From positions 1-64,000 of the forward strand of contig JAKAWS010000001.1 in NCBI GenBank assembly GCA_021816885.1: a DNA stretch of 64,000 bases, in the 5' to 3' direction. Below the pieces are notes generated by a model. That model worked only from the letters and a program-made list of their open reading frames with translations, was not told the origin of the DNA and searched no databases. Positions 1 to 64,000 of this stretch are shown here, in pieces. Position 1 is the first letter of the stretch, and each line of letters begins with the position of its first letter. Both the position numbers and the translations under genes were made by a program. This DNA is from Microcaldota archaeon (GTDB lineage: Archaea > Micrarchaeota > Micrarchaeia > Micrarchaeales > Micrarchaeaceae).

Positions 1-126
1 TGGAGAACATAGAAAAAGAGATTGTTGCAAAAACGAACTTATTGAATGGGTTTACAACGATGAATTAATCTGAGGCGAAGCTCAGTGTGAACTAAGTCTA
101 TTTTGACCTATTTATTGGACACAGTC
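1..126 (+). mobile_element. Right end of an insertion sequence
   Basis: Positions 96-126 match the reverse complement of 20000-20030 at 29 of 31 positions. The outermost bases read GGACACAGTC here and GGACATAGTC there. The shared segment is therefore an element terminus, and this element ends at base 126, directly against the 9-bp repeat that bounds the next island. The rest of the element lies outside the window. Confidence 0.6.
2..73 (+). CDS. C-terminal fragment of an IS transposase (cut by window edge)
   Basis: An open frame enters from the left edge and ends at a TGA at 71-73. The 23 visible residues end in NELIEWVYNDELI, which resembles the tail of DDE-type transposases. Only 23 bases separate the stop from the terminal sequence at 96-126, which is also found at one end of a small element near 20 kb, so this is most simply the transposase of that insertion sequence. 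The family cannot be assigned from so short a piece. Confidence 0.45.
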   Translation, partial: GEHRKRDCCKNELIEWVYNDELI

Positions 127-135
127 GATGGGGCG
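127..135 (+). repeat. Left copy of 9-bp target-site duplication (GATGGGGCG)
   Basis: GATGGGGCG lies immediately outside the terminal inverted repeat that starts at 136. The identical 9 bases lie immediately outside the right terminus at 9420-9428. This is the expected footprint of a single insertion of everything between them. Confidence 0.75.
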
Positions 136-241
136 GGCTTTGCTAATAAATCCAATTCTGCTCATAATTTAAGAAGGTTGCTCAGAAATTATCGGTTCTG
201 CTCATAAATTGGATTTATGAGCGTAATTTATTAGCAAAGCC
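136..241. repeat. 106-bp MITE-like element forming the left end of the island
   Basis: GGCTTTGCTAATAAAT at 136-151 is perfectly repeated in inverted orientation at 226-241. Between them are several copies of the TGCTCATAAAT-like motif and no reading frame. The base run after 241 does not repeat GATGGGGCG, so this piece did not insert alone at this site. It looks like a deleted IS whose outer end now serves as the island's left terminus. Confidence 0.65.
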
Positions 242-536
242 AGATATTACCTAAAGCTTAAAGGTAAGGGTAAATAAGCTCTCTTATAAGACCTCTTTTT
301 AAGAAATACCACTTGCATTAAGCCTTAGAGAGATGATCCTTTAACGACCCGATAAAGATAACAGGGTTGAAATAGAGGCTAAAACGAGGCTCTAAAACGT
401 TAAACTTGTCGTCTCCCCTTTGCCCTTATGAAAGTGCATAAATTAATATTGACTGCTTAAAATTATAAGGCTTGCCTATCAATTAGATATGGGCTGATGG
501 TGGCTTTGTGGTGTCTGTATTTTAACCAATGAACAA
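242..536. other. Non-coding leader before the type IIG gene
   Basis: I see no convincing gene here. The stretch is A/T-rich with short direct and inverted motifs, including AAATTAATATTG near 434, a string also found near 3273 ahead of the next operon. It may hold the promoter of the restriction gene. No clear ribosome-binding site precedes the ATG at 537. Confidence 0.4.
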
Positions 537-3206
537 ATGGCTAAACGTCTTGAAGAAATTATACAGGACTATCGCACAGAATATTCTGATGATAAGCTCG
601 TTGAAGAAGATACCAAGGCTAAACTAATTCAGAAGATATTTGATAATGTTCTTGAGTGGAAGGAGTCAAAAATACAGAGGGAAAGAACGATAGGTAGCGA
701 AGGGCAGATAAAGAGAGCAGATTATGCTTATCCTAAATCAGTACCTAGGGTCATAGTAGAAGCGAAGAGGCTTGGAGTTGATAGAGAAGTAGCGCGTGGA
801 GATTATGACAAACAAGTGCAAAATTATGCTTACAGCAAGGCTGTGAATTGGGGTATTCTAACTAACTTTAAGCACATGAAGGCATGGTATATAACTAGAG
901 ATGAAATATATCCATTTTGGAGTATAGACCTTCTTAATGATGACATTTCAGAAATCATTAGCAAGTTGAAGTTTTTCACTGATGAGAATATCTTTAATGG
1001 AACCCTTGAAAAAGAAGCGAAAAATAGAAATTATAAGACACAACAGATAAACATAACTGGCGATTTGTCAAATAGTCTAAACGTCTTTAGAGAAAAAATG
1101 ATTAGATACCTAAATGACGAATACAAAACATTTGATAATACGCTAAAAGAAGAGCTAACTCAGGGACTAATAAACAGACTAATCTTTATAAAAAAGGTAG
1201 AAGCTGAAGAGTTAGAAGAAAAAAGACTTGAACAAATTTATAGAAATACATCAACACACGTTTATTCAAAAGTTAGAGAAGTTTTTGTTCATTACAGAAA
1301 AGAATTTGATACAGATATATTTGGAAAACCAGATGAAAAATCTAAATTGGAAGAAATAGACATACCTGATAACGTTATCCAAAAGTTACTTGATGTTATA
1401 TCCAAACCAGCACCAAACATTGAGTACAACTTCGCCGCAGTTGATGTAAATGTTCTTGGAAATATCTATGAAAGTTATCTCGCGTATATACAGAAGGGCA
1501 AAAAGTTAGTAGGAGGAGATGAGAAAAGAAAGGCGCAGGGAATTTACTATACGCCACAATATATTGTAGATACTATCGTTGAGGAGACAATAGGGAGAGA
1601 AAAGGGCAGCAAGATAAAATCGCTAAAAATCTTAGACCCAGCTTGCGGTTCTGGGAGCTTTTTGATAGGTTCTATTGCAAAACTTGATACGTATTATAAG
1701 GATCAGATTAAAGGATATGAAGATTTTTCACCAAGTAAGAAACTTGACACAATAAAGAATAACATATATGGTGTTGATTTAGATGAAAGAGCAATCTCAA
1801 TAGCAAAACTTAGTGTATATCTCAAACTACTTACACTTAACACTAAACAGAAAATGGTTATAAGCCATGAATCATTGCTGCCAGAACTTAGAGAAAATCT
1901 AAAAGTAGGTAACAGTCTAATTGAAGATGAAGTTATTGACAATGATTTTTACTTCAAGTGGGCCGAGAAATTCAAATCTATAATGGATAATGGAAAGTTT
2001 GATGTAATAATAGGTAATCCGCCTTACATTAATGCAATAGAACTATCAAAAACGGTGGGAGATAAGGTAAAGAACTATTGGAAAACGCATTTCGATTCTG
2101 CTAAAGGAACATACGACATTTACATTCTATTCTTTGAACAGGCACTTAAACTTTGTAAAGAAGGAGGCTATGTTTCGTTTATTACGCCTAACAAGTACTT
2201 ATCTTCTCCATATGGGGTAGCACTAAGAGAACTGGTCTCAAGAAATTATACATTGGTTAAAGTAATTGATTTCTCTAGTGTTAAGGTTTTCAATGACCCT
2301 TCTGTTTATCCCATAATTACCGTAATTCAAAATAAAAAACCTACAAAGCCCTATACAATATCAATAGAGAAGATTTATGCTGAAGATATGCATAACAAAA
2401 AGGAGCATACGATCTCATCTAAAGTACTGTCCTTATTACCAGAGTATAACTGGGGCATAATACTTTCAAATAACGCAAAACTAATAGAAAAAATATTTGA
2501 AAATGCAGAGCCACTTGAGAAGGTAGCGAAGGTTAATGCCACTAGTACGGCCTCAGAAGCTGATGAGTATTCAGCATTTATAAGTGAAAACTCTGGAGTA
2601 AAACTAATCAACACAGGTACAATAGATAGGTATTCAACTACTTATGGTATTGATGCCCTTAAAAATAAAGGAAAGAGTTTCAATAAACCAAAGCTGGAGC
2701 TAAGTAAAGTTAGTGAGAATAGGAAAACCTTGTATAATACACCCAAGATAATATTCGCTAAAATCGCATTAAAACCAGAAGGATTTCTTGATGTTAAAGG
2801 CGAATATGCATCACTAAATACTAACTGCGTTTATAGTCCAAAGGAAGGATATAGCTTGGAATACTTAAGTGCTATTCTTAATTCGCAATTGATGAACTTC
2901 ATATACTCTGAATTGTTTTCAGGGCTACGAATGGGTGGAGGTTACTTCCAATTTCAAGCACCTCAACTAAAAATACTTCCAATAATGAACTGTTCTGAGG
3001 ATCAGAAGAAGAAAATATCAGATTTGGTTAGAAAGCTAATTACGTCCTATAGTTCATTAAATGAAAGTGCTAATGGAAGTACATCTAAAAAGGAGAGCAT
3101 AATGGAGAACATTGAGCGAACAGAAAATGATCTTAATAATATAATTTACAAAGTTTATGGCATAACAGAAGAAGAGAAACAAATGATTGAAAATAGTTTA
3201 AAGTAG
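537..3206 (+). CDS. Type IIG restriction-modification enzyme (nuclease, N6-adenine methyltransferase, recognition domain)
   Basis: A single 889-residue chain that should cut and methylate DNA at a specific sequence. The N-terminus has a PD-(D/E)XK-type nuclease signature (D62, then E75-A-K77 in VIVEAKR). The middle has the methyltransferase: GIYYTPQYIVDTIV near residue 337, the AdoMet-binding motif DPACGSGSF near 366, and the catalytic NPPY near 493, typical of N6-adenine methylation. The C-terminal third should hold target recognition, with a helical tail. Length and domain order fit Eco57I/MmeI-like or BREX PglX-like enzymes; the nuclease domain favours type IIG. The nuclease residues look intact. 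It is the first cargo gene of the island and has no adjacent partner subunit, as expected for a self-contained enzyme. Confidence 0.88.
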   Translation: MAKRLEEIIQDYRTEYSDDKLVEEDTKAKLIQKIFDNVLEWKESKIQRERTIGSEGQIKRADYAYPKSVPRVIVEAKRLGVDREVARGDYDKQVQNYAYSKAVNWGILTNFKHMKAWYITRDEIYPFWSIDLLNDDISEIISKLKFFTDENIFNGTLEKEAKNRNYKTQQINITGDLSNSLNVFREKMIRYLNDEYKTFDNTLKEELTQGLINRLIFIKKVEAEELEEKRLEQIYRNTSTHVYSKVREVFVHYRKEFDTDIFGKPDEKSKLEEIDIPDNVIQKLLDVISKPAPNIEYNFAAVDVNVLGNIYESYLAYIQKGKKLVGGDEKRKAQGIYYTPQYIVDTIVEETIGREKGSKIKSLKILDPACGSGSFLIGSIAKLDTYYKDQIKGYEDFSPSKKLDTIKNNIYGVDLDERAISIAKLSVYLKLLTLNTKQKMVISHESLLPELRENLKVGNSLIEDEVIDNDFYFKWAEKFKSIMDNGKFDVIIGNPPYINAIELSKTVGDKVKNYWKTHFDSAKGTYDIYILFFEQALKLCKEGGYVSFITPNKYLSSPYGVALRELVSRNYTLVKVIDFSSVKVFNDPSVYPIITVIQNKKPTKPYTISIEKIYAEDMHNKKEHTISSKVLSLLPEYNWGIILSNNAKLIEKIFENAEPLEKVAKVNATSTASEADEYSAFISENSGVKLINTGTIDRYSTTYGIDALKNKGKSFNKPKLELSKVSENRKTLYNTPKIIFAKIALKPEGFLDVKGEYASLNTNCVYSPKEGYSLEYLSAILNSQLMNFIYSELFSGLRMGGGYFQFQAPQLKILPIMNCSEDQKKKISDLVRKLITSYSSLNESANGSTSKKESIMENIERTENDLNNIIYKVYGITEEEKQMIENSLK

Positions 3207-3212
3207 GTCAGT

Positions 3213-3275
3213 TTTAGAGGTCTTTTACATATGTTACCTCTAAATGCATAAGGTTAAAAGGCCTTGACCTCTAAA
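3213..3275. promoter_or_regulatory. Inverted/direct repeat array ahead of the ParB operon
   Basis: TTTAGAGGTC at 3213-3222 is perfectly inverted as GACCTCTAAA at 3266-3275. A second direct copy of the half site, ACCTCTAAAT, lies at 3236-3245, 31 bp before the copy at 3267-3276. The array sits between the restriction gene and the zinc-finger/ParB genes. It could be a terminator-like hairpin or, more likely given three half sites, an operator or ParB-type binding array. No protein has been linked to it. Confidence 0.4.
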
Positions 3276-3327
3276 TTAATATTGTATTTGTGGATTTCGG
3301 ATATTTGGTGGGTTTCTGTCGAAGCGA

Positions 3328-3558
3328 TTTTGCCCTATTTGCCAGAAAGAGGTCAAAGATATACTGGCACACTTTTCCATTAAACACGGATTCGACAGCA
3401 TGGAGAAGGTTGAACAGGAAGTTCAGAAGGCCGAAAGAGATACGGCTAAACAGAAAGCTTATGGGGAATTTATTGCTGAGTTGGATAGAAAATTAAAAAA
3501 CAATGAAATAAACCTTGAAGAATGGAGAAATCAAAGGGATACGTGGAAATTTGAGTGA
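3328..3558 (+). pseudogene. Small zinc-finger protein, start lost or frameshifted
   Basis: The frame encodes a convincing protein: CPICQKEV, then HFSIKH (a C2H2-type spacing), then a charged helical stretch ending DTWKFE. It is open from 3280, but has no ATG, GTG or TTG before the first cysteine; the first ATG (3400) would remove the finger. A GTG at 3290 in the neighbouring frame runs to the TTTT at 3327-3330, and a -1 shift there would join it to the finger (SDF-CPIC). The gene therefore either carries a frameshift, uses slippage, or starts at a rare codon. It ends 4 bp before the first ParB gene, so it belongs to that operon. Confidence 0.55.
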
Positions 3559-3562
3559 TATT

Positions 3563-4405
3563 ATGGTACAAGATGCTATAGAAGAAAGGGAATTCATTCC
3601 TGCATTAAGCATAGCTGAAGTAGAAATAGATAGTTTAAATGCAAGAAAAGAAGATAGAAGAGTGGGTCTAGATGAATTAAAGGCCAGTATCAAAAAAGTC
3701 GGATTGATTCACCCGATTGTAGTAACTAAAAAGGGCACTGATCAAAAATACAAAATTATTGTTGGGCAGAGGAGATATAATGCATTTAAAGAACTTGGAT
3801 ATACGACCATTCCAGCTATAAAGATAAATAATATTAATGAAAAAACTAAATTGTTAATTTCCTTTTCGGAAAATATTAACAGAAGAGATTTGCCTTATAA
3901 TGACACTATTAGAGTTTGTGATGAACTATACAAGGAATATTCAAACTATAAAAAATCAGAAAGACTGAATAAGATTGCAGAAGAAGTTGGAATATCGCTT
4001 CAGACTGTTGTGAAATATCTTTCATATAGGATAATCCCTGATAAAGTTAAAGACCTTGTAGATAAAAATAAGTTAGATCGCTCCCAGGCATATCGTTTGA
4101 CCGAAACATTTTGGCCCAACTCTCAAAAAATTGTAAAGGTTGCAGAATACATGGTCGGAATGACAAAGCCAGAATGGGAAAGTGTGCTGGATGCGGGTAC
4201 AGATTTGGCTGACAATTCAACGGTCGAGCAAATAATAGAAGAATCGAAGAAACCAACAAGAAAGGTTACGATAAGAATTAGAGTAGAAAGAAATGACTTC
4301 GATATGATTAAAGGAATAACAATGAAGAGTAAAACAAAAATTGATGTTTCTGACTTTATAAGTGAGTTAATTAAGAACTACTTACGGGGAAGATCCAGTG
4401 AATAA
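3563..4405 (+). CDS. ParB-like partition/nuclease-fold protein with HTH
   Basis: A 280-residue protein. The N-terminal half is a ParB N-terminal domain: the AEVEIDSLNAR strand, then KASIKKVGLIHPIVV, and the GxRR motif as VGQRRYNAF at residues 67-75, followed by SENINRRDL. Next comes a KorB/Spo0J-type helix-turn-helix (IAEEVGISLQTVVKYLS) and a C-terminal RHH-like tail. The family binds specific DNA and, where characterised, uses CTP to slide on it. An in-frame start at 3515 would overlap the upstream zinc-finger gene by 44 bases and add residues unlike a ParB N-terminus, so I choose the ATG at 3563. No ParA ATPase is nearby, which argues against simple plasmid partition. It overlaps the next gene by 8 bp. 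Confidence 0.8.
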   Translation: MVQDAIEEREFIPALSIAEVEIDSLNARKEDRRVGLDELKASIKKVGLIHPIVVTKKGTDQKYKIIVGQRRYNAFKELGYTTIPAIKINNINEKTKLLISFSENINRRDLPYNDTIRVCDELYKEYSNYKKSERLNKIAEEVGISLQTVVKYLSYRIIPDKVKDLVDKNKLDRSQAYRLTETFWPNSQKIVKVAEYMVGMTKPEWESVLDAGTDLADNSTVEQIIEESKKPTRKVTIRIRVERNDFDMIKGITMKSKTKIDVSDFISELIKNYLRGRSSE

Positions 4406-4964
4406 AAAGATTAACGAAGATAAGACATTGGCTATCTTGTATTCTAATTTTTCTGGAAGAGGTAAACAGAAAAATGATTGGATATTTATAGCCGAGAAGT
4501 TAAACGACCTTAAATTGATATATGGTTCAGATGGGAAAGTTGCTAAAAACTTAGGTCTATCTAGGGAAATGGTAAGGTCTACAATTAAACTTCTTAAATT
4601 ACCGGAAGAAATAAAGCAACTTATACGCTCCGGCAAGATTTCGCAAGATTTAGGATGGAGACTCTTGGCTATAAACAATCAGAAAACACAGATTCAAGTC
4701 GCTACTGCTATTATTGACTTAAGTGCGCATGATGCGAGGGATATGATAAGATACGCAAAAAATAATCCTGATGCACCTGTAGCGAATCAAATAGCTCGTC
4801 TTAAAAGCTCTAGAAAAAATACAGATAAACTAAATTTAGTAATAACAACTTTGGATGATGGTGAATACAACAAATTAAGACAGTTAGCTATCAAGAAAAA
4901 CAAAAATGTTAATGGATTAATCTCAGACATTGTTAAAAATTGGATTAATCATAAGGGCGATTAA
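4398..4964 (+). CDS. Second ParB-type HTH protein, lacking the N-terminal domain
   Basis: A 188-residue protein starting at GTG inside the end of the preceding ParB gene, so translation is probably coupled. It has a KorB-like helix-turn-helix (VAKNLGLSREMVRSTIKLL, roughly residues 47-65) and the following helical bundle, but no VGxRR domain. The C-terminus (LNLVITTLDDGEYNKLRQLA onwards) resembles the RHH-like tail of its neighbour, which suggests the two are paralogues that may hetero-oligomerise. It should bind DNA without its own CTPase function. The next gene begins one base after its stop. Confidence 0.72.
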   Translation: MNKKINEDKTLAILYSNFSGRGKQKNDWIFIAEKLNDLKLIYGSDGKVAKNLGLSREMVRSTIKLLKLPEEIKQLIRSGKISQDLGWRLLAINNQKTQIQVATAIIDLSAHDARDMIRYAKNNPDAPVANQIARLKSSRKNTDKLNLVITTLDDGEYNKLRQLAIKKNKNVNGLISDIVKNWINHKGD

Positions 4965-4965
4965 T

Positions 4966-5676
4966 GTGACACTTATTATCGGGGCGGAAGGTAAAGATTT
5001 TGTAGTATTAGCAGCAGATAGTAAGGGTACCTTCCTTGAAGATGGCTCACGAATGGAATCTATAACCGAGGAGAAACTAATTCAACTCACAGATTATTCC
5101 TGTGTTTTAATTGCTGGAGATGCCGAAATCGGAGTTCAATTAATCGAAGATTTTAAAGAAAAGCACAGATTTTCTAAGAATTTAGGAATCTCTAAGGTAG
5201 TGCTTCTTTTCCGTGACTTTTGCAAAAAGGAAATGGGTCATATTACCGATACAATATTACCTGGCCATCCTGCATATCCAGACATTGTTTTTTTGGTTGG
5301 TGGAGTTGATAAAAAGGGCAAAGGATGTGTACCCAGATTAAGAATATTAAGAAGTTCAACCTTATTCTTCGCAGGTAGGCATAGAGATAAAGTTGCAGAA
5401 GGTGTGCCACTTATAGCTCGTTACATTCTCTCTAAAGAATACAATAGAAATCAATCTCAAGAAGCCATGGGTTTTTTAGTTGCTAAGGCCATGCGTGAAA
5501 CAATAAGTATTAATGCTGAAGTAGGGGGTAAGATAAGAATGGCAATTGTCCGTAATAATGGAGTACAGGTATTCAATGATAACGTAGTTAAAAAATATAT
5601 GGATGGTCCTGAAGAAGATGAAAGATTAAAGTTGAAGGCTGAACGTGAAGAGCTTGAAAAACTTATTAAAGAATAA
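4966..5676 (+). CDS. Proteasome-beta/HslV-like Ntn hydrolase
   Basis: A 236-residue protein if translated from the GTG at 4966, one base after the previous stop. This start gives M-T-L-I-I-G, so removal of Met would expose Thr as the N-terminal nucleophile, as in HslV and proteasome beta subunits. The fold signatures follow: FVVLAADSKG with the Asp equivalent to D17, a lysine in EEKLIQL matching catalytic K33, and the VLIAGDAE strand. The C-terminus has a charged helical extension. A longer start at 4930 would bury the Thr. No unfoldase ATPase is encoded nearby. The gene is fourth in an operon with two ParB-like proteins on a mobile element, a setting I do not recognise for this family. It may be a regulated protease or a non-proteolytic ring. 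Confidence 0.75.
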   Translation: MTLIIGAEGKDFVVLAADSKGTFLEDGSRMESITEEKLIQLTDYSCVLIAGDAEIGVQLIEDFKEKHRFSKNLGISKVVLLFRDFCKKEMGHITDTILPGHPAYPDIVFLVGGVDKKGKGCVPRLRILRSSTLFFAGRHRDKVAEGVPLIARYILSKEYNRNQSQEAMGFLVAKAMRETISINAEVGGKIRMAIVRNNGVQVFNDNVVKKYMDGPEEDERLKLKAEREELEKLIKE

Positions 5677-5681
5677 CTTAT

Positions 5682-6596
5682 TTACTTTTTCCAGAAAAGC
5701 ACCACATCGTGATTTTGTTTTAGATTATTTGTCGTTGCTAATTCAGCATATATTGCTTTTCCTCTTCTTCTTTGGCTAACTGAATCTTTAGTAATCTTAA
5801 CAGCATAACCACAATCTTCAAGACCTATTTCTTCACAAATAACTGATAATCGTCTTGACAATGAAATGAACTTGCCCTTTCTTACCAAATCGCCTATTAA
5901 GATGCATAAATGTCCATCTTTGTTCAAGATTCTTTGTGATTCCATTAAAATGTTTCGCATACTTTCTAAAAATTCATCTAGTGAAAGCTTTGAAACATCT
6001 TCACTTTTAGAAGAATATCTAACCATATCTAGATAAGGAGGATGTAGAAATACAAGGTCAGTTGATAGAGTAGCTACAGGTATATGTCTGCTATCATTTT
6101 CTATAATATCTTTTCTAGTAGGAGTCAAATCAAATGCTTTGATTTTTCTTTGGTGTGCTTTACATACGTCAATAGTTGTTCCTGAACCAGCCATAGGATC
6201 AACTACTGAATCACCATTTTTTGTTAATCGTAATACACATTGTTCTACTACTTGAGTTGGTGCATTTCCATGAAAATTAGAATCACCGGCATAGTTATCT
6301 CTATTTCCAAATTCCCATACAGAAGATAAGATTATTCCTTCTTCAGCAGTTTTTTTTAATAAATTTAGCTTCTTTCTCATATTTTTGCTTTTTGCAACTG
6401 CCGCTAAGGCATTCTTCAAAAGGTCTTTTTCATATTTCTTTTTCCTATTTATTATTTGTACCATTTTTTGGTTTACAAAGGGATTATGCATTTTAACTAA
6501 TTGAACAGCAACGTCTAAAGGCAAATCTCTTTCTTTTACTGCCTGTTTTAATCCGTCAGGTAATCCAATTATACGCATATCATAAGTTGTTTCCAT
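5682..6596 (-). CDS. Site-specific DNA methyltransferase
   Basis: A 304-residue DNA methylase. The AdoMet-binding motif DPMAGSGTT is near residue 133 and the catalytic tetrapeptide appears as HPPY near 184, preceded by LVFL. This motif order and the PPY core fit N6-adenine or N4-cytosine methylation. The first position of the usual D/N/S-PPY is His, which is unusual. An in-frame ATG exists at 6659, but the ATG at 6596 has a good Shine-Dalgarno sequence (AGGAGG, about 7 bases ahead), so I start there. The gene is convergent with the Ntn hydrolase, with 5 bp between stops. No nuclease is fused to it, so it is an orphan methylase or part of the neighbouring system. Confidence 0.82.
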   Translation of the reverse strand: METTYDMRIIGLPDGLKQAVKERDLPLDVAVQLVKMHNPFVNQKMVQIINRKKKYEKDLLKNALAAVAKSKNMRKKLNLLKKTAEEGIILSSVWEFGNRDNYAGDSNFHGNAPTQVVEQCVLRLTKNGDSVVDPMAGSGTTIDVCKAHQRKIKAFDLTPTRKDIIENDSRHIPVATLSTDLVFLHPPYLDMVRYSSKSEDVSKLSLDEFLESMRNILMESQRILNKDGHLCILIGDLVRKGKFISLSRRLSVICEEIGLEDCGYAVKITKDSVSQRRRGKAIYAELATTNNLKQNHDVVLFWKK

Positions 6597-6745
6597 CCTG
6601 CATCCTCCTGCAATATATGGTAACGCTGTATTTAAAACCCTTCCTGCACTGTCCTGCATATGTAAATACTGTAGAGGATTAGGCTCTCTGAGGCAAATAT
6701 CCTAATAAAAGGCAAAAAATATAGCCTTAAAACAAAAAGATAATA

Positions 6746-7609
6746 ATGGGGGTTGCTGAAGAGATAGGACATGATGCAAACGGAAGAGAGTTATTTAGAT
6801 ACGACTATCTCAAGCAAGCATTTACTCCTGAGATTTGGAACGACACAAAGATAATAAGAAGCGAACTCCAAACGCCGAGTAATGCGAAGAACACTAATGT
6901 TTTTGAAGTTGATATCTCTGACATAAAGAATAATGTCTTCGTGCCAAGATACTACTGGAAACGAAGGACAGAGACACTTAAAGAGGTTGCAGAGAAGCAA
7001 GGCATGAAGTTTGTCAAGATGTCAGAATTGATAGACAAGGGGATAATAGAGCATTCTGACGGACACGGCTCTCCGCCTTCTGAGTTCAAGGGCAAGGGAG
7101 AAATACCTTACATTCGTGTCGCTGATATTGTGAATTGGGAGATATATAAGAACCCAACAGCACTTATACCAAAGAGTATTTATCTTGCAAAGAAAGGCAA
7201 GTCAGGTATAGACCTTCAAACAAATGATATTCTATATGTCAGGAGAGGAAGTTATAGGATAGGGAGCGTTGCTCTCGTATCTCCTTACGATAAGGAAGTT
7301 CTGCTTACAAGGGAGCTATCAATATTCAGAGTTGTAAAAGAGGACAACGAATATGGGATTAATCCGTATTACTTGGTCTATCTATTCTCACATACACTTA
7401 CACAACAACAGCTCTATAATCTCGTATTCATAGATACGACCCTGCCCAATCTTGGAAGGAGATGGTCGGAGCTATACCTTCCAATAGCAAAGAACCCTAA
7501 GGAAAGAGAGCATATAACAGAAAGGATAAAGCATGTCTTTGACAAGAAGGAAGAGGCAAACAAGGAGATAAACAAACTGAAGGGAGAGTTAGGAAGTTTT
7601 ATTACTTAG
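6746..7609 (+). pseudogene. Type I-like modification/specificity protein remnant
   Basis: 287 residues. The first 20 (VAEEIGHDANGREL) look like the end of an HsdM-type methyltransferase, and the rest is a single target-recognition domain (GEIPYIRVADIVNW, NDILYVRRGSYRIGSVALV, LPNLGRRWSELYLPI) plus a coiled helix, as in one half of an HsdS subunit. The catalytic methylase part is absent and an in-frame stop lies just upstream. I read it as the 3' end of a fused methylase-specificity gene, left after deletion; it could still be expressed as a solitary recognition protein. It overlaps the small convergent gene at 7602-7781 by 8 bp. Confidence 0.6.
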
Positions 7610-7781
7610 TCTTATCTTCTTTGAATATTCTAATCATCAGTTTCTTTCCTATAAATTCGGATAGCTTTGGCGACCTAATTGTAATGCTGCCATATCTGTA
7701 TTCCTTTGTAGAGCCATCTGATAGTTTTTTGGTATCTGTTCCCGAACACACATTTACTCTAAAAGTTCCAACTTGCTTCAT
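7602..7781 (-). CDS. Small transposon-encoded protein, AbrB/DUF2080-like
   Basis: A 59-residue protein starting MKQVGTFRVNVC and ending RIFKEDKTK. The segment SITIRSPKLSEFIGKKLMI resembles the swapped-hairpin pattern of AbrB-type DNA-binding proteins and of the small transposon-encoded family DUF2080; this is pattern resemblance only. It is divergent from the transposase, and the 113-bp gap between them holds three identical palindromes. An autoregulator of transposase expression is the simplest hypothesis. It is too short for common ORF cut-offs. Confidence 0.6.
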   Translation of the reverse strand: MKQVGTFRVNVCSGTDTKKLSDGSTKEYRYGSITIRSPKLSEFIGKKLMIRIFKEDKTK

Positions 7782-7797
7782 AATTATCGTTATGTAT

Positions 7798-7884
7798 TCT
7801 AATTAGATAGATATATAAATCCATCGGTATTCTAATTAGAGCATAGGAAGGTATATATATCTTAACGTATATATTCTAATTAGA
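7798..7884. promoter_or_regulatory. Triple palindromic operator between divergent transposon genes
   Basis: The perfect palindrome TCTAATTAGA occurs at 7798-7807, 7831-7840 and 7875-7884. Start-to-start spacings are 33 and 44 bp, close to three and four helical turns. TATA-like runs (ATATATAAAT near 7811, GTATATATATC near 7851) lie between copies, so a bound protein would block promoters in one or both directions. The last copy is only 10 bp before the transposase ATG. Confidence 0.65.
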
Positions 7885-7894
7885 AGATTATTGT

Positions 7895-9106
7895 ATGAAC
7901 GCAAGAAAACAGAAGGGAGAACAGCTCGCAAAGACAGTCCAGATACAGAAGAAGGGACTGGACAAGTGGATAGTTCCAAGCCAGACAGGAAGCGGAGCTT
8001 ACACAGTAAATAGGCTCGGCGAGAACTTCAAGTGCAGTTGCCCAGACTTCCAAAATAGAGGCCAGGCATGTAAACACATCTACGCTGTGGAAATCAAGGT
8101 TCTAAGGTGGTTTGACAACGAGGGCAATAGCGGCACAGAAATCACGATTAGGAAGACTTATCCTCAAGACTGGGCTAACTATACGAAGGCTCAGACAGAA
8201 GAAGGAAGGCTCTTCAAGGAACTGCTAAAGGATTTGGTGCAGAATGTCCCAGAGCCAATAAGGAAAGAGGGTGCAGGAAGACCGAGAGTGCCGTTAAAAG
8301 ACGCCATATACTGCTCGGTGGAAAAGGTCTATTCTATGCAGTCAAGCAGAAGGGCAAGGTCAAGGTATGTAGAAGCACAGGTTAAGGGGAATATATCCAA
8401 AGCACTGAGTTATAACGTGGTGAACATAACTCTGAATGACATAACCATAACCCCTATTTTGCAGGATTTACTGCATATCACGACCATGCCGTTGAAGGGT
8501 GTGGAGACAAAGTTCAGCCCTGATAGCACAGGGTTTAGGACTTCTCAGTTCAGCGACTACTGCGAAAAGAAGCACAATACAAAGAAACAGCACAAGTGGA
8601 TAAAGTGCCATGCTATTACAGGCAATACAACGAATATCGTAGTTAGTGCAGTAATAACGGATGAGAACGGAGCTGACAGTCCGCAGTTCATACCCCTTGT
8701 CCAAGACGTAGCTAACATGGGTTTTGATATGCAAGAGGTAAGTGCCGATAAAGCCTACAATTCAATAAATAACTATAATGCAGTTCAAGCAATGGGTGGA
8801 ACTGCATACATACCGTATAGGAGCAATACTACTGCTATGTCTAATACAGGAAACAGAGCAAGATTATGGCGCAAAATGTTCCATTACTTCCAGTTGAACA
8901 ACGACGAGTTCATGGAACATTATCATAATAGGAGCAACGTAGAAACTACCTTTCACGCAATAAAGGCGAAGTTAGGCGATAGTGTAAAGAACAAGACCTT
9001 TGTGTCTCAGACTAATGAGCTATTGTGCAAGCTGATAGCCTACAATATAACTGTCCTAATAAGTGCCATGTATGAGTTGAAGATAGAGCCTACATTTGTC
9101 TCTTAA
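7895..9106 (+). CDS. SWIM-zinc-finger DDE transposase
   Basis: 403 residues. A SWIM zinc finger lies at C47-x-C49 and C59-x-H61 (CSCPDFQNRGQACKH), followed by an IS4/IS5-like RNase H-fold catalytic domain. The likely catalytic triad is D210 in SPDSTGF, D285 in SADKAYN and E350 in SNVETTFHAIK, with the usual Y/N-rich helix around the glutamate. All three are present, so the enzyme looks active. The SWIM finger probably reads the subterminal TGCTCATAAAT-like motifs. Expression is likely controlled through the palindromes just upstream. The coding end overlaps the convergent zinc-ribbon gene by 17 bp. Confidence 0.85.
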   Translation: MNARKQKGEQLAKTVQIQKKGLDKWIVPSQTGSGAYTVNRLGENFKCSCPDFQNRGQACKHIYAVEIKVLRWFDNEGNSGTEITIRKTYPQDWANYTKAQTEEGRLFKELLKDLVQNVPEPIRKEGAGRPRVPLKDAIYCSVEKVYSMQSSRRARSRYVEAQVKGNISKALSYNVVNITLNDITITPILQDLLHITTMPLKGVETKFSPDSTGFRTSQFSDYCEKKHNTKKQHKWIKCHAITGNTTNIVVSAVITDENGADSPQFIPLVQDVANMGFDMQEVSADKAYNSINNYNAVQAMGGTAYIPYRSNTTAMSNTGNRARLWRKMFHYFQLNNDEFMEHYHNRSNVETTFHAIKAKLGDSVKNKTFVSQTNELLCKLIAYNITVLISAMYELKIEPTFVS

Positions 9107-9317
9107 ATTCCTCTTTGAAGGCATCAGCACCTTTTCGTGCAGCGTGGGCTAATATTTGGAACTTATCCTTCAGTTCTGCAATGCCTTCATACATCTTATC
9201 TTTCTGTGTATCAAGTTCATTTAAGCACTCAATACATACTGACTTCCCTCTCGTTCTTTTAGACGCTATGTATATGTGGCTCTCTCGGTTTCCACATAGA
9301 GCACATTTGTTTCCCAT
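9090..9317 (-). CDS. Small zinc-ribbon accessory protein
   Basis: A 75-residue protein with two CxxC knuckles (CALC at residues 5-8, CIEC near 28-31) and a long amphipathic C-terminal helix (KDKMYEGIAELKDKFQILAHAA). The zinc ribbon suggests nucleic-acid or protein binding. It lies between the transposase and the right terminus, convergent with the transposase, and so probably travels with the element. I do not recognise a named family. Confidence 0.6.
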   Translation of the reverse strand: MGNKCALCGNRESHIYIASKRTRGKSVCIECLNELDTQKDKMYEGIAELKDKFQILAHAARKGADAFKEEFKRQM

Positions 9318-9402
9318 AATCCCACAGATAGATATCTGCCCACAAATTATTAAACCTGCTCATAAATTATTGCTTCTGCTCAAGAATTAGGATTTGTGAG
9401 CA

Positions 9403-9419
9403 GATTTATGAGCAAAGCC
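9403..9419 (-). repeat. Right terminal inverted repeat of the island
   Basis: Reading inward, the terminus is GGCTTTGCTCATAAATC, differing at one base from the left terminus at 136-152. Two further TGCTCATAAAT-like motifs lie just inside (from about 9356 to 9385). The end directly abuts the right GATGGGGCG copy. Confidence 0.75.
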
Positions 9420-9428
9420 GATGGGGCG
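9420..9428 (+). repeat. Right copy of the 9-bp target-site duplication
   Basis: GATGGGGCG, identical to 127-135. It lies 10 bp beyond the truD stop codon, so the insertion spared the gene. Confidence 0.75.
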
Positions 9429-9438
9429 CGTTAATCAG

Positions 9439-10653
9439 CTAAGTTGCCTCGCGCATGCCGAAGAATTCATTGAGGAACACAGTTGCATACCCTCCGGCCG
9501 GAAGGGAGAAGCGCATTTCCTTTTCTACATCATTCCACGAGAGGCCGCGGTATGGCGAAAATATCGCTCTGTAAGAGCCCTTGCAGTTTATTTCCGGCAT
9601 GCCCACAACCTTAAAATCGCTTAACTCTATGCCGAGCTTTTCCATCTCTTCCAGCTCATATCCGCTTATCTCTTTTGTATCATATCCTATGAGATTCGCT
9701 ACCGGGAAGCCCGTCCCGCTCTCATATCTCGCTATCTGCTTATAATCCGGGAACCCGTAATCGTCTGAAAGGCATACCATTTCTCCGCGGACCGGCTCTA
9801 CAGGGCCTTCAACTACCCTTCGCTCGACTACGGAGTTGAATATCCTATCCTCTACGGAATGCACAAACATCATGAGCAGCTGCCTCGGCAGTTTTCTCAG
9901 CGCATTTGCGTAATTCCCGTTGTATTTTGATAGATAATCTATCATGCTCCTCTCGTATTTAAGGCGGCGGGGGAAGTACGAAAGCGCAGCCTTGAAATCC
10001 ATCTCGCTTTTCAGTCGGTTCCTGGCCCCGACCGCCTCCTCGTCGGATTCGTTCTGCGTATCAGTGAGGAAAGCAAGGGCCGCTCCTTCCATATCCCCTT
10101 TGAGCAGCATTATTCCTACGTCGGAATTATTCTTCCTCATCCCGAATCTCTGCTCTCCAAAATAGTTCGGAAAAACGCCGTATTTGTATTCGAGCCGGAT
10201 CTCGCGCTCCGGCAATCCATTTACTCTCACCTTGAAATTGTTTCCCTTAAGCTCTCCGAGCCTTATCGGCGCAGCCGACAGGCAGGCGCAGTTTATCTTT
10301 ATATCCTTGATAGACAAACGCATAAGTTGTTCCGGCGAAGCGCCATATATACTGCATAACTGTGTCGTAATCGCCCTCCTATCTTTTGTTCCGGCAAAAC
10401 CAACAGATTTCATGCCCCTTCCGAGCCTTCTTGCTACCTCCTTCAGCGCCTGCGCTGTGTTCCAGTTTCTTTTCTGCATCACAAAAACGGAAAACTTTTT
10501 CTCGCCATCCCCGTCTGCCACGAGCTTCTTGCAATCTATCTGCGCGTCTGTTTCAAGCAATGTGCCGTTATTTGCTATCTCATTTACAACAAAGTCTTCA
10601 GGCTCGTCTTTTATCGATACATCGCCGAAAACAGATTTTGAGAGTCTAATCAT
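9439..10653 (-). CDS. truD: tRNA pseudouridine(13) synthase TruD
   Basis: Makes pseudouridine at position 13 of tRNA. The 404-residue length fits archaeal TruD. The diagnostic motif FAGTKDRRAITTQ is near residues 86-98, with catalytic Asp about residue 91. The N-terminal IKDEPEDFVVNEI and the NYFGEQRFG motif are also typical. The frame is open to 10824, but that extra sequence overlaps the upstream membrane-protein gene out of frame. I choose the ATG at 10653, which follows AGGTGG at suitable spacing and lies 8 bp after the preceding stop, giving an operon with 10662-10868 and the NRAMP gene. Confidence 0.92.
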   Translation of the reverse strand: MIRLSKSVFGDVSIKDEPEDFVVNEIANNGTLLETDAQIDCKKLVADGDGEKKFSVFVMQKRNWNTAQALKEVARRLGRGMKSVGFAGTKDRRAITTQLCSIYGASPEQLMRLSIKDIKINCACLSAAPIRLGELKGNNFKVRVNGLPEREIRLEYKYGVFPNYFGEQRFGMRKNNSDVGIMLLKGDMEGAALAFLTDTQNESDEEAVGARNRLKSEMDFKAALSYFPRRLKYERSMIDYLSKYNGNYANALRKLPRQLLMMFVHSVEDRIFNSVVERRVVEGPVEPVRGEMVCLSDDYGFPDYKQIARYESGTGFPVANLIGYDTKEISGYELEEMEKLGIELSDFKVVGMPEINCKGSYRAIFSPYRGLSWNDVEKEMRFSLPAGGYATVFLNEFFGMREAT

Positions 10654-10661
10654 CATTCCAC

Positions 10662-10868
10662 CTATGCGAGATGCAAGAATCCCAGTATGACTATCGCCAG
10701 CATTATTATTATGTAAATCCTGAGGAGTATGAAGGCAAACTGCGCCCATCCCTTCATCTTCGCGCGCCTTACCTTTATGCTCGAATAATCCTTTATTCTC
10801 TCTTTTTTCAGGAACCTTTTCCAATCCCCTTCGTTTTTTATAAATTTGTATTCATTTTTATCGAGCAT
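10662..10868 (-). CDS. Small single-pass membrane protein, unknown
   Basis: 68 residues starting MLDKNEYKF. A basic soluble N-terminal half (KRFLKKERIKDYSSIKVRRAKMK) is followed by one C-terminal transmembrane helix (ILLRIYIIIMLAIVILGFL). It lies 8 bp after the NRAMP stop and 8 bp before truD. It resembles the general size of SecE but lacks its motif, so I give no function. Confidence 0.6.
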   Translation of the reverse strand: MLDKNEYKFIKNEGDWKRFLKKERIKDYSSIKVRRAKMKGWAQFAFILLRIYIIIMLAIVILGFLHLA

Positions 10869-10876
10869 ATATCCAC

Positions 10877-12238
10877 CTATATCAGCTTTGGCATTACCAC
10901 AGATATTCCATAGAGTGCGCTCATGGCTATAAGCATCAGCATTATTCCCACTATGGCAGCATTCTCCCATCTCTTATTGACATGTTTCCCCATAATCGTT
11001 TTGTCGTTGACAAGCAGAAGCAGAAACAGGAGTGCCGCCGGCATGAATATGGATGCGATGACCTGCACGGTGAGATTCAGGAAACCGAGCGGCGCCTTTG
11101 GTACAAGGACTATGAACGCTGCGATGAGCATACTCACAAGTCCGGGTATGTAAAACTTCCGCCCCGCTGCAAAGGGGAGGTTTATGCTCTTGGGCCAACC
11201 GAACGCCTCTCCAACTGCCCAAGAGGTGCTGGCTGTCAGCGCTATGGCCGCAATAGTCCCAGCATCGATCATTCCCAGCGCAAACAGTTTCACTGGAAGC
11301 ATCCCTACCTTGCTTGCTATGGTCTGCAGAATGAATGCTATGTCATAACTTGCCGGGCTTCCCACGCGATGTGCCCCGAACACCAGCGTCCCTGTCAATA
11401 TTATTATTGATATTGCCACAGTGCCCATTATGCACGCGCCTATGAAAGTGTCGCGTTTTCCGGATTTGATGTCGCTCGGTATTATCCCCTTATCTACCTC
11501 GGAGCTCTGTTGGAAGAAAAGCATCCACGGCGCAATCGTGGTTCCCACATTTGCTATAAGCACATATATGAAGATGGCGCTAAGTCCCCCTGGCACGTTC
11601 CAGTTCAGAAAGGTGTTTGCCACCATGGACCAGTCGGGCCTGGCGAACAGCACTATCGGTATGAATATCATGTTGAAGAAAGCGATGATCAGGCTGACCC
11701 GCTCCCACTTGTGGTACCTGAGCGTGAGCATTATTACAGCAACGAAAGCAGCGCCCATGATCACCGCATAAAGAGATGGTATGCCGAATATGCTCATGCC
11801 GAATGTGATCCCTATAAATTCGGTTATCATGGTAAGCGTGTTCGCTATCACAAGGTCTATCAATGAGAATGCCCCCCAGAAACTCCCATATCTTTTCCAT
11901 ATCATCTCGGCATGGCCCCTCCTTGTAACAGCGGCGAGCCTTACCGTCATCTCCTGCACAAAATATGCGACAGGCACCATCAGGAACATGAGCGGTATAA
12001 AGAACCCTATGCCGAAGATGGATCCCGTCTGTGCATACGTTATGATGCCTCCAGCGTCGTTGTCAGCTATCATGACCAGTATGCCCGGCCCTATAAGCGC
12101 CATTATGAGCAACAGTCTGAACGCAAGGCTTTTCTTCCTCCTCAGCCGCTCTATCTTGAGCCTGTCTACTGCCCTCAGTCTTAGCTCAACTGGCAACTCC
12201 CCGAGTTTCTCGTTTATATCGAAACTGCCACTGTCCAT
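10877..12238 (-). CDS. NRAMP-family divalent metal transporter, atypical motifs
   Basis: A 453-residue carrier with about 11 membrane helices after a charged N-terminus. Helix 1 carries MIADNDAGGIITYAQTGS where classical NRAMPs have DPGN. The helix 6 region reads TIAPWMLFFQQSSEVDKGI where classical members have MPH. The overall pattern still clearly matches the NRAMP/MntH superfamily. Since DPGN and the helix-6 Met set selectivity for manganese and iron, the altered residues suggest a different substrate or mechanism, as in NRAMP-related carriers. It leads the operon with the small membrane protein and truD. Confidence 0.82.
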   Translation of the reverse strand: MDSGSFDINEKLGELPVELRLRAVDRLKIERLRRKKSLAFRLLLIMALIGPGILVMIADNDAGGIITYAQTGSIFGIGFFIPLMFLMVPVAYFVQEMTVRLAAVTRRGHAEMIWKRYGSFWGAFSLIDLVIANTLTMITEFIGITFGMSIFGIPSLYAVIMGAAFVAVIMLTLRYHKWERVSLIIAFFNMIFIPIVLFARPDWSMVANTFLNWNVPGGLSAIFIYVLIANVGTTIAPWMLFFQQSSEVDKGIIPSDIKSGKRDTFIGACIMGTVAISIIILTGTLVFGAHRVGSPASYDIAFILQTIASKVGMLPVKLFALGMIDAGTIAAIALTASTSWAVGEAFGWPKSINLPFAAGRKFYIPGLVSMLIAAFIVLVPKAPLGFLNLTVQVIASIFMPAALLFLLLLVNDKTIMGKHVNKRWENAAIVGIMLMLIAMSALYGISVVMPKLI

Positions 12239-12281
12239 CGATGAATAATAGGCAAGAAGTTTAATAATACGTGGGCAGGGC

Positions 12282-12713
12282 CTATTCCTGAGAGTGGACT
12301 TTTCTCAACATCTCTGCCATTATCATCTGTTCCATCTTCTTTTTTGCAGCCAGCCTCAGAACCTTACTCTTCGAGCTGTTCGCCACATTCTTTATGGTCG
12401 ATATCCAGGCATCCTCCCTAAGTAGCGCACATATTCTGACCTGGGCAGGGTATGCCTCGTTCCGCGCTATCCTATCAATGCTTTCTGCGCCAGTTTTTTT
12501 ATCGTCAACGAGCTTTAAAATAGCCTTATCCCACACTCCCCTTAATTTTAACTGCATGTCAATCACATCCAGCGCCCGCTCCGGGCTGAGCGTGCCTTTC
12601 CCAATCTTTGATATGAGCGACTCTTCTGATTTTATCCTGTTCGCGTGTATCTTTTCCGCACCTACCTTTTGGGTCTTTGTCTTGTCCATGCCATTACCTA
12701 TCTTCTTTATCAT
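12282..12713 (-). CDS. Hypothetical helical protein
   Basis: 143 residues, basic and almost entirely helical by composition. The second half has a repeat-like pattern (IDRIARNEAYPAQVRICAL, then STIKNVANSSKSKVLRLAAKKKM) suggestive of HEAT or leucine-rich-variant repeats, as in the 20248-20745 protein. A later start at 12689 (MDKTKTQ) is possible. I see no known domain. Confidence 0.5.
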   Translation of the reverse strand: MIKKIGNGMDKTKTQKVGAEKIHANRIKSEESLISKIGKGTLSPERALDVIDMQLKLRGVWDKAILKLVDDKKTGAESIDRIARNEAYPAQVRICALLREDAWISTIKNVANSSKSKVLRLAAKKKMEQMIMAEMLRKVHSQE

Positions 12714-12762
12714 TTTTAATACCTCTGTCGAAATGGATTTCCCGATTTTCGGAGTTTTCCAA

Positions 12763-13179
12763 TCAACTTTTTATTCCTGACGGCCGAACTTTTTTGTACT
12801 CTCCCTTATCAAACACCTTTTTCCAAATATCCTCCCAGTCTTTTGTGTTTATAATGATGTTTTTGGCTGCATCCCTGTCTTTTCCTGCCGTGCTCTTCTT
12901 TGCAGCAGCCTCCAGATCAACCTTTAACTGCTTCAGATCAATTAACTTTTCTGCTATCTTGATTCCCTTGTCAGCCAAAATCAGCCCGGCTGGTGCTATA
13001 ACCAATACTGCTATTGGCACCACAATCACAATAACTACCGCAGCTGCTATCCCGAGATACATAATAAAGGTATTGTGGTAATATATCCCCAAGAAAATCA
13101 ACCCCAAACACAGTATCACAAAAGGCATTTCGCCATTATTCAAACCAAAACCCTTGTCCATCAAACCACCAATAATCAT
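12763..13179 (-). CDS. Hypothetical two-helix membrane protein
   Basis: About 138 residues from the ATG at 13179 (a TTG at 13188 is in frame). Two adjacent hydrophobic helices (PFVILCLGLIFLGIYY and MYLGIAAAVVIVIVVPIAVLVI) precede a charged cytoplasmic C-terminus with a coiled segment (ADKGIKIAEKLIDLKQLKVD). No family recognised. Confidence 0.55.
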   Translation of the reverse strand: MIIGGLMDKGFGLNNGEMPFVILCLGLIFLGIYYHNTFIMYLGIAAAVVIVIVVPIAVLVIAPAGLILADKGIKIAEKLIDLKQLKVDLEAAAKKSTAGKDRDAAKNIIINTKDWEDIWKKVFDKGEYKKVRPSGIKS

Positions 13180-13188
13180 TCTTGCCAA

Positions 13189-13413
13189 TCATCTTTGAGA
13201 ACAGAACCTATGTCTTAGCGCTAAGCCTTCATCAAGCGTTATGCTTATCGAAGAGTTTGCGGGAGTATTGACCATCCCGTCTCTTTTTCTACCGTACTCC
13301 ACAAGAACGATAGATATGCCTATCGCCGTGACCGGCTCGTCCATACAAACAATTCCGCCTTGATCCTTTTTAATCCTATCATCATCCGGGGCCAACGAAA
13401 CTGACTGCGCCAT
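13189..13413 (-). CDS. Possible small protein downstream of mevalonate kinase
   Basis: A 74-residue frame beginning at an ATG within the last 32 bases of the mevalonate kinase gene. An internal start at 13344 would give 51 residues (MDEPVTAIGISIVLVEYG onwards). The composition looks protein-like, with alternating beta-type segments, and it fills the gap before the next gene. There is no homology I can recognise, so the gene is tentative. Confidence 0.35.
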   Translation of the reverse strand: MAQSVSLAPDDDRIKKDQGGIVCMDEPVTAIGISIVLVEYGRKRDGMVNTPANSSISITLDEGLALRHRFCSQR

Positions 13414-14392
13414 CTTTTGCTATCTTTGTCGGATAAGCCTTGAACCCAAGCTCATTCATCGTCTTTATAAGCAGCTCCCTATCAGACGGTACCGCTATCG
13501 CTATGCCTCCTCCCCCGCCTCCGCTGAGTTTAACGCCGTACGCTCCGTTCCCGATTCCCTCGCTTACTGCCAAGTCAAGCCCTTTGCTTGAGACTCCCAA
13601 CATCTTCAAAAGTTCGTGGTTGCGCGACATCGCCTTTCCAAGGCGCGCCATATCCGACTTTCTGAGTGCGTCCAGACCATCATCACTACAGCCATCTATC
13701 TGTGCGAGGATTTCCTCCGCATGCTTTCTGTCCTTATTATAAAGCTCGGATACATGCCCGACAGTCTCTGCAGTGCTTTTCTTAGGCCCTGTGTCTATTA
13801 TTACAAGTTCGATGCCATTCTTTATCTCATTATGCCTGGCGATGCTGCCCGCCTTGTAGCTTACTATTCCGCCATAAAATGTCGTGCTCACATCTATCGC
13901 TCCAGCATTCTTGTTGAGATGCATGATTCTCTCCCCATCCCTTGCTATGTCTATGATTTCATTGTAATCCAAAGATGCCCCAAATAACTTCGCGGCGGCG
14001 ATGGCTGCCGCCGTAGAGCAGGCACCGCTGCTCGCGAATCCCTTCTGTAAAGGAATGTTAGAACTTATCTTCAACTTAAGTCCTGTGCCATTCTTTGTCA
14101 GCTTCAAGAGCCTTCCGATGATGACCATGTAGGGAAGTTTTAGCCTTTCGTAATCTTTTCCGATCTTTCCGATGTCCTCCGACAGGTATCTCTCGTATGC
14201 CTCCCCAGCCTCCCTGCAGCTGAACTCCGATTCAAAGTCCAGGTCAGGCATCGATATGCTGATATTCCTGCCATTTAACTTCTCGGCGACAGCGGTCGCC
14301 CACATATCAACTGCCGCGGCTATCGCCCTCTTTCCGTAAACTACTGCGTGCTCGCCAAAAAGCTTTACGACTCCAGGCGCCCTGACTTCCAT
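13382..14392 (-). CDS. mvk: Mevalonate kinase
   Basis: Phosphorylates mevalonate in isoprenoid synthesis, which feeds archaeal lipid chains. 336 residues. GHMP-kinase motifs are complete: APGVVKLFGEHAVVYGKRA at the N-terminus, the phosphate loop LQKGFASSGACSTAAAI in the middle, and KLSGGGGGGIAIAV near the C-terminus. I start at the ATG 14392 (MEVRAPG), which puts motif 1 at the usual distance; a TTG at 14440 would add a Lys/Glu-rich tail from purine-rich leader. It follows the cgi121 gene closely and is probably cotranscribed. The window also encodes geranylgeranyl reductase, a later step in the same lipid route. Confidence 0.9.
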   Translation of the reverse strand: MEVRAPGVVKLFGEHAVVYGKRAIAAAVDMWATAVAEKLNGRNISISMPDLDFESEFSCREAGEAYERYLSEDIGKIGKDYERLKLPYMVIIGRLLKLTKNGTGLKLKISSNIPLQKGFASSGACSTAAAIAAAKLFGASLDYNEIIDIARDGERIMHLNKNAGAIDVSTTFYGGIVSYKAGSIARHNEIKNGIELVIIDTGPKKSTAETVGHVSELYNKDRKHAEEILAQIDGCSDDGLDALRKSDMARLGKAMSRNHELLKMLGVSSKGLDLAVSEGIGNGAYGVKLSGGGGGGIAIAVPSDRELLIKTMNELGFKAYPTKIAKDGAVSFVGPG

Positions 14393-14432
14393 AATCCCAT
14401 TCTTTTTTCTTTCTTTCTCTTTCTCTCCTTCT

Positions 14433-14957
14433 TCAGTCAACTCTGCTTGCTGCCATGCCTTCCATTATCTCCCCGATATCAATCCCGCGCAATCCAAGCA
14501 CATGTGCCGCCGCAGTAGAATGTGCCTTGGAGAACCTTGGCAGGACCGGCGCAACTACCAGCGGCTTTACCCTCTCATATAAGCTTCCATTGCCGCAGAA
14601 CAGGACAAATCCCTTCTCGGATTTTGCGCCGGATATCCTTACAGCCTCGTCTATTTTCCTCTGCATCGATGCAAAAAGGAGTATCTCCATCATCATCGTC
14701 CTAGATATGTTCCTTCCCTCATCAAACGCCAGCATCGCGTTAAGGTAAGCGGCTTTAAGGTGCGCCTCCGAGATTACGGCATCAGGGTCGAATACCTGCA
14801 CAGCGGTTTTCCCTCCCATCATGTTTATCTTTCCGACAAGCTCTTTTATAGGGATCTCGGATTTTGCGGTGCGCACAAAACAGTTTTTCAGCGAGTCCGC
14901 CTTATCCACAAACCTTCTTATCTCTCGGTCTTTTTCGGCCTTTTCCATAAGGTACAT
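14433..14957 (-). CDS. KEOPS complex subunit Cgi121
   Basis: A 174-residue protein of the Cgi121/TPRKB family, which binds tRNA 3' ends in the KEOPS complex that makes N6-threonylcarbamoyladenosine at position 37. The family pattern is visible: AVQVFDPDAVISEAHLKAAYLNAMLAFDEGRNISRTMMMEILLFASMQRKIDEA in substance, from about residue 51 to 104. No other KEOPS gene lies here. Two adjacent ATGs (14957, 14948) could serve as start. Mevalonate kinase follows. Confidence 0.82.
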   Translation of the reverse strand: MYLMEKAEKDREIRRFVDKADSLKNCFVRTAKSEIPIKELVGKINMMGGKTAVQVFDPDAVISEAHLKAAYLNAMLAFDEGRNISRTMMMEILLFASMQRKIDEAVRISGAKSEKGFVLFCGNGSLYERVKPLVVAPVLPRFSKAHSTAAAHVLGLRGIDIGEIMEGMAASRVD

Positions 14958-15136
14958 TCTCTTCGAGCCTTTTAAACTTTCTGATTCCGCGCGCCTTGTT
15001 CAAAAACACCTACTTTATGGACAGTTTTTCTCGGCTTTTTGGAGGCTTATCGTAAGTTTATTTGCTAAACAAAAGAAGAACGTGCAGCAGGACTATCCAA
15101 TGCCAGAGCGATGGGGAGAGGTCGCTGGATTGTTTC

Positions 15137-15742
15137 TTATCTTGTGGTCTGCTTTTTCTGTTTTTCCAGAGCGCTGATAGTATTTTTTATCGTATCAATC
15201 TTGGTTTCGGTGAAGAGCGCAATTAGATAATTCTTGGCTGATTCGTTTGAACTTTTAATCTCTTTTATACTCTCGTCACTTATGGCTTTGTTTTTGCCAT
15301 GATTTGTATATATGAAACCGGACTTAAACCATAATTCATCTATTGCCGGTGCACTTAACTTTTTGATTTTTTGGGCCAATGCCCTTATAGTCTTTTCATC
15401 TATCGTCTCCGAGTGTTCATTCCTCAGGATTTTTGATGTAGATACCTCCTCCGCAAAAGCTAATGCCGAGTATATTTCCTCTGCTCTTATCTTCTCAAAT
15501 AGGAGCTTCGGCAAAGTTCCTGAAACACTTTGATTAATAGCAAGTGGTTTTTCATGTTGGTTTTTGATTGATGTGTTGATGCGTTTTTGGAACTCCCTAA
15601 AACCCTCCTTATTGAGACCGCGTATCTTCTCTGCCATGCGTTCCGCTTCCAACCTGTACATTCTTTGTCGGTAATGGTTTGTATAAAAATCCTCGGCCAT
15701 TTCAATCTTTTTTATCATTTGATATCCATTTATCATTTCCAC
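15137..15742 (-). CDS. Hypothetical helical protein
   Basis: 201 residues, rich in Lys, Glu and Ile, predicted helical, with no membrane segment or known motif. Translation probably begins at the GTG at 15742 or the ATG at 15736, directly at the stop of the upstream gene, so the two form a coupled pair. The pair is A/T-richer than its surroundings and may be a recent arrival. No function can be assigned. Confidence 0.5.
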   Translation of the reverse strand: MEMINGYQMIKKIEMAEDFYTNHYRQRMYRLEAERMAEKIRGLNKEGFREFQKRINTSIKNQHEKPLAINQSVSGTLPKLLFEKIRAEEIYSALAFAEEVSTSKILRNEHSETIDEKTIRALAQKIKKLSAPAIDELWFKSGFIYTNHGKNKAISDESIKEIKSSNESAKNYLIALFTETKIDTIKNTISALEKQKKQTTR

Positions 15743-16000
15743 CTATTGGAAATGGATCATGTCTGCCTGAACTATCGTCGTAATTGTGTGTTGTGTGATC
15801 GTCGCCTCTGCTTGTAGAGTGCCTTTCTGAATCGGTTTTGTTATTGTGCGGTGCAGTATATCCATCTTCATCGCGTTCGAATAAGATTCCTGGCGTTCTG
15901 ACCTGTTCTCAGTTCTTATCTTTATTTCTTCATCCCATTCATCGAATCTCAGAGGCAGTTGCCTGTTTGACCTTGCACGTATTGATATGTTTTCGTCCAT
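15743..16000 (-). CDS. Hypothetical small protein, partner of 15137-15742
   Basis: 85 residues from the ATG at 16000 (MDENISIRARSNRQLPLRF), preceded by a GGTAG-type ribosome site. An in-frame start further upstream adds 26 residues without support. The C-terminus is rich in Thr, Ile and Gln and looks like alternating beta strands. It abuts its downstream partner with no gap. The two-gene arrangement resembles a toxin-antitoxin or complex pair only in layout; no family match is seen. Confidence 0.45.
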   Translation of the reverse strand: MDENISIRARSNRQLPLRFDEWDEEIKIRTENRSERQESYSNAMKMDILHRTITKPIQKGTLQAEATITQHTITTIVQADMIHFQ

Positions 16001-16230
16001 CTTTCTACCAATATAATTTATGGGTAAGAAAGAGTTTAATAAATGTTGTGTTTTGAAAGCGTCCGTCGGCAGCAACACGAGAAGATGCTGGACATCCGGT
16101 CAATTTTTCTGGATTCGGTGTTCTTCACTGATAAATAAACGTTTGTCGGAACAGCTTCCGATAGGATTTTCAACAGCCACTGCCTACTAATAAACATATC
16201 GTTTTAAATCTTAGTTGTTTAGTCTGTGAT

Positions 16231-16650
16231 ATGGCCAAAAAAGAAAAGCAGGAAAGAGTGTTTGGTTATGAGCTATTGCTTGACTGCTATGAGTGCAAGC
16301 CAGAAGTATGCGGAGAACTCGACCACTGTTATAATTATCTTGACAAATTGGTGGACTTCATAGGAATGAAAAAGCAGTCTCCACCATCAATTTTCAGGAC
16401 AGACCGCAAATCTTTTCCCGACAAGGCAGGGCTTAGCGGCTGGGTGCCGCTTGCTGAATCGTCCATAGTGATACACACCCTCTCAAAAAAGAGTTTCATA
16501 AGTGTTGACGTATATAGCTGTAAGAAATTTAGCCCAGAAAAGGTTATCGAATTCACACAGCGGTACTTCGAGCCCAAAATGATAGGAAGGCAGTTCATAC
16601 GAAGAGGACAGCGTTATTTTGATGTTTATAAGAAAAAGGGGAAGAAATAG
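16231..16650 (+). CDS. speD: S-adenosylmethionine decarboxylase proenzyme (SpeD type)
   Basis: Supplies decarboxylated AdoMet for spermidine synthesis. 139 residues, close to the prokaryotic class 1B length. FGYELLLDCYEC opens the fold. LAESSIVIHT contains the self-cleavage Glu-Ser bond, with Ser77 the expected pyruvoyl precursor, and His82 follows. ISVDVYSCKKF supplies the catalytic Cys97. The usual Trp-Pro after His-Thr is replaced by Leu-Ser, a small departure. The gene stands alone with an A/T-rich promoter region, facing the 3' end of the 23S gene. Confidence 0.82.
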   Translation: MAKKEKQERVFGYELLLDCYECKPEVCGELDHCYNYLDKLVDFIGMKKQSPPSIFRTDRKSFPDKAGLSGWVPLAESSIVIHTLSKKSFISVDVYSCKKFSPEKVIEFTQRYFEPKMIGRQFIRRGQRYFDVYKKKGKK

Positions 16651-16705
16651 TTGTTTATAAAATCCTCGCTCACGCTAACCTTCCAACCGCACAAACACAA
16701 AAAGC

Positions 16706-16722
16706 GGGAAGATATTCTGTAC
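16706..16722 (-). other. 3' half of 23S rRNA processing stem
   Basis: The 17 bases GGGAAGATATTCTGTAC on the plus strand pair perfectly with 19560-19576, so the primary transcript can close a long stem at the base of 23S rRNA. Such stems carry the bulge-helix-bulge cut by the archaeal splicing endonuclease. Confidence 0.75.
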
Positions 16723-19559
16723 GAAAGGCTTTAGTAACGGAATGCTCGCAGATCGCAAAAGCTCTCTGTTTACACACCCGTCCTATCAAAGTCGTCTGTT
16801 ACGACCGCCCTGAGTGCCTCGTTTCGGGTATGGCTTCGTCCTTAGATGCTTTCAGGACTTATCCATCTGGCGCGTAGCTACCCGGCAATGCAAACACAAC
16901 CGGTACACCAGTGGCGCCGACCCCCCGTTCCTCTCGTATTAGAGGGATCTTATCCTCAAGCACTTGCACCCTCAATAGATTTTACCGTACTGTCTCGCGA
17001 CGTACTGAACGCAGCTCGCGTGGGTTTTTAATGAGAGAGCAGCTCAACCCTTGGTAGCTTGTACACCACCAGGATAACCCGAGCCCATATCGAAGTATCA
17101 AACCGCCAGGTCGATGTGGACTCTCGCCGGCGATTAATCCGTTACCTCCAGAGTAACTTGTCTGACAGCCTGAGGCCCCATTAACGGGCCATCAGGGTTC
17201 GCTAAGCCCCTGTTTCCAGTCTGCATACCACGCTTTTAAGTATACAGTCAGCCCTGCATTTGCCTTTATGCTTAACGGAGAGTTTCCAACTCACCTAAGC
17301 AGAGCGTTGATCACTTTCGTTTCTTTATCGAAAGCAACCGTCCAATCTAACTATCCACCTGCAGTTGTCCTTTTCACAAAGTTAGTCGTATGCCGAAATA
17401 TAAGTGGTGTTACATTATCGCTCCGCATGCGCCGCAACGCATGCATCGACGCTCCCACTTACGCTATGTATATAACGACAAGCAACAGCAACAGGCTATA
17501 GTCAAGCTTCATGGAGACTTCATCTCCCATTGAGGAATCGTGGCATACTCACCACGTAGTGAGTTCACCGGATCCCGGGTTGGGACAGTAGGACAATCGT
17601 TACGCCATTCATGCAAGTCATCTATTAAATGACAAGGTATTACGCTACCTTAAGAGAGTCAGAGTTACTCCCGCTCTTTACCAGCGCTTACTCCCATTGA
17701 ACTGGGTATTCACGTACTGGCAGTGAGCAGACGTCACCCACTGTACTTAGCCTTACGGCTTTGCGGTGAGCTGTGTTTTAGATAAACAGTCGTTGCCCCC
17801 TTGTAACTGAGATCTGCTTTTTCCAAAAGCAGACATGGCTTATCGAAAACTTACGCCACTATTTTGCCGAGTTCCCTAACCCGGGTTATTCCGTCACGCC
17901 TTGGCCTTTTAAGCCAGCAACACCTTTAGAAGTTCTAGGTACGGGCTGATATGATCGTTGTGGATCCCCTTTTCACGGGACCAGGAAATCAGTCCAACAG
18001 TTCATTTAGCTGCTTCTCCTCATAACGAGACTCCACAGCCCTTTGCACTTTCTTACGGACCTATCCCCAGCCGTCAGAGATCCACCTTATGTTGCCATTA
18101 TGCCTACACATCAGGTGCTGGAATGTTAACCAGCTTCCCTTTTGCCGCCGGGTGATTAGCCTGCGGCTTAGGACCGACTAAATCTCAGCTGACGAACGTT
18201 GCTAAGAAAACCGTGTGCTTTCGGCGTATGGGATTCTCACCCATATATGCTATTACTAACACCAGGATTTTCACTACAGCACGCTCCATGCTTGCTCTCG
18301 CAGGCACTTCGTGGCATGCTGTACGCCCTCTTACCAGTGCTTGCGCACTCCTGGGTCTCGGTACCTAGTTTAGCCCCGTATGTTTTCAGATAGAAGTGCC
18401 TCAACCGGTACGCTATTACGCGTTTTTTAAAGGATGGCTGCTAGTGGGCCTACCTCCCGGCTGTCTGTGACACTTCCTGCTTTATTTACACTTAACTAGG
18501 ATTTAGGGACCTTAACCCAGGTCTCTGTTCTTACAGTCTCGCAAGGTCGGCTTACCCGGCCTTCCCTGCTCTTGGGGTCTACGCAGCATATGCATTCGGA
18601 GTTTGACAAGTGAGCGAGGCATTGCTGCCCCGTACCCACTAATCGGTAGCTCTACCGCATATGCGAACTCGCCCAAAACTATCCTTAAGATATTTCAGAG
18701 GGGACTCGCTATTGCCGTGTTCGAATGGTATATCGCCGCTACACGCACCTCACCCAACAGGACATGCCATGACAGGTTGCGGACCTCCACTAGGCTTTGG
18801 CCTAGCTTCGTCCTGGACGCGCGTAGTTCACAACGGCTTCGAGTCGTAAGGATGTGACTAAGGCATTTTCATACCTTGTGCCTCCCATGGTGCGCACTCT
18901 CGCTTTCGCTCCGCCTTTCGGCTCGCCACACCCCTACAGTCCCTGGCTCTTGCTTCCAGAAGAAAGATAGGACACTGGTCCATGCGGTTCGCGCCTCCCT
19001 CTCGAGATTAGCTTAGCCGCACTTCGTCCCTTTCGTGCCCTACCTGCATTTGACCACCTAATTTCAGATCTTTTCAATCCCACACGTGTGGGTTCTTTTC
19101 AGCTTTCGCTCACGCTACTTGTTCGCTATCGGTCTGCAACCAATATTTAGGGTTGGAGGTTAATTCCCCCATATTCACTCCCGCTACTCGGAGGGAGCTA
19201 CTCTCTTGCAGCAAGTCCATCATGTTTAATCTACGAGGCTGTCACTCTCTTTGGCGGTTCTTTCCAGAACCTTCGACTCGCACTCTGGATCAACGCTGCC
19301 CACATCTCCACGTCTTTTGCAAGACAGGATTCAGTTCGCCCTGTGCGGCTTTCACTCGCATTACTTACCGCATCGCAATTGCTTTCTTTTCCTGCGGGTA
19401 CTAAGATCTTTCAGTTCCCCGCGTCAGCATACGCATTTCTGCGTACAATTCGGCAATCCCAGGTTCAGAGCCCGACTTGCGGCTACCCTGGGCTTATCGC
19501 AGCTTGCCACGGCCTTCATCGCTGTTGCAGCCAAGCCATCCACTAGGTGGTCTTAAGTT
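16723..19559 (-). rRNA. rrl: 23S ribosomal RNA
   Basis: About 2.84 kb on the minus strand, bounded by the perfect 17-bp processing stem. Highly conserved 23S blocks are recognisable in reverse complement, including the peptidyl-transferase and sarcin-ricin regions near the 3' end (about 16.8-17.3 kb) and the conserved 5' start of domain I near 19.5 kb. The length leaves no room for a large intron. Ends are inferred from the flanking stem, so they may be off by a few bases. No 16S or 5S gene adjoins it; its upstream neighbour is a divergent small protein gene. Apparent reading frames inside it are chance. Confidence 0.95.
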
Positions 19560-19576
19560 GTACAGAATATCTTCCC
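19560..19576 (-). other. 5' half of 23S rRNA processing stem
   Basis: GTACAGAATATCTTCCC on the plus strand, the exact complement of 16706-16722. The divergent promoter area for the rRNA and for the gene at 19785 lies between here and about 19750, including a TATATAC-type box near 19722. Confidence 0.75.
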
Positions 19577-19784
19577 CTCAAATCAATCTCAAAAACATGA
19601 GATATCACAGATGGCATTCTCTAAAATGGGTATTTTCACAAAGCTTTGGCTTTCAAATACGTGTGCCTGTAAAGATTAGCACGACATAGAGATACCGTGA
19701 TATTTATGCTCTGAAAGGTTTATATACGTTTCTCCAAATCAGACCCAATTTATGCTTTCACCAAGAAAGTTATACGGTGGTGAG

Positions 19785-19961
19785 ATGCCAAAAGAATTCA
19801 AATGCAAAGACCTGGGAATGCAGTGCAACTTCAGCGCGAGAGCTGAGTCGGAAGAGGAAGTGGTAAGGAAAGCAGTAGAGCACGCGCAGTCGGCCCACAA
19901 AATGCCGGCAAGTGAGGAGACAAAGAAAAAGATAAGGGCAGCGACAAAGACAAGCCGCTAA
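19785..19961 (+). CDS. DUF1059 family small protein
   Basis: 58 residues: a beta-hairpin with two cysteines (KCKDLGMQCNFSARAES), then a helix (EEEVVRKAVEHAQSAH) and a KKKIRAATK tail. This is the standard DUF1059 pattern, a widespread small family of unknown role. I start at the ATG 19785, preceded by GGTGGTGAG; the longer frame from 19752 adds residues the family lacks. Confidence 0.75.
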   Translation: MPKEFKCKDLGMQCNFSARAESEEEVVRKAVEHAQSAHKMPASEETKKKIRAATKTSR

Positions 19962-19999
19962 GGTGTTTGGGCAGGATAGGCCTGCCCATTTCTGTATAC

Positions 20000-20155
20000 G
20001 ACTATGTCCGATAAATAGGTCAAAATAGACCTCATTCTATAATCAGTTGTGTCCAAGAAAGGCACAGAGAAGGGTGTGCATCACAGTAAGTACGTGCATC
20101 GTGGGTTTTTATGGCCATGGCGTTTAGGAAAAAGAAGAAGTTATTGGACATAGTC
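20000..20155. mobile_element. 156-bp MITE related to the IS at the window start
   Basis: Inverted termini GACTATGTCCGATAA (20000-20014) and its near-perfect complement (20141-20155, one mismatch). The left 31 bases match the right end of the IS at 96-126 at 29 positions. It holds no plausible gene, so it must be mobilised in trans. No clear target duplication is visible. Confidence 0.65.
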
Positions 20156-20162
20156 CGGTATG

Positions 20163-20219
20163 CGAAAGTGCTATATATCTCGGATTGCACCCCGAAAGTG
20201 CTATATATCTCGGACTGCA
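20163..20219 (+). promoter_or_regulatory. Tandem 27-bp repeats with twin TATA boxes
   Basis: A 27-base unit at 20163-20189 is repeated at 20193-20219 with one mismatch and a 30-bp period. Each copy contains GCTATATATCTCGG, a good archaeal TATA box. The second copy is correctly placed to start a transcript a little before the Shine-Dalgarno sequence (AAGGAGGT, 20234-20241) of the next gene. Confidence 0.6.
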
Positions 20220-20247
20220 TATTCTTATTCTCTAAGGAGGTTATACT

Positions 20248-20745
20248 ATGATAGCTACAAAAGAAATGCAACGCAAAGAGGAGAAAGGGCTAGCAGCCGC
20301 GATACATGTGCTAAAAGAGTCAAAAGAATGGACCGAAACCACGATAACCGCAGCGCAGCAGGTTTTCGCTGTCTCAAATGGCGACAACACATCCGACTTG
20401 GTAAGGATCGGTCATCTTAAGGAGCAGGACTTCCCGGTGCAGCATAGCGAGTCAATAACCGTAGCGAAGCTTAATGTTGCAAAGAACGAGAAGACGCATC
20501 CGGACACGTTAGACTATATGGCAAGGCAGATATTATTCCAAAACGAGTACCCACGTGACAGCCAACTCAGGATATTGATGTTGTCAGATATAATTGAGAA
20601 CAAAAACGTCCATTCGGTTACCTTGAAGATAATAGCCGCGAAGGACGCAGGAATAGCAGGAGAGCTGTCAAAGAATAAGATTAAGGAAAGAAACAAAGCC
20701 GATGCATTCCTGACAAATTCCGTGCAGAGCCTCATGCGCAGTTAG
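20248..20745 (+). CDS. Hypothetical helical-repeat protein
   Basis: 165 residues, helical throughout. EKTHPDTLDYMARQ and the NKNVHSVTLKIIAAKDAG segment recall leucine-rich-variant or HEAT-like repeats, in which each short helix pair stacks on the next. It has a strong ribosome-binding site and a duplicated promoter, so it is probably well expressed. No enzymatic motif is visible. Confidence 0.6.
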   Translation: MIATKEMQRKEEKGLAAAIHVLKESKEWTETTITAAQQVFAVSNGDNTSDLVRIGHLKEQDFPVQHSESITVAKLNVAKNEKTHPDTLDYMARQILFQNEYPRDSQLRILMLSDIIENKNVHSVTLKIIAAKDAGIAGELSKNKIKERNKADAFLTNSVQSLMRS

Positions 20746-20760
20746 TGCCTGCTCTACCTT

Positions 20761-20949
20761 AAGCCGACCAAAAATAACAGAGAACAGTCCACAGCGATAA
20801 AGGCAGTAAAAAAAGAAAAAAGGTAGACCGACAGCGCCGCAGCAACCAAATCAAACGCAAAGAAAGCTGACTTAGAAAACATACAGGGCCGCGACGAAAG
20901 ATTCGCGCGCCACTGGCTTGCAAGCGAGGATGCGTGGGCGCAGACCTAA
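20761..20949 (+). pseudogene. Possible decayed reading frame
   Basis: One frame reads protein-like text with a single internal TAG, ending in ENIQGRDERFARHWLASED and a TAA at 20947-20949. There is no start codon with a ribosome site. The remainder of the 345-bp gap (20746-21089) holds the TATA-like box TTAAATATTT near 21034 for the next gene. The decayed gene is uncertain. Confidence 0.25.
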
Positions 20950-21089
20950 CTTTCAAAAAGCAGTAATTAAAGGCGGCCGCCGTCAGCAAGGCGCGTTTCT
21001 GGCAGATTCGACCATGGCCAACCTTGCATAATGGTTAAATATTTTTGGTTTAGTCATATTGCTGAATATCTAAGTCTATTCGTGTTTCT

Positions 21090-22532
21090 ATGAAGAATGA
21101 ATATGATATAATAGTTGCAGGCGCAGGACTCGCCGGCTGTACTGCTGCGGCAGTCGCAGCAAAGAAAGGTGCAAGCGTACTGCTCCTTGATAGGAATGTG
21201 GAGTCTGAAGTAGGAAAAAAGACGAATTGGGGTTGGACATGCGGAGACGCAGTGGCAGCATCCCATCTAGATTTTGTGGAAAAGAACACAGGCATAAAGT
21301 TCTCCAGCCCAGAACTCGACAAGAAGGTTAACGGTGTATATGCGTTATCGCCAGACCTCGAAGCAAAGTACATGTTTGATGGGCTGGGATACGTTCTAGA
21401 TAGGCCAGAGTTCGAGGCGAAACTGCTTAATATTGCGATAAAGAGCGGCGCGGAGTACGTGCCGCAGTTTGAGGTGGAAGGGCCTCTGCTGGACGGAAAC
21501 AGGATAACAGGTATATTTGGAAGGGATAAGGAGAAAAACAGGAAGGAATACAAAGCCAGGCTTGTGATAGATTCTCTCGGTATAGCGACAGTGCTGAGGA
21601 GAAGGCTGCCAAACAACGAGTATGTGCAGAAAGAGGTAGACATAGACGATGTGGAGTCGACAGGCAGATACATAATGGAGTTTGATGCTCCGGAAGATTA
21701 CGACCTTAAGTATTATGATCCGGACAACGCGCTGATACATTTGAACCAGTACATGTCCCCTGGAGGGTATTGCTGGGTATTTCCAAAGAGCGGAAATAAG
21801 GTAAATGTAGGGCTCGGGGTGCAGAGAAGAAGCCTTCAGATAAGGAACGAGAAGCTCAAGAAGAACGACTCCCTGCAGAAGCTCATAGACGAATACATAA
21901 AATGGAACCCTGTCTTAAAAAACGTAAGGGTGTACAACAAGAACAACAACGGAAAGGGGATATGGTCCGTCGCCGTAAGGAGGCAGTTGGAATGTCTTGT
22001 GTACAATGGCTACATAGGAGCGGGAGACAGCATGGTCATGCCGAATCCGCTCAGCGCGGGAGGGATAGGGCCGGCACTCATATCTGGCATACTCGCAGGA
22101 CAGAACGCCGCAGAAGCGGCCGAGGCAAATGACGTATCTGTAGAGAGGCTATGGAAATACAACATAGAGTTTAATCAGGAATACGGAAAGAAGACGGCAG
22201 GCCTGGAGGTGCTTAGGATATACCTGCAGTCGCTCAACAACGATGTGATAAACTATGGGATAAGGACATTCCTGACTGTTGACGAGGCGAATGAATTGAC
22301 CCTCGGAAAGATTCCAGAGTTAAGTCTGTCGACAAAGTTCAAGCTTGTGCTGAAAGGAGCGACAAACATAAACGCGTTCAGGAACCTGGTTTACTCAGTC
22401 AATAAGATGAAGGAGATGAATGAGATATACGCTAACTATCCAAAGAGCCCTGCAGAGTACCATAAATGGGTGCAAGGAGTAAGAAAGGAGATGGATGTAG
22501 TGAAGGAGAGGTTCAAGCCAAATCCGATATAA
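21090..22532 (+). CDS. Geranylgeranyl reductase family flavoprotein
   Basis: Saturates the geranylgeranyl chains of archaeal membrane lipids using FAD. 480 residues, slightly longer than the typical 390-450. The N-terminal dinucleotide fold is DIIVAGAGLAGCTAA with LLLDRN after it. The family's second FAD signature, GAGDSMVMPNPLSAGGIGPALISG, is near residues 310-333. A substrate-binding and C-terminal helical region follows. The promoter TATA is about 55 bp upstream. rpoK follows 8 bp downstream and may be cotranscribed. Confidence 0.85.
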   Translation: MKNEYDIIVAGAGLAGCTAAAVAAKKGASVLLLDRNVESEVGKKTNWGWTCGDAVAASHLDFVEKNTGIKFSSPELDKKVNGVYALSPDLEAKYMFDGLGYVLDRPEFEAKLLNIAIKSGAEYVPQFEVEGPLLDGNRITGIFGRDKEKNRKEYKARLVIDSLGIATVLRRRLPNNEYVQKEVDIDDVESTGRYIMEFDAPEDYDLKYYDPDNALIHLNQYMSPGGYCWVFPKSGNKVNVGLGVQRRSLQIRNEKLKKNDSLQKLIDEYIKWNPVLKNVRVYNKNNNGKGIWSVAVRRQLECLVYNGYIGAGDSMVMPNPLSAGGIGPALISGILAGQNAAEAAEANDVSVERLWKYNIEFNQEYGKKTAGLEVLRIYLQSLNNDVINYGIRTFLTVDEANELTLGKIPELSLSTKFKLVLKGATNINAFRNLVYSVNKMKEMNEIYANYPKSPAEYHKWVQGVRKEMDVVKERFKPNPI

Positions 22533-22540
22533 GTGATTGA

Positions 22541-22720
22541 GTGGAGTATACAAAATTCGAGAAGGCAAGGATAATAGGGGCAAGGGCCCTGCAGCTGGCA
22601 TACGGTGCGCCGCCGATAATAAAGGTGCCAAAGGGGATGACAGACCCGATAGACCTGGCGGAGCTGGAGTACGAGAAAGGGGTAATCCCTATAACAGTGA
22701 TAAGGGATATCCAAGTATGA
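22541..22720 (+). CDS. rpoK: DNA-directed RNA polymerase subunit K (RpoK/Rpb6)
   Basis: A 59-residue protein from a GTG start. It carries the Rpb6/omega core: TKFEKARIIGARALQLA, then GAPP, then DPIDLAELEYEKGVIPITV. This is the diagnostic archaeal RpoK sequence, which clamps the largest polymerase subunits during assembly. The length matches archaeal RpoK (about 55-60). It starts 8 bp after the geranylgeranyl reductase stop. It is easily missed because of the GTG start and small size. Confidence 0.92.
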   Translation: MEYTKFEKARIIGARALQLAYGAPPIIKVPKGMTDPIDLAELEYEKGVIPITVIRDIQV

Positions 22721-22749
22721 CAGAGAATGCCTAAATACATTCTAAAAAG

Positions 22750-23118
22750 TCAGGCAAGGTCGCGTTCACTGAACTTGCAGTCCCTGTAAGTTATCAGTGT
22801 GCCGTAACGCCTGTCAATCTTCTTTAGGCCGGAGTCAAACCTTTTGGGCTTGGGACCGAAGAAGCTCACTCTTACGCGTATACCATTCCTTGATTTCTCG
22901 GTATAAACGTTTTCGACAGACTCACCATTAAGGTAGACTAGATTGGCAAGACGCGGAGGATCCGCATCCTGAGGATCTAGGAAGAAATACTGATGGTAAC
23001 ACTTACCATCCATAGTGACAGTCCCGTCCTCCAAAAAACTGCGGGCGTTCGGGTCTGTCCTTATTTTCATCCTGACATACGCTTTCAGGAAAGATATTTT
23101 TTTCTCATCCATTTTCAT
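22750..23118 (-). CDS. Hypothetical protein
   Basis: 122 residues, mixed alpha/beta, basic, with features such as DGKCYHQYFFLDP and VRVSFFGPKPKRF. It starts at ATG 23118 or 23112. Its leader is long (a TATA-like sequence lies near 23300 on this strand) and contains the nested stem at 23148-23209. No known domain. Confidence 0.55.
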   Translation of the reverse strand: MKMDEKKISFLKAYVRMKIRTDPNARSFLEDGTVTMDGKCYHQYFFLDPQDADPPRLANLVYLNGESVENVYTEKSRNGIRVRVSFFGPKPKRFDSGLKKIDRRYGTLITYRDCKFSERDLA

Positions 23119-23147
23119 CCCAAAGTTAGTTAACGTAAGAGAAAGAG

Positions 23148-23209
23148 GAGAGAGGAGGAGACAGGCAGCAAGGCTGCCTGTGTGGGTGTAGGACTATGGA
23201 TCCTCTCTC
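23148..23209 (-). other. Nested stem-loop in the leader of 22750-23118
   Basis: An outer 9-bp perfect stem (23148-23156 with 23201-23209) encloses an inner 9-bp perfect stem with a 3-base loop (23161-23169 with 23173-23181). One side between the stems is 4 bases, the other 19, giving a large asymmetric internal loop. The remaining gap to 23499 is A/T-rich promoter DNA for the divergent Lrp-type gene, with a TTTTTATATGC-type box near 23470. The element could be a leader structure or a small RNA. I match it to no known RNA family. Confidence 0.4.
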
Positions 23210-23499
23210 TGGTAATGTAGTGGGTAAGAAAAGAAAGGTACGGCCAGTACAATGTAGAAGCCTCCCAATCAGACATACTTAACCCCATCCCAATACCAAT
23301 ATAATATATGGACAAACTCGTATATACGGGTGCTCTTTAAAAAATCAATCCAAAAACGTAAAATAAATAAGGAAAAACAGTAAATCTATATTTTTTTAGA
23401 AAAATTTGCTAATTTAACAGGGGTATACTCTTTATATCTGAAATTTTGCCAATAAAATAATAAGAAACGTTTTTATATGCTTCCATTCAACTTACTACT

Positions 23500-24825
23500 A
23501 TGCCGAGCATTCCAGAAGGTGTAAAGAGGGTCGTAGAGAGGTTAAAGACAGAGTATAGCCCTTACTTAAAGATAGAGAGGTCGAAAGCGGGGAAATACCT
23601 CCTTTATGAGTATAAGAGAGATAAAGAGAGCGGAAAAGCGGACAGAAGCAGGGTGGTATATTTAGGTATAATAACAGAGGATGGGATACTCGTGCCGGCA
23701 AGGCACAGAGAAAAAGAGAAAAAAGAAGAAAAAATAAATACGGATAAGAATGCAGACTCAAAACCATCCGAGTACGATTTAAAGATATTAAGATATTTGA
23801 GCATGAATGGCAGAGCGCCAGTACAGAAGATAGCAAAATTTGCAGGACTCAAGAACAGTGTGACAGAATACGCAATAAAGAAACTAGAGAAAAGATACGA
23901 TATAAAGTATCTTCCAGAAATAGATATGACAAAGATAAGATTTACCGGCTTCATATCATTTGTAAGATTTAAGGGAAAAGCACCTTCAATAAGCGAGATA
24001 AAAATGGCATTGGAGGGTATACCGGAGGTGCAGCAAGTTCTTGCAACTACAGGAGATTACCATCTGGCAATATACCTGTTCTCTATGAACAACAATCTAC
24101 TAGACCGTCTTATATATTTTATCATGTCTGCAACCGATATGAAAAAGTACGATACAGAGTGGTACACAACCCCAAGCTCAATTACATACGGCTTCATCCC
24201 GCTGAGAGACAAGTTCTTTGATCTGCTTGGCCAGATAACATGGAAAAAGACAAAAGAGTCAACCAAACCTGCTCCTGGGGAGCTTACAGATAAAGAGGTC
24301 GCACTAATGAGGGATATGAATAAAAATGGCACAACTACATTTGCGGAGGTTGACCAAAATAATAGATTGAACATTGGAACATCTAGATTCATCTATCAGA
24401 GGCTGGTAGATAAAGGCATAATAAAAAGAATAACGATAAACATTACAAGACATGAAAAATATAACGTTATACTAATTGTAAAAATAACAAATGGGGAGAT
24501 GTATGATAATTCTCGCATAAATTTTTTCTCAGAAATAATAAATGCCACTCACGGCGTAACAAATAGGTACTCAATATCTACTGTTACATTTTATCCAACC
24601 AGTATTTTGCTCTTTACACAGATATCGGAAGAATCAGAATTAGAAGAGATAAAAAGAGAGATAATATCAAAGACGAAAGGTATCGAAATAAGCGAGCTGA
24701 GAATATCAAACATCATACTGGGTTCAATATGCTATAGAAACTTCGACAGTATGTACACTCTACAATACCAAATAACTCAAACAGGAAAAAATCTACCCCC
24801 GGTCAATAAAGAGGGGTACACTTAA
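23500..24825 (+). CDS. Tandem Lrp/AsnC-type transcription regulator
   Basis: 441 residues. After an N-terminal region with a basic stretch, an Lrp-type helix-turn-helix (YDLKILRYLSMNGRAPVQKIA, from about residue 88) and a RAM-like domain (VQQVLATTGDYHLAIYLF) are followed by a second helix-turn-helix (LTDKEVALMRDMNKNGTTTFAEV, about 263) and a second RAM-like domain. One chain thus mimics the usual dimer. It lacks an obvious target operon; the A/T-rich region upstream may hold its own sites. Confidence 0.7.
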   Translation: MPSIPEGVKRVVERLKTEYSPYLKIERSKAGKYLLYEYKRDKESGKADRSRVVYLGIITEDGILVPARHREKEKKEEKINTDKNADSKPSEYDLKILRYLSMNGRAPVQKIAKFAGLKNSVTEYAIKKLEKRYDIKYLPEIDMTKIRFTGFISFVRFKGKAPSISEIKMALEGIPEVQQVLATTGDYHLAIYLFSMNNNLLDRLIYFIMSATDMKKYDTEWYTTPSSITYGFIPLRDKFFDLLGQITWKKTKESTKPAPGELTDKEVALMRDMNKNGTTTFAEVDQNNRLNIGTSRFIYQRLVDKGIIKRITINITRHEKYNVILIVKITNGEMYDNSRINFFSEIINATHGVTNRYSISTVTFYPTSILLFTQISEESELEEIKREIISKTKGIEISELRISNIILGSICYRNFDSMYTLQYQITQTGKNLPPVNKEGYT

Positions 24826-24919
24826 TCTTATTAGTGGGTAAACCCGTGCTCGCCAGTTCCTCCAATTGTATCCATATCCTTACACCGTCTACCTATGTCT
24901 GAAAAGGTTTTTAAACCCA

Positions 24920-25690
24920 TCATTCCTTACTTTTTACCTTTCCGTAGTAGCTACCGCTTATGCCGAATATGTCTGCATTCCTGTAAGAGAATATCCCGCT
25001 TCCAAGGAGCGGATTCATCCCCTCTTTTCTTCCGTTCTCTTTCTTTCCTACTGGATACCCAGTTATCAGCTCATTGAACGCCGGCATGACTATCAACTCC
25101 CTTGCCTCTATCTTTTTGTAGCCGCCCTTCTCCCTGCCCCTTCCAGCTATCAGCCATGCCTTCTCTATGTATCTTGCTCCGTTCCTGTCCACCGTTTCCA
25201 CCGCGACATGGCTGTGGCCCGATATTATCGTTCTTCTCATCATCGCCTCTTCTGTCGGCCACTTATTCCCGTGAAGGAACGCAAAGTTTTTCGTCATGAA
25301 CTCATCTGACACCTTTCTACCTGTTATCTCATCCAGATGTGCATCGTGGTTGCCCCTCAATACCTCCATTTCCATCCCTTCCAATCTATAAAAGAAATCC
25401 TTTATGCTTTTTCTCTCCTGCACGTCCGGATAAAGTATGCTCTCCTTTATGTCTCCCAACAACACTATCCTTTCCGCTTTGAACTCCTTCGCTATTTTCT
25501 TTATCTTATCGGCCATCCTTTCCTCGTTCTTGTATATGTTTATCCCTCTCTGCCTGAACCTCCTCTCTGCTCCTATGTGCAAGTCCCCTACTACCAGATA
25601 TCTTTTCCCATCATCTTCGACTACCACTGCCGGCTCCTCATAGACAAATCGTATTTGTCCGCCCACCCTTCTGTCTCCTTTCCGTTCCAT
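24920..25690 (-). CDS. Metallophosphoesterase (MJ0037-like)
   Basis: 256 residues with the calcineurin-type metal site in order: VGDLHIG near residue 31, LLGDIKES near 80, RGNHDAH near 114, and SGHSHVAVE near 160. Two metal ions would catalyse phosphoester cleavage. In archaea this family often accompanies Lhr-type helicases, but none is nearby. It faces away from the site-2 protease gene with a 50-bp divergent promoter. Confidence 0.82.
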   Translation of the reverse strand: MERKGDRRVGGQIRFVYEEPAVVVEDDGKRYLVVGDLHIGAERRFRQRGINIYKNEERMADKIKKIAKEFKAERIVLLGDIKESILYPDVQERKSIKDFFYRLEGMEMEVLRGNHDAHLDEITGRKVSDEFMTKNFAFLHGNKWPTEEAMMRRTIISGHSHVAVETVDRNGARYIEKAWLIAGRGREKGGYKKIEARELIVMPAFNELITGYPVGKKENGRKEGMNPLLGSGIFSYRNADIFGISGSYYGKVKSKE

Positions 25691-25739
25691 GCGTCTATTT
25701 GTGCGTTAAGTTTATTATTCGGTGCTTGCATAAGATATT

Positions 25740-26807
25740 ATGGCCGGATTCTCACCCGTAATAGGCAAAATATTCGGGATACCCCTGCAGCTGCACTGGA
25801 CGTTCGTGCTTCTTCTGATATTCTCTCTGATATCCCCCGCCCTCTTTGCATACATCGTTCTGCTCTTCGCCTTTGTCACTATTCACGAGATTGCGCACTC
25901 AGTCACAGCCAAACGGAATGGAATCGGCGTAAAGCGCATAGTGCTATATCCTCTCGGCGGCGGCTCTCTTATAGACATGAACAAGGTCACTCCCGAGCTC
26001 GAGTTTCGCATATCAATAGTCGGACCCCTCTCGAACATATTCATGGGTGGAATCCTTGGTATCATCGTCATATTCTTGCCTTCAGGCTACATCCACTCCT
26101 TTGTGCAGCTCCTCTTTCTAGTCAATATACTCCTTGGAGCTTTGAACATAATCCCTGCATTCCCTCTGGACGGCGGCCGCATACTTAGGAGTTTCCTGCA
26201 ATCCAGGTACAAGCGATTCAGGGATCAGTCGGACGCTACTTTCCTTGTGTCCAAAATCAGCAGCGCATTCGCTTTCGGCTCTTTTGCCCTTGCCATCATC
26301 TCGCTGTTTCTGCCTGGTCCGAGCGAATCATACAGGTTTCTTCTTTCCTTCTCTTTCTTAATCGTGGCATTCTACATATATGCGGGAAACAAAGCCGAGC
26401 TTTACTCCTCTTACGCCAACAAACTCGCAGATCGCGTCAAAATAGGCGACATCCTGAGCAAGGACTATGTGCTGGTTGAAGGTTCAGACCCTGTGTCTGA
26501 GCTTCACAAATACGCAAAAGACGGCGTTCTAAAGCCAGTGCTCTATAAGAACTCCGGAAAATACTTCATGGTTTCCAAAGTGCAAATCAGCCTCTCCCAA
26601 AAACGTTCTTCCGCTCCCAAAATATCTGATTTCGGAACCGAGATCCCCGCTCTCTCCCATAATCCCAGCGTAAAGGACATACTCAACGCGATATGGCTGG
26701 AACAGGCTCCCGGCGCCGTAGTGCTGAAAGGGGCATCAATCCGGGGACTTGTCACGAGACAGCACCTTGAATATGTGCTTGCGCTCCATTCATCGCAAAA
26801 GCTATAA
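25740..26807 (+). CDS. Site-2 protease (M50) with CBS-like domains
   Basis: An intramembrane zinc metalloprotease. The zinc motif HEIAH is at residues 49-53 in a membrane helix, and the third ligand lies in NIIPAFPLDGGR near residue 144. Several more hydrophobic helices follow to about 215. The soluble C-terminus (to 355) has the pattern of paired CBS domains, a usual addition in archaeal S2P that senses nucleotides. It runs codirectionally into smc. Confidence 0.87.
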   Translation: MAGFSPVIGKIFGIPLQLHWTFVLLLIFSLISPALFAYIVLLFAFVTIHEIAHSVTAKRNGIGVKRIVLYPLGGGSLIDMNKVTPELEFRISIVGPLSNIFMGGILGIIVIFLPSGYIHSFVQLLFLVNILLGALNIIPAFPLDGGRILRSFLQSRYKRFRDQSDATFLVSKISSAFAFGSFALAIISLFLPGPSESYRFLLSFSFLIVAFYIYAGNKAELYSSYANKLADRVKIGDILSKDYVLVEGSDPVSELHKYAKDGVLKPVLYKNSGKYFMVSKVQISLSQKRSSAPKISDFGTEIPALSHNPSVKDILNAIWLEQAPGAVVLKGASIRGLVTRQHLEYVLALHSSQKL

Positions 26808-26847
26808 AAACTTCGAGAATAAACAATAGTGCGATTGGTGTTTCACG

Positions 26848-29800
26848 ATGCCCTACATAGAGCAGGTCACTATACATAATTTTAAGTCGTTCAGGCATGC
26901 CACAATAAAGTTCGGAAAAGGGTTCAACTGTGTCGTAGGGCCTAACGGCTCCGGAAAATCCACGATATGCGATTCCCTGCTATTTGCTCTCGGAGAGTCT
27001 TCCCTGAAGAGGATGAGGGCGCAATCCGTCGAAGACCTAGTTAACTCTACTAACGTGAAAAAGACAAAATCCGCTGCGAAAACTCCTGTCATAAAGGCGT
27101 ATTCCAGCGTTCATATAGCTGAGATAGGTGTGGATGTTGCCCGCGCAATACGGGGCAACAACAAAGTGTCATACAAGTTGAATTCGAAGAGGGTAAGGAG
27201 GCAAGAGCTCGTAAGTGCCTTAAAGGCAAGCAACAGTTACGTTACAGAAGCCAATACTATAACTCAAGACGAGATAGGAAGGATAATGCATATGAGCAAA
27301 AAGGAGATCCGTTCCCTTATAGACATTCCTGCAGGAATAAAAGAGTTCGAAGAGAAGAAGACAGCCGCTCTTTCGGAACTTTCGAAGGTAGAAGAGAGGA
27401 TATCTACGGCAAGATCCATCCTCTCAGAACGGGCTGGCTTCCTAAAAGAACTGAAAAAAGAGAAGGAGACGGCAGAAAGATACGCATTCCTAAAAGATTC
27501 TGTCAAGTCGATAAGCTATACGATACTGCTTGAAAGGGAGTCTAGGCTCACGGCTGAATACGAGAAAACAGTATCAAAGGTCTCGGAACTTGAGAAGAAG
27601 GTAGAATCCTTGCGAGAGAAGACCATCGCCCACGATTCAGAGATCTCTAAGCTGTCCGAGGAGCGGATAAAGCTATCGAAGTCTCTGAACGAGCATTCGA
27701 TAGAGGTAAGTAGGCACAATCGAGATGCAGAGTCGGTATCAAAAGAGATAGCGGTCCTTGATTCTAAGATAGAGGCATCGCGCGCTGCCTACACCAAATC
27801 CCTATCGCAACTCGAGAGCTTAAAGAAGGAACTCTCAGAAACTGTCTCAAAAAAAGGACAGCAGGGGAACCTCATCGAAACAATCCAGAAAAATATATCT
27901 GACCTAGAAAGACGGCTCTCTGCCGCAGAGTCGCTCAGTGCGCGGGAAAATGTCGACATAACTAAAAGGTACGAAAAGAACCGGACCGCAACAGCCGATT
28001 ACCGGAAGAAGATTTCAGAACTGTCTGCTGAGATAGAAGAATACAAGCTAAAGCTCGGCGGCGAGGAACAGGAAAGGGCATACCTCAACAAAGAGCTGGG
28101 CGCCGTCAATAAATCTATCGCCGAAGCTACCGCAGCATACAGCGCATCTTCGCTTGAAGAACGGACGCTTGCCGTGGACAAGGCGAAAAAGCGCCTATCT
28201 GAAATTTCCGGGAAACTGCAAGACCTATTATCAGTTAAGGAGGGCACAGAGCGAAAGATAATAGAGACAAGGGAGATGATTGCGGTCCGCGGCGGCGATC
28301 TGGAAAAGACAACCCAACTGCTAAAGTCAGAACTGGCTGGCGTGGTAGGCAGGGTATATGAACTCTGCAGCTATGACGAGAAGTATGCGCAGGCAGTCAG
28401 CGCGGCGTGTGGAACCAGGCTTAACTACATAGTCGTAGACACGATAGATACAGCCTCGAAAGCGATATCCATACTTAAGAAAAGGGGGATCGGCCGCGCG
28501 TCTTTCATACCGTTGTCGGACATACGCTCGCCCAGAGCAGAAAAGGGTAGGGGCACGCCGCTGATAAGCGTTGTCTCATTCGAGAAGACTGTCCAGAAAG
28601 CGATGGACTTCGTCTTTATGAACACCAACATAGTGGAAACGATAGATGAGGCAAAACGCAGCGGCATAGGCAATTCAAGATATGTGACGCTCACAGGCGA
28701 ACTAGTGGAACAATCCGGGGTGGTAAGCGGCGGCCGCATAAAGGTCTATGCTCCGATAGGTCATCTCTACTTGGAACTAGAGAAGCTGAATGTAACGATC
28801 GCCAGGACGGCTGAAGAAGAGGCTGACGTTCATGAAAGAATGGATAAGGCAAGAGCAGAGCTCTCCAACGCAGAGCGCGACCAGATAGAATCGCAATATG
28901 CCGCAAAGAACGCGAAAGAGCGGCTATCAGACTCAAAGAGGCGCGCCGAGGCGCTTGAAAAACAGCTTGCCTCCTTAGCTTCCTTGTCAGAATCGGACTC
29001 CGCTGTTCTCCTTAACAAGATATCTGAACGCGATTCTTTTGCAGATAGGTGCGCTGTGCTGGAAACGGAGAATTCCTCTCTCTACTCGTTGATCACAAGC
29101 AAATCTGTTCCTGGCGGATCCGCCATGCCTGTCAAAAAAGGTGAACAGGAAGACCCAGTCAAAATCAGGGATGCGCTTAACCAATACAACCTTGAAAAGG
29201 CCTCTGTATCAAAGGAGCTAGAGATGCTGGACGGAAGCGAAGCGCGCCTCTCAAAAGAGATCCGGACTCTCGTTCATGAGACATCAAAGCTCTCCTCAGA
29301 CATTAAAGGGATGTTGGAGTCAAGGAAAGAGCTCGGACTTCGCCGCTCCTCAATAGAAAGCAAGATAAAAGGCTTCGATTCCGAATCCGGGAAGAGGTAC
29401 GCAGAACTATCCGAAATAGATAGCAGGATAAACGATGCCGGTGCCTCGAAGGGGCGCATGCTTGCAATGGTCGACGAGCATCTGCGCGCCCTTACAGAAT
29501 TGAAGGTGACCGGCTCACAGCTCAGTACAAGGCTCGCAGACATAAAGGCGGAGCTTTTCGAATACAAAGATGCGAAGAAGGTTGACGGCGACATGCAGGT
29601 TCTGGAGAAAGAACTCGCCGAGCAGAAGCGGGAAATCGAGTCTTTCGGCAATGTTAACATGATGGCTCCGCAGCTGTACAGGGAAAAGGGAATCGAAGTG
29701 GAAGATGCAGAGGCAAAGATATCGACCCTAGAGAGCGAGAAGGAGTCAGTGCTGCGGATGATATCAGAGATCGAATCCAGAAAACTGTCGGTATTTACGG

Positions 29801-30252
29801 ATACATTCAACTCCATCGACAGGAACTTCCGCAGCCTTTATTCAAAGCTCGGAGAGCCCGGAACGGCATACCTAGTATTGAGCGATCCTTCCTCTCCGTT
29901 CGAATCTTATCTTTCGATAGAAGTCTCGGACGGAAAAAACAAGGAAAGAATGGAGAGAAAGTCTGGAGGAGAGCGCTCTCTGCTTATAATTATACTAGTG
30001 CTTTCGATACTTATGAGGAACACAATGTCCTTCTACATATTTGATGAGATAGATGCATCATTAGACAAGCAGAACTCGAAGAAGCTCTCCATGCTCCTTA
30101 AGGGCATGTCTGATATGGCACAGTTTATAGTGGTGAGCCACAACGACATAATGATATCTGGCGCAGATACGATAATAGGAGTCACAAAAGGGGCGGATGG
30201 TTCAAAAGCCGTAGGGATGAACATAATGGAGAAAGCGATAGAGCACATATGA
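26848..30252 (+). CDS. smc: Chromosome segregation protein SMC
   Basis: 1134 residues. The Walker A loop GPNGSGKST is at residues 31-39, then long coiled coils surround a hinge at about 500-660. The C-terminal head has the signature KSGGERS near 1037 and Walker B FYIFDEIDASLD near 1060. The protein forms a dimeric ring that organises chromosomes. The length and order match bacterial/archaeal SMC. No ScpA or ScpB gene lies next to it. The signal peptidase gene begins 4 bp after its stop. Confidence 0.93.
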   Translation: MPYIEQVTIHNFKSFRHATIKFGKGFNCVVGPNGSGKSTICDSLLFALGESSLKRMRAQSVEDLVNSTNVKKTKSAAKTPVIKAYSSVHIAEIGVDVARAIRGNNKVSYKLNSKRVRRQELVSALKASNSYVTEANTITQDEIGRIMHMSKKEIRSLIDIPAGIKEFEEKKTAALSELSKVEERISTARSILSERAGFLKELKKEKETAERYAFLKDSVKSISYTILLERESRLTAEYEKTVSKVSELEKKVESLREKTIAHDSEISKLSEERIKLSKSLNEHSIEVSRHNRDAESVSKEIAVLDSKIEASRAAYTKSLSQLESLKKELSETVSKKGQQGNLIETIQKNISDLERRLSAAESLSARENVDITKRYEKNRTATADYRKKISELSAEIEEYKLKLGGEEQERAYLNKELGAVNKSIAEATAAYSASSLEERTLAVDKAKKRLSEISGKLQDLLSVKEGTERKIIETREMIAVRGGDLEKTTQLLKSELAGVVGRVYELCSYDEKYAQAVSAACGTRLNYIVVDTIDTASKAISILKKRGIGRASFIPLSDIRSPRAEKGRGTPLISVVSFEKTVQKAMDFVFMNTNIVETIDEAKRSGIGNSRYVTLTGELVEQSGVVSGGRIKVYAPIGHLYLELEKLNVTIARTAEEEADVHERMDKARAELSNAERDQIESQYAAKNAKERLSDSKRRAEALEKQLASLASLSESDSAVLLNKISERDSFADRCAVLETENSSLYSLITSKSVPGGSAMPVKKGEQEDPVKIRDALNQYNLEKASVSKELEMLDGSEARLSKEIRTLVHETSKLSSDIKGMLESRKELGLRRSSIESKIKGFDSESGKRYAELSEIDSRINDAGASKGRMLAMVDEHLRALTELKVTGSQLSTRLADIKAELFEYKDAKKVDGDMQVLEKELAEQKREIESFGNVNMMAPQLYREKGIEVEDAEAKISTLESEKESVLRMISEIESRKLSVFTDTFNSIDRNFRSLYSKLGEPGTAYLVLSDPSSPFESYLSIEVSDGKNKERMERKSGGERSLLIIILVLSILMRNTMSFYIFDEIDASLDKQNSKKLSMLLKGMSDMAQFIVVSHNDIMISGADTIIGVTKGADGSKAVGMNIMEKAIEHI

Positions 30253-30256
30253 TTGC

Positions 30257-31282
30257 ATGGCAGAAAAAAGGCGAACGTTAAGTATACACAAGAACAAAGC
30301 GGCCAGGGCGCAGCCGATGGCAGCCCCAGCCAAAAGGTCCGACTCTAAGCCCCAGATTCCAGTCTGGCCGCTTTACCTGCTTCTTATTCTCCTTGCCGCC
30401 CTGTACATCTTTGTAAGATTCACAGGTCCTATACTTCTAATACTTTTCATAGTCATAATCGCGCTAGAGATAATCAACATGCTGAGGAGCGGCACAGGAA
30501 GGCGGGCACTCGCTGAGCTTGGGGCGGTCGTCCTGATAATCGGGATTGCCTGGCTCGGCCTTATACTTGCGTTCGGAAACACTTCCCCAATAGATGTGGT
30601 ACCGAGCTGTTCGATGCTTCCTACGCTCCATGTCGGAGATGTGATATTCGTCAAGAGCGTTCCAATAACCGGCATTACCGCTCCACTGCTCAACGTAAAT
30701 GCCGCGCAGACAACCAGATTTATTGCTAACCTCACGTCAAACTCATACGAGTGCGTTGCGTTCAACCCGTCTAATCCGGGTGTGGTGTCGCAGTACGTGC
30801 TTCCGGGATACGCGGTCGGCCTTTACACATACAACAAGAAGACCGGCCGTTCTTATCTGAATCCAGAGCAGGCGGGCCTTATACGCTTCAATTGCGGCAC
30901 ATCCCAGATAAGATATACTAACGGCACTACCGCAGAGGAGGCTGCCCTTGCCTCGATAACAGTTGCAAACCAGACAATATATCCGAACCTCAACAACAGC
31001 ATAATAGTATATAGGACAGTCAAGAACGACAGCTTCTATGCGGCCGGTGACACATACGTTGTGCACAGAGCGTACGCCATACTCGATGCGAACGGCACAT
31101 ATTACGTGCTCACAAAAGGCGACAACAATCCCGGCCTCGATATACAGTACATCAACGTTCCGCCTAACACGTCCCAGATAGATGGAAAGGTGATATTCTC
31201 TATACCATATCTAGGTTATGTGAAGCTTGCGCTGAGCGGCGTGAACCAGAATGCAGGCTGCAGCCACCAGTTTGTAAACTAA
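30257..31282 (+). CDS. Signal peptidase I (S26B type), extended
   Basis: 341 residues. A basic N-terminus precedes two or three membrane helices (about 35-108). The catalytic Ser is in VPSCSMLPTLHVGDVIFVK near residue 120. The downstream VVHRAYAI supplies the histidine used in archaeal enzymes in place of Lys, and LTKGDNNPGLD the acidic residue. About 130 residues separate these motifs, far longer than the usual spacing, and form a Thr/Asn-rich external insert. A C-terminal hydrophobic segment may re-enter the membrane. Confidence 0.82.
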   Translation: MAEKRRTLSIHKNKAARAQPMAAPAKRSDSKPQIPVWPLYLLLILLAALYIFVRFTGPILLILFIVIIALEIINMLRSGTGRRALAELGAVVLIIGIAWLGLILAFGNTSPIDVVPSCSMLPTLHVGDVIFVKSVPITGITAPLLNVNAAQTTRFIANLTSNSYECVAFNPSNPGVVSQYVLPGYAVGLYTYNKKTGRSYLNPEQAGLIRFNCGTSQIRYTNGTTAEEAALASITVANQTIYPNLNNSIIVYRTVKNDSFYAAGDTYVVHRAYAILDANGTYYVLTKGDNNPGLDIQYINVPPNTSQIDGKVIFSIPYLGYVKLALSGVNQNAGCSHQFVN

Positions 31283-31322
31283 GCTCCCAGTCACAAATCT
31301 ATATAAACCCTTCTGCAAAATA

Positions 31323-31418
31323 ATGAATGTGTTTTATACTTTTATCTCTCTGTGTTTTACGAGGGTAATGTTGCGCGCAGGCGCATGCCGCTGTGCGAAC
31401 AGCAAAAGTGTGTTCTGA
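31323..31418 (+). CDS. Possible 31-residue leader ORF before rpl30e
   Basis: A TATA box (CTATATAAACC, about 31299-31308) predicts transcription starting at about 31323-31330. An ATG at 31323 opens a 31-codon frame whose TGA (31416-31418) directly abuts the ATG of rpl30e. rpl30e has no ribosome-binding site of its own, so coupled re-initiation after a leaderless upstream ORF is plausible. The peptide is Cys-rich (ACRCANSKSVF at its end). Confidence 0.4.
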   Translation: MNVFYTFISLCFTRVMLRAGACRCANSKSVF

Positions 31419-31718
31419 ATGGCAAATCTTGTCAATGACATAAGGCTCGCCGTGGATAGCGGAAAGACAGCGGTAGGCGTGCGCGATGTGACGCGCGCAA
31501 TCGTATCAGACTCCGCCAAACTTATAGTAGTATCCTCAAAGTTGGATCAATCGTCCCTAGACGACATAAAGCACCTTGCAGGCATATCTGGGATTCCCGT
31601 AATCGTCTACGACGCTGACTCAATGGCGCTTGGAACGGTTTGCGGTAAGCCCTTTTCCGTGGCGGCCGTGGCCGTCGTAGATCCAGGCAACTCAAAGATA
31701 CTAGAGGAAAAATATTGA
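31419..31718 (+). CDS. rpl30e: Ribosomal protein L30e
   Basis: 99 residues of the L7Ae/L30e fold, found only in archaea and eukaryotes: LAVDSGKTAVGVRDVTRAI, then AKLIVVSSKLD, then GIPVIVYDADSMALGTVCGKP. It binds large-subunit rRNA at a kink turn. It starts the S12-S7-EF-2 cluster; the NusA-like gene usually found between L30e and S12 is missing. Confidence 0.93.
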   Translation: MANLVNDIRLAVDSGKTAVGVRDVTRAIVSDSAKLIVVSSKLDQSSLDDIKHLAGISGIPVIVYDADSMALGTVCGKPFSVAAVAVVDPGNSKILEEKY

Positions 31719-31730
31719 TCAGGTAATCTT

Positions 31731-32159
31731 ATGCCAAACGGTGAATTTGCTGCTCGAAAGCTCGTAAGACAGAGAAAACATCAGCGCCTTCTTAAGAAGT
31801 CGTTCAAGAGAGACTATTTCAATCTGAAGGCAAAGTACGACCCGGTCGGGGTAGTCCCGCGCGCAAAGGGCATAGTCCTCAAGACGTTCGCTGTGGAACA
31901 GAAGCAACCAAGTTCTGGCCAGATAAAATGCGTGAGGGTGCAGCTTATAAAGAACTCCAAGCTAGTCGGTGCGTTCGTGCCCGGCAACCACGGAATAGAG
32001 CAGATAGCCGAGCATGACGAGGTAACTATAGAGGGGCTCGGAGGCTCGCAAAGAGGACAGATGGGTCACATACCCGGCATGAGATACAAGGTCGTTGAGG
32101 TCAACGGCACGAACCTAAGGAAAATACTAGAAGGGAAGAGAGAGAAGCCAAAGAGATGA
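31731..32159 (+). CDS. rps12: Ribosomal protein S12 (uS12)
   Basis: 142 residues with the conserved decoding-centre loops: KQPSSGQIKCVRVQLIKN and FVPGNHGIEQIAEHDEV, and GGSQRGQMGHIPGMRYKVV. Length and sequence match archaeal uS12. It sits 12 bp after rpl30e and overlaps the start of rps7 by 4 bp. Confidence 0.95.
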   Translation: MPNGEFAARKLVRQRKHQRLLKKSFKRDYFNLKAKYDPVGVVPRAKGIVLKTFAVEQKQPSSGQIKCVRVQLIKNSKLVGAFVPGNHGIEQIAEHDEVTIEGLGGSQRGQMGHIPGMRYKVVEVNGTNLRKILEGKREKPKR

Positions 32160-32860
32160 TTATTATGCAGGAAAAGCAGCAGCAACAGCAACAGGCAAAG
32201 AGAAGGAGGGCGCCAGTACCTGTGCCCAAGCCAGTCAAAACATACACGGAGTTCAACAATCAGCTGCTTTTCGGGAAGTACAGCTATTCTGAGATAGAGG
32301 TAAAAGATCCCAGCCTTAAAAGCTACATAAACCTAAAACCGTTGGTCCAACCCTCCACATTCAGGAACAACAGCAAGAAGATGTTCTCAAAGGCTGAAAT
32401 CAGCGTCGTGGAGCGTCTGGTAAACTCGCTGATGAGAGGAGGGACAGGCAAAAAGGTGGGCGGCCATGTGATAAGGACGGAAGGCCGTCTGCAAGGCAAG
32501 AAGCTAAAGGTCATACATATAGTCAACGAAGCGTTCGCGATAGTCCAAAATAAGACAAATTCAAATCCAATTCAGATTCTCGTGACTGCGCTGGAGAACA
32601 GCGCTCCGATAGAAGACACAACGAGAATCAGACAAGGAGGCACTACATCTACGATATCGGTAGACATTAGCGCAAGCAGAAGGCTGGACATAGCGCTGAA
32701 GAATGTGGCGCTTGCATCGATAATCGGCGCATTCAACAAGAAGAAGAGGATTGCCGAGGCGCTGGCAGACGAACTGATGATGGCAGCAAGAGGGGATGTC
32801 AACAGCTACGCTATACGCATCAAGAACGACAAGGATAGGATGGCGAAGAGCGCGAGATAA
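32156..32860 (+). CDS. rps7: Ribosomal protein S7 (uS7)
   Basis: 234 residues. The core is conserved: VERLVNSLMRGGTGKKVGGH, then NPIQILVTALENSAPIEDTTRIRQGG, and ISASRRLDIALKNVA. A Gln-rich, basic N-terminal extension (six consecutive Gln) precedes the core. Two starts are possible (32156 and 32165). It binds 16S rRNA in the small-subunit head and is cotranscribed with S12 and EF-2. Confidence 0.94.
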   Translation: MIIMQEKQQQQQQAKRRRAPVPVPKPVKTYTEFNNQLLFGKYSYSEIEVKDPSLKSYINLKPLVQPSTFRNNSKKMFSKAEISVVERLVNSLMRGGTGKKVGGHVIRTEGRLQGKKLKVIHIVNEAFAIVQNKTNSNPIQILVTALENSAPIEDTTRIRQGGTTSTISVDISASRRLDIALKNVALASIIGAFNKKKRIAEALADELMMAARGDVNSYAIRIKNDKDRMAKSAR

Positions 32861-32873
32861 CCTGATGATTCTT

Positions 32874-35066
32874 ATGGTTAGAAAGGAGTATGTTGTAGAA
32901 GAAATAACCAAGATAATGAGCGACAGCAAGTGCATCCGCGATGTAGCGATAATCGCCCATGTGCATCATGGAAAGACTGCGCTGACCGACTCACTGCTTG
33001 CAAGGGCGGGACTCATTTCCCCTTCGATAGCAGGCGATATCCTATACACCAACTACGAGGAGATAGAGAAGGAACGCCGAATGACAATCAAATCCGCCAA
33101 CATATCCCTTGGCTTTGATTACAGGGATAACCAGTACATAATAAACCTGATAGACACTCCGGGACATGTAGACTTTGGAGGCCATGTCACAAGGTCTATG
33201 AGGGCTGTCGACGGAGTAGTGCTTGTAGTGGATCCTGTCGAAGGGGTAATGCCGCAGACAGAGACTGTGCTCAGGCAGGCGATGAAGGAGAAGGCGAAGC
33301 CTATTCTCTTCGTAAACAAGGTAGATCGGCTTCTCAACGAGTTAAAGCTTACAAAAGAGCAGACGTTCGAGCGCCTTTTCAAGCTCGTGAACGACATAAA
33401 CTCGCTTATAGACAAATACGCTCCGGAGGAGTTTGTCGACAAATGGAAGCTGAGTGTAGACAATGGGAGCGTAGCTTTTGGTTCTGCAGTGAAGCGCTGG
33501 GCGATATCGAAGCCCATTATGGAAAAATATAATACCACCTTCAAGCAAATATTCGAATTGACTGAGAAGGGGGATGAGAAAGGCTTGCAGGAGATTGCCC
33601 CGATAGACGAATGCATACTTATAATGATGATAGAGCATCTTCCATCTCCGGACACGGCCCAAAAGTACAGGATCCCGCAAATATGGCACGGTGACCTCGA
33701 GAGCGAGGCCGGGAAGTCGATGCTGGCATGCGACATAAACGCGAAGGCAAACATGGTAGTCTTCAACATAATGAATGACCCCCACAGCGGTGCCATACCC
33801 GTTGCCCGCGTCTTCTCCGGAACCGTGGAAAAGGGGAAGGAGCTGCATATATCAGGAAGCCAGTTCACCACGAAGGTGCAGCAGATAGGCATATACATGG
33901 GACCGGACAGGGTCAACGTCGACAGAGTGCCCGCGGGCAATATAGTCGCGCTTGTAGGAATGAAAGAAGCAAATGTTGGAGATACATTGAGCGAGGATCT
34001 CATAGAACAATTCATCCAGATAACCCACCACTCAAAACCAGTAGTCACAAAGGCGATAGAGGCCAAGGACAGCAGAGACACAGCCAAACTCATCAATGCG
34101 CTTCGTGAACTCACAAAAAGCGATCCTACCATTGTGGCGGAGATAAACCCCGAGACTGGCGAGCACCTCGTCAGCGGTATGGGAGAGCTTCAGCTGGAGA
34201 CCATCGAGACAAAGATAAGGGACAATTTCAAGGTGCCGATAATAACAAGTCCTCCAATCATCATATATAGGGAGACGATAAACGGGAAGGCCGGCCCGAT
34301 AGAGGGAAAGTCTCCGAACAGACATACAAAATTCTACATAACCGTAGAGCCGCTGAGCGAACGGCTCCAGAGCGCGATAGATGATGGCGATATAAAAGAA
34401 GGGAAGCCGAAGGGAGCGGCTGGCGTAGAGACGCTCATAAACTTCGGGCTTGACAGGCAGATAGCGAAGAACACAGTCTATATATCCAACAAATCGATAC
34501 TCGCTGACATGACACACGGTGTACAGTACATGAACGAGGTCATGGAACTCCTTATCAATGGATTTGAATCGGCCGTGAAGGATGGGCCTCTTGCCAGAGA
34601 GAAAGTGGCAGGATTGCTCGTATCGATAGTAGATGCGAGCATACACGAAGACCCAGTCCATAGAGGTCCAGCACAGATAATACCAGCGATAAGGAACGCG
34701 ATATACGCCGGAATGCTAATTTCCGGCATAACCCTTCAGGAACCGAAGCAGATATTCACGATACAGATACCTCAGGATTATATGTCTCCGATAATAACCC
34801 TTCTCCAAGGAAAGAGGGGGCAGGTAACGGAAGTGCTTCAAGACAGAGAGGAGATAACGATAAAGGCTAAACTCCCGGTAGCGGAGACGCTTAAGGGATT
34901 CTCCAATGACATGCGCGGGCTTACGCAAGGAAGGGCGATATGGTACCAGGAGTATGCGGGTTATGAGAAAATGCCCGCAGAACTCCAACAAAAGGTAGTG
35001 CGCGAAGTAAGGGAGCGCAAGGGCGTTCCCCCAGAACCTCCGACAGCCAACGACTTCCTTCTCTGA
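32874..35066 (+). CDS. fusA: Translation elongation factor 2 (aEF-2)
   Basis: Drives ribosomal translocation with GTP. 730 residues from the ATG at 32874 (MVRKEYVVEE), which fits archaeal EF-2; earlier in-frame starts overlap rps7 or add three residues. G motifs: AHVHHGKT at residues 28-35, IDTPGHVDFGG, and FVNKVDRL. The first motif has His31 where EF-2 proteins nearly always have Asp (AHVDHGKT). The diphthamide loop HEDPVHRGPAQ is intact, with His596 the expected modified residue. The modifying ligase Dph6 is encoded at 48644-49306. Confidence 0.95.
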   Translation: MVRKEYVVEEITKIMSDSKCIRDVAIIAHVHHGKTALTDSLLARAGLISPSIAGDILYTNYEEIEKERRMTIKSANISLGFDYRDNQYIINLIDTPGHVDFGGHVTRSMRAVDGVVLVVDPVEGVMPQTETVLRQAMKEKAKPILFVNKVDRLLNELKLTKEQTFERLFKLVNDINSLIDKYAPEEFVDKWKLSVDNGSVAFGSAVKRWAISKPIMEKYNTTFKQIFELTEKGDEKGLQEIAPIDECILIMMIEHLPSPDTAQKYRIPQIWHGDLESEAGKSMLACDINAKANMVVFNIMNDPHSGAIPVARVFSGTVEKGKELHISGSQFTTKVQQIGIYMGPDRVNVDRVPAGNIVALVGMKEANVGDTLSEDLIEQFIQITHHSKPVVTKAIEAKDSRDTAKLINALRELTKSDPTIVAEINPETGEHLVSGMGELQLETIETKIRDNFKVPIITSPPIIIYRETINGKAGPIEGKSPNRHTKFYITVEPLSERLQSAIDDGDIKEGKPKGAAGVETLINFGLDRQIAKNTVYISNKSILADMTHGVQYMNEVMELLINGFESAVKDGPLAREKVAGLLVSIVDASIHEDPVHRGPAQIIPAIRNAIYAGMLISGITLQEPKQIFTIQIPQDYMSPIITLLQGKRGQVTEVLQDREEITIKAKLPVAETLKGFSNDMRGLTQGRAIWYQEYAGYEKMPAELQQKVVREVRERKGVPPEPPTANDFLL

Positions 35067-35067
35067 G

Positions 35068-37035
35068 TTACCACACGCTTATCTCTTTGTGCGGCTGTTT
35101 TATCTTGTCCAGCCGGCTCAATCCGGCAAACGCGTTCTTGAAAGCGGGATGTGTGACTATCGGCACGAGCCCTCTAACATCTTCTGGGGAGTGGGTGTCA
35201 ACCAACGCGTACATTTTCTTCAGTTCTATGCGCTTCTTTCCTTTCCATAGCTGTGCATTAGATATGAAGAATCTCTGCTCCGGGGTAAATCCGGCTATGG
35301 ATTTTCTCCTGCTTCTCTCGACGTTTTTCTCTAAGGCATCATAAGCTATCTTAAGTCCTCCAAGGTCGGCGACATTCTCCAAAACAGTGAGCTTTCCGTT
35401 CAGCTTGATTCCCGGAAGCACATCTATAGAACCATATAGCCTCTCCACCTCCCCGCACTTCTTCTCAAACTTCGCTCTGTCTTTTGCCCCCCACCACTCA
35501 ACCATATTCCCGTCCTTATCAAATTTGCTGCCGGAACTATCGAAACCATGGGTTATCTCATGGCCTATCACACTGCCTATGCAAGCGTAATTGACCGCGT
35601 CATCTGCAGCCGCGTCAAAGAACGGCGGTTTGAGTATGCCTGCAGGTATGATTATAGAATTCTTGGCCGGGTTGTACATCGCATTCACCGCATGCACGTC
35701 CATCTCCCATTCGTCCTCGTCAACCTTCTTGCCTATCCTGGCCATATCCCTGTCAAAATCGAACCTGTACGCGTTTATCCAGTTTTCCATCAGAGTCTTC
35801 TTGTCTGTTATAAGCGATCCGTAATTCCTAAACTTCTTGGGTTTGCCGACTTTCACCTTCATTACCATAAGTTTTTCCAGCGCCTTTGCCTTTGTCTTGC
35901 CGCCCATCCAATCCAGCTCCTTAATTCGCCCAATTAACGATAGCCGAATGTCTTCTGCAAGCAGCTTTGCCTTGGCTGTCTCTCTTTTGGTAAGGTATCT
36001 TCTTGCGTAAAGCTCGCCAAGCGCCTCGCCGCCAGCGCTTTTGACAAACGATAGCGCTCTTTTCCATCTCGGTCGCATCTTCTTAGTTCCGATTAGGGCC
36101 GTTCCATAAAAGTCAAATGCCCTATCTTCCGAGTTCTTGCCAAGAAGCATAGAGAGGCTATTTAGCACGCGCCACTGCAAGTAAATCTTAATATCAGAGA
36201 CGCTGCTTTTTGCTATCAGCCTATCAATACTATCGAAAAAATCAGGCTGTCCGACTACTACATTGCGGATATCCTTCGCGCCGATGTTCCTGCAGAAATC
36301 TTTAAATCTTATATTTCTGTATCTCCTATCAAACGCGGAGATTTTCATCAAATGATAATTCTTTACAGGGTCTATCAGTTCAGAGTTAGGCCTTGATGCT
36401 GCAGCAATCCCCTTTTCCACCGCCAAGACAGTATTTGAGAAATCTCCAGCTCTTCCTACCAAACCCCCATAAAGATCGAACACCGTGCGTATGTACCTTA
36501 GATATCTCTTTCTTATCCTTGCAAAGCGCTCCGCAAGATAATAATCTCGGTCAGGGAGGCTAATCCCTCCCTGCCATGCATAAAGCGCATAAACTGAGCT
36601 GTCTTTCGCGTCCTCGCTGACTTCGATCTCGAAGAATGCGCTTACGCCGCGCAGCTCCATTGCAGCCAAATGTCCAATCAGCTGCTCTTTGCTATTTAGC
36701 GCTTCGATATCATTGAGCATATTCGCCACAGGTGCAAATCCGAGCGCATTGCGCGTTCTGTAGTCCATGAAGGACAGGTATAAATCCCTGACGACCCTGC
36801 AATTAGTCCCTGTTCTGTGTCCAACCGAATCGTATACTATGTCTCTAAGCAAACTGTCTGTCAGATCAGAAAGCTTTTGGAACGAGCCAATCAAGGGTTT
36901 ATCTTTCGGTATATTGTGCCTCTTCAGCCAAGAGCCGCAAGCATACTGGTAAAAATTATCGAACGGATCAACAGATATATCCATGCTCTTTGCCAAGAAG
37001 CCTTTTTCAAACCTATCCTTTCTCGCCATTTCCAT
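35068..37035 (-). CDS. M13 family (neprilysin/PepO-like) metallopeptidase
   Basis: 655 residues, close to the family length. The zinc motif is GHEITHGFD near residue 490, and ENVADLGGLKIAYDAL supplies the third ligand about 55 residues later. The N-terminal lobe starts DPFDNFYQYACGSWLKRHNIP, another family hallmark. There is no signal peptide or membrane anchor, so it should be an intracellular oligopeptidase. The gene is convergent with EF-2, one base between stops. Confidence 0.9.
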   Translation of the reverse strand: MEMARKDRFEKGFLAKSMDISVDPFDNFYQYACGSWLKRHNIPKDKPLIGSFQKLSDLTDSLLRDIVYDSVGHRTGTNCRVVRDLYLSFMDYRTRNALGFAPVANMLNDIEALNSKEQLIGHLAAMELRGVSAFFEIEVSEDAKDSSVYALYAWQGGISLPDRDYYLAERFARIRKRYLRYIRTVFDLYGGLVGRAGDFSNTVLAVEKGIAAASRPNSELIDPVKNYHLMKISAFDRRYRNIRFKDFCRNIGAKDIRNVVVGQPDFFDSIDRLIAKSSVSDIKIYLQWRVLNSLSMLLGKNSEDRAFDFYGTALIGTKKMRPRWKRALSFVKSAGGEALGELYARRYLTKRETAKAKLLAEDIRLSLIGRIKELDWMGGKTKAKALEKLMVMKVKVGKPKKFRNYGSLITDKKTLMENWINAYRFDFDRDMARIGKKVDEDEWEMDVHAVNAMYNPAKNSIIIPAGILKPPFFDAAADDAVNYACIGSVIGHEITHGFDSSGSKFDKDGNMVEWWGAKDRAKFEKKCGEVERLYGSIDVLPGIKLNGKLTVLENVADLGGLKIAYDALEKNVERSRRKSIAGFTPEQRFFISNAQLWKGKKRIELKKMYALVDTHSPEDVRGLVPIVTHPAFKNAFAGLSRLDKIKQPHKEISVW

Positions 37036-37128
37036 AAGTGATTATCTAAAGAAATAATTATAAACATGGTTAGTCGAGGCCGCAAGACAGCCCAAACGAT
37101 TATATATCAAAAGGCAAGTTGATTAATT

Positions 37129-37677
37129 ATGTCTAGAGACGCGAAGAGCAAAAACCTCTCAATATTCGATATCGATGGCACCTTGGTGTGCAGCACCGGA
37201 AGCCTGGAGCACGCATGGTTAGAGCTATTCGGGGAAAAGTTGAGCCCTGCAGCTTACGGGAAGCTTGCCCGGAAGGAGAAACACGAAGTTTTACATCTCT
37301 CTTATTCAAAATTTGCAGATGAGACATATCCAAATCCAAGAGTCATACAAAAGCTGAACGAAGCAAAAAAATCCGGCAATCGTGTTGTAATAGTTAGCGG
37401 AAGACAAAGAGACCTCCTAGAGGACACCAAAAAACTTCTCCGAAAGTTCGACGTAAAATATGACGAAATAATGCTAAAGCAACCTGAAATAAAGACGTAC
37501 GATTTCAAGCTTGCGAAGGTTTCAGAGATATACGAGCTCGTAAAACCGAAGAGCACGGAGATATATGACGATCTGTATTATATCTTAGATGGAGTCCATG
37601 GCCTGCTGTGTCACAGCACAGACATAAAACCATATCTTGTAGAGAATGGCATTCCTATACCATATAATCCAGGCTGA
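37129..37677 (+). CDS. HAD superfamily phosphatase
   Basis: 182 residues. Motif I is FDIDGTLV with nucleophile Asp14 and acid/base Asp16. A small helical cap precedes motif II, VVIVSGRQRD. A motif III/IV Asp pair may lie in EIYDDLYYILDG, though this is atypical. The substrate is not evident. Related proteins dephosphorylate sugars, nucleotides or polynucleotide ends. Confidence 0.7.
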   Translation: MSRDAKSKNLSIFDIDGTLVCSTGSLEHAWLELFGEKLSPAAYGKLARKEKHEVLHLSYSKFADETYPNPRVIQKLNEAKKSGNRVVIVSGRQRDLLEDTKKLLRKFDVKYDEIMLKQPEIKTYDFKLAKVSEIYELVKPKSTEIYDDLYYILDGVHGLLCHSTDIKPYLVENGIPIPYNPG

Positions 37678-37683
37678 GCACTT

Positions 37684-38580
37684 TCATCGTCTTGTCTTCT
37701 GCCTCTTTATAATGCGTTCCGTCCCAGCCATTATCGTTTCTAGCATCTTACTCCTTATTTCGCGTTCAGATGCCGAGATTACTTTTGCGGTTACGATTAT
37801 AACATAAGTATTCATCGTTGCTTCGTCTATTGATATGCTCGGCTTGCCTGCCATGCCATTTATTCCTGATAATGCCTTACTAAGCCCCATTGACAGGACA
37901 GTAAAGCCGACCCCCTTCGGCACTTCATATCTTATCTTTGTCGATATGTAATCCTTCACGTTTGTTACCGCCGCCTGGACTATTATTCCGTTCGGTATTT
38001 TAGTTATTACGCCGCTATCCTCTTCTATAACGGTATAATTCAGGCTTATGTCTAGAACCCTTCCGGAATACGAGGGCCTGATTTCGTCTTTCGAAAAATA
38101 TTTCGGTGTGTATGAGGCAATCATCATTCCATACTGCCATGTGCTTACGATAACATGCTCTCCAACCTTGAAGGGTCTGGCAAATATGAGAAAAAGTCCG
38201 CCGAAAGTATTAGAGAGGACGGTCTGGGCGGCAAGCCCTAAGACAAGGCTTATCAGGGTACCGCTAAGCAATACTGAAGAGTCGTTTATCCCAAGAGCTG
38301 ACGCTACGGCAAGCGCCAGTATGAAGTAACCTACGAGATTCACCAGGAAAACTATTGGCTTAGACCTGCCTTTTGTCGTGTACTTAAGCATATGCCTCTC
38401 TATCGCAGTGCTGGCCACTCTTACCAATACATATACCAGTATCCCGATAATGACTGCCTTGAACAGAAGTAAGACGTCTGCGGGCGTTCCGCCGACCAGC
38501 CGCGCCGTCAAGAAGACAGCAGCAAGCATCACAACCAGCACGACGGATACAACCGCCGCCAATGTCATGTATTTATCCAT
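37684..38580 (-). CDS. MscS-type mechanosensitive channel
   Basis: 298 residues. Three or four N-terminal membrane helices, with the pore helix and family signature at SLVLGLAAQTVLSNTFGGLFLIFARPFKVGE in outline (about residues 106-140), followed by the beta domain entry HVIV and a cytoplasmic alpha/beta tail. It should open on hypo-osmotic shock. The gene is convergent with the HAD gene. Confidence 0.85.
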   Translation of the reverse strand: MDKYMTLAAVVSVVLVVMLAAVFLTARLVGGTPADVLLLFKAVIIGILVYVLVRVASTAIERHMLKYTTKGRSKPIVFLVNLVGYFILALAVASALGINDSSVLLSGTLISLVLGLAAQTVLSNTFGGLFLIFARPFKVGEHVIVSTWQYGMMIASYTPKYFSKDEIRPSYSGRVLDISLNYTVIEEDSGVITKIPNGIIVQAAVTNVKDYISTKIRYEVPKGVGFTVLSMGLSKALSGINGMAGKPSISIDEATMNTYVIIVTAKVISASEREIRSKMLETIMAGTERIIKRQKTRR

Positions 38581-38689
38581 GATTAGGGCTTTTGCTCCAA
38601 ACTATAAAGGTTTTTGGGTAGCATTTACAATTCTGGGTGTGCTTTTTAATCCAAATGTTCTATATTTATTGTGGCTTCTGGTGTGATAG

Positions 38690-39994
38690 GTGTCCAATTT
38701 GGAAAAAGGTAATGGCAACAGGTGGATGTACTCTATTCTTCCATACCAGATAGCATACGGTCCGATATCCACACTCATAATATTATACATACTCGAATTG
38801 CACGGCACAGTCATAGACGCATCTTACGCGATAACGCTTGGATATGCGGTATCGATTCCGGCATCCATACTATGGGGCTATGCCATCGATACATACAATA
38901 AGAGGCGAAGTCTCATACTAATCTCGTTCTGCGGACTTTTGCTCTCCCTGGTAATGCTTTTCTTGTTCAGGTCTGTGTTGGATGCCATATTGATATACGG
39001 ATTTATGTCTTTTGCGATAGCGGCAAATGCGACGCCCATAAACCTCCTTGTAATGGACAATAATCCCGAGAAATTATGGGAGAAGGGATTCTCTAAACTC
39101 CAGATGCTCTCAAGCTTGGGTATGACTATCGGACTTCTCTTTGCATTCTTTGTCACAGGTTTCTTCCCGATAACAGAGCTTATACTCTTCCTTGTCCCAT
39201 TCTGCATTGCGGCAATAGTCCTCACGGTATTCATAAACGAGGAGCGTGCAGAGAAGGTAAGAAGGTCGTTGATCTCCTACCCGATTGCTTTCGCAAGCAG
39301 GCTTATATCAAAGCCGCTGTTCTTCCTCAGGCTGCCTCCGATAAACATGATAAAGAACTTCGCAAACAGTCTCAAGTTTAACAGCATGAAGCGCAACTAT
39401 CTGAATACCCTTTATCTCGGAATACTTATCTTCTATGTGGGGGGCTCTATCTTCAACACCGCGTATCCCGCTGGCCTTAAGGAGGCTGGCCTAACCACGT
39501 ACTCCATCTTCGGAATAATATTTGCCGGTGTGGCGATGCAGGTCATCTTCTTCCAGATCTTTCCTCTGGTGGCACATAACAGGAACAGGAAAGAGGTAGC
39601 TGCAGGATCTCTTGTGGTTAGAAGCGTGGCGTATTTCATGATAAGCATGATTTTTGTGTTTTTTGGGCAGGATATCGGGGTCATCGGCAATATAATACTA
39701 TATTCGATAGGTTCCGGAGTTGCCTATTCAATATTCTATACGGTGCTTAATGTTCTGCTGTTCGAGGCGATAGGCAAAGACAAGCGTGGAAGGAAGCTTG
39801 GTCTCTACAGCGGCCTGGTGGGGGTCGGCTCTATATCCGGCTCATTGCTGGCTGGTTACCTCTCATTCTATGTGAGCTACTGGTTCGCGTTCCTCGTAGC
39901 TGGATTTCTTACGTTATACGCAGCGCATATAATGATGAGCCTAAAGGAGTTTGAGATTCCGAAAAAAGAGGCTATGTCCATCGGCAAAACATAA
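38690..39994 (+). CDS. Major facilitator superfamily transporter
   Basis: 434 residues with about 12 membrane helices in two halves, separated by a basic loop near the middle (RLPPINMIKNFANSLKFNSMKRN). GYAIDTYNKRRSLI after helix 2 matches the MFS loop motif. It starts at a GTG. The substrate is unknown; closest in general style to drug- or sugar-type exporters. Confidence 0.75.
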   Translation: MSNLEKGNGNRWMYSILPYQIAYGPISTLIILYILELHGTVIDASYAITLGYAVSIPASILWGYAIDTYNKRRSLILISFCGLLLSLVMLFLFRSVLDAILIYGFMSFAIAANATPINLLVMDNNPEKLWEKGFSKLQMLSSLGMTIGLLFAFFVTGFFPITELILFLVPFCIAAIVLTVFINEERAEKVRRSLISYPIAFASRLISKPLFFLRLPPINMIKNFANSLKFNSMKRNYLNTLYLGILIFYVGGSIFNTAYPAGLKEAGLTTYSIFGIIFAGVAMQVIFFQIFPLVAHNRNRKEVAAGSLVVRSVAYFMISMIFVFFGQDIGVIGNIILYSIGSGVAYSIFYTVLNVLLFEAIGKDKRGRKLGLYSGLVGVGSISGSLLAGYLSFYVSYWFAFLVAGFLTLYAAHIMMSLKEFEIPKKEAMSIGKT

Positions 39995-40060
39995 ATGGGT
40001 TGCAAACCTAACAGTCCCTTTAGGTTATAAATAAGTTTCACGGGTATAAATGTTGATTTA

Positions 40061-40816
40061 ATGAGCAAGGCATTTGAAACCAAGGAGGATATACTCCAAA
40101 GGCTGAAGACAAAAAAGAGCACAGTCTCGGAACTAAGCAAAGAGCTTGGTCTTTCAAAAGCAACTGTCAGTCAACATCTTAAGGAGCTAACAGAGACAGG
40201 CAGGGTCGTAGAGGAAAGAAATATGCACTTCAAGAGGACAAAATACTTTAGAATAAAAGAGCACGATTACAGCACATCAAAGTATGCAGCAAGGTACATA
40301 ATCATAGCGGTGATCGCAACCGCGTTTGTCGCGTATGCCTCGCTGTCACTTATGCATAACAGTGCAACTGTTCCGACAGCGCCGCCAGTCAATACGACAC
40401 CCCAAATTATTGCCCCGCCGCATGCAACGGACTGCATAATGCTGCCAGTATACCGCACTGCAAACTACTCTTCAGTAAACACTGTGGTAAGCGAGATAGC
40501 CCACGGTAATTATTGCTATCTCTCATACGTTAACATTATCGCCCACACAATTAAGATAGGGAATGGGATCTCTTACTCGTCCAACAACGGGATGCTTGAG
40601 ATAAGCAGCTTATCGTATGCATATGTGCTTAACTCAACCGATATAAACAACCTAAAAAGTCAATATTCTGAGGGTTATTGCCTTGCAGGAAAAGCGCTTG
40701 AGTTTTTCGGAGTGACGTATCAACCGACGAATCTGACATGCAAGGCAGTGATATACTCTGATGCGGGCCCTACGTCTCGCAAGATGCTATGGGTTCATGC
40801 CCTTCAGCATCTCTGA
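40061..40816 (+). CDS. Membrane-anchored ArsR/MarR-type HTH regulator
   Basis: 251 residues. A winged helix-turn-helix at the N-terminus (TVSELSKELGLSKATVSQHLKELTETGRVVEER, about residues 20-52, in outline) is followed by one membrane helix (YIIIAVIATAFVAYASLSLM, about 87-106). A roughly 140-residue external domain has four or five cysteines and several Asn-x-Ser/Thr sites. It looks like a one-component sensor coupling an external signal to DNA binding. Its 3' end overlaps the convergent nucleotidyltransferase gene by 30 bp. Confidence 0.7.
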   Translation: MSKAFETKEDILQRLKTKKSTVSELSKELGLSKATVSQHLKELTETGRVVEERNMHFKRTKYFRIKEHDYSTSKYAARYIIIAVIATAFVAYASLSLMHNSATVPTAPPVNTTPQIIAPPHATDCIMLPVYRTANYSSVNTVVSEIAHGNYCYLSYVNIIAHTIKIGNGISYSSNNGMLEISSLSYAYVLNSTDINNLKSQYSEGYCLAGKALEFFGVTYQPTNLTCKAVIYSDAGPTSRKMLWVHALQHL

Positions 40817-41626
40817 GATAATCCTTACGCTCCTTTCTATGTTATCGTTGTCCAATGAGTACCATGGTCCTGGATATATGAAACCATAAAGGGCAGACTC
40901 CTCCAACAGCTTCGGGAAGAGATCTTTCTCTATTGAAGACATAGACGATCTGAAGTAATCTATTATCTTGGGGCTAAACAGGTAACATCCGGTGCTTATC
41001 AATCCAGGCTCCCTGCTCTTTTCTACAAATTCGAGAATTCGGATGCCTTCCATCTTCGTTGCCCCGGTCCTTTTTATAGATGAGCCGGATGAAAGCAGCG
41101 CTATTGTTGCAGCGGCGCCGGTCTGGACGTGCTGCGCATACATCCTCTCCATATCCATTCTGAATACCTGGTCAGCATTCAATACAAAGAACGGCTCGTT
41201 TTTTCTGTTCTGTTTGAATGCATTGTAAACTGCCCCTAACGTCCCCAGGTCCCTCTGCTCATATGCATAGTCTATCTTTGCCCCCATATCGATTCCGTTC
41301 CCGAAGTAATCTTCAACGTCGCCAAATCCGCCCCCGAGCGCCACTGTTATGTTACGGACACCGTTTTCTACAAGCCCGTTTATCATGTGGTGCATTATCG
41401 GCATGCCATCTATAACAGCCATGCATTTCGATACCTTCCTGCCGGATATGGATATCTTTCTGCCGCCCGCAAGGAGTATCGCATGTTTCGAAGTGTTCAT
41501 AGATAGCGACGTGCTGAGCGCCTTCTCTATGGCATGGGAGCGGTTTCTTATCGCGATTCCATCTATGCTTTTGTCTATCCCTTCAAGGATCTTGGAATCC
41601 AGCGTTATCGAAATTCTCTCTTTCAT
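40787..41626 (-). CDS. Ribbon-helix-helix / sugar nucleotidyltransferase fusion
   Basis: 279 residues from the ATG at 41626. The first 45 or so form a CopG-like ribbon-helix-helix (RISITLDSKILEGIDKSI, then NRSHAIEKAL), a DNA-binding dimer. The rest is a nucleotidyltransferase: HAILLAGGRK, then a substrate region GTLGAVYNAF, the metal-site LNADQVF, and VEKSREPGLISTGCYLF. The classical GGxGTRL signature is altered (LAGGRKISISGRKVSK), so activity is uncertain. The DNA-binding head suggests a regulator that senses sugar nucleotides. It is divergent from another nucleotidyltransferase. Confidence 0.75.
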   Translation of the reverse strand: MKERISITLDSKILEGIDKSIDGIAIRNRSHAIEKALSTSLSMNTSKHAILLAGGRKISISGRKVSKCMAVIDGMPIMHHMINGLVENGVRNITVALGGGFGDVEDYFGNGIDMGAKIDYAYEQRDLGTLGAVYNAFKQNRKNEPFFVLNADQVFRMDMERMYAQHVQTGAAATIALLSSGSSIKRTGATKMEGIRILEFVEKSREPGLISTGCYLFSPKIIDYFRSSMSSIEKDLFPKLLEESALYGFIYPGPWYSLDNDNIERSVRIISEMLKGMNP

Positions 41627-41639
41627 GCAATCAAGTATT

Positions 41640-41701
41640 ACTTTTTCATATTTTAAAGATAAGTATATAAAGCAATATACCGAATAGGGAGGTGTGTTGA
41701 T
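41640..41701. promoter_or_regulatory. Divergent promoter between the two nucleotidyltransferase genes
   Basis: A/T-rich DNA with GTATATAAAGC at about 41664, readable as a TATA box on either strand. A strong Shine-Dalgarno sequence (GGGAGGTG, near 41687) precedes the rightward ATG at 41702. It is the natural target for autoregulation by the ribbon-helix-helix protein. Confidence 0.5.
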
Positions 41702-42781
41702 ATGGATCAGCAAGGCAATGTCCAGATAGAATCGCCAGTACGGAAGGAAAATTCCAGGATACTCGGGATGATACTTGCAGGGGGCAGCGGCAAGAGGCTT
41801 ATGCCCATAACGGCCGACATCCCAAAGCCGTTGGTAGAGCTTAAGCCAGGATACACAGTAATGGACAAGCAGCTGATGGACATGAAGAATGCAGGGATAT
41901 CCAAAGTTGTCATACTAGCAGGGCACAGGTCTGAGAAAATAATCGCCAGATACGGAGATTCATGGAATAACATTAGCATAAGATACTCGGTAGATAAGGG
42001 CGTCCAGCGAGGGACCTGGGGAGCAATAAAAGATGCGATCGGCGAAATGGGATTAAGCGGTCCGGCTGTGATTATGAATGGGGATGTTGTGACCGACATT
42101 CCTATCGCGGAGGTAATAAAGAAGGACGGCAATCCGGTGACAATATTGGGGATACCGATGGTAAGCCAGTACGGAATAATAGACATCAGCGGTGACAGGG
42201 TCTCGAAGTTCCTCGAGAAGCCGATACTGCCATACAGCATAAGCGGCGGCATATACTATGTTAAAGATTTAGCACAGCTTATGGATTATGGAAAAACCCT
42301 AGAGGACAGTCAAAACAGCATTGAATACGATATATTTCCGAGAATAGCCGCAGATTCCAAATTAGGCGTATACAAGGAAGACAACATAAACGAGTTCTTG
42401 TGGAAATCGATTGACAGTATAAAAGACTTGGAGGAGGTGCAAAGACTATACAGGACAAGGACAGACAAACCTTGGGGATACGAACTACTTGTTGCGAATA
42501 CATCCCACTATCTCCAGAAAAAACTGTTCATCAAGAAGAATTATAGGACAAGCATGCATTATCATGACAAGAAGATGGAGACGCTGCATATAGTTTACGG
42601 TAAGGTAAAGCTAGACCTGGAGGAAGGAAAGCACGAAATCCTTAACCAAGGCGATAGCAGGACGATAATGCCAAAGGAAGTACACAGCATAATGGCGTTG
42701 GAGACTACGCTCATAGACGAGTCATCAACCCCGTATTTAGAGGATACAATAAGGGTAAAGGATTTCTACGAGGCGAGGTAA
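41702..42781 (+). CDS. Sugar-phosphate nucleotidyltransferase with C-terminal cupin
   Basis: 359 residues. The N-terminal nucleotidyltransferase has GMILAGGSGKRLMPITADIPKPLVEL (about 27-52 in outline), GTWGAIKDAI and the metal site MNGDVVTD. From about residue 260 a cupin begins with KPWGYELLV and contains HYHDKKMETLHIVYGKVKL with metal-ligand histidines, as in bifunctional mannose-1-phosphate guanylyltransferase/isomerases. The order fits GDP-mannose synthesis for surface glycans; substrate is inferred. The gene is divergent from the RHH fusion. Confidence 0.8.
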   Translation: MDQQGNVQIESPVRKENSRILGMILAGGSGKRLMPITADIPKPLVELKPGYTVMDKQLMDMKNAGISKVVILAGHRSEKIIARYGDSWNNISIRYSVDKGVQRGTWGAIKDAIGEMGLSGPAVIMNGDVVTDIPIAEVIKKDGNPVTILGIPMVSQYGIIDISGDRVSKFLEKPILPYSISGGIYYVKDLAQLMDYGKTLEDSQNSIEYDIFPRIAADSKLGVYKEDNINEFLWKSIDSIKDLEEVQRLYRTRTDKPWGYELLVANTSHYLQKKLFIKKNYRTSMHYHDKKMETLHIVYGKVKLDLEEGKHEILNQGDSRTIMPKEVHSIMALETTLIDESSTPYLEDTIRVKDFYEAR

Positions 42782-42791
42782 GCCAAAAACT

Positions 42792-44126
42792 TTATTTCTC
42801 GTATTTGATCAGGTCTACGTTCCTTGTCTCCTTGAAATACAATATCGCAGCGATAGCAAGGACGGCATAAACCATTGTTATAATTCCTATGTACAGGTAA
42901 GCAATATGTATCCCCACAGCGACAAGTATTATGCCGGCTATTATTGGCAGGGCTCCCCCTCCATACACTTGTGCTATCTGGTAACTGGCGCTAGCTCCAG
43001 AAGCCCTATATTTTGTCGGGAAATTCTCGGTATAAAATACAGGTATTGCCCCGTATCCGAAACCAAAGACGAAGCCAAATCCTATAAGGTCAGCAAGCGC
43101 CGCAAGCCAGAAGTTGCCCGTGTTTATCAGCGCAAAGTACGGTATGATAAAGATTATGAGGACTATCGCGGAGATGAGAAGCACGGGTCTTCTTCCGATT
43201 CTGTCAGTAAGTATGGATGAGATTAGCATAAATACAAACATGCCGATAGCCGCTATGAACCCTATAGTCTCGGCTGCTACTGGCGTAAAGCCGACAGCCG
43301 TCATATAACTGGTCCCAAAAACGAACGCAAGGAAGAAGGTTCCCCCAAACATAGCATTTACTAGAGACGTCCCGAGTATCCTCCCAGGCATCTCCTTCCA
43401 AGCCCTGCTGGCAGGGTAATCAAGCACCTTTCTCTTCTTTCTGTAATTGTCGAACAGCATGCTGTCAGTAAGCTTCATCCTTATTATAATTCCGACCACC
43501 GCAACCAAGAAACCCAGCACGAAGAGCAGTCTCCATCCATACGAGATGAAAGCCGCATGCGACATCGAACTTGTCACGGCAAGCACAGAGCCAAATCCAA
43601 GAAGAAGTCCGAATGGGATTGCAAATCCGGTCCAAGCGCCCCAGAAAGCCCTATGCTTTGATTTAGCCGCATACTCCACCACCCATGTTGAGGCTGTGCC
43701 AAATTCCGCTCCAAAACTTATTCCCTGAAGAATCCTAAATATAAGAAGGAAAACTACGGCCAGTGCGCCAAGGACAGCATATCCTGGAGTGATTGCGATA
43801 AGGAGCGTAGCGACTCCCATAAGCGTAAGCGCATAGACAAGGGCGTTCTTCCTTCCGTGCCTGTCTGCAATATGCCCAAAGATGTAAGCTCCAACCGGCC
43901 TTATTACTATGCCTAATCCATAAACAGCCAGCGCGGCAGCAATGCCTGCAAGAAGTGACGTACGGAAGAAGACAGTGCCCCATACTGTGGCAGCTATTAT
44001 ACCGGTAACAAGAAAGTCGTACTGTTCAATCACAGAGCCTATTATACTTCCTGCAGCTACTTTTGCTATCTTTTTGCCGCTCGGAGCCTTAAAATCAAGA
44101 TCGTTATTTTTCTTCCTAAGTGCCAT
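42792..44126 (-). CDS. MFS metabolite:H+ symporter (MHS family)
   Basis: 444 residues with 12 membrane helices. The MHS-type loop IRPVGAYIFGHIADRHGRKNALV lies after helix 2, and the second half has SSILTDRIGRRPVLL. Related proteins import organic acids such as shikimate, proline or citrate with protons and are abundant in heterotrophic acidophiles. It is convergent with the cupin enzyme gene. Confidence 0.83.
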   Translation of the reverse strand: MALRKKNNDLDFKAPSGKKIAKVAAGSIIGSVIEQYDFLVTGIIAATVWGTVFFRTSLLAGIAAALAVYGLGIVIRPVGAYIFGHIADRHGRKNALVYALTLMGVATLLIAITPGYAVLGALAVVFLLIFRILQGISFGAEFGTASTWVVEYAAKSKHRAFWGAWTGFAIPFGLLLGFGSVLAVTSSMSHAAFISYGWRLLFVLGFLVAVVGIIIRMKLTDSMLFDNYRKKRKVLDYPASRAWKEMPGRILGTSLVNAMFGGTFFLAFVFGTSYMTAVGFTPVAAETIGFIAAIGMFVFMLISSILTDRIGRRPVLLISAIVLIIFIIPYFALINTGNFWLAALADLIGFGFVFGFGYGAIPVFYTENFPTKYRASGASASYQIAQVYGGGALPIIAGIILVAVGIHIAYLYIGIITMVYAVLAIAAILYFKETRNVDLIKYEK

Positions 44127-44189
44127 CCATCTACCAATTACGTATCATCGAGAAAGTATAAAAATGTATACTAAGAGTTGGCGATGTTC

Positions 44190-44612
44190 CTATTTAGATG
44201 CATTCAGCTTTGATGCTATCCCAGACACTTTGGACGTGATGTTCGAGATCGCCGAAATTGTATGCCCCGCCGAAGTGAAGAAGTTGTATATATTGCTCAG
44301 GAACGCCAGGGAGTTGTGTATGGATATCGTGCCTGTCTGGAAGAAGTAATACGCTGTGGAGAGCACAATGGCTATGATTATGAGCAGAAGGATAAGGCTT
44401 ATTACGAACTTTGCGAACTTCAGTGCCAGCACTATTATTACTATGATAAGCACTATTCCTACTATGGCCCTGTATTCAAGCGGTATCGTTGTGGTTGAGT
44501 TAGCTACAGACGAATTTGTTATGTTGGATATGTTTATGGGAGATGCTGCAGACACTGCGAAAAGCATCGTAAATAGATACGCGGCCAACATGTAAAGTTT
44601 TTTACCCATCAC
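44190..44612 (-). CDS. Hypothetical secreted/membrane protein
   Basis: 140 residues. A signal peptide (KKLYMLAAYLFTMLFAVSAAS) is followed by an Asn/Ser/Thr-rich stretch with several glycosylation sites, two hydrophobic helices (about 45-92), and an amphipathic tail rich in Ser and Ile. It lies just downstream of the L,D-transpeptidase-like gene on the same strand. No known family. Confidence 0.55.
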   Translation of the reverse strand: MMGKKLYMLAAYLFTMLFAVSAASPINISNITNSSVANSTTTIPLEYRAIVGIVLIIVIIVLALKFAKFVISLILLLIIIAIVLSTAYYFFQTGTISIHNSLAFLSNIYNFFTSAGHTISAISNITSKVSGIASKLNASK

Positions 44613-44681
44613 ACCAATAGTCTTTGTAGAAACAGTTTAAAATACCTTTCTATGTTTTGTAACGGCTGGCCGATTCCGATA

Positions 44682-45302
44682 TCACGGCAAAAGGATTGTC
44701 TTCGGTCTGTTATACTGTATCGCCACCGGAGTGCCGTTTTTAAGTCGTGGGTATAGGTACTTTGCGGCAGGAAGTTTAAGCTCGACGCATCCGAGGCTTT
44801 GCGGCCATCCATAACCCTTTCTAGGGAAAGCATGTATCGCATCGCCATAGTGGAAAAAGTTCACATATTTTACTCCTGGGTCGTTGTACCACATACCAGT
44901 TGCAGGATTGTACCCGCTCATTGTCATTGACCTTTCCCTTTTGTATATACGAAAGACGCCATCAGGGGTGGGCGATTGCGGTATCCCTGTGTTGACCAAT
45001 GTTTCAAAAACAACATGATTATAATATACTAGATAAAGCCGCTCAGGCAGCTTTTCAGATACTACAACATACACCCCTCCAAGCTTTCCTTCCGATATCA
45101 CGCTGCCGACCGGAACGCTTTCTTTCCTGTGTCTTCTGAGCAGTTCCTTTATCATATCTCTCCGGTTTGGGGATTTTATGCTAGAGACTTTATCTGCTGG
45201 TGCTGTGCCGCGCAGAAGATGGGATGCAGCACTGCTTTGCTGCGGATAAAAAGCCAGTCCTACGCTCAATGCCACTGCCGCGGCGAGCGATGCCCTTTCC
45301 AT
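44682..45302 (-). CDS. L,D-transpeptidase (YkuD)-like exported protein
   Basis: 206 residues with a signal peptide (about 1-26). The YkuD core runs from GGVYVVVSEKLPERLYLVYY to the end. The catalytic segment has His157 in IHAFPRKG and Cys172 in QSLGCVELKL, matching the HxnSHGCVRL motif except that Leu replaces the second His and Glu the Arg. In bacteria this fold cross-links peptidoglycan, which archaea lack. It may cross-link another surface polymer, act on bacterial walls, or be acquired and repurposed. Confidence 0.75.
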   Translation of the reverse strand: MERASLAAAVALSVGLAFYPQQSSAASHLLRGTAPADKVSSIKSPNRRDMIKELLRRHRKESVPVGSVISEGKLGGVYVVVSEKLPERLYLVYYNHVVFETLVNTGIPQSPTPDGVFRIYKRERSMTMSGYNPATGMWYNDPGVKYVNFFHYGDAIHAFPRKGYGWPQSLGCVELKLPAAKYLYPRLKNGTPVAIQYNRPKTILLP

Positions 45303-45332
45303 AATACCATCTCAGCACAGAAATATAAATAA

Positions 45333-46028
45333 CTACCTGCCTCTTTTCTGTCTCCTTTTATCGGAGATATTCATGCGCCCACAAAGCGCACTTATAATCT
45401 CCACCTTGGCCATATACTCTACATCCAACAGTTTCCACAAAGACTCCATACCTGCGATAAAAGATTCCTTATTGTTGCTTATGGCAACACTTCCATGGTA
45501 TTCCCCATTCTCTCCGAATATGAAAACAACATCGGCATTTTTTGAGAATTCTTTTGCTACCGACCTTGCAAGTTCTGCACTGCCGGATTTTCCTCGAACA
45601 GATCTGAACTTCGGATCTCGTTCAGAGATAAAATAATAGTTAGCCTCGGCAAACGCGCCTGGGTCCAAGGCTCCTGCTCCTAGCGTTCCAATCAGCGGCA
45701 TTGAATAACATCCATGGAGATGTATACCTGCAGTTGTATCTGGTGCAACTTTCAGTATCTCAAGGTACATCTTGCACTCGCTGCTCTGTTTTATACCGTT
45801 TACCGAATTTCCGGTCCTTACATCAACTATAGAACACCTCCCATCCGCTGCCCCGATTTTGTTACCGGAAGGTGTTACCGCAATGAGATTGTCTCCTGCT
45901 CTGACAAAAGCATTTCCCATTCTTGTATCCGGAGAGAAAAAGCCAGGGAAAGAGTATGCGCGCTCTACTATCTTTCCCAGTGCGGTCTTCGCATCTCGGA
46001 CACTTCTACTTTTTGATGACACAGCCAT
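45333..46028 (-). CDS. Class II aldolase/adducin-like protein
   Basis: 231 residues from the ATG at 46028 (a TTG at 46049 is in frame). The family pattern is visible: GNAFVRAGDNLIAVTPSGNKI, then SIVDVRTG, SSECKMYLEIL, and the metal motif GIHLHGCYS near residue 106. A second His is expected further on, and EYHGSVAIS may supply it. Relatives cleave or epimerise sugar phosphates such as fuculose- or ribulose-phosphate. The substrate is unknown. Confidence 0.72.
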   Translation of the reverse strand: MAVSSKSRSVRDAKTALGKIVERAYSFPGFFSPDTRMGNAFVRAGDNLIAVTPSGNKIGAADGRCSIVDVRTGNSVNGIKQSSECKMYLEILKVAPDTTAGIHLHGCYSMPLIGTLGAGALDPGAFAEANYYFISERDPKFRSVRGKSGSAELARSVAKEFSKNADVVFIFGENGEYHGSVAISNNKESFIAGMESLWKLLDVEYMAKVEIISALCGRMNISDKRRQKRGR

Positions 46029-46118
46029 ATTACCGCAACTGAGACGCAAGTATTCCCTTTATATATTTGTTTCAAAAGAGTTTATCATACTTTTCGGTTC
46101 CTGTCAAACGGTGCAGCA

Positions 46119-46619
46119 ATGCAAGCAATCCAGACAAGTTTAGGTGTAACAGGTTCAAGCGAAGCACTCATAGTCCTGTTGTTCATTATCTTCATTTTGG
46201 CACGGCGCATCATGCGCCAAAGAAATGGCACAAGGTATTCTATTCGCAGTATCCTAACAACACCGATAATCTACCTCATCCTTACGGCTTTGCTCATGGT
46301 CGGTGAATCTGCAAACAGAATTGCAGTGATTGTGACATTAATGCTGCTGGGCCTGGCCGCCGGACTTATCCTGGGGAAGAGGTCGGATATATTCGAGAAA
46401 GAAGGAAAGGTAATGTATAGAAGGTCTACCGAAGTGACATTCCTGTGGGTAATCGGATACGTGATAAGAGTGGGTATAGAGTTCCTTTCGGCAAGCCCTG
46501 CGATAATATTCTATGCGGACATACTGTTAGCGGTCAGCGCAGGACTCCTTCTCGGAGAGACGGTCGTGCTTTACCGAAACTACAACAATAAGTACAAAAA
46601 GAAGCGAACAGTTACATAA
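46119..46619 (+). CDS. CcdC-like four-helix membrane protein
   Basis: 166 residues with four to five membrane helices. LARRIMRQRNGTRYSIRSILTTPIIYLI in outline (about 27-55) resembles the DUF1453/CcdC family, small membrane proteins of poorly known role found with cytochrome-c or export genes. No such partner is next to it. Confidence 0.55.
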   Translation: MQAIQTSLGVTGSSEALIVLLFIIFILARRIMRQRNGTRYSIRSILTTPIIYLILTALLMVGESANRIAVIVTLMLLGLAAGLILGKRSDIFEKEGKVMYRRSTEVTFLWVIGYVIRVGIEFLSASPAIIFYADILLAVSAGLLLGETVVLYRNYNNKYKKKRTVT

Positions 46620-46792
46620 AACGCGCATAGGCGCGCAGAGCGCTGTGTCCACTCCAGTTTCATGCTCTATATGTTTAATTCCGACTTTCCATCCTCTATG
46701 GATACCGAATGTACTTATCAGAAGTACCATTCCACGGCCCGAAGGCCATACTTCTTCAGCACTTATTAAAACTTTTATGCGATATAGATATT

Positions 46793-47278
46793 ATGCGATT
46801 CTTATCCGGAAAAGAAGAGGAAAATGCAAGAGCATATTTTAATGCAGCAGCCGAAGCAGCCTTAAATTCTACATGTAACCGCCATAAATGCGGAACTGTT
46901 ATTGTGAAAGACAATATAATAATCGGAAAGGGATCAAATTCCCCTCCAAGGGGCAAAGAAGAACAAAGACGATGTGCAAATTCAAAAGACTCATACAACA
47001 AAAAGGTCACAGACAAAACCTGTTGCGTCCACGCCGAACAAAGAGCAATCATGGACGCATTAAGAAATAACCCGGATAAAATCCTGGATTCTAGACTATA
47101 CTTTATGCGTATTGATAAAGATAATAAAATCACAAGGGCAGGGAAGCCTTACTGTACAATATGCAGTAAAATGTCCTTGGATACCGGAATAAAAGAGTTT
47201 GTTTTATGGCACGAAGACGGCATTTGTGTCTATGGCACAGAAGAATATAACACCATTTCTTTCAATTATTCGGATTGA
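46793..47278 (+). CDS. Cytidine/deoxycytidylate deaminase-family protein
   Basis: 161 residues from the ATG at 46793. The zinc site is complete: CVHAEQRAIMDAL (His ligand and catalytic Glu) and GKPYCTICSKMSLD (PCxxC type with Tyr in place of Pro at one position). CGTVIVKDNIIIGKGSN is the first strand pair, with an insertion containing extra cysteines (RRCANSKDSY, DKTCC). It is likely to deaminate a pyrimidine nucleotide or a modified base. The frame is open further upstream but promoter-like DNA lies there. Confidence 0.75.
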   Translation: MRFLSGKEEENARAYFNAAAEAALNSTCNRHKCGTVIVKDNIIIGKGSNSPPRGKEEQRRCANSKDSYNKKVTDKTCCVHAEQRAIMDALRNNPDKILDSRLYFMRIDKDNKITRAGKPYCTICSKMSLDTGIKEFVLWHEDGICVYGTEEYNTISFNYSD

Positions 47279-47349
47279 CTAAAATTCAAGGCCGTTAACC
47301 TCTAGTCCGTCAAAACCGGGTTTTCCATACCTATCGCTGAAAACGCAGG

Positions 47350-47421
47350 TGGGCCCGCGGAGAATCGGACTCCGATCCTCAGCGTGTAAAGCTGACGTCT
47401 TAACCATTGGACTACGGGCCC
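47350..47421 (-). tRNA. tRNA-Val (UAC)
   Basis: A full cloverleaf on the minus strand. The acceptor GGGCCCG pairs perfectly with CGGGCCC, the anticodon stem TCAGC/GCTGA encloses the loop TTTACAC with anticodon TAC, and the T arm is CGGAG/CTCCG. Discriminator A is at 47350; CCA is not encoded. There is no intron. Its first base overlaps the last base of the aminotransferase stop codon, so the two may share a transcript. Confidence 0.93.
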
Positions 47422-48635
47422 TATTTTGCATTCTTTCTGCAGAAATCGTTTATCTTAAGTATCGCATCCTCTAAAATATCTTTTGGTGCAAGAGACACTA
47501 TCCTGAAATGGTCGCTTGAGCCGAATCCGGCTCCTTCCCTTGTCCAGATCCCCTTTTCCTTCATGAGTCTGTATACGAAGTCCGCATCGCTTTTTATCTT
47601 CATCTCGCCGAATTTTATCTTTGGGAAGAGGTAGAACGCAGCGTGCGGCCTTCTCACCTCGATGTAATTGTTCTCCGATAAGAGCTTGAATGAGAACATG
47701 ACCCTTCTCTCTATCTCTCTGGCTATTTTCCTAGTCTCCCTCTCATGTTCCTTCTGGTTGTTCATCGCATCTGCTATAGCGTATTGTGCAGTCGTGTTCA
47801 CGCAGAGCCTTGTTAGTGCATAATCGACCAGCTTGTTCTTTACCTCCATTGATTTCTTGTCGTTTTCCGGAGTTATGAGGAAGCCTATCCTGAGGCCAGT
47901 CGCATCAAAGTTCTTCGAGGCCCCGTTCATTATCATGTATGGCACCCCTTTTGCAACCTCGGATATGCTCGTATATTCTACATCTCCGAATATCATCTCA
48001 TCGTATATCTCATCGCTTATTATGAAGATGTCGTTGTCGTTTGCCAGCTCCGCTATCCCCTTCAGCGCCTTCCTCTTCAGGACTGTTCCTGTCGGATTGT
48101 TCGGGTTTGTCACCATCATGTATTTCGGTTTTTTCCTTCCGAGCCTTTTTAGGTTTCTTCCGACCTTATCCACATCTATGTTCCAATCGTCTTCTTCATT
48201 GTAATCTTCTGTCACGACTTTCCCGTCGTTCATCCGTACATATATCGGGTATTGCATGTAATAAGGCCTAAAAAGGATTGCAGTATCGCCTCTGTCGATA
48301 AACGCGCTGTTTATCATTGATATGCCTTCAGACAATCCATGCGTGATGATGATTGATTCGGCGGTGGGCTCCAGCCCGTACATCTTCTTATACCTCTTTA
48401 TTACTGCATCCTTAAGTTCCGGGAGACCATCGCCTTTTGTATAAAACGTCTTTCCTTCGCTTAGGGCCCTTTTGTACGCCTTTATGACATAGCTTGGAGT
48501 CTTGAAGTATTTTACCGGGTCTCCGCTGTCAAGGCTTATTATCTTCTTGCCCTCTTTCAACAGAAGGTCTGCGTATCTTCCCTCCTCGGAGAATATGCTG
48601 TCCGCGAACCTGCTCCTTCTTGATAATATTCCCAT
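47421..48635 (-). CDS. Class I/II PLP-dependent aminotransferase
   Basis: 404 residues. TNPNNPTGTVLKRKAL near residue 190 and ISDEIYDEMIF hold PLP-contacting residues; SKNFDATGLRIGF near 252 contains the Schiff-base Lys. Family members transfer amino groups from aspartate, alanine or aromatic amino acids. The substrate is not clear. The stop TAG overlaps the first base of tRNA-Val. It lies 8 bp after the dph6 stop, forming an operon. Confidence 0.87.
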   Translation of the reverse strand: MGILSRRSRFADSIFSEEGRYADLLLKEGKKIISLDSGDPVKYFKTPSYVIKAYKRALSEGKTFYTKGDGLPELKDAVIKRYKKMYGLEPTAESIIITHGLSEGISMINSAFIDRGDTAILFRPYYMQYPIYVRMNDGKVVTEDYNEEDDWNIDVDKVGRNLKRLGRKKPKYMMVTNPNNPTGTVLKRKALKGIAELANDNDIFIISDEIYDEMIFGDVEYTSISEVAKGVPYMIMNGASKNFDATGLRIGFLITPENDKKSMEVKNKLVDYALTRLCVNTTAQYAIADAMNNQKEHERETRKIAREIERRVMFSFKLLSENNYIEVRRPHAAFYLFPKIKFGEMKIKSDADFVYRLMKEKGIWTREGAGFGSSDHFRIVSLAPKDILEDAILKINDFCRKNAK

Positions 48636-48643
48636 CCATTCAC

Positions 48644-49306
48644 CTACTCTATCAATCTGGCACCTTCAATTATAAATGTGCCGAACTCCCCCTCCTTTTC
48701 TATCCTGTGCTTTTCTATCAGGATCCTCTTTGAGAAAAAGGGCGCATTGAGGACAAAGCTTTCCGCCTCGCCGCCTTCAAAGCACATGTTTATCCCGTAT
48801 CTTCTGTTAAGCTCTATCAGCTTTTTTATCATGGGCCTATCTATCTTCCTTCCCAGATAGGAGACATCCATCCCCTCTGCAGCCACCCTTGTTATTATCG
48901 CATCATATCTTTCCGCTAGGAGATTAAGCTCCTTTAATGGCTCTATCCCCCACAGCGGAGCGATATGCCTTATGCCAAGATTTTTGCATATCCTATCTAT
49001 TCTGTCCCTCTGATAAGTGCTAGCTACTGCTCCAGTTATAAGCACTGATATCCTGTTCTGTTTAAGGCCCCCCTCGAGGTCAGCCAGCTCTTCCTCCTTT
49101 ACTCCTTCAGTATCTACAAAGGTATGCATTATTCCCATGGCTTCGGCTTGCATGGGGCAGAACTCTATGTTCGGCTTGTGAAACATGAAACTGTCTTCGT
49201 TCACAGACCTCATAGTCATAAGGAGTTCCGGCATTACCCCATCTTCGGATGCCATGTGCAGCGCAAGCGTAGAATCTTTACCGCCGCTAAAGAGAGCCGC
49301 TATCAC
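48644..49306 (-). CDS. dph6: Diphthine--ammonia ligase (Dph6)
   Basis: Completes diphthamide on EF-2 by ATP-dependent amidation. 220 residues, the archaeal length. The PP-loop FSGGKDSTLAL is at about residues 6-16. The family also shows GAVASTYQRDRIDRICKNLG, WGIEPLKEL, and GGEAESFVLNAPFF near the C-terminus. Its target, EF-2 with the intact diphthamide loop, is encoded at 32874-35066. It is divergent from the 2-oxoacid oxidoreductase genes. Confidence 0.88.
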   Translation of the reverse strand: MIAALFSGGKDSTLALHMASEDGVMPELLMTMRSVNEDSFMFHKPNIEFCPMQAEAMGIMHTFVDTEGVKEEELADLEGGLKQNRISVLITGAVASTYQRDRIDRICKNLGIRHIAPLWGIEPLKELNLLAERYDAIITRVAAEGMDVSYLGRKIDRPMIKKLIELNRRYGINMCFEGGEAESFVLNAPFFSKRILIEKHRIEKEGEFGTFIIEGARLIE

Positions 49307-49346
49307 TCAAACACCAACAGTAAAGAATCGCCACAAAACATTATTA

Positions 49347-51227
49347 ATGCTCTGTCGCAGATATCTATATGTTATTCTGAGGTCTCTGGGTGTCAAGATA
49401 GCTAACGAAATCGATATATCATGGATGACTGGCGGAAAGCAGGGCAGCGGCATAGATGTAGCGCTCGGCCTCTTTTCCAGAACAATGATACGATATGGAT
49501 ATCACATATACGGCTACAGGGAGTACCACTCTAACATAATTGGGATGCACAGTTATTTCATAGTAAGAACTACCGAAGCAGAGAAGAACTCGCTCGGAGG
49601 CAAGGTTGACCTAGCGGTCTTTTTCGATAAGGAATCGGTCTTCGGCGAAAAGAACAGGCACAGCGAAGCAATCCATAGCGGCCATGTCGGGGACATAGCG
49701 CCAGGAGGCACTCTGATAATAGATAGCGCGGTGGACAGATCCATGATCCAGAGGAGTGATATAAGGATAATACAGATAGACAGTACAAAGATCATATACA
49801 ATGTCGCTGCACGTCTTAAAAAAGGCCCCGGCGAACTTGCAATAACTCGGAATGTGATTGCCGTCGCTTCTTCTGCATATCTGATGGGGATAGACACTGA
49901 TACCCTGATGGAGATGATAAAAGAAGAGTTTAGGGGCAAGCCGGTTACAGTCATACAGACCGATTCTGAAATAGCCAAAGAGACCATCGCGTATATGTCC
50001 TCCGAAAAGATACAGCCAATCATGCAGCTCAAGAAGCGCGAACATAAGAGCAGGTACATGTATACCGAGGGATTCACTGCTGCAGCGCTCGGCAAGGCTA
50101 TTGCAGGATGCAAAATCCAGATATACTATCCGATAACGCCGGCAAGTGATGAGAGCACATTCATAGAGTCCCATCCGGAATTCAAGATGAGGGTGGTGCA
50201 GCCTGAGAGCGAACTTGCGGTCATCTGCATGGTGACCGGAGCCGCCATAGCAGGGGCGCGCGCCGCCACATCCACATCAGGTCCAGGCCTCTCCCTTATG
50301 ACTGAAGCAATAACATACGCAGGCATAACAGAGACCCCTATTGTCGTGGTAGACCATCAAAGGGGTGCCCCGGCTACCGGCCAGCCCACTCGCACAGAGC
50401 AGGGAGACCTTGCCTTTGTGGTAAGCCAAGGACACGGAGATTTCGGGAGAATAATCGTTGCGCCCGGAACAGTCAACCAATATGTAGAAATGACTGCCAA
50501 CGCCTTCAATTATGCTGAAAGATACCAACTTCCTGTGATAGTCTTAGGGGAAAAAGCAATTGCGCAGGCATCGATATCAATGGATGCGGATTATATCGAA
50601 TCGTTCAAGGGCTCATATAAAATAGATAGGGGCAAACTCAACTTTGGAAATGTTCGGTTAAAGGAGGGTGAGGATTATAAACGGTTTAAGTTTACCGATG
50701 ATAAGATATCAGAGAGAATAATACCCGGCAACCCATCTGCAGTAATGTGGCTTACCGGAGACGAGCACGACGAATACGGCCATCCTTACGAAGAGGCGAA
50801 GAATAGGACTGCCATGATGGAGAAGAGGTTAGGAAAAGATGCTCTAATACTCAGAGAGCTTCCCCAAAGCGCGAAATATGGGTTAACTGGAGATCCATCA
50901 AAGGCTGACCTCTTAGTGGTGAGCTGGGGAGGCGCAACCGGAGGCATAATAGACTGTGCTGATGGCTCTATATCATTTCTCCAGGTAAGACTCATACTTC
51001 CCTTCCCAGAAGAGATAAAAGGGATAATCGGCAAGGCGAAAAAGACAGTCTGCATCGAGAGCAACATATCCGGCCAATTGCGCGCCCATATAGCATCGAA
51101 GACTGGGATACTTATAGAAAACCAGATACTCAAGTACAATGGCCGCCCGATGAAATACGACGAGCTCGCAAACGCGATATCAAAGATCAAAAATGGAGAG
51201 AAAAAGGTTGTTTTGAATGACGATTAG
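49347..51227 (+). CDS. 2-oxoacid:ferredoxin oxidoreductase, fused gamma-alpha subunit
   Basis: Oxidatively decarboxylates 2-oxoacids to acyl-CoA, reducing ferredoxin, with the beta subunit that follows. About 626 residues. The gamma domain comes first (ISWMTGGKQGSGIDVALGL, then GYREYHSNIIG), and the alpha domain from about residue 240 with YPITPASDESTFIE and TSTSGPGLSLMTEAI. The start is uncertain: the ATG at 49347 lies beside a TATA-like run, and no ATG occurs between it and the gamma core, so a rare start codon nearer 49390 is possible. It overlaps the beta gene by 11 bp. Confidence 0.88.
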   Translation: MLCRRYLYVILRSLGVKIANEIDISWMTGGKQGSGIDVALGLFSRTMIRYGYHIYGYREYHSNIIGMHSYFIVRTTEAEKNSLGGKVDLAVFFDKESVFGEKNRHSEAIHSGHVGDIAPGGTLIIDSAVDRSMIQRSDIRIIQIDSTKIIYNVAARLKKGPGELAITRNVIAVASSAYLMGIDTDTLMEMIKEEFRGKPVTVIQTDSEIAKETIAYMSSEKIQPIMQLKKREHKSRYMYTEGFTAAALGKAIAGCKIQIYYPITPASDESTFIESHPEFKMRVVQPESELAVICMVTGAAIAGARAATSTSGPGLSLMTEAITYAGITETPIVVVDHQRGAPATGQPTRTEQGDLAFVVSQGHGDFGRIIVAPGTVNQYVEMTANAFNYAERYQLPVIVLGEKAIAQASISMDADYIESFKGSYKIDRGKLNFGNVRLKEGEDYKRFKFTDDKISERIIPGNPSAVMWLTGDEHDEYGHPYEEAKNRTAMMEKRLGKDALILRELPQSAKYGLTGDPSKADLLVVSWGGATGGIIDCADGSISFLQVRLILPFPEEIKGIIGKAKKTVCIESNISGQLRAHIASKTGILIENQILKYNGRPMKYDELANAISKIKNGEKKVVLNDD

Positions 51228-52140
51228 CTTAAAGGATCTGGACCCGCATGAGATGAACGACTGGTGCCCTGGCTGCGGAGATAATGGAATCTTGGCAGCG
51301 CTAAAGAACACGATAGTCAACCTGAACCTTGATCCCCACAAGATGGTCGTGGTGTCTGGAATCGGCTGTTCATCAAAACTACCCAACTTTATAAATACTA
51401 ACGGAGTGCATACGCTCCACGGAAGGCCGATACCTTTTGCGGAAGGGATAAAATTGGCGAACCCCGACCTTACAGTCGTCATAGACAGCGGAGATGGCGA
51501 TACATACGGGATAGGGATGGGCCATTTTATAAGCGCAGGAAGAAGAAATGTTGACATAAAGCTCTTTGTGCACGACAATGGCGTATACTCTCTTACAAAA
51601 GGGCAGGCAAGCCCAACGCTTCCAGAAAACAGAAAGGTAAAAGGCATACCAGAACCAAACATAAACGGGGCAATAAACCCGCTGCAGTTGGCTCTTTTCT
51701 CAGGATACACATTCATTGCCAGAACGACAAGCTATAACATCAAAGAGCAGGTCGACCTTATGTCTAAGGCGATAAAGCACAAGGGACTGGCGCTTGTAGA
51801 TATATTGCAAGGATGTCCGACCTACAATTCAGAGTTTACCTCTTCGCAATGGTTCCTACAGCATACAAAGCCTTTGCCGCAGACATATGATCCGCTGGTA
51901 AAAAACCCCGCAGACATGCGAGAGGTAAAACAGAAGAAGAAGGACGCACTCTCGATGATGATGGAAGACGACGATATGAGTATACATACAGGAGTATTCT
52001 TCCAATGGGAGAATCCAGACACATTCGAGAACAGATTGCAGAACAGGGGCATACCATCTCCGTTGAGCCAGCAGATAGCCGATAAAGACAACAATAGCAC
52101 TATAGACCTGGCAAAGACGTTAGGTTCTCTTATCGTCTGA
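51217..52140 (+). CDS. 2-oxoacid:ferredoxin oxidoreductase beta subunit
   Basis: 307 residues, binds thiamine diphosphate. WCPGCGDNGIL at the N-terminus gives conserved cysteines; VVVSGIGCSSKLP, then the Mg-ThDP motif DSGDGDTYGIGMGHF (about 89-103) and HDNGVYSLTKGQASPT follow. Residues to the end match archaeal KorB/ForB-type subunits. The 3' end overlaps the convergent nth gene by 21 bp. Confidence 0.9.
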   Translation: MTISLKDLDPHEMNDWCPGCGDNGILAALKNTIVNLNLDPHKMVVVSGIGCSSKLPNFINTNGVHTLHGRPIPFAEGIKLANPDLTVVIDSGDGDTYGIGMGHFISAGRRNVDIKLFVHDNGVYSLTKGQASPTLPENRKVKGIPEPNINGAINPLQLALFSGYTFIARTTSYNIKEQVDLMSKAIKHKGLALVDILQGCPTYNSEFTSSQWFLQHTKPLPQTYDPLVKNPADMREVKQKKKDALSMMMEDDDMSIHTGVFFQWENPDTFENRLQNRGIPSPLSQQIADKDNNSTIDLAKTLGSLIV

Positions 52141-52794
52141 CGGAGCCTCGCTCGAAGGGCATATTCCGTTAAGCACGCATTCAGAACAGCACTTCTTACG
52201 GGCAGTGCACACATCCCTCCCAAGGGCAATGAAGAGGTGTGTGATGTCTCCCCAATCCTTTCTGTCGATTGTTTTCATGAGTTCTTTTTCTATTATGACA
52301 GGATTTCTGGAGCTTGTCAGTCCCAATCTGTTCGCGACCGTCATACAGTGCGTATCTATGGCTATTCCCTCCTTCTTTCCAAAAGCGTTGAAAAGGACGA
52401 CATTAGCGGTCTTTCTGCCAACTCCGGGCAACCCCACCAGCTCGCTCATCTGTTCCGGCACTCGTCCGTCGAATTTTTTGACTATTATCTTTGCAGCTCT
52501 TATTATGTTCTTCGATTTAGACCTATAAAGTCCGATAGACTTTGTATATTTGTATAGGTCGCTAGGCCTTGCCATGGAAATTCCAGAAACACTCCCAAAG
52601 CGCGCGAAAAGCGCCGGCGTTATCATGTTCACAGATGCATCTGTCGATTGGGCCGAGAGAACTGTGCATACAAGCAGCTCCCACGGGTCCTTAAATTTCA
52701 ATGAGGTGTGCATCTCTCTCCTATACCTTCTTTTAAGCAGCTTCAGGACTTCTGCAGCATACCTCCTCCTTTCATCTCCATCCATTACGAACAT
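52120..52794 (-). CDS. nth: Endonuclease III (Nth)
   Basis: Removes oxidised pyrimidines and nicks abasic DNA. 224 residues. The helix-hairpin-helix is LVGLPGVGRKTANVVL with the catalytic Lys, and IAIDTHCMTVANRL supplies the catalytic Asp. The C-terminal iron-sulfur motif has exact spacing C-x6-C-x2-C-x5-C (CTARKKCCSECVLNGIC). A second start (MDGDERRR) at 52785 is possible. It is divergent from endonuclease Q, sharing a 47-bp promoter gap. Confidence 0.92.
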   Translation of the reverse strand: MFVMDGDERRRYAAEVLKLLKRRYRREMHTSLKFKDPWELLVCTVLSAQSTDASVNMITPALFARFGSVSGISMARPSDLYKYTKSIGLYRSKSKNIIRAAKIIVKKFDGRVPEQMSELVGLPGVGRKTANVVLFNAFGKKEGIAIDTHCMTVANRLGLTSSRNPVIIEKELMKTIDRKDWGDITHLFIALGRDVCTARKKCCSECVLNGICPSSEAPSDDKRT

Positions 52795-52841
52795 TAATGA
52801 TTTTAGGGAAAAGATTTAATTCTGTGGTGTAAATCACAATC

Positions 52842-54095
52842 ATGGCGCTTGCCGATCTGCATATACATTCAAGGTTTGCCATGGCGTGCAGTGATAGCAT
52901 AACTATAAGGTCGCTGGCACAGACAGCGACAAGGAAGGGCATAAGTATAATAGGTACGGGAGACATACTCCATGGGAAGTGGATAAATGAGGCGGAAGAG
53001 GAGCTAGAGGCGACAGGGAAAGGTGTATACAGGTTAAAAGGTATGGCACAATCGCCATTGTTCATACCCAGCGCAGAAGTGTCTACTGTCTTCTATGATG
53101 AGGGAAAAGCAAGGAAGATACATAACTGCATATTGCTTCCCGATATAGAGTCGGCGAAGAGCCTGCGCGCAGTTCTCTCCAAATACGGGTCGATGGACTC
53201 AGATGGCCGCCCGACAATAAACGCAAGTGCGGCCGAATTCGTAGAACTCCTATTCGAGACAGAACCAAACGCGTTTGTGTTCCCTGCACACATCTGGACG
53301 CCATACTTCGGAGCGCTGGGCAGCATATCTGGATATGATTCGATAAAAGATGCATACAAGGACCAGGCGAAGAGAATACATGCGATAGAGACGGGGCTCA
53401 GCAGCGATCCGCCGATGAACTGGCTGATAAAGGAGATGGACAGCATGGCCCTCATATCAAATAGCGATATGCACTCGTTGATGAATATGGGTAGAGAGGT
53501 CAACAACCTTGACATCGATATAGGCGATGCTGAGTATAGCGACATTATCAAATCAATTTCCGGAAGGGATTCAGAAGGCCTTCTGAGCACAATAGAGTTT
53601 TATCCAGAAGAGGGGAAGTACCACTACGATGGCCATCGGGATTGCCATTTCTCTGTTGATCCGCTTACAGAACACATACAAAACTGCAGGATATGCGGAA
53701 AGCCACTGGTAAGAGGCGTGCTACACAGGGTGGCGGATTTGTCGGGAAGGGCAGCGGGATACAAGCCGGCAAACGGCAAACCATACATACATTTGATACC
53801 TCTCGTAGAATTGATATCCCATTCTCTGGGCAAGGGGAAGTACACCAAATCCGTAGTAGAGGCATACAATTCGCTTGTAGGGGAGCTGTCAACGGAGTTC
53901 AATGTGCTGATAAACGCAAAAAAGGATGAGATATCCGTGGCAGCTGGAGAAGAGATAGCGGATGCGGTAATGCTAATGAGAGAAGGAAAGATAACGATAA
54001 CTCCCGGTTATGCAGGGGTATTCGGGAAGATAGATATAACAGGCGCACCACCAGAAACACGAAAACCGAAGCAACGCGGACTAGACGACTTCTGA
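52842..54095 (+). CDS. Endonuclease Q-like (PHP domain) with PIP box
   Basis: 417 residues. The PHP metal motif DLHIHSRF opens the protein, TGDILHG follows near residue 35, and further His/Asp ligands are in VFPAHIWTP and ISNSDMHSL. A zinc knuckle (HRDCHFS then NCRICGKPL, near residues 265-290) and C-terminal helical region match EndoQ, the archaeal nuclease that cuts 5' of deaminated bases. The last residues, QRGLDDF, form a PCNA-interaction motif (QxxLxxF). Its divergent partner is nth, giving a two-gene base-repair locus. Confidence 0.82.
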   Translation: MALADLHIHSRFAMACSDSITIRSLAQTATRKGISIIGTGDILHGKWINEAEEELEATGKGVYRLKGMAQSPLFIPSAEVSTVFYDEGKARKIHNCILLPDIESAKSLRAVLSKYGSMDSDGRPTINASAAEFVELLFETEPNAFVFPAHIWTPYFGALGSISGYDSIKDAYKDQAKRIHAIETGLSSDPPMNWLIKEMDSMALISNSDMHSLMNMGREVNNLDIDIGDAEYSDIIKSISGRDSEGLLSTIEFYPEEGKYHYDGHRDCHFSVDPLTEHIQNCRICGKPLVRGVLHRVADLSGRAAGYKPANGKPYIHLIPLVELISHSLGKGKYTKSVVEAYNSLVGELSTEFNVLINAKKDEISVAAGEEIADAVMLMREGKITITPGYAGVFGKIDITGAPPETRKPKQRGLDDF

Positions 54096-54201
54096 TCAAA
54101 AAGACAATTGGGATAGGGCAGAAAACTACATTGATTAAGGGCATAACCGATGCAGCGCTAAGTATTATATATCTCTTTACACATAAATAAACGGTGTTAA
54201 C

Positions 54202-54798
54202 ATGCAGAGTTCAGTATCAATAGGCGAAAAAGCGCCAGAGTTCAAATTAAAGGCATACTTTCCAAAAGATGATAAAATAGTAGAGTTAGAGATACCGAAG
54301 AATGATGGAAAATGGAAGATACTCACGTTCTATCCGGGAGATTTCACTTTCGTATGCGCAACTGATATCGAGGCATTCATGGAGCTAAAGGTACAGTTCG
54401 AAAATAACGGCGCAGAGATTTACGCGATAAGCACTGACAGCGTCTTCTCCCATAAGGGGTGGGCACAAACGTCGCCGAGAGTCAGCAAAAGCACAATTCC
54501 TATGATTGACGACTACAAGAAAGTGATAACATCGGCTTATGGTTTCTTAAACGAAGAGAGCGGTGCTGCAAGAAGGGGCATAGCAATAATAGATCCAGAA
54601 GGAAAACTACAGTACTTTTCTGTATTTAATGACGCTTTGGGCAAGGACGCAGAACACATATACACTGCATTTATGGCCTTAAAGAAAATAGCAGAGACAA
54701 AGCCGGAGGATGGTCACATATGTGCGATACCGGCAAACTGGAGAATCGGAAAAGATTCTCTCAGCATAGACACGGTAAAAGATATAGGCAAACTCTGA
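54202..54798 (+). CDS. 2-Cys peroxiredoxin (AhpC/Prx1 type)
   Basis: 198 residues. The peroxidatic Cys lies in FYPGDFTFVCATDIEAF near residue 53; the resolving Cys is in GHICAIPANW near 173. The catalytic Thr and the distant Arg are also placed as expected. It reduces hydrogen peroxide and organic peroxides in the cytoplasm. A TATA box (TTATATATCT) lies near 54165, so the leader is about 10 bases. Confidence 0.9.
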   Translation: MQSSVSIGEKAPEFKLKAYFPKDDKIVELEIPKNDGKWKILTFYPGDFTFVCATDIEAFMELKVQFENNGAEIYAISTDSVFSHKGWAQTSPRVSKSTIPMIDDYKKVITSAYGFLNEESGAARRGIAIIDPEGKLQYFSVFNDALGKDAEHIYTAFMALKKIAETKPEDGHICAIPANWRIGKDSLSIDTVKDIGKL

Positions 54799-54882
54799 CC
54801 TTCTGACCTTATTAAGTCGACCCCATTAGTATTATATACCTTGCTGAAATAATACATCAAGTCAACAGAAAGTCGTGTCTTT

Positions 54883-55290
54883 ATGGAAAATAACAAATTG
54901 CTCGCAGTAGTTAGGATAAGGGGCAGAGTCGGAGTCAGAAAAGACATAGCTGAAACGCTCGAAAGGCTAAGGTTGAAGAGAGTCAACAATTGCGTCATCA
55001 TCAAGCCTACGCCGTCTTACACTGGCATGTTGAACAGCTGCATAAACTATGTGACATACGGAGAGATAGACGATGATACGCTAAACAGTCTACTAGAAAA
55101 GAACGGGATAAAATCGGATTACAAGACACTGTCGGAGAGCGGACTGGCGAAAGAAGTGAGAGAGAAGCTGCCTTTCAGGTTGCACCCACCGAGAAGGGGA
55201 TACAAGAGCGTAAAGAAGAGCGTGAAGAACGGCGGATCGTTGGGTTATATGGGAGAAGGGATAAATTCGCTGATAAAGAGGATGGTCTGA
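54883..55290 (+). CDS. rpl30: Ribosomal protein L30 (uL30)
   Basis: 135 residues of the long archaeal form: LLAVVRIRGRVGVRKDIAETL, LKRVNNCVIIKPTPSYTGML and FRLHPPRRGYKSVKKS. Its neighbours in a standard spc operon (S5 upstream) are replaced by peroxiredoxin. TATA-like ATTATATACC is near 54831. Its stop overlaps the L15 start. Confidence 0.93.
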   Translation: MENNKLLAVVRIRGRVGVRKDIAETLERLRLKRVNNCVIIKPTPSYTGMLNSCINYVTYGEIDDDTLNSLLEKNGIKSDYKTLSESGLAKEVREKLPFRLHPPRRGYKSVKKSVKNGGSLGYMGEGINSLIKRMV

Positions 55291-55688
55291 TGGTAATAAG
55301 GAGAGAGAGAAGAAGTAGAAAACTTCACAGAACAAGGGTCTGGGGAGTAGGCAACAAGAAGAACGCGAGAGGCAAAGGCACAAGGGGAGGCGTAGGAAGA
55401 GCCGGTTGGAGAAAATCAAAATTTACCCAAATGACCGCAAAGCGTCCAGAGGAGATACGACAAAAAGGATTCTTCAGATACGGAAAAGAAAAGAAACTCG
55501 AGATAACTCTGGACGGGATAAGCAGGATGGCAGAACAGAGTGGATCAAAAGAGCTAGATTTGGGTAGGCACAGCGTCCTAAGCAACGGCCGGATAAGCGA
55601 AGGTCTTACAATAAAGGCGCGCAAGTTCTCCGCAAAGGCCATAGAAAAAATAAATGCCGCAGGTGGAAAGGCGGTAAAAGAGGAATAA
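55290..55688 (+). CDS. rpl15: Ribosomal protein L15 (uL15)
   Basis: 132 residues. The N-terminus is glycine-rich and basic (NKKNARGKGTRGGVGRAGW), followed by GFFRYGKEKKLEITLDGI and a C-terminal beta-alpha core (AKAIEKINAAGGKAV). This matches archaeal uL15. secY, which normally follows, is absent; a glycosyltransferase begins 5 bp later. Confidence 0.92.
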   Translation: MVIRRERRSRKLHRTRVWGVGNKKNARGKGTRGGVGRAGWRKSKFTQMTAKRPEEIRQKGFFRYGKEKKLEITLDGISRMAEQSGSKELDLGRHSVLSNGRISEGLTIKARKFSAKAIEKINAAGGKAVKEE

Positions 55689-55693
55689 GAGAT

Positions 55694-56881
55694 ATGCCAA
55701 TAAAGAGAATGAAAATCTCGTTCTACACGGATACATACCTGCCGGCAGTCGATGGAGTAGTCAGTTCGATAAGGGAGTCCAAGCGGGAGCTAGAGTCTAG
55801 AGGGCATACGGTATTTCTTATAACGAGCGGAAATTCTGAAACAAGAAAGATGGCCGCAAGGGAAAAGAACATTATAGTGACACCAAGTATCCGATTCAAG
55901 AAATATCCGCAGTATAACCTGTCCGTGCTCCCGTTCATAGACATAGCAAAGGTCAAGAGCATAAACTCAGATATAGTGCATGTGCACACCCCGTTTGTAA
56001 TGGGCACGTATGGGATAATATCAGGAAGGATAAAGAATGTGCCGGTGGTATGGACATTCCACACGATGTTTATGGATAAAGAGACGATAAATCAATACGC
56101 TCCAGGGAGCGCAAAACTAAAGAAGTTCGTAAAGAAGCATTCATGGTCATATATAAAGTTCATCGCAAATAGGTGCGATACAGTGATAGCACCATCGAAT
56201 GCGATAAAACAGATGCTCAATAAAAAAGGAATAAAGAACACTGTGATAGTGCCCAGCGGAGTGGATACGAACAGGTTCAGAAGAGGGTGCAAAGGTTCGG
56301 CTGCCTTAAGAAAGAGGTTATTGGGAAGAGAAAAGGCGATTGTGCTATATGTTGGCAGATTAAGCAAAGAGAAGAATCTGGAAACTTTGCTCAAAGCGGC
56401 GAAATTGCTCGAAGCGAAGCCTATACGGTTTGTGGTGGTGGGGGACGGGCCATACGCAGAGACTATAAGGAATAAAGCATCAAGGATGGGCTTGGTAAAT
56501 GTGGTCTTTATTGGAAAAGTAATCAAAGAGCTGCCTAGCTATTACAACGCGGCAGATCTTTTGTGTCTACCATCGACGTTTGAGACCCAAGGGATAGTCT
56601 GTATAGAGGCCATGGCCTGTGGAAAGCCAGTTGTCGGGGCTGACTATCTTGCCCTAAAAGAGATAATAAAAAACGGAAAAAACGGAGAGAGATTCCGGCC
56701 AAAAAACGCAAAAGACTGTGCAAGGAAAATAGAGAAGGTTATAAATAATATACGTTTATATAAAGAGTGTGAGTCCACAGCAAAGAGATACTCAATAAGC
56801 GTGGTTACGGACCAGCTTCTATCACTTTATGGCGACCTGATAAAGAGCAAGTCTGAGAAACCAACCTGGAAAAGGGGATAA
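55694..56881 (+). CDS. GT4-family glycosyltransferase
   Basis: 395 residues of GT-B fold. The acceptor lobe opens KISFYTDTYLPAVDGVVSSI and has VHVHTPFVMGTYG and FHTMF. The donor lobe has IVLYVGRLSKEKNLETLLKAA and the E-x7-E motif in FETQGIVCIEAMACGKPVVG. The sequence style is that of enzymes adding glucose or mannose to diacylglycerol or phosphoinositol-type lipids; the acceptor is inferred. It begins directly after rpl15. Confidence 0.88.
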   Translation: MPIKRMKISFYTDTYLPAVDGVVSSIRESKRELESRGHTVFLITSGNSETRKMAAREKNIIVTPSIRFKKYPQYNLSVLPFIDIAKVKSINSDIVHVHTPFVMGTYGIISGRIKNVPVVWTFHTMFMDKETINQYAPGSAKLKKFVKKHSWSYIKFIANRCDTVIAPSNAIKQMLNKKGIKNTVIVPSGVDTNRFRRGCKGSAALRKRLLGREKAIVLYVGRLSKEKNLETLLKAAKLLEAKPIRFVVVGDGPYAETIRNKASRMGLVNVVFIGKVIKELPSYYNAADLLCLPSTFETQGIVCIEAMACGKPVVGADYLALKEIIKNGKNGERFRPKNAKDCARKIEKVINNIRLYKECESTAKRYSISVVTDQLLSLYGDLIKSKSEKPTWKRG

Positions 56882-56930
56882 ACTGTCAGAAGAAAGAACG
56901 GATAATGATATAATAACTCCAGCGCAGAGC

Positions 56931-57698
56931 GTGGAGAAGACCAGCGTCGCAGAACCCGAAGAGGCAAAAGAGAAGGTACACTCTCCCTCAGACCAGAATG
57001 CTACCACAAAATCAAATGAAGGCAAACAGATACGCCATCCGGAAAGGGATGGGAGGCCATCGCTTGGAGAGGTAGTCAGAAACTCTAACAATCCCGAAGC
57101 GAAAAAGCTGAAGGAGGAGATAGACTCCCTAAGAAGGAAGAGGGACAAGCTTGTGGCTGACATGCATGCCTCAAGAAGGTCTCTGAACTACAAGAACGAT
57201 GAGTATGCTGCACTTGCAAAGTTCCTGCAAAACGAGTCGAATAAACCCAACCAGTCAGAGATAATAAGGCTAAAGAAGATGAAGAACCGCCTGGAGTTTA
57301 GGCTTTCGACAGAGCCGAGAATGAGCCTTGAGACAGAGCGCGACCTTATAAGGAAAATAGACGAGGTGGGAAAGGAGCTCAGAGAAATGCTCAGGTATTC
57401 AGGCCTAGAGAGGAAGCAGAAACTTCTCAAGGGGGACATAGAGAGATATGCATCAAGGATAGAGGAGATAGCAAAGGAATTGGATAAGATGAACAATAGT
57501 TTCGATACAATGTATGCAGAGCTGAAGAAGACCCTTGGGATAAGCACTATGGAACAGAGGCATGGACAACAACGGCCCCGCCAGATATCCCAGGAGAAGA
57601 GAAAGCAGCCACCGACGCAGGAGATAAACCTAGAGGATATAGTGGTAATAAAGAGAAAGCCTGACAAGAACGCAAAAAAAGAAGGGCCGGAAGAATAA
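56931..57698 (+). CDS. Coiled-coil protein (COG1340-like), unknown
   Basis: 255 residues from a GTG. Both ends are disordered and charged, and about residues 62-205 form long coiled coil (KLKEEIDSLRRKRDKLVADM, then KLLKGDIERYASRIEEIAKE). It resembles the archaeal coiled-coil group typified by COG1340, without known activity. The start is uncertain: a CTG upstream is in frame. It lies between the glycosyltransferase and aCPSF2 genes, all codirectional. Confidence 0.6.
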   Translation: MEKTSVAEPEEAKEKVHSPSDQNATTKSNEGKQIRHPERDGRPSLGEVVRNSNNPEAKKLKEEIDSLRRKRDKLVADMHASRRSLNYKNDEYAALAKFLQNESNKPNQSEIIRLKKMKNRLEFRLSTEPRMSLETERDLIRKIDEVGKELREMLRYSGLERKQKLLKGDIERYASRIEEIAKELDKMNNSFDTMYAELKKTLGISTMEQRHGQQRPRQISQEKRKQPPTQEINLEDIVVIKRKPDKNAKKEGPEE

Positions 57699-57795
57699 CA
57701 AAGCACAAAAAAGATAACGGGCAAGCACAATAGGTGCGCGCAAATAATCGAAGATACAATACAAAAATACAAACAAGACAACCAGATGATAATAT

Positions 57796-59340
57796 ATGGA
57801 AATAACATTTTTAGGAGCAGTAAACGAAGTAGGAAGGAGCTGTTTCCTCATAGAAGCGAAAAGGACAAAGATACTGCTTGATGCAGGGGTAAAGCTTGGA
57901 GAAAAGATAGATTACCCTGTGATAAAGGACGAGACGATACCAGAGATAGATGGAGTGGTCATAAGCCACGCGCATTTAGACCATTGCGGATTTCTTCCTC
58001 ATTTGTACAGCAAGGGCTATTCGGGGACGGTATACGCAACAAAGCCGACGATAGAACTGATGCAGGTTCTTCTCAGCGACTATATCCGCGTATCTGAAAC
58101 AAAAGGGCTCCAAAAGAACGTAGTGGGAAAGATAATGAAAAACTCAAGGATGCTTGAGTACAAACAGGAGATAAGGATAAAAGATCTGACTATAAGCCTC
58201 ATACCGGCGGGACACATACTCGGAAGTGCTCTCATAAAGGTAAGCGACGGGAGAGAATCTATAATATATACCGGCGACATAAACCTATCCAGGACAAAGC
58301 TACTAAATCCGGCTGAGTTAAGGCAGCTCGAAGCTGATGCGCTCATAATGGAGAGCACCAACGGCGGAGAAGAGGATATAATGAGAACAGAGAAGGAAAA
58401 CCTCAGCCTACTTACCGGGATAATAAACAATACTATACTGGGCGGAGGCAAGGTGCTAGTGCCAAGCTTTGCGACAGGCAGAGCCCAGGAGGTGCTGCTG
58501 ATACTGGATGACTATATGACATCAGGCAGAATTCCAAAAGTCCCGATATACATGGATGGGATGATAAATAAGATGCTCAGGATACACAGGCACAACATGG
58601 TATATTGCAGAAAGGAGTTGCAGATGAAGATACTAATGAGTGATTCGGATCCTTTCAAGAGCGAAAATTTCTTTGAGGTTAAGGGAAAGCCGGAGCGAAA
58701 CAAGATAACAAGCTCGGACCAAAGTTCTATAATAGTGACAACCAGCGGCATGTTAAGCGGAGGGCCGGTGCTTTTCTACATGTCAAAATTAGCGAAAGAC
58801 AAGATGAATGTGATGATATTCGTAGGATATCAAGCGGAAGGGACTTTGGGCCGTACAATAAAGGAGGGCGAACGCGATGTAGAGATTGACGGAAAAAAGA
58901 TACATATAAGCATGGAAGTAAAATATGTAAGGATATCCGGGCATGCAGACCGCAAGCAGTTAGAATCAATACCAGATAAGATAAAAGGCGTAAAGAAGAT
59001 ATTCGTGGTCCACGGGGATCCGGAAAGGTCAGAGTCGATAAGAAGCTTCCTATCAAAGAAGTACGACGCTATAATTCCTACGCTGGGCTCAAGGCACATG
59101 GTTATAGAGCGCCATCACGCAGAGATTTCCAGGGAAGGGCACAAAGAGCACCTTCAGCAACACACGCCAATCCATCAGCACCACCAACCTACACAAATAG
59201 AGAGAGACACAGGAGATAGTCAAAAGAACGAGAGCCACAGACATGATGAAAGGATAGAACACGGAGAACATCATAATAGGGATGCGTACAGACTGCATTT
59301 CGAAGATAATGCGCACGGAATGGACGATAATCAGGTCTAA
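57796..59340 (+). CDS. Beta-CASP ribonuclease, aCPSF2 type, with His-rich tail
   Basis: 514 residues. The metallo-beta-lactamase motifs are SHAHLDHCGFLPHL near 55 and YTGDINLSRTKLL near 157. Beta-CASP motifs follow: PSFATGRAQEVLLIL, VTTSGMLSGGPVLFYM, VRISGHADRKQLESI and VVHGDPERSESI. There is no N-terminal KH domain, so it is aCPSF2-like rather than aCPSF1. It should have endo- or 5'-exoribonuclease activity in RNA decay. An unusual acidic tail from about residue 438 contains about 15 histidines, absent from typical members. Confidence 0.87.
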   Translation: MEITFLGAVNEVGRSCFLIEAKRTKILLDAGVKLGEKIDYPVIKDETIPEIDGVVISHAHLDHCGFLPHLYSKGYSGTVYATKPTIELMQVLLSDYIRVSETKGLQKNVVGKIMKNSRMLEYKQEIRIKDLTISLIPAGHILGSALIKVSDGRESIIYTGDINLSRTKLLNPAELRQLEADALIMESTNGGEEDIMRTEKENLSLLTGIINNTILGGGKVLVPSFATGRAQEVLLILDDYMTSGRIPKVPIYMDGMINKMLRIHRHNMVYCRKELQMKILMSDSDPFKSENFFEVKGKPERNKITSSDQSSIIVTTSGMLSGGPVLFYMSKLAKDKMNVMIFVGYQAEGTLGRTIKEGERDVEIDGKKIHISMEVKYVRISGHADRKQLESIPDKIKGVKKIFVVHGDPERSESIRSFLSKKYDAIIPTLGSRHMVIERHHAEISREGHKEHLQQHTPIHQHHQPTQIERDTGDSQKNESHRHDERIEHGEHHNRDAYRLHFEDNAHGMDDNQV

Positions 59341-59428
59341 TACCCTGTCTTCTAAATCAGAAATGATGCGCCACGGCGTTTAGATAAGGTTTAAATAGGG
59401 CTCAGATTAAATCCCTAATGGTAAGGGC

Positions 59429-59806
59429 ATGGCAAAGAAACCTGGAAAGATGAAAAAGAGCGAGATAAAGGCAGAGATGGAAGCAATAAAAAAGTTGAAG
59501 AGCGTCGCCTCTATACTGAACGCTGATGAGATAGAGAACGCGTTTCTTTTAGGTTCGAGCAGCACTTCAGAAGGTATGGACGACAGCGTGGCAGGTGATG
59601 TCCTTAACAGCTTGCACGGAAAGAACATCGGGGTAGAACGGCTCGAAAAGATGGAGGCAGATGGTGAAAGGAAGATGCGGAGGAGAGAGCCGTCGGAAAA
59701 CACAAAACGGCATATGGCACACAAGGCAGTAGGAAAAACGGTATCTGCCCAAAAGAAGAAAAAGCAGTCAGCGAAAAGTTCCGCAAAGAAGCGTAAAAGA
59801 AAGTAA
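59429..59806 (+). CDS. Hypothetical basic protein with Lys-rich tail
   Basis: 125 residues. A helical core (SEIKAEMEAIKKLKSVASIL, NADEIENAFLL) leads into a Ser/Lys-rich C-terminus ending KKKKQSAKSSAKKRKRK. A TATA-like TTTAAATAGG lies near 59389. The tail resembles nucleic-acid-binding tails of small archaeal chromatin or ribosome-associated proteins, but there is no family match. Confidence 0.55.
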   Translation: MAKKPGKMKKSEIKAEMEAIKKLKSVASILNADEIENAFLLGSSSTSEGMDDSVAGDVLNSLHGKNIGVERLEKMEADGERKMRRREPSENTKRHMAHKAVGKTVSAQKKKKQSAKSSAKKRKRK

Positions 59807-59807
59807 A

Positions 59808-59899
59808 GGGCTCATGGCTCAGGAGTAGAGCGCCCGCTTTGCAAACTCAGAAGAGCTCAAAAGAGCGGGAGGCCGCGGGTGCGAATCCCGCTGAGTCCA
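59808..59899 (+). tRNA. tRNA-Ala (UGC) with 20-nt intron
   Basis: Acceptor GGGCTCA pairs with TGAGTCC (one G-T pair), and the D arm GCTC/GAGC and T arm GCGGG/CCCGC are complete. The anticodon stem CCCGC (59833-59837) pairs with GCGGG (59865-59869). The anticodon TGC is at 59840-59842, and 20 extra bases (59844-59863) follow position 37, the canonical archaeal intron site. The discriminator is A; CCA is not encoded. It lies 1 bp after the upstream protein gene. Confidence 0.92.
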
Positions 59900-60242
59900 C
59901 AAAACTTCTCGAGAAGAAGTTCTATCAAGAATAGGGAGGTAGAACGCGGCGGCAAGTTTGAGTTATCGAAGTATCTGACCATTCCTCTACATTACCTAAA
60001 ACGAGTTCAGAAACACAGGCTATTAGCTCAGGGAATGAAACTTAGCACATAAAGTTGAAATTATGGGCATAAATCCCATCGTAAATCAGAGTTGGCTTCC
60101 ATTAATGATATCGATAGCTTTGGCCGGGCACAAAGGTTATATTTATGCCGCTCTGGAAGTGGTTGCTTAATGTAGCATAGCAGTATGTGCACTTGTAAGC
60201 AATTGTATAATCGTTCTTTTTCTATCAATAATCTTAGCTAGT
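59900..60242. other. Non-coding stretch after tRNA-Ala
   Basis: There is no credible protein frame. It begins with a short palindrome (CTTCTCGAGAAG) next to the tRNA. Around 60022-60093 there is a tRNA-like pattern: TTAGCTCAGGG as in a D arm, AACTT/AAGTT around an 8-base loop, and ATGGG-CATAAAT-CCCAT as in a T arm, but the acceptor ends do not pair. A TATA-like GGTTATATTTATGCC is near 60134. It may contain a decayed tRNA. Confidence 0.4.
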
Positions 60243-60653
60243 TCAAGCACTTTCGCCACTAATTATAAGGTGTGCCTTACTAAGGATAGCACGCCATTTA
60301 TCGTGGTTGAGCATAGTCATCGCATCATTATATTCAACCCACTTATATTCGTTGTGCTCTTTTGCTAGTAGCTTAACCATATCAGATTCTACCTTTATCA
60401 AGTAAACAACTATGACTCTCTCATTTCCTTTTGAATTTATGTAGCTGTTCGTTTCTGAAAATCCTTCCACCAATTCAAATTTTTTTATTTCAGTCTCTTC
60501 TTCTACCTCTCTTGTCAGAGTCTGAAAATCCGTCTCTCCCTCATTCTGGTGTCCCCCCGGCAAAACCCATTTAACCTCTCCTTTTGTCGGATGCAACAAC
60601 AAGTAGCGCATTTTCTTATCAACAACCAAAGCCGCTACTGATTTTTCAATCAT
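60243..60653 (-). CDS. Nudix hydrolase
   Basis: 136 residues. The Nudix box is GGHQNEGETDFQTLTREVEEETEI in outline (about 32-55), matching Gx5Ex7REUxEExGU with Thr for the last Gly. It hydrolyses nucleoside diphosphate-linked compounds; the substrate is unknown. It lies downstream of aspS on the same strand, about 75 bp from its stop. Codon usage is A/T-richer than aspS. Confidence 0.85.
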   Translation of the reverse strand: MIEKSVAALVVDKKMRYLLLHPTKGEVKWVLPGGHQNEGETDFQTLTREVEEETEIKKFELVEGFSETNSYINSKGNERVIVVYLIKVESDMVKLLAKEHNEYKWVEYNDAMTMLNHDKWRAILSKAHLIISGESA

Positions 60654-60727
60654 CTAATCACTACCAAATTTGTTTTCCAATAAATCAATCAAAGAATTTA
60701 CTGGTTTTTCCTCGCCGTGCTGCACAT

Positions 60728-62017
60728 CTAAGGCACAAGCCTCTTTCTGTCTCTCGGAAACATCGAGCACTCCCTTATGTTCTTCGCGCCGGTTATCTGC
60801 ATGGTAAACCTCTCGAGGCCTATGCTCCATCCGGAGTGCGGCGGTGCCCCGCATCTGAACGCGTTTATATAGAATTCGAACGGCGCCGTTTCTATCCCCC
60901 TGGACTGCAGCGCCTTTATCAACCCGTCAGCATCGTTTATCCTTTTTGCCCCGCTGGATATTTCGACTCCTTTGTATATGTAATCAAAACTCTCTGAAAT
61001 CTCCGGATTCTCCTTTTTAGGCATGGAGTAAAAAGCACGTACCTTTGTCGGATAATCCCTTACAATTACCGCATCCCCGAAAATCCCGGATATCGCCAAC
61101 TCATGCTCCCTGGAGAAGTCCTCTCCCATTTCTATCTTATGTCCGCTCTCCGACAGTTTCCTCACCGCATCCGCATAGGTTATTATTTTTGCCTCTGGCA
61201 GAGAAAGTTTAATCCCCAAAGTTTCAAGGTCGGCGGAGTTCCTCTCTATTATCATTTCTACAATGCCCCTCACAGTCGAGACCAGCATCGTTATCGCGTC
61301 ATCGGCGTCAGCGAATGCCATCTCTATGTCCATCTGTGTTATCTCATTAAGATGCGATACGGTATTCGATTTCTCTGCGCGGAACACCGGCATAATCATC
61401 GCCACCTTTTCTATCCCTCCTATCACTGCAAGCTGTTTGTACAGCTGGGGGGATTGGGCCAAGAAGGCATCCCTTTCAAAATATTTTAGTTTAAACACCT
61501 CTGCCCCTCCCTCGCTAGCGTCCTCTATTATCGATGGCGTCCTTATATGCCTGAAGCCGTTCTTGCTGGTGATCCGAACAAAAGAGTCGATGATTGTAGA
61601 TTCAATATTGAATATTGCAGATGGTTCCTTTCTCCTAAGATCTATATGCCTGTTATCAAGCCTAACATCCATCTCTGCAGGTACCTTGCCGGTAACTTCA
61701 AACGGTATTATCCTAGATACTGGATTCAGGTCTATGACATCCCTTGCTACTATCTCGTAGCCGTCTCTAGATTCCTTATTGGCAGATACAATGCCCTTTA
61801 CCAGCACGACGCTCTCTTTCGGCAGGGCCATTTTAGTTATCACATCATCCGGAGTTGCCCCTCTTTTCCCTATGACCTGCGCAGTACCCTCCATGTCCCT
61901 AAGTATGAGGAAGGTTATCTTTGATGTCTCCCTTATCTCATTTACCCATCCAGCTAAGATTACCTCCTTCCCGTCCATAGAGGCATCTATTTGGTTGGTA
62001 TAATGGCTTTTTATCAA
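60728..62017 (-). CDS. aspS: Aspartyl-tRNA synthetase (archaeal type)
   Basis: 429 residues, a class IIb enzyme charging tRNA-Asp. The anticodon-binding OB fold is at 1-100 (VILAGWVNEIRETSKITFLILRD in outline). Motif 2 lies in VFRAEKSNTVSHLNEITQMDIEM near 210, and motif 3 in GWSIGLERFTMQI near 405. The length fits archaeal AspRS, which is often non-discriminating where AsnRS is absent; that cannot be settled here. It starts at the ATG at 62017. Confidence 0.93.
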   Translation of the reverse strand: MIKSHYTNQIDASMDGKEVILAGWVNEIRETSKITFLILRDMEGTAQVIGKRGATPDDVITKMALPKESVVLVKGIVSANKESRDGYEIVARDVIDLNPVSRIIPFEVTGKVPAEMDVRLDNRHIDLRRKEPSAIFNIESTIIDSFVRITSKNGFRHIRTPSIIEDASEGGAEVFKLKYFERDAFLAQSPQLYKQLAVIGGIEKVAMIMPVFRAEKSNTVSHLNEITQMDIEMAFADADDAITMLVSTVRGIVEMIIERNSADLETLGIKLSLPEAKIITYADAVRKLSESGHKIEMGEDFSREHELAISGIFGDAVIVRDYPTKVRAFYSMPKKENPEISESFDYIYKGVEISSGAKRINDADGLIKALQSRGIETAPFEFYINAFRCGAPPHSGWSIGLERFTMQITGAKNIRECSMFPRDRKRLVP

Positions 62018-62144
62018 ATTAGCACCTATATAGAAAGGAGAGTAATGTCTATTAGGCTTTTGATTTCCTGTTCTTATATGTCAGATTTAAATTTGTTCTC
62101 TTGCAATATCTGATGCTAAGGGTCTTCCTTTGTAGGGTGTTGGC

Positions 62145-62663
62145 TTGTCTGGTTTTAATAGAAATGACATAGAAGATGAAGAGATAGGAAGGTTTGCCGA
62201 GGATACGGTGAATGGTATAATAAAAAAAATATCGAGACTTAACGTATCTAAGAAACCAACCAAGATAAAGTTCAGCATGGAGTTCGGAGAGGACGGCCCG
62301 AGGTTTGCGTATGTCGCAAGGACAGTCTGGGGTAGAGCTCAGGGCATTTCAGCACCATTCCATAAAGCCAAGGAGACTAGAAGCGCTGTACATATTGATA
62401 CCATAGAGCACGATACTGGGATAACAGTATTGATTGAACTGCCCATCGCACAAAAGCAGATAGGGGTGGAAGCTATTGGTTCTACAATGTTCCTGCTGTT
62501 CGGCAGCGACAAACGGACCGTGACGCTTCCGCATGAGGTCGATGCGCAAAGCGCGCACGCAATAATAAATAATAATGTTTTAGAAGTAAATCTGCCTTAT
62601 GGCAAGACAGACAAGATAACTAAAATAGAAATGGTAGATAGAGATGCAAAAAAAAGTCACTAA
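62145..62663 (+). CDS. Hsp20/alpha-crystallin-like protein
   Basis: 172 residues from a TTG start. The C-terminal half has the alpha-crystallin pattern (TGITVLIELPIA, then a strand series, and NNNVLEVNLPYG near residue 148). The N-terminal half is helical and not typical of small heat-shock proteins. It may be a chaperone or an archaeal CS-domain protein. It overlaps the next small gene by 20 bp. Confidence 0.65.
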   Translation: MSGFNRNDIEDEEIGRFAEDTVNGIIKKISRLNVSKKPTKIKFSMEFGEDGPRFAYVARTVWGRAQGISAPFHKAKETRSAVHIDTIEHDTGITVLIELPIAQKQIGVEAIGSTMFLLFGSDKRTVTLPHEVDAQSAHAIINNNVLEVNLPYGKTDKITKIEMVDRDAKKSH

Positions 62664-62763
62664 CGGAAATAGGAAAATCGGAAAAACGTACAGGAACAAG
62701 AAGAAGATAAACAGGCTCAAAAAGGAGCATCGGAAGAGGATGAAACGGGTGCTCCGTAGCTGA
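62644..62763 (+). CDS. 39-residue highly basic protein
   Basis: Starts MQKKVTNGNRKIGKTYRNKK and ends RKRMKRVLRS, more than half Lys or Arg. It begins inside the end of the Hsp20-like gene and stops 10 bp before the MEMO1 gene, so it is probably translated from the same message. The size and charge are like tiny ribosomal proteins (for example L41e), but the sequence is not a match. It is below usual length cut-offs. Confidence 0.5.
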   Translation: MQKKVTNGNRKIGKTYRNKKKINRLKKEHRKRMKRVLRS

Positions 62764-62773
62764 TGCTGGTCAC

Positions 62774-63613
62774 ATGAAGTCACGCCAGCTATTAAGGGAA
62801 ATGGGTTTCGCAGGTACATTCTATGTCACTTCCGCAGCAGTGTTAAGAAAGTCCATATCTGAGATGCTGAACAGCGCAAATGTTTTTGAGGGTCCAAATG
62901 ACGGTTTGGCATATGTATCGCCGCATGCTGGCCACAAATACTCTGGAAAGATCGCCGCAGCCACATACAAATCAATATCCTTAAATAAACATGCCGAAAA
63001 AGGTACGACCTTTGTGATAATAGGGCCTAACCATACAGGTCTCGGCTCTGCAGTCTCGGTATCAATGGCAAACTGGCGCACTCCATTCGGAGACATCACG
63101 AACGACATAGAACTTTCAGAGGAGATATGCAGATACAGCGGGATAGAACCCGATGAGATAGCGCATGTTGATGAACATTCTATAGAAGTGCAGCTCCCGT
63201 TCCTGAAGTATATTGCTCCCGATTCAAAGGCATGCTTCATATGCATGATGGATCAGGATATAGAGACATGCAAACTCCTAGAAAGGGCAATATCTGAGTC
63301 AGCGAAGAAGCTGGACCGGAAAACCATAATCATAGCTAGTTCTGACATGGATCATTACGAGCCAGAGAAAGTTGCAATGCGGAAGGATTTCGAGGTGTTC
63401 AGATATCTAACGAAGATGGAGCCGGAAGAATTCAACCTCTCCGTGGAGAAGGCGCAGGATAGCATATGCGGGTACGGGCCGATAACTACTGCCATGATGT
63501 TCTCAAAGAGAAACGGCGGCAAGAAGGGAGAAATCATATGCTATGGAAACTCTGGGGCAGAGACCGGAGACCATAAAAGCGTAGTATCATACGCTTCTAT
63601 AGTGTTCCATTGA
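62774..63613 (+). CDS. MEMO1 family protein (AmmeMemoRadiSam system B)
   Basis: 279 residues with the family's metal/active-site segments: SPHAGHKYSG near residue 49, IGPNHTGLG near 88, DEHSIEVQLPFLKYI near 133, and SSDMDHYE near 190. The fold is related to extradiol dioxygenases. In archaea it is commonly associated with a radical-SAM enzyme and an AMMECR1 protein; neither lies in this window. It runs toward the convergent bcp gene. Confidence 0.87.
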   Translation: MKSRQLLREMGFAGTFYVTSAAVLRKSISEMLNSANVFEGPNDGLAYVSPHAGHKYSGKIAAATYKSISLNKHAEKGTTFVIIGPNHTGLGSAVSVSMANWRTPFGDITNDIELSEEICRYSGIEPDEIAHVDEHSIEVQLPFLKYIAPDSKACFICMMDQDIETCKLLERAISESAKKLDRKTIIIASSDMDHYEPEKVAMRKDFEVFRYLTKMEPEEFNLSVEKAQDSICGYGPITTAMMFSKRNGGKKGEIICYGNSGAETGDHKSVVSYASIVFH

Positions 63614-63618
63614 AGGTC

Positions 63619-64000
63619 TCATCTAGACTTCAGAAAACTTATAATCTCGTTGACATGTGTTGTGGGATTTACCTTTAAAAATACCTTTGCGATTTTTCCG
63701 TCTGGTCCGATGACGACAGTATTTCTAAGGGTCCCTACTCCGAAGATTCCTCTATCACCGTATGAATCATAAGCTTTTATAGTTGAGTTCGAGACATCCG
63801 ACAAAAGAAGGAATCCCAAGTCTAACTTGTCCTTGAACTTTCCATGCGATTTAAGGTCGTCATTGCTGACGCCCACCACTTCCGCGCCTATCGTCCTTAT
63901 TTCAGCAATCCGTTCGTTGAACTTCTTTGCCTCTATGGTGCAGCCTGGTGTGTTATCCCTCGGATAGAAATAAAGGACAAGGTATTTTCCAAAGAAATCC
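63619..64000 (-). CDS. bcp: Peroxiredoxin Bcp/PrxQ (5' end beyond window)
   Basis: A reading frame entering from the right edge. It shows YFYPRDNTPGCTIEAKKF with the peroxidatic Cys, followed by AEVVGVSNDDLKSHGKF, and the C-terminal strands TVVIGPDGKIAKVF. This is the Bcp/PrxQ pattern. The N-terminal part is missing only because the window ends. It is a different class from the AhpC-type enzyme at 54202-54798. Confidence 0.88.
   Translation of the reverse strand, partial: DFFGKYLVLYFYPRDNTPGCTIEAKKFNERIAEIRTIGAEVVGVSNDDLKSHGKFKDKLDLGFLLLSDVSNSTIKAYDSYGDRGIFGVGTLRNTVVIGPDGKIAKVFLKVNPTTHVNEIISFLKSR

What the first reader, a model, noticed from the sequence alone, without database searches (positions are those of the whole stretch)
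3328..6596. Candidate undescribed system: zinc finger, two ParB/HTH proteins, proteasome-like hydrolase, DNA methylase
Four genes are packed with overlaps or gaps of 1-4 bp, with a convergent methylase 5 bp away, on a mobile element and with no ParA or unfoldase. ParB proteins that load on specific DNA plus a Thr-nucleophile ring would make a logical sensor-effector pair, perhaps gated by methylation. I know no named defence or partition system with this set; the function is inference.
Basis: partly seen in the sequence, partly recalled or inferred. Interest (0 to 1): 0.8.

Follow-up and report, generated by a model that had tools for sequence, protein, structure and literature searches.

The report
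Archaeal ParB–proteasome DNA-modification cassette
A tightly packed set of archaeal genes (a zinc finger, two ParB-type DNA-binding proteins and a proteasome-like enzyme) recurs, in the same order, in seven separate mobile loci; in six loci with all or part of it, a DNA-modification gene carries the same kind of repeated short control site, so it looks like an undescribed switch or defence system, with function still untested.

Summary
Window 3316-5676 encodes ZnF–ParB1–ParB2–Ntn, with an N4/N6-type methylase converging 5 bp away. Profile searches found the same four genes (same order, gaps about -14 to +14 bp) in Bathyarchaeota L055 and L056, another archaeon of that phylum (L109), the phylum of a Pacearchaeota genome (L117) and an IMG/VR contig (L128); L097 has ParB1–ParB2–Ntn. 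L117 also has the convergent methylase (46% identical), so the window's five-gene layout recurs. In the others the partner is a PAPS-reductase/SspD-like gene. DNA links the two partner types: an array of TGCAGGA (4-6 copies) sits at the promoter of the window methylase and of the PAPS-reductase gene in L055, L056, L096 and L109 (variant GCAGGG in L128). In the window no other 7-mer is so clustered. Ntn has the Thr1/Asp17/Lys/Gly residues and a proteasome-beta fold; ParB1 resembles Noc/KorB. No ParA or unfoldase lies nearby. Best reading: a mobile conflict/regulatory cassette in which the ParB pair is a CTP-gated KorB/DndB-like switch on a DNA-modification gene, with the Ntn hydrolase as protease arm. 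Defence activity, proteolysis and ring assembly are not shown. No paper or library searched names this set.

The parts
3316..3558 (+). ZnF: small C2H2-type zinc-finger protein (CPIC...HFSIKH) with helical tail; probable CTG start
   Evidence: Frame read; C6, C9, H19, H24 invariant in 5 cassette loci; SD-like GGTGG at 3307-3311
3563..4405 (+). ParB1: ParB N-terminal CTPase-type domain (GQRR and ENxxR motifs) + HTH + C-terminal two-helix, RHH-like domain
   Evidence: Pfam PF02195 1e-17; PDB profile hits Noc/ParB/KorB; AF2 pLDDT 79.5, Foldseek best Noc 7nfu; motifs conserved
4398..4964 (+). ParB2: HTH_ParB + the same C-terminal domain, without the CTPase domain
   Evidence: Pfam HTH_ParB 2e-12, no PF02195; matches ParB1 residues 90-276; conserved in all cassettes
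4966..5676 (+). Ntn: proteasome-beta-like hydrolase, Thr directly after the initiator; long C-terminal helix
   Evidence: PF00227 7e-10; T2, D18, K37, G51 conserved; AF2 pLDDT 86.7, Foldseek 20S beta TM 0.70-0.80
5682..6596 (-). MTase: convergent DNA methylase of the N4/N6 class with atypical motif IV HPPY; N-terminus lacks the ParB domain of its L098 relative
   Evidence: PF01555 1e-20; 46% identical to the convergent MTase of L117 and 44% to the L098 fusion
6596..6658 (-). TGCAGGA heptamer array (6596, 6606, 6642, 6652), two 10-bp-spaced pairs flanking the TATA-like TTTTAAATA (6629-6637) of the MTase promoter
   Evidence: Only 7-mer with 4 or more copies within 130 bp in the window; only place in the 795-kb assembly with same-strand pairs within 30 bp; same element in L055, L056, L096, L109
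3213..3275 (.). Repeat TTTAGAGGT(C) x3 (one forward, two inverted) upstream of the ZnF operon; possible second operator
   Evidence: the repeat finder; not seen in the other loci read, function unknown

Best explanation
A mobile archaeal conflict/regulatory cassette built round a DNA-modification gene. ParB1 (a CTPase clamp of the Noc/KorB type) and its partner ParB2 (HTH without CTPase), perhaps with the zinc finger, bind the TGCAGGA array at the promoter of the modification gene (methylase here, SspD-like PAPS-reductase elsewhere) and hold it in check, as DndB does for dnd and KorB/KorA do on plasmid RK2. The Ntn hydrolase, made from the same operon, is the protease arm: when the ParB complex senses foreign or wrongly modified DNA or a change in nucleotides, it cleaves the regulator or a cellular target. 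Shown: conserved operon, conserved array at the promoter of the partner gene, conserved catalytic residues, predicted folds. Inferred: which protein binds the array, repression, the trigger, protease activity, and a defence role.
For: Same operon in 7 separate loci (L097 without the ZnF); distances of Ntn, ParB1 and ParB2 correlate (r 0.83-0.92, Mantel p at most 31/5040), though joint descent alone gives this. TGCAGGA array at the modification-gene promoter in 5 loci plus a GCAGGG variant in L128; in L096 only ParB2, PAPS-reductase and array remain, pointing to ParB2 as a binder. In the window the array flanks the TATA-like box. The PAPS-reductase of L055 matches SspD 1.4e-29. ParB1 matches Noc/KorB. 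Neighbours: type IIG R-M in the window, type I R-M in L055, BREX in L096. Precedent: DndB (placed in the ParB superfamily, PMC10853773) regulates dnd through repeated promoter sites (PMC4507180).
Against: No array of this sequence in L117 or L097, although both keep ParB1–ParB2–Ntn. In the window the array is at the MTase promoter, not at the ParB operon. No measured activity of any component. The Ntn gene has no unfoldase partner. MTase motif IV is HPPY/HLPY, so catalysis is uncertain. Proximity to R-M/BREX genes is common in mobile archaeal islands.
Confidence: 0.45

Rival explanations
1. Partition/maintenance module of a mobile element: the heptamer array is a centromere (parS-like) and the ParB pair segregates or stabilises the element; Ntn is an accessory.
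For: ParB fold and HTH; repeated direct heptads resemble centromere/operator heptads of plasmid systems such as omega of pSM19035 (own knowledge); integrases near L056 and L109, element genes on L128.
Against: No ParA/SegA-type ATPase recognised beside any cassette examined; L117 sits among chromosomal housekeeping genes; the array always lies on a gene promoter, not in a free intergenic site.
Confidence: 0.15
2. Regulatory cassette of viruses/integrative elements: Ntn is a switch protease (ImmA-like logic) that destroys the ParB-type repressor to induce the element, and the modification gene protects the element's DNA from host restriction.
For: Provirus portal/capsid genes beside L096; IMG/VR contig L128 carries the full cassette; solo Ntn relatives sit beside recombinases (L116) or on a viral contig (L130).
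Against: No structural viral genes recognised near L055, L056, L109, L117 or the window within the stretches read; no excision genes in the cassette itself.
Confidence: 0.25
3. The methylase is an ordinary restriction-modification remnant and the ParB/Ntn genes are unrelated passengers in a defence island.
For: Type IIG R-M and an HsdS-like gene flank the cassette in the window; such islands collect unrelated genes.
Against: The five-gene layout recurs in L117 and the ParB pair–MTase convergence in L098; the TGCAGGA array joins the methylase to the PAPS-reductase versions.
Confidence: 0.08
4. Assembly artefact: the AT-rich end of the contig was joined to a host contig at a transposase and belongs to another organism (this concerns who owns the copy, and is compatible with the other readings).
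For: The GC break coincides with the transposase at 7895-9106 and the contig starts at window base 1; none of the other genomes searched in the phylum has the cassette.
Against: It would change only the owner, not the system, which exists intact in other genomes.
Confidence: 0.2

Closest known systems
DndB/Dnd (and SspABCD) phosphorothioate systems
   Same: ParB-superfamily regulator acting on repeated promoter sites of a DNA-modification operon (PMC4507180, PMC10853773); the PAPS-reductase of L055 is SspD-like
   Different: No other Dnd or Ssp gene recognised beside the cassette; the window version uses a methylase; adds a proteasome-like hydrolase and an HTH-only ParB2
KorB/KorA (RK2) and Noc: ParB-type CTP clamps used outside segregation
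   Same: Closest solved structures of ParB1 are Noc, ParB and KorB; repression needs no ParA (own knowledge)
   Different: C-terminal domain is shared with ParB2 and looks two-helix/RHH-like; the partner is an HTH_ParB paralogue; linked to Ntn
Proteasome-like homologues of Fuchs et al. 2021 (PMC8665760: WPH, ACC, PMI, AAH, PPH etc.)
   Same: Single-gene proteasome-beta-like Ntn hydrolases in prokaryotes and phages, without propeptide and in some families with a coiled-coil tail
   Different: That survey reports no suggestive genomic context; here the context is a fixed ParB operon. I could not compare with its sequence sets, so subfamily membership is open
ParB–methylase fusions of phages/archaea (phrog_498; PMC12704722)
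   Same: ParB domain plus N4/N6 methylase; L098 carries such a fusion opposite a ParB1–ParB2 pair
   Different: In the window the methylase has no ParB_N domain and stands beside a separate ParB pair and Ntn

Membership tests
Proteasome-like Ntn hydrolase family | Thr1 after the initiator, Asp17, Lys33-equivalent, Gly47 | tested here: met
   T2, D18, K37, G51 conserved in all 8 relatives aligned
Proteasome-like Ntn hydrolase family | Proteasome-beta fold | tested here: met
   AF2 pLDDT 86.7; Foldseek 20S beta 3h4p TM 0.70/0.80, E 8e-12
20S proteasome / HslUV | AAA+ unfoldase partner and alpha subunits encoded with it | tested here: not met
   None in the cassette or recognised beside it in any locus read; host 20S alpha and beta are elsewhere (C16, C5)
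20S proteasome / HslUV | Ring assembly and peptide hydrolysis | not testable with these tools
   No assay; monomer prediction only
ParABS partition | ParB CTPase-type domain + HTH | tested here: met
   PF02195 1e-17; G-x-RR and EN-xx-R motifs conserved; CTP binding itself not tested
ParABS partition | Adjacent ParA-type ATPase | tested here: not met
   No ParA recognised among neighbours listed
ParABS partition | parS cluster | tested here: inconclusive
   Heptamer array found, but on a promoter and without binding data
Restriction-modification | Methylase paired with a cognate endonuclease | tested here: inconclusive
   Window: separate type IIG enzyme; L117: weak GIY-YIG match, E 0.099; motif IV atypical
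Dnd/Ssp systems | Modification set dndCDE or sspBCD | tested here: not met
   Only an SspD-like gene in some loci, none recognised in the window island
Known anti-phage systems in PADLOC-DB 2.0.0 | ParB2 and Ntn match a listed system | tested here: not met
   No PADLOC match for ParB2 or Ntn at E 0.1

The most novel reading that the evidence does not exclude
A new kind of archaeal immune or conflict system: a ParB CTP-switch pair bound to a heptamer array measures the modification state or presence of invading DNA and controls a dedicated proteasome-like hydrolase as effector, with interchangeable DNA-modification genes (methylase or sulfur-type PAPS-reductase) giving self-protection.
Probability: 0.3. 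Interest if true: 0.9.

Novelty: categorically new. Interest (0 to 1): 0.74.

Why it matters
Proteasome-like homologues are widespread in prokaryotes, yet their survey (PMC8665760) found no genomic context hinting at function; this gives one such family a fixed partner set and a testable DNA target. Orphan ParB proteins outside ParABS are common in archaea without a known job (PMC12704722). If right, it couples CTP-dependent DNA clamps to Thr-protease chemistry and shows one promoter element governing two unrelated DNA-modification enzymes.

Tried and rejected
Single-sequence scans with Ntn, ParB1, ParB2 and MTase in viral contigs, and with Ntn in GTDB, plasmids and phages, gave nothing, as the patterns fell on unconserved stretches; alignment-based scans worked, except one with the ParB1 alignment. 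Extra proteasome homologues in genomes of the window's family were first suspected to be the same system but have no ParB neighbours and poor similarity. Phage Ntn genes have no ParB neighbours. ParB hits in the phylum are other ParBs without Ntn beside them. A parS-type palindrome was looked for; mainly direct heptads appeared instead. The MBL gene behind the pair in L098 is recorded as a variant, not counted as a cassette.
Full report
1. What is in the window. The window is the first 64 kb of a 98-kb contig of a 795-kb, 21-contig archaeal assembly. Its first ~7.9 kb has about 33-36% GC against mostly 44-50% beyond; GC3 of the cassette genes and the IIG gene is 0.19-0.29 (HsdS-like 0.42) against 0.54-0.62 in host genes. 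A SWIM-containing IS5-like transposase (7895-9106) stands at the break. Inside the island are a type IIG restriction-methylase (537-3206), the four genes of the finding, the convergent methylase and an HsdS-like gene (6746-7609).

2. Gene check. ZnF: the frame is open from 3280 but has no ATG/GTG/TTG before the CxxC; CTG 3316 with an SD-like GGTGG upstream gives the N-terminus seen in homologues. ParB1 (3563-4405) has PF02195, HTH and a C-terminal domain; ParB2 (4398-4964) has only HTH_ParB and the same C-terminal domain. Ntn (4966-5676) starts GTG-ACA, so Thr follows the initiator; T2, D18, K37 and G51 correspond to Thr1, Asp17, Lys33 and Gly47 of the proteasome. The host has its own 20S alpha and beta genes elsewhere.

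3. Does the set recur? Single-sequence scans failed. A GTDB scan with a small alignment found two Bathyarchaeota contigs (L055, L056) at 36-38% identity. Both carry, in order, PAPS-reductase – ZnF – ParB1 – ParB2 – Ntn. Profile searches then found ParB1–ParB2–Ntn in L097, the five-gene PAPS-reductase version in L109, and ZnF–ParB1–ParB2–Ntn with a convergent methylase in L117, in the phylum of a Pacearchaeota genome. An IMG/VR contig (L128, with its near-copy L129) carries ZnF–ParB1–ParB2–Ntn–PAPS-reductase. Gene gaps inside the four-gene core run from about -14 to +14 bp. Of ten loci with a close Ntn relative, seven have the ParB pair directly in front; the rest (L057, L116, L130) are solo Ntn genes. 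Variants: L098 has the ParB pair, an MBL-type nuclease in third place and a convergent ParB–methylase fusion; L096 keeps ParB2 and the PAPS-reductase in a provirus beside BREX genes.

4. How rare. The Ntn cassette was found in 1 of 295 genomes of the window's phylum, 3 of 257 of the Bathyarchaeota class, one more in 398 genomes drawn from that phylum, 1 of 237 in the Pacearchaeota phylum, and 0 of 115 in the Theionarchaea phylum (no positive control there). A closer look at 280 genomes of the class of L109 found only that one. This is a patchy, mobile pattern. The pairwise distances of the three large proteins correlate (r 0.83-0.92), which fits joint transfer but does not prove contact.

5. 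The DNA element. Repeat searches upstream of the partner genes gave TGCAGGA in unrelated loci. Copies: window 6596, 6606, 6642, 6652 (methylase promoter); L055 5476-5519; L056 3347-3385; L096 8856-8911; L109 6602-6697 (PAPS-reductase promoters). It is the most frequent 7-mer in all five regions, and no other 7-mer reaches four copies within 130 bp anywhere in the window. Simulated first-order sequences never gave four TGCAGGA copies in 2000 trials per locus. Genome-wide, same-strand pairs within 30 bp occur only here in the window's genome; the other genomes have scattered pairs as well, L109's genome most. L128 shows a variant, GCAGGG x4, before its PAPS-reductase gene (read from the sequence). 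L117 and L097 lack it. In the window the pairs are spaced 10 bp and flank a TATA-like box, as an operator would; that is inference.

6. Folds. Ntn: AF2 pLDDT 86.7, Foldseek to 20S beta subunits, with a long C-terminal helix. ParB1: pLDDT 79.5, best matches Noc, ParB, KorB; profile matches Noc 1e-27 and KorB 1e-10. Its C-terminal region is two helices; calling it RHH-like rests on sequence pattern only.

7. Methylase. 46% identical to the L117 methylase and 44% to the methylase half of the L098 fusion. Motif IV is HPPY (window, L098) or HLPY (L117) instead of the usual D/N/S-PP-Y/F/W (the norm is own knowledge), so activity is not assured.

8. Reading. The common core is ZnF–ParB1–ParB2–Ntn; the modification gene is exchangeable but carries the same promoter element. 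That is best explained by a regulator in the core acting on the modification gene, as DndB, placed in the ParB superfamily, regulates the dnd operon through repeated promoter sites (PMC4507180, PMC10853773). The Ntn hydrolase is then either an effector or a switch protease. Defence is suggested by neighbours (type IIG, type I R-M, BREX) but not shown. No description of the set was found in the papers searched, and PADLOC has no match for ParB2 or Ntn; the literature search covers open-licence papers only, so 'new' means new to these sources.

9. Limits. The island lies at a contig end with a transposase at the junction, so mis-binning of this copy cannot be excluded. All functional steps are inference.

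Noticed in passing
window 537-3206: Eco57I-type type IIG restriction-methylase with HSDR_N-like N-terminus directly upstream of the cassette; its own promoter region was not studied.
   Followed up: partly
window 6746-7609 and 7602-7781: HsdS-like single specificity protein without HsdM/HsdR beside it, and a small opposite-strand ORF of 59 aa overlapping its end.
   Followed up: no
window 7895-9106; L056 11395-12579: Transposases with a SWIM-type zinc-binding N-terminus occur near two cassettes (window: IS5-like; L056: a different catalytic part, judged by eye).
   Followed up: no
window 3213-3275: TTTAGAGGT(C) three times (one forward, two inverted) before the ZnF gene; not seen in other cassettes.
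   Followed up: partly
L096 1995-13423: BREX brxA/brxB/pglX genes beside portal and Linocin/HK97-type capsid genes in a genome of the Bathyarchaeota class: a provirus next to or carrying BREX.
   Followed up: partly
L098 8123-9148: MBL/RMMBL-type nuclease overlapping ParB2 where the Ntn gene stands in the cassettes: possible effector swap.
   Followed up: partly
L018, L019, L020: Another proteasome-like homologue with a conserved downstream partner of ~200-225 aa in three genomes of the window's family (followed by a glycosyltransferase-like gene in L018 and L019), unrelated to this cassette.
   Followed up: no
L117 10575-11417: Protein with a weak GIY-YIG match (E 0.099) as first gene of the L117 operon, with AAAGATCTA twice at its start: possibly a restriction enzyme and its own operator.
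   Followed up: partly
L119 and L126 (G001 C5:46557-46574, C7:13833-13851): The cassette-free congener G001 has two TGCAGGA pairs; whether they are chance was not examined.
   Followed up: no
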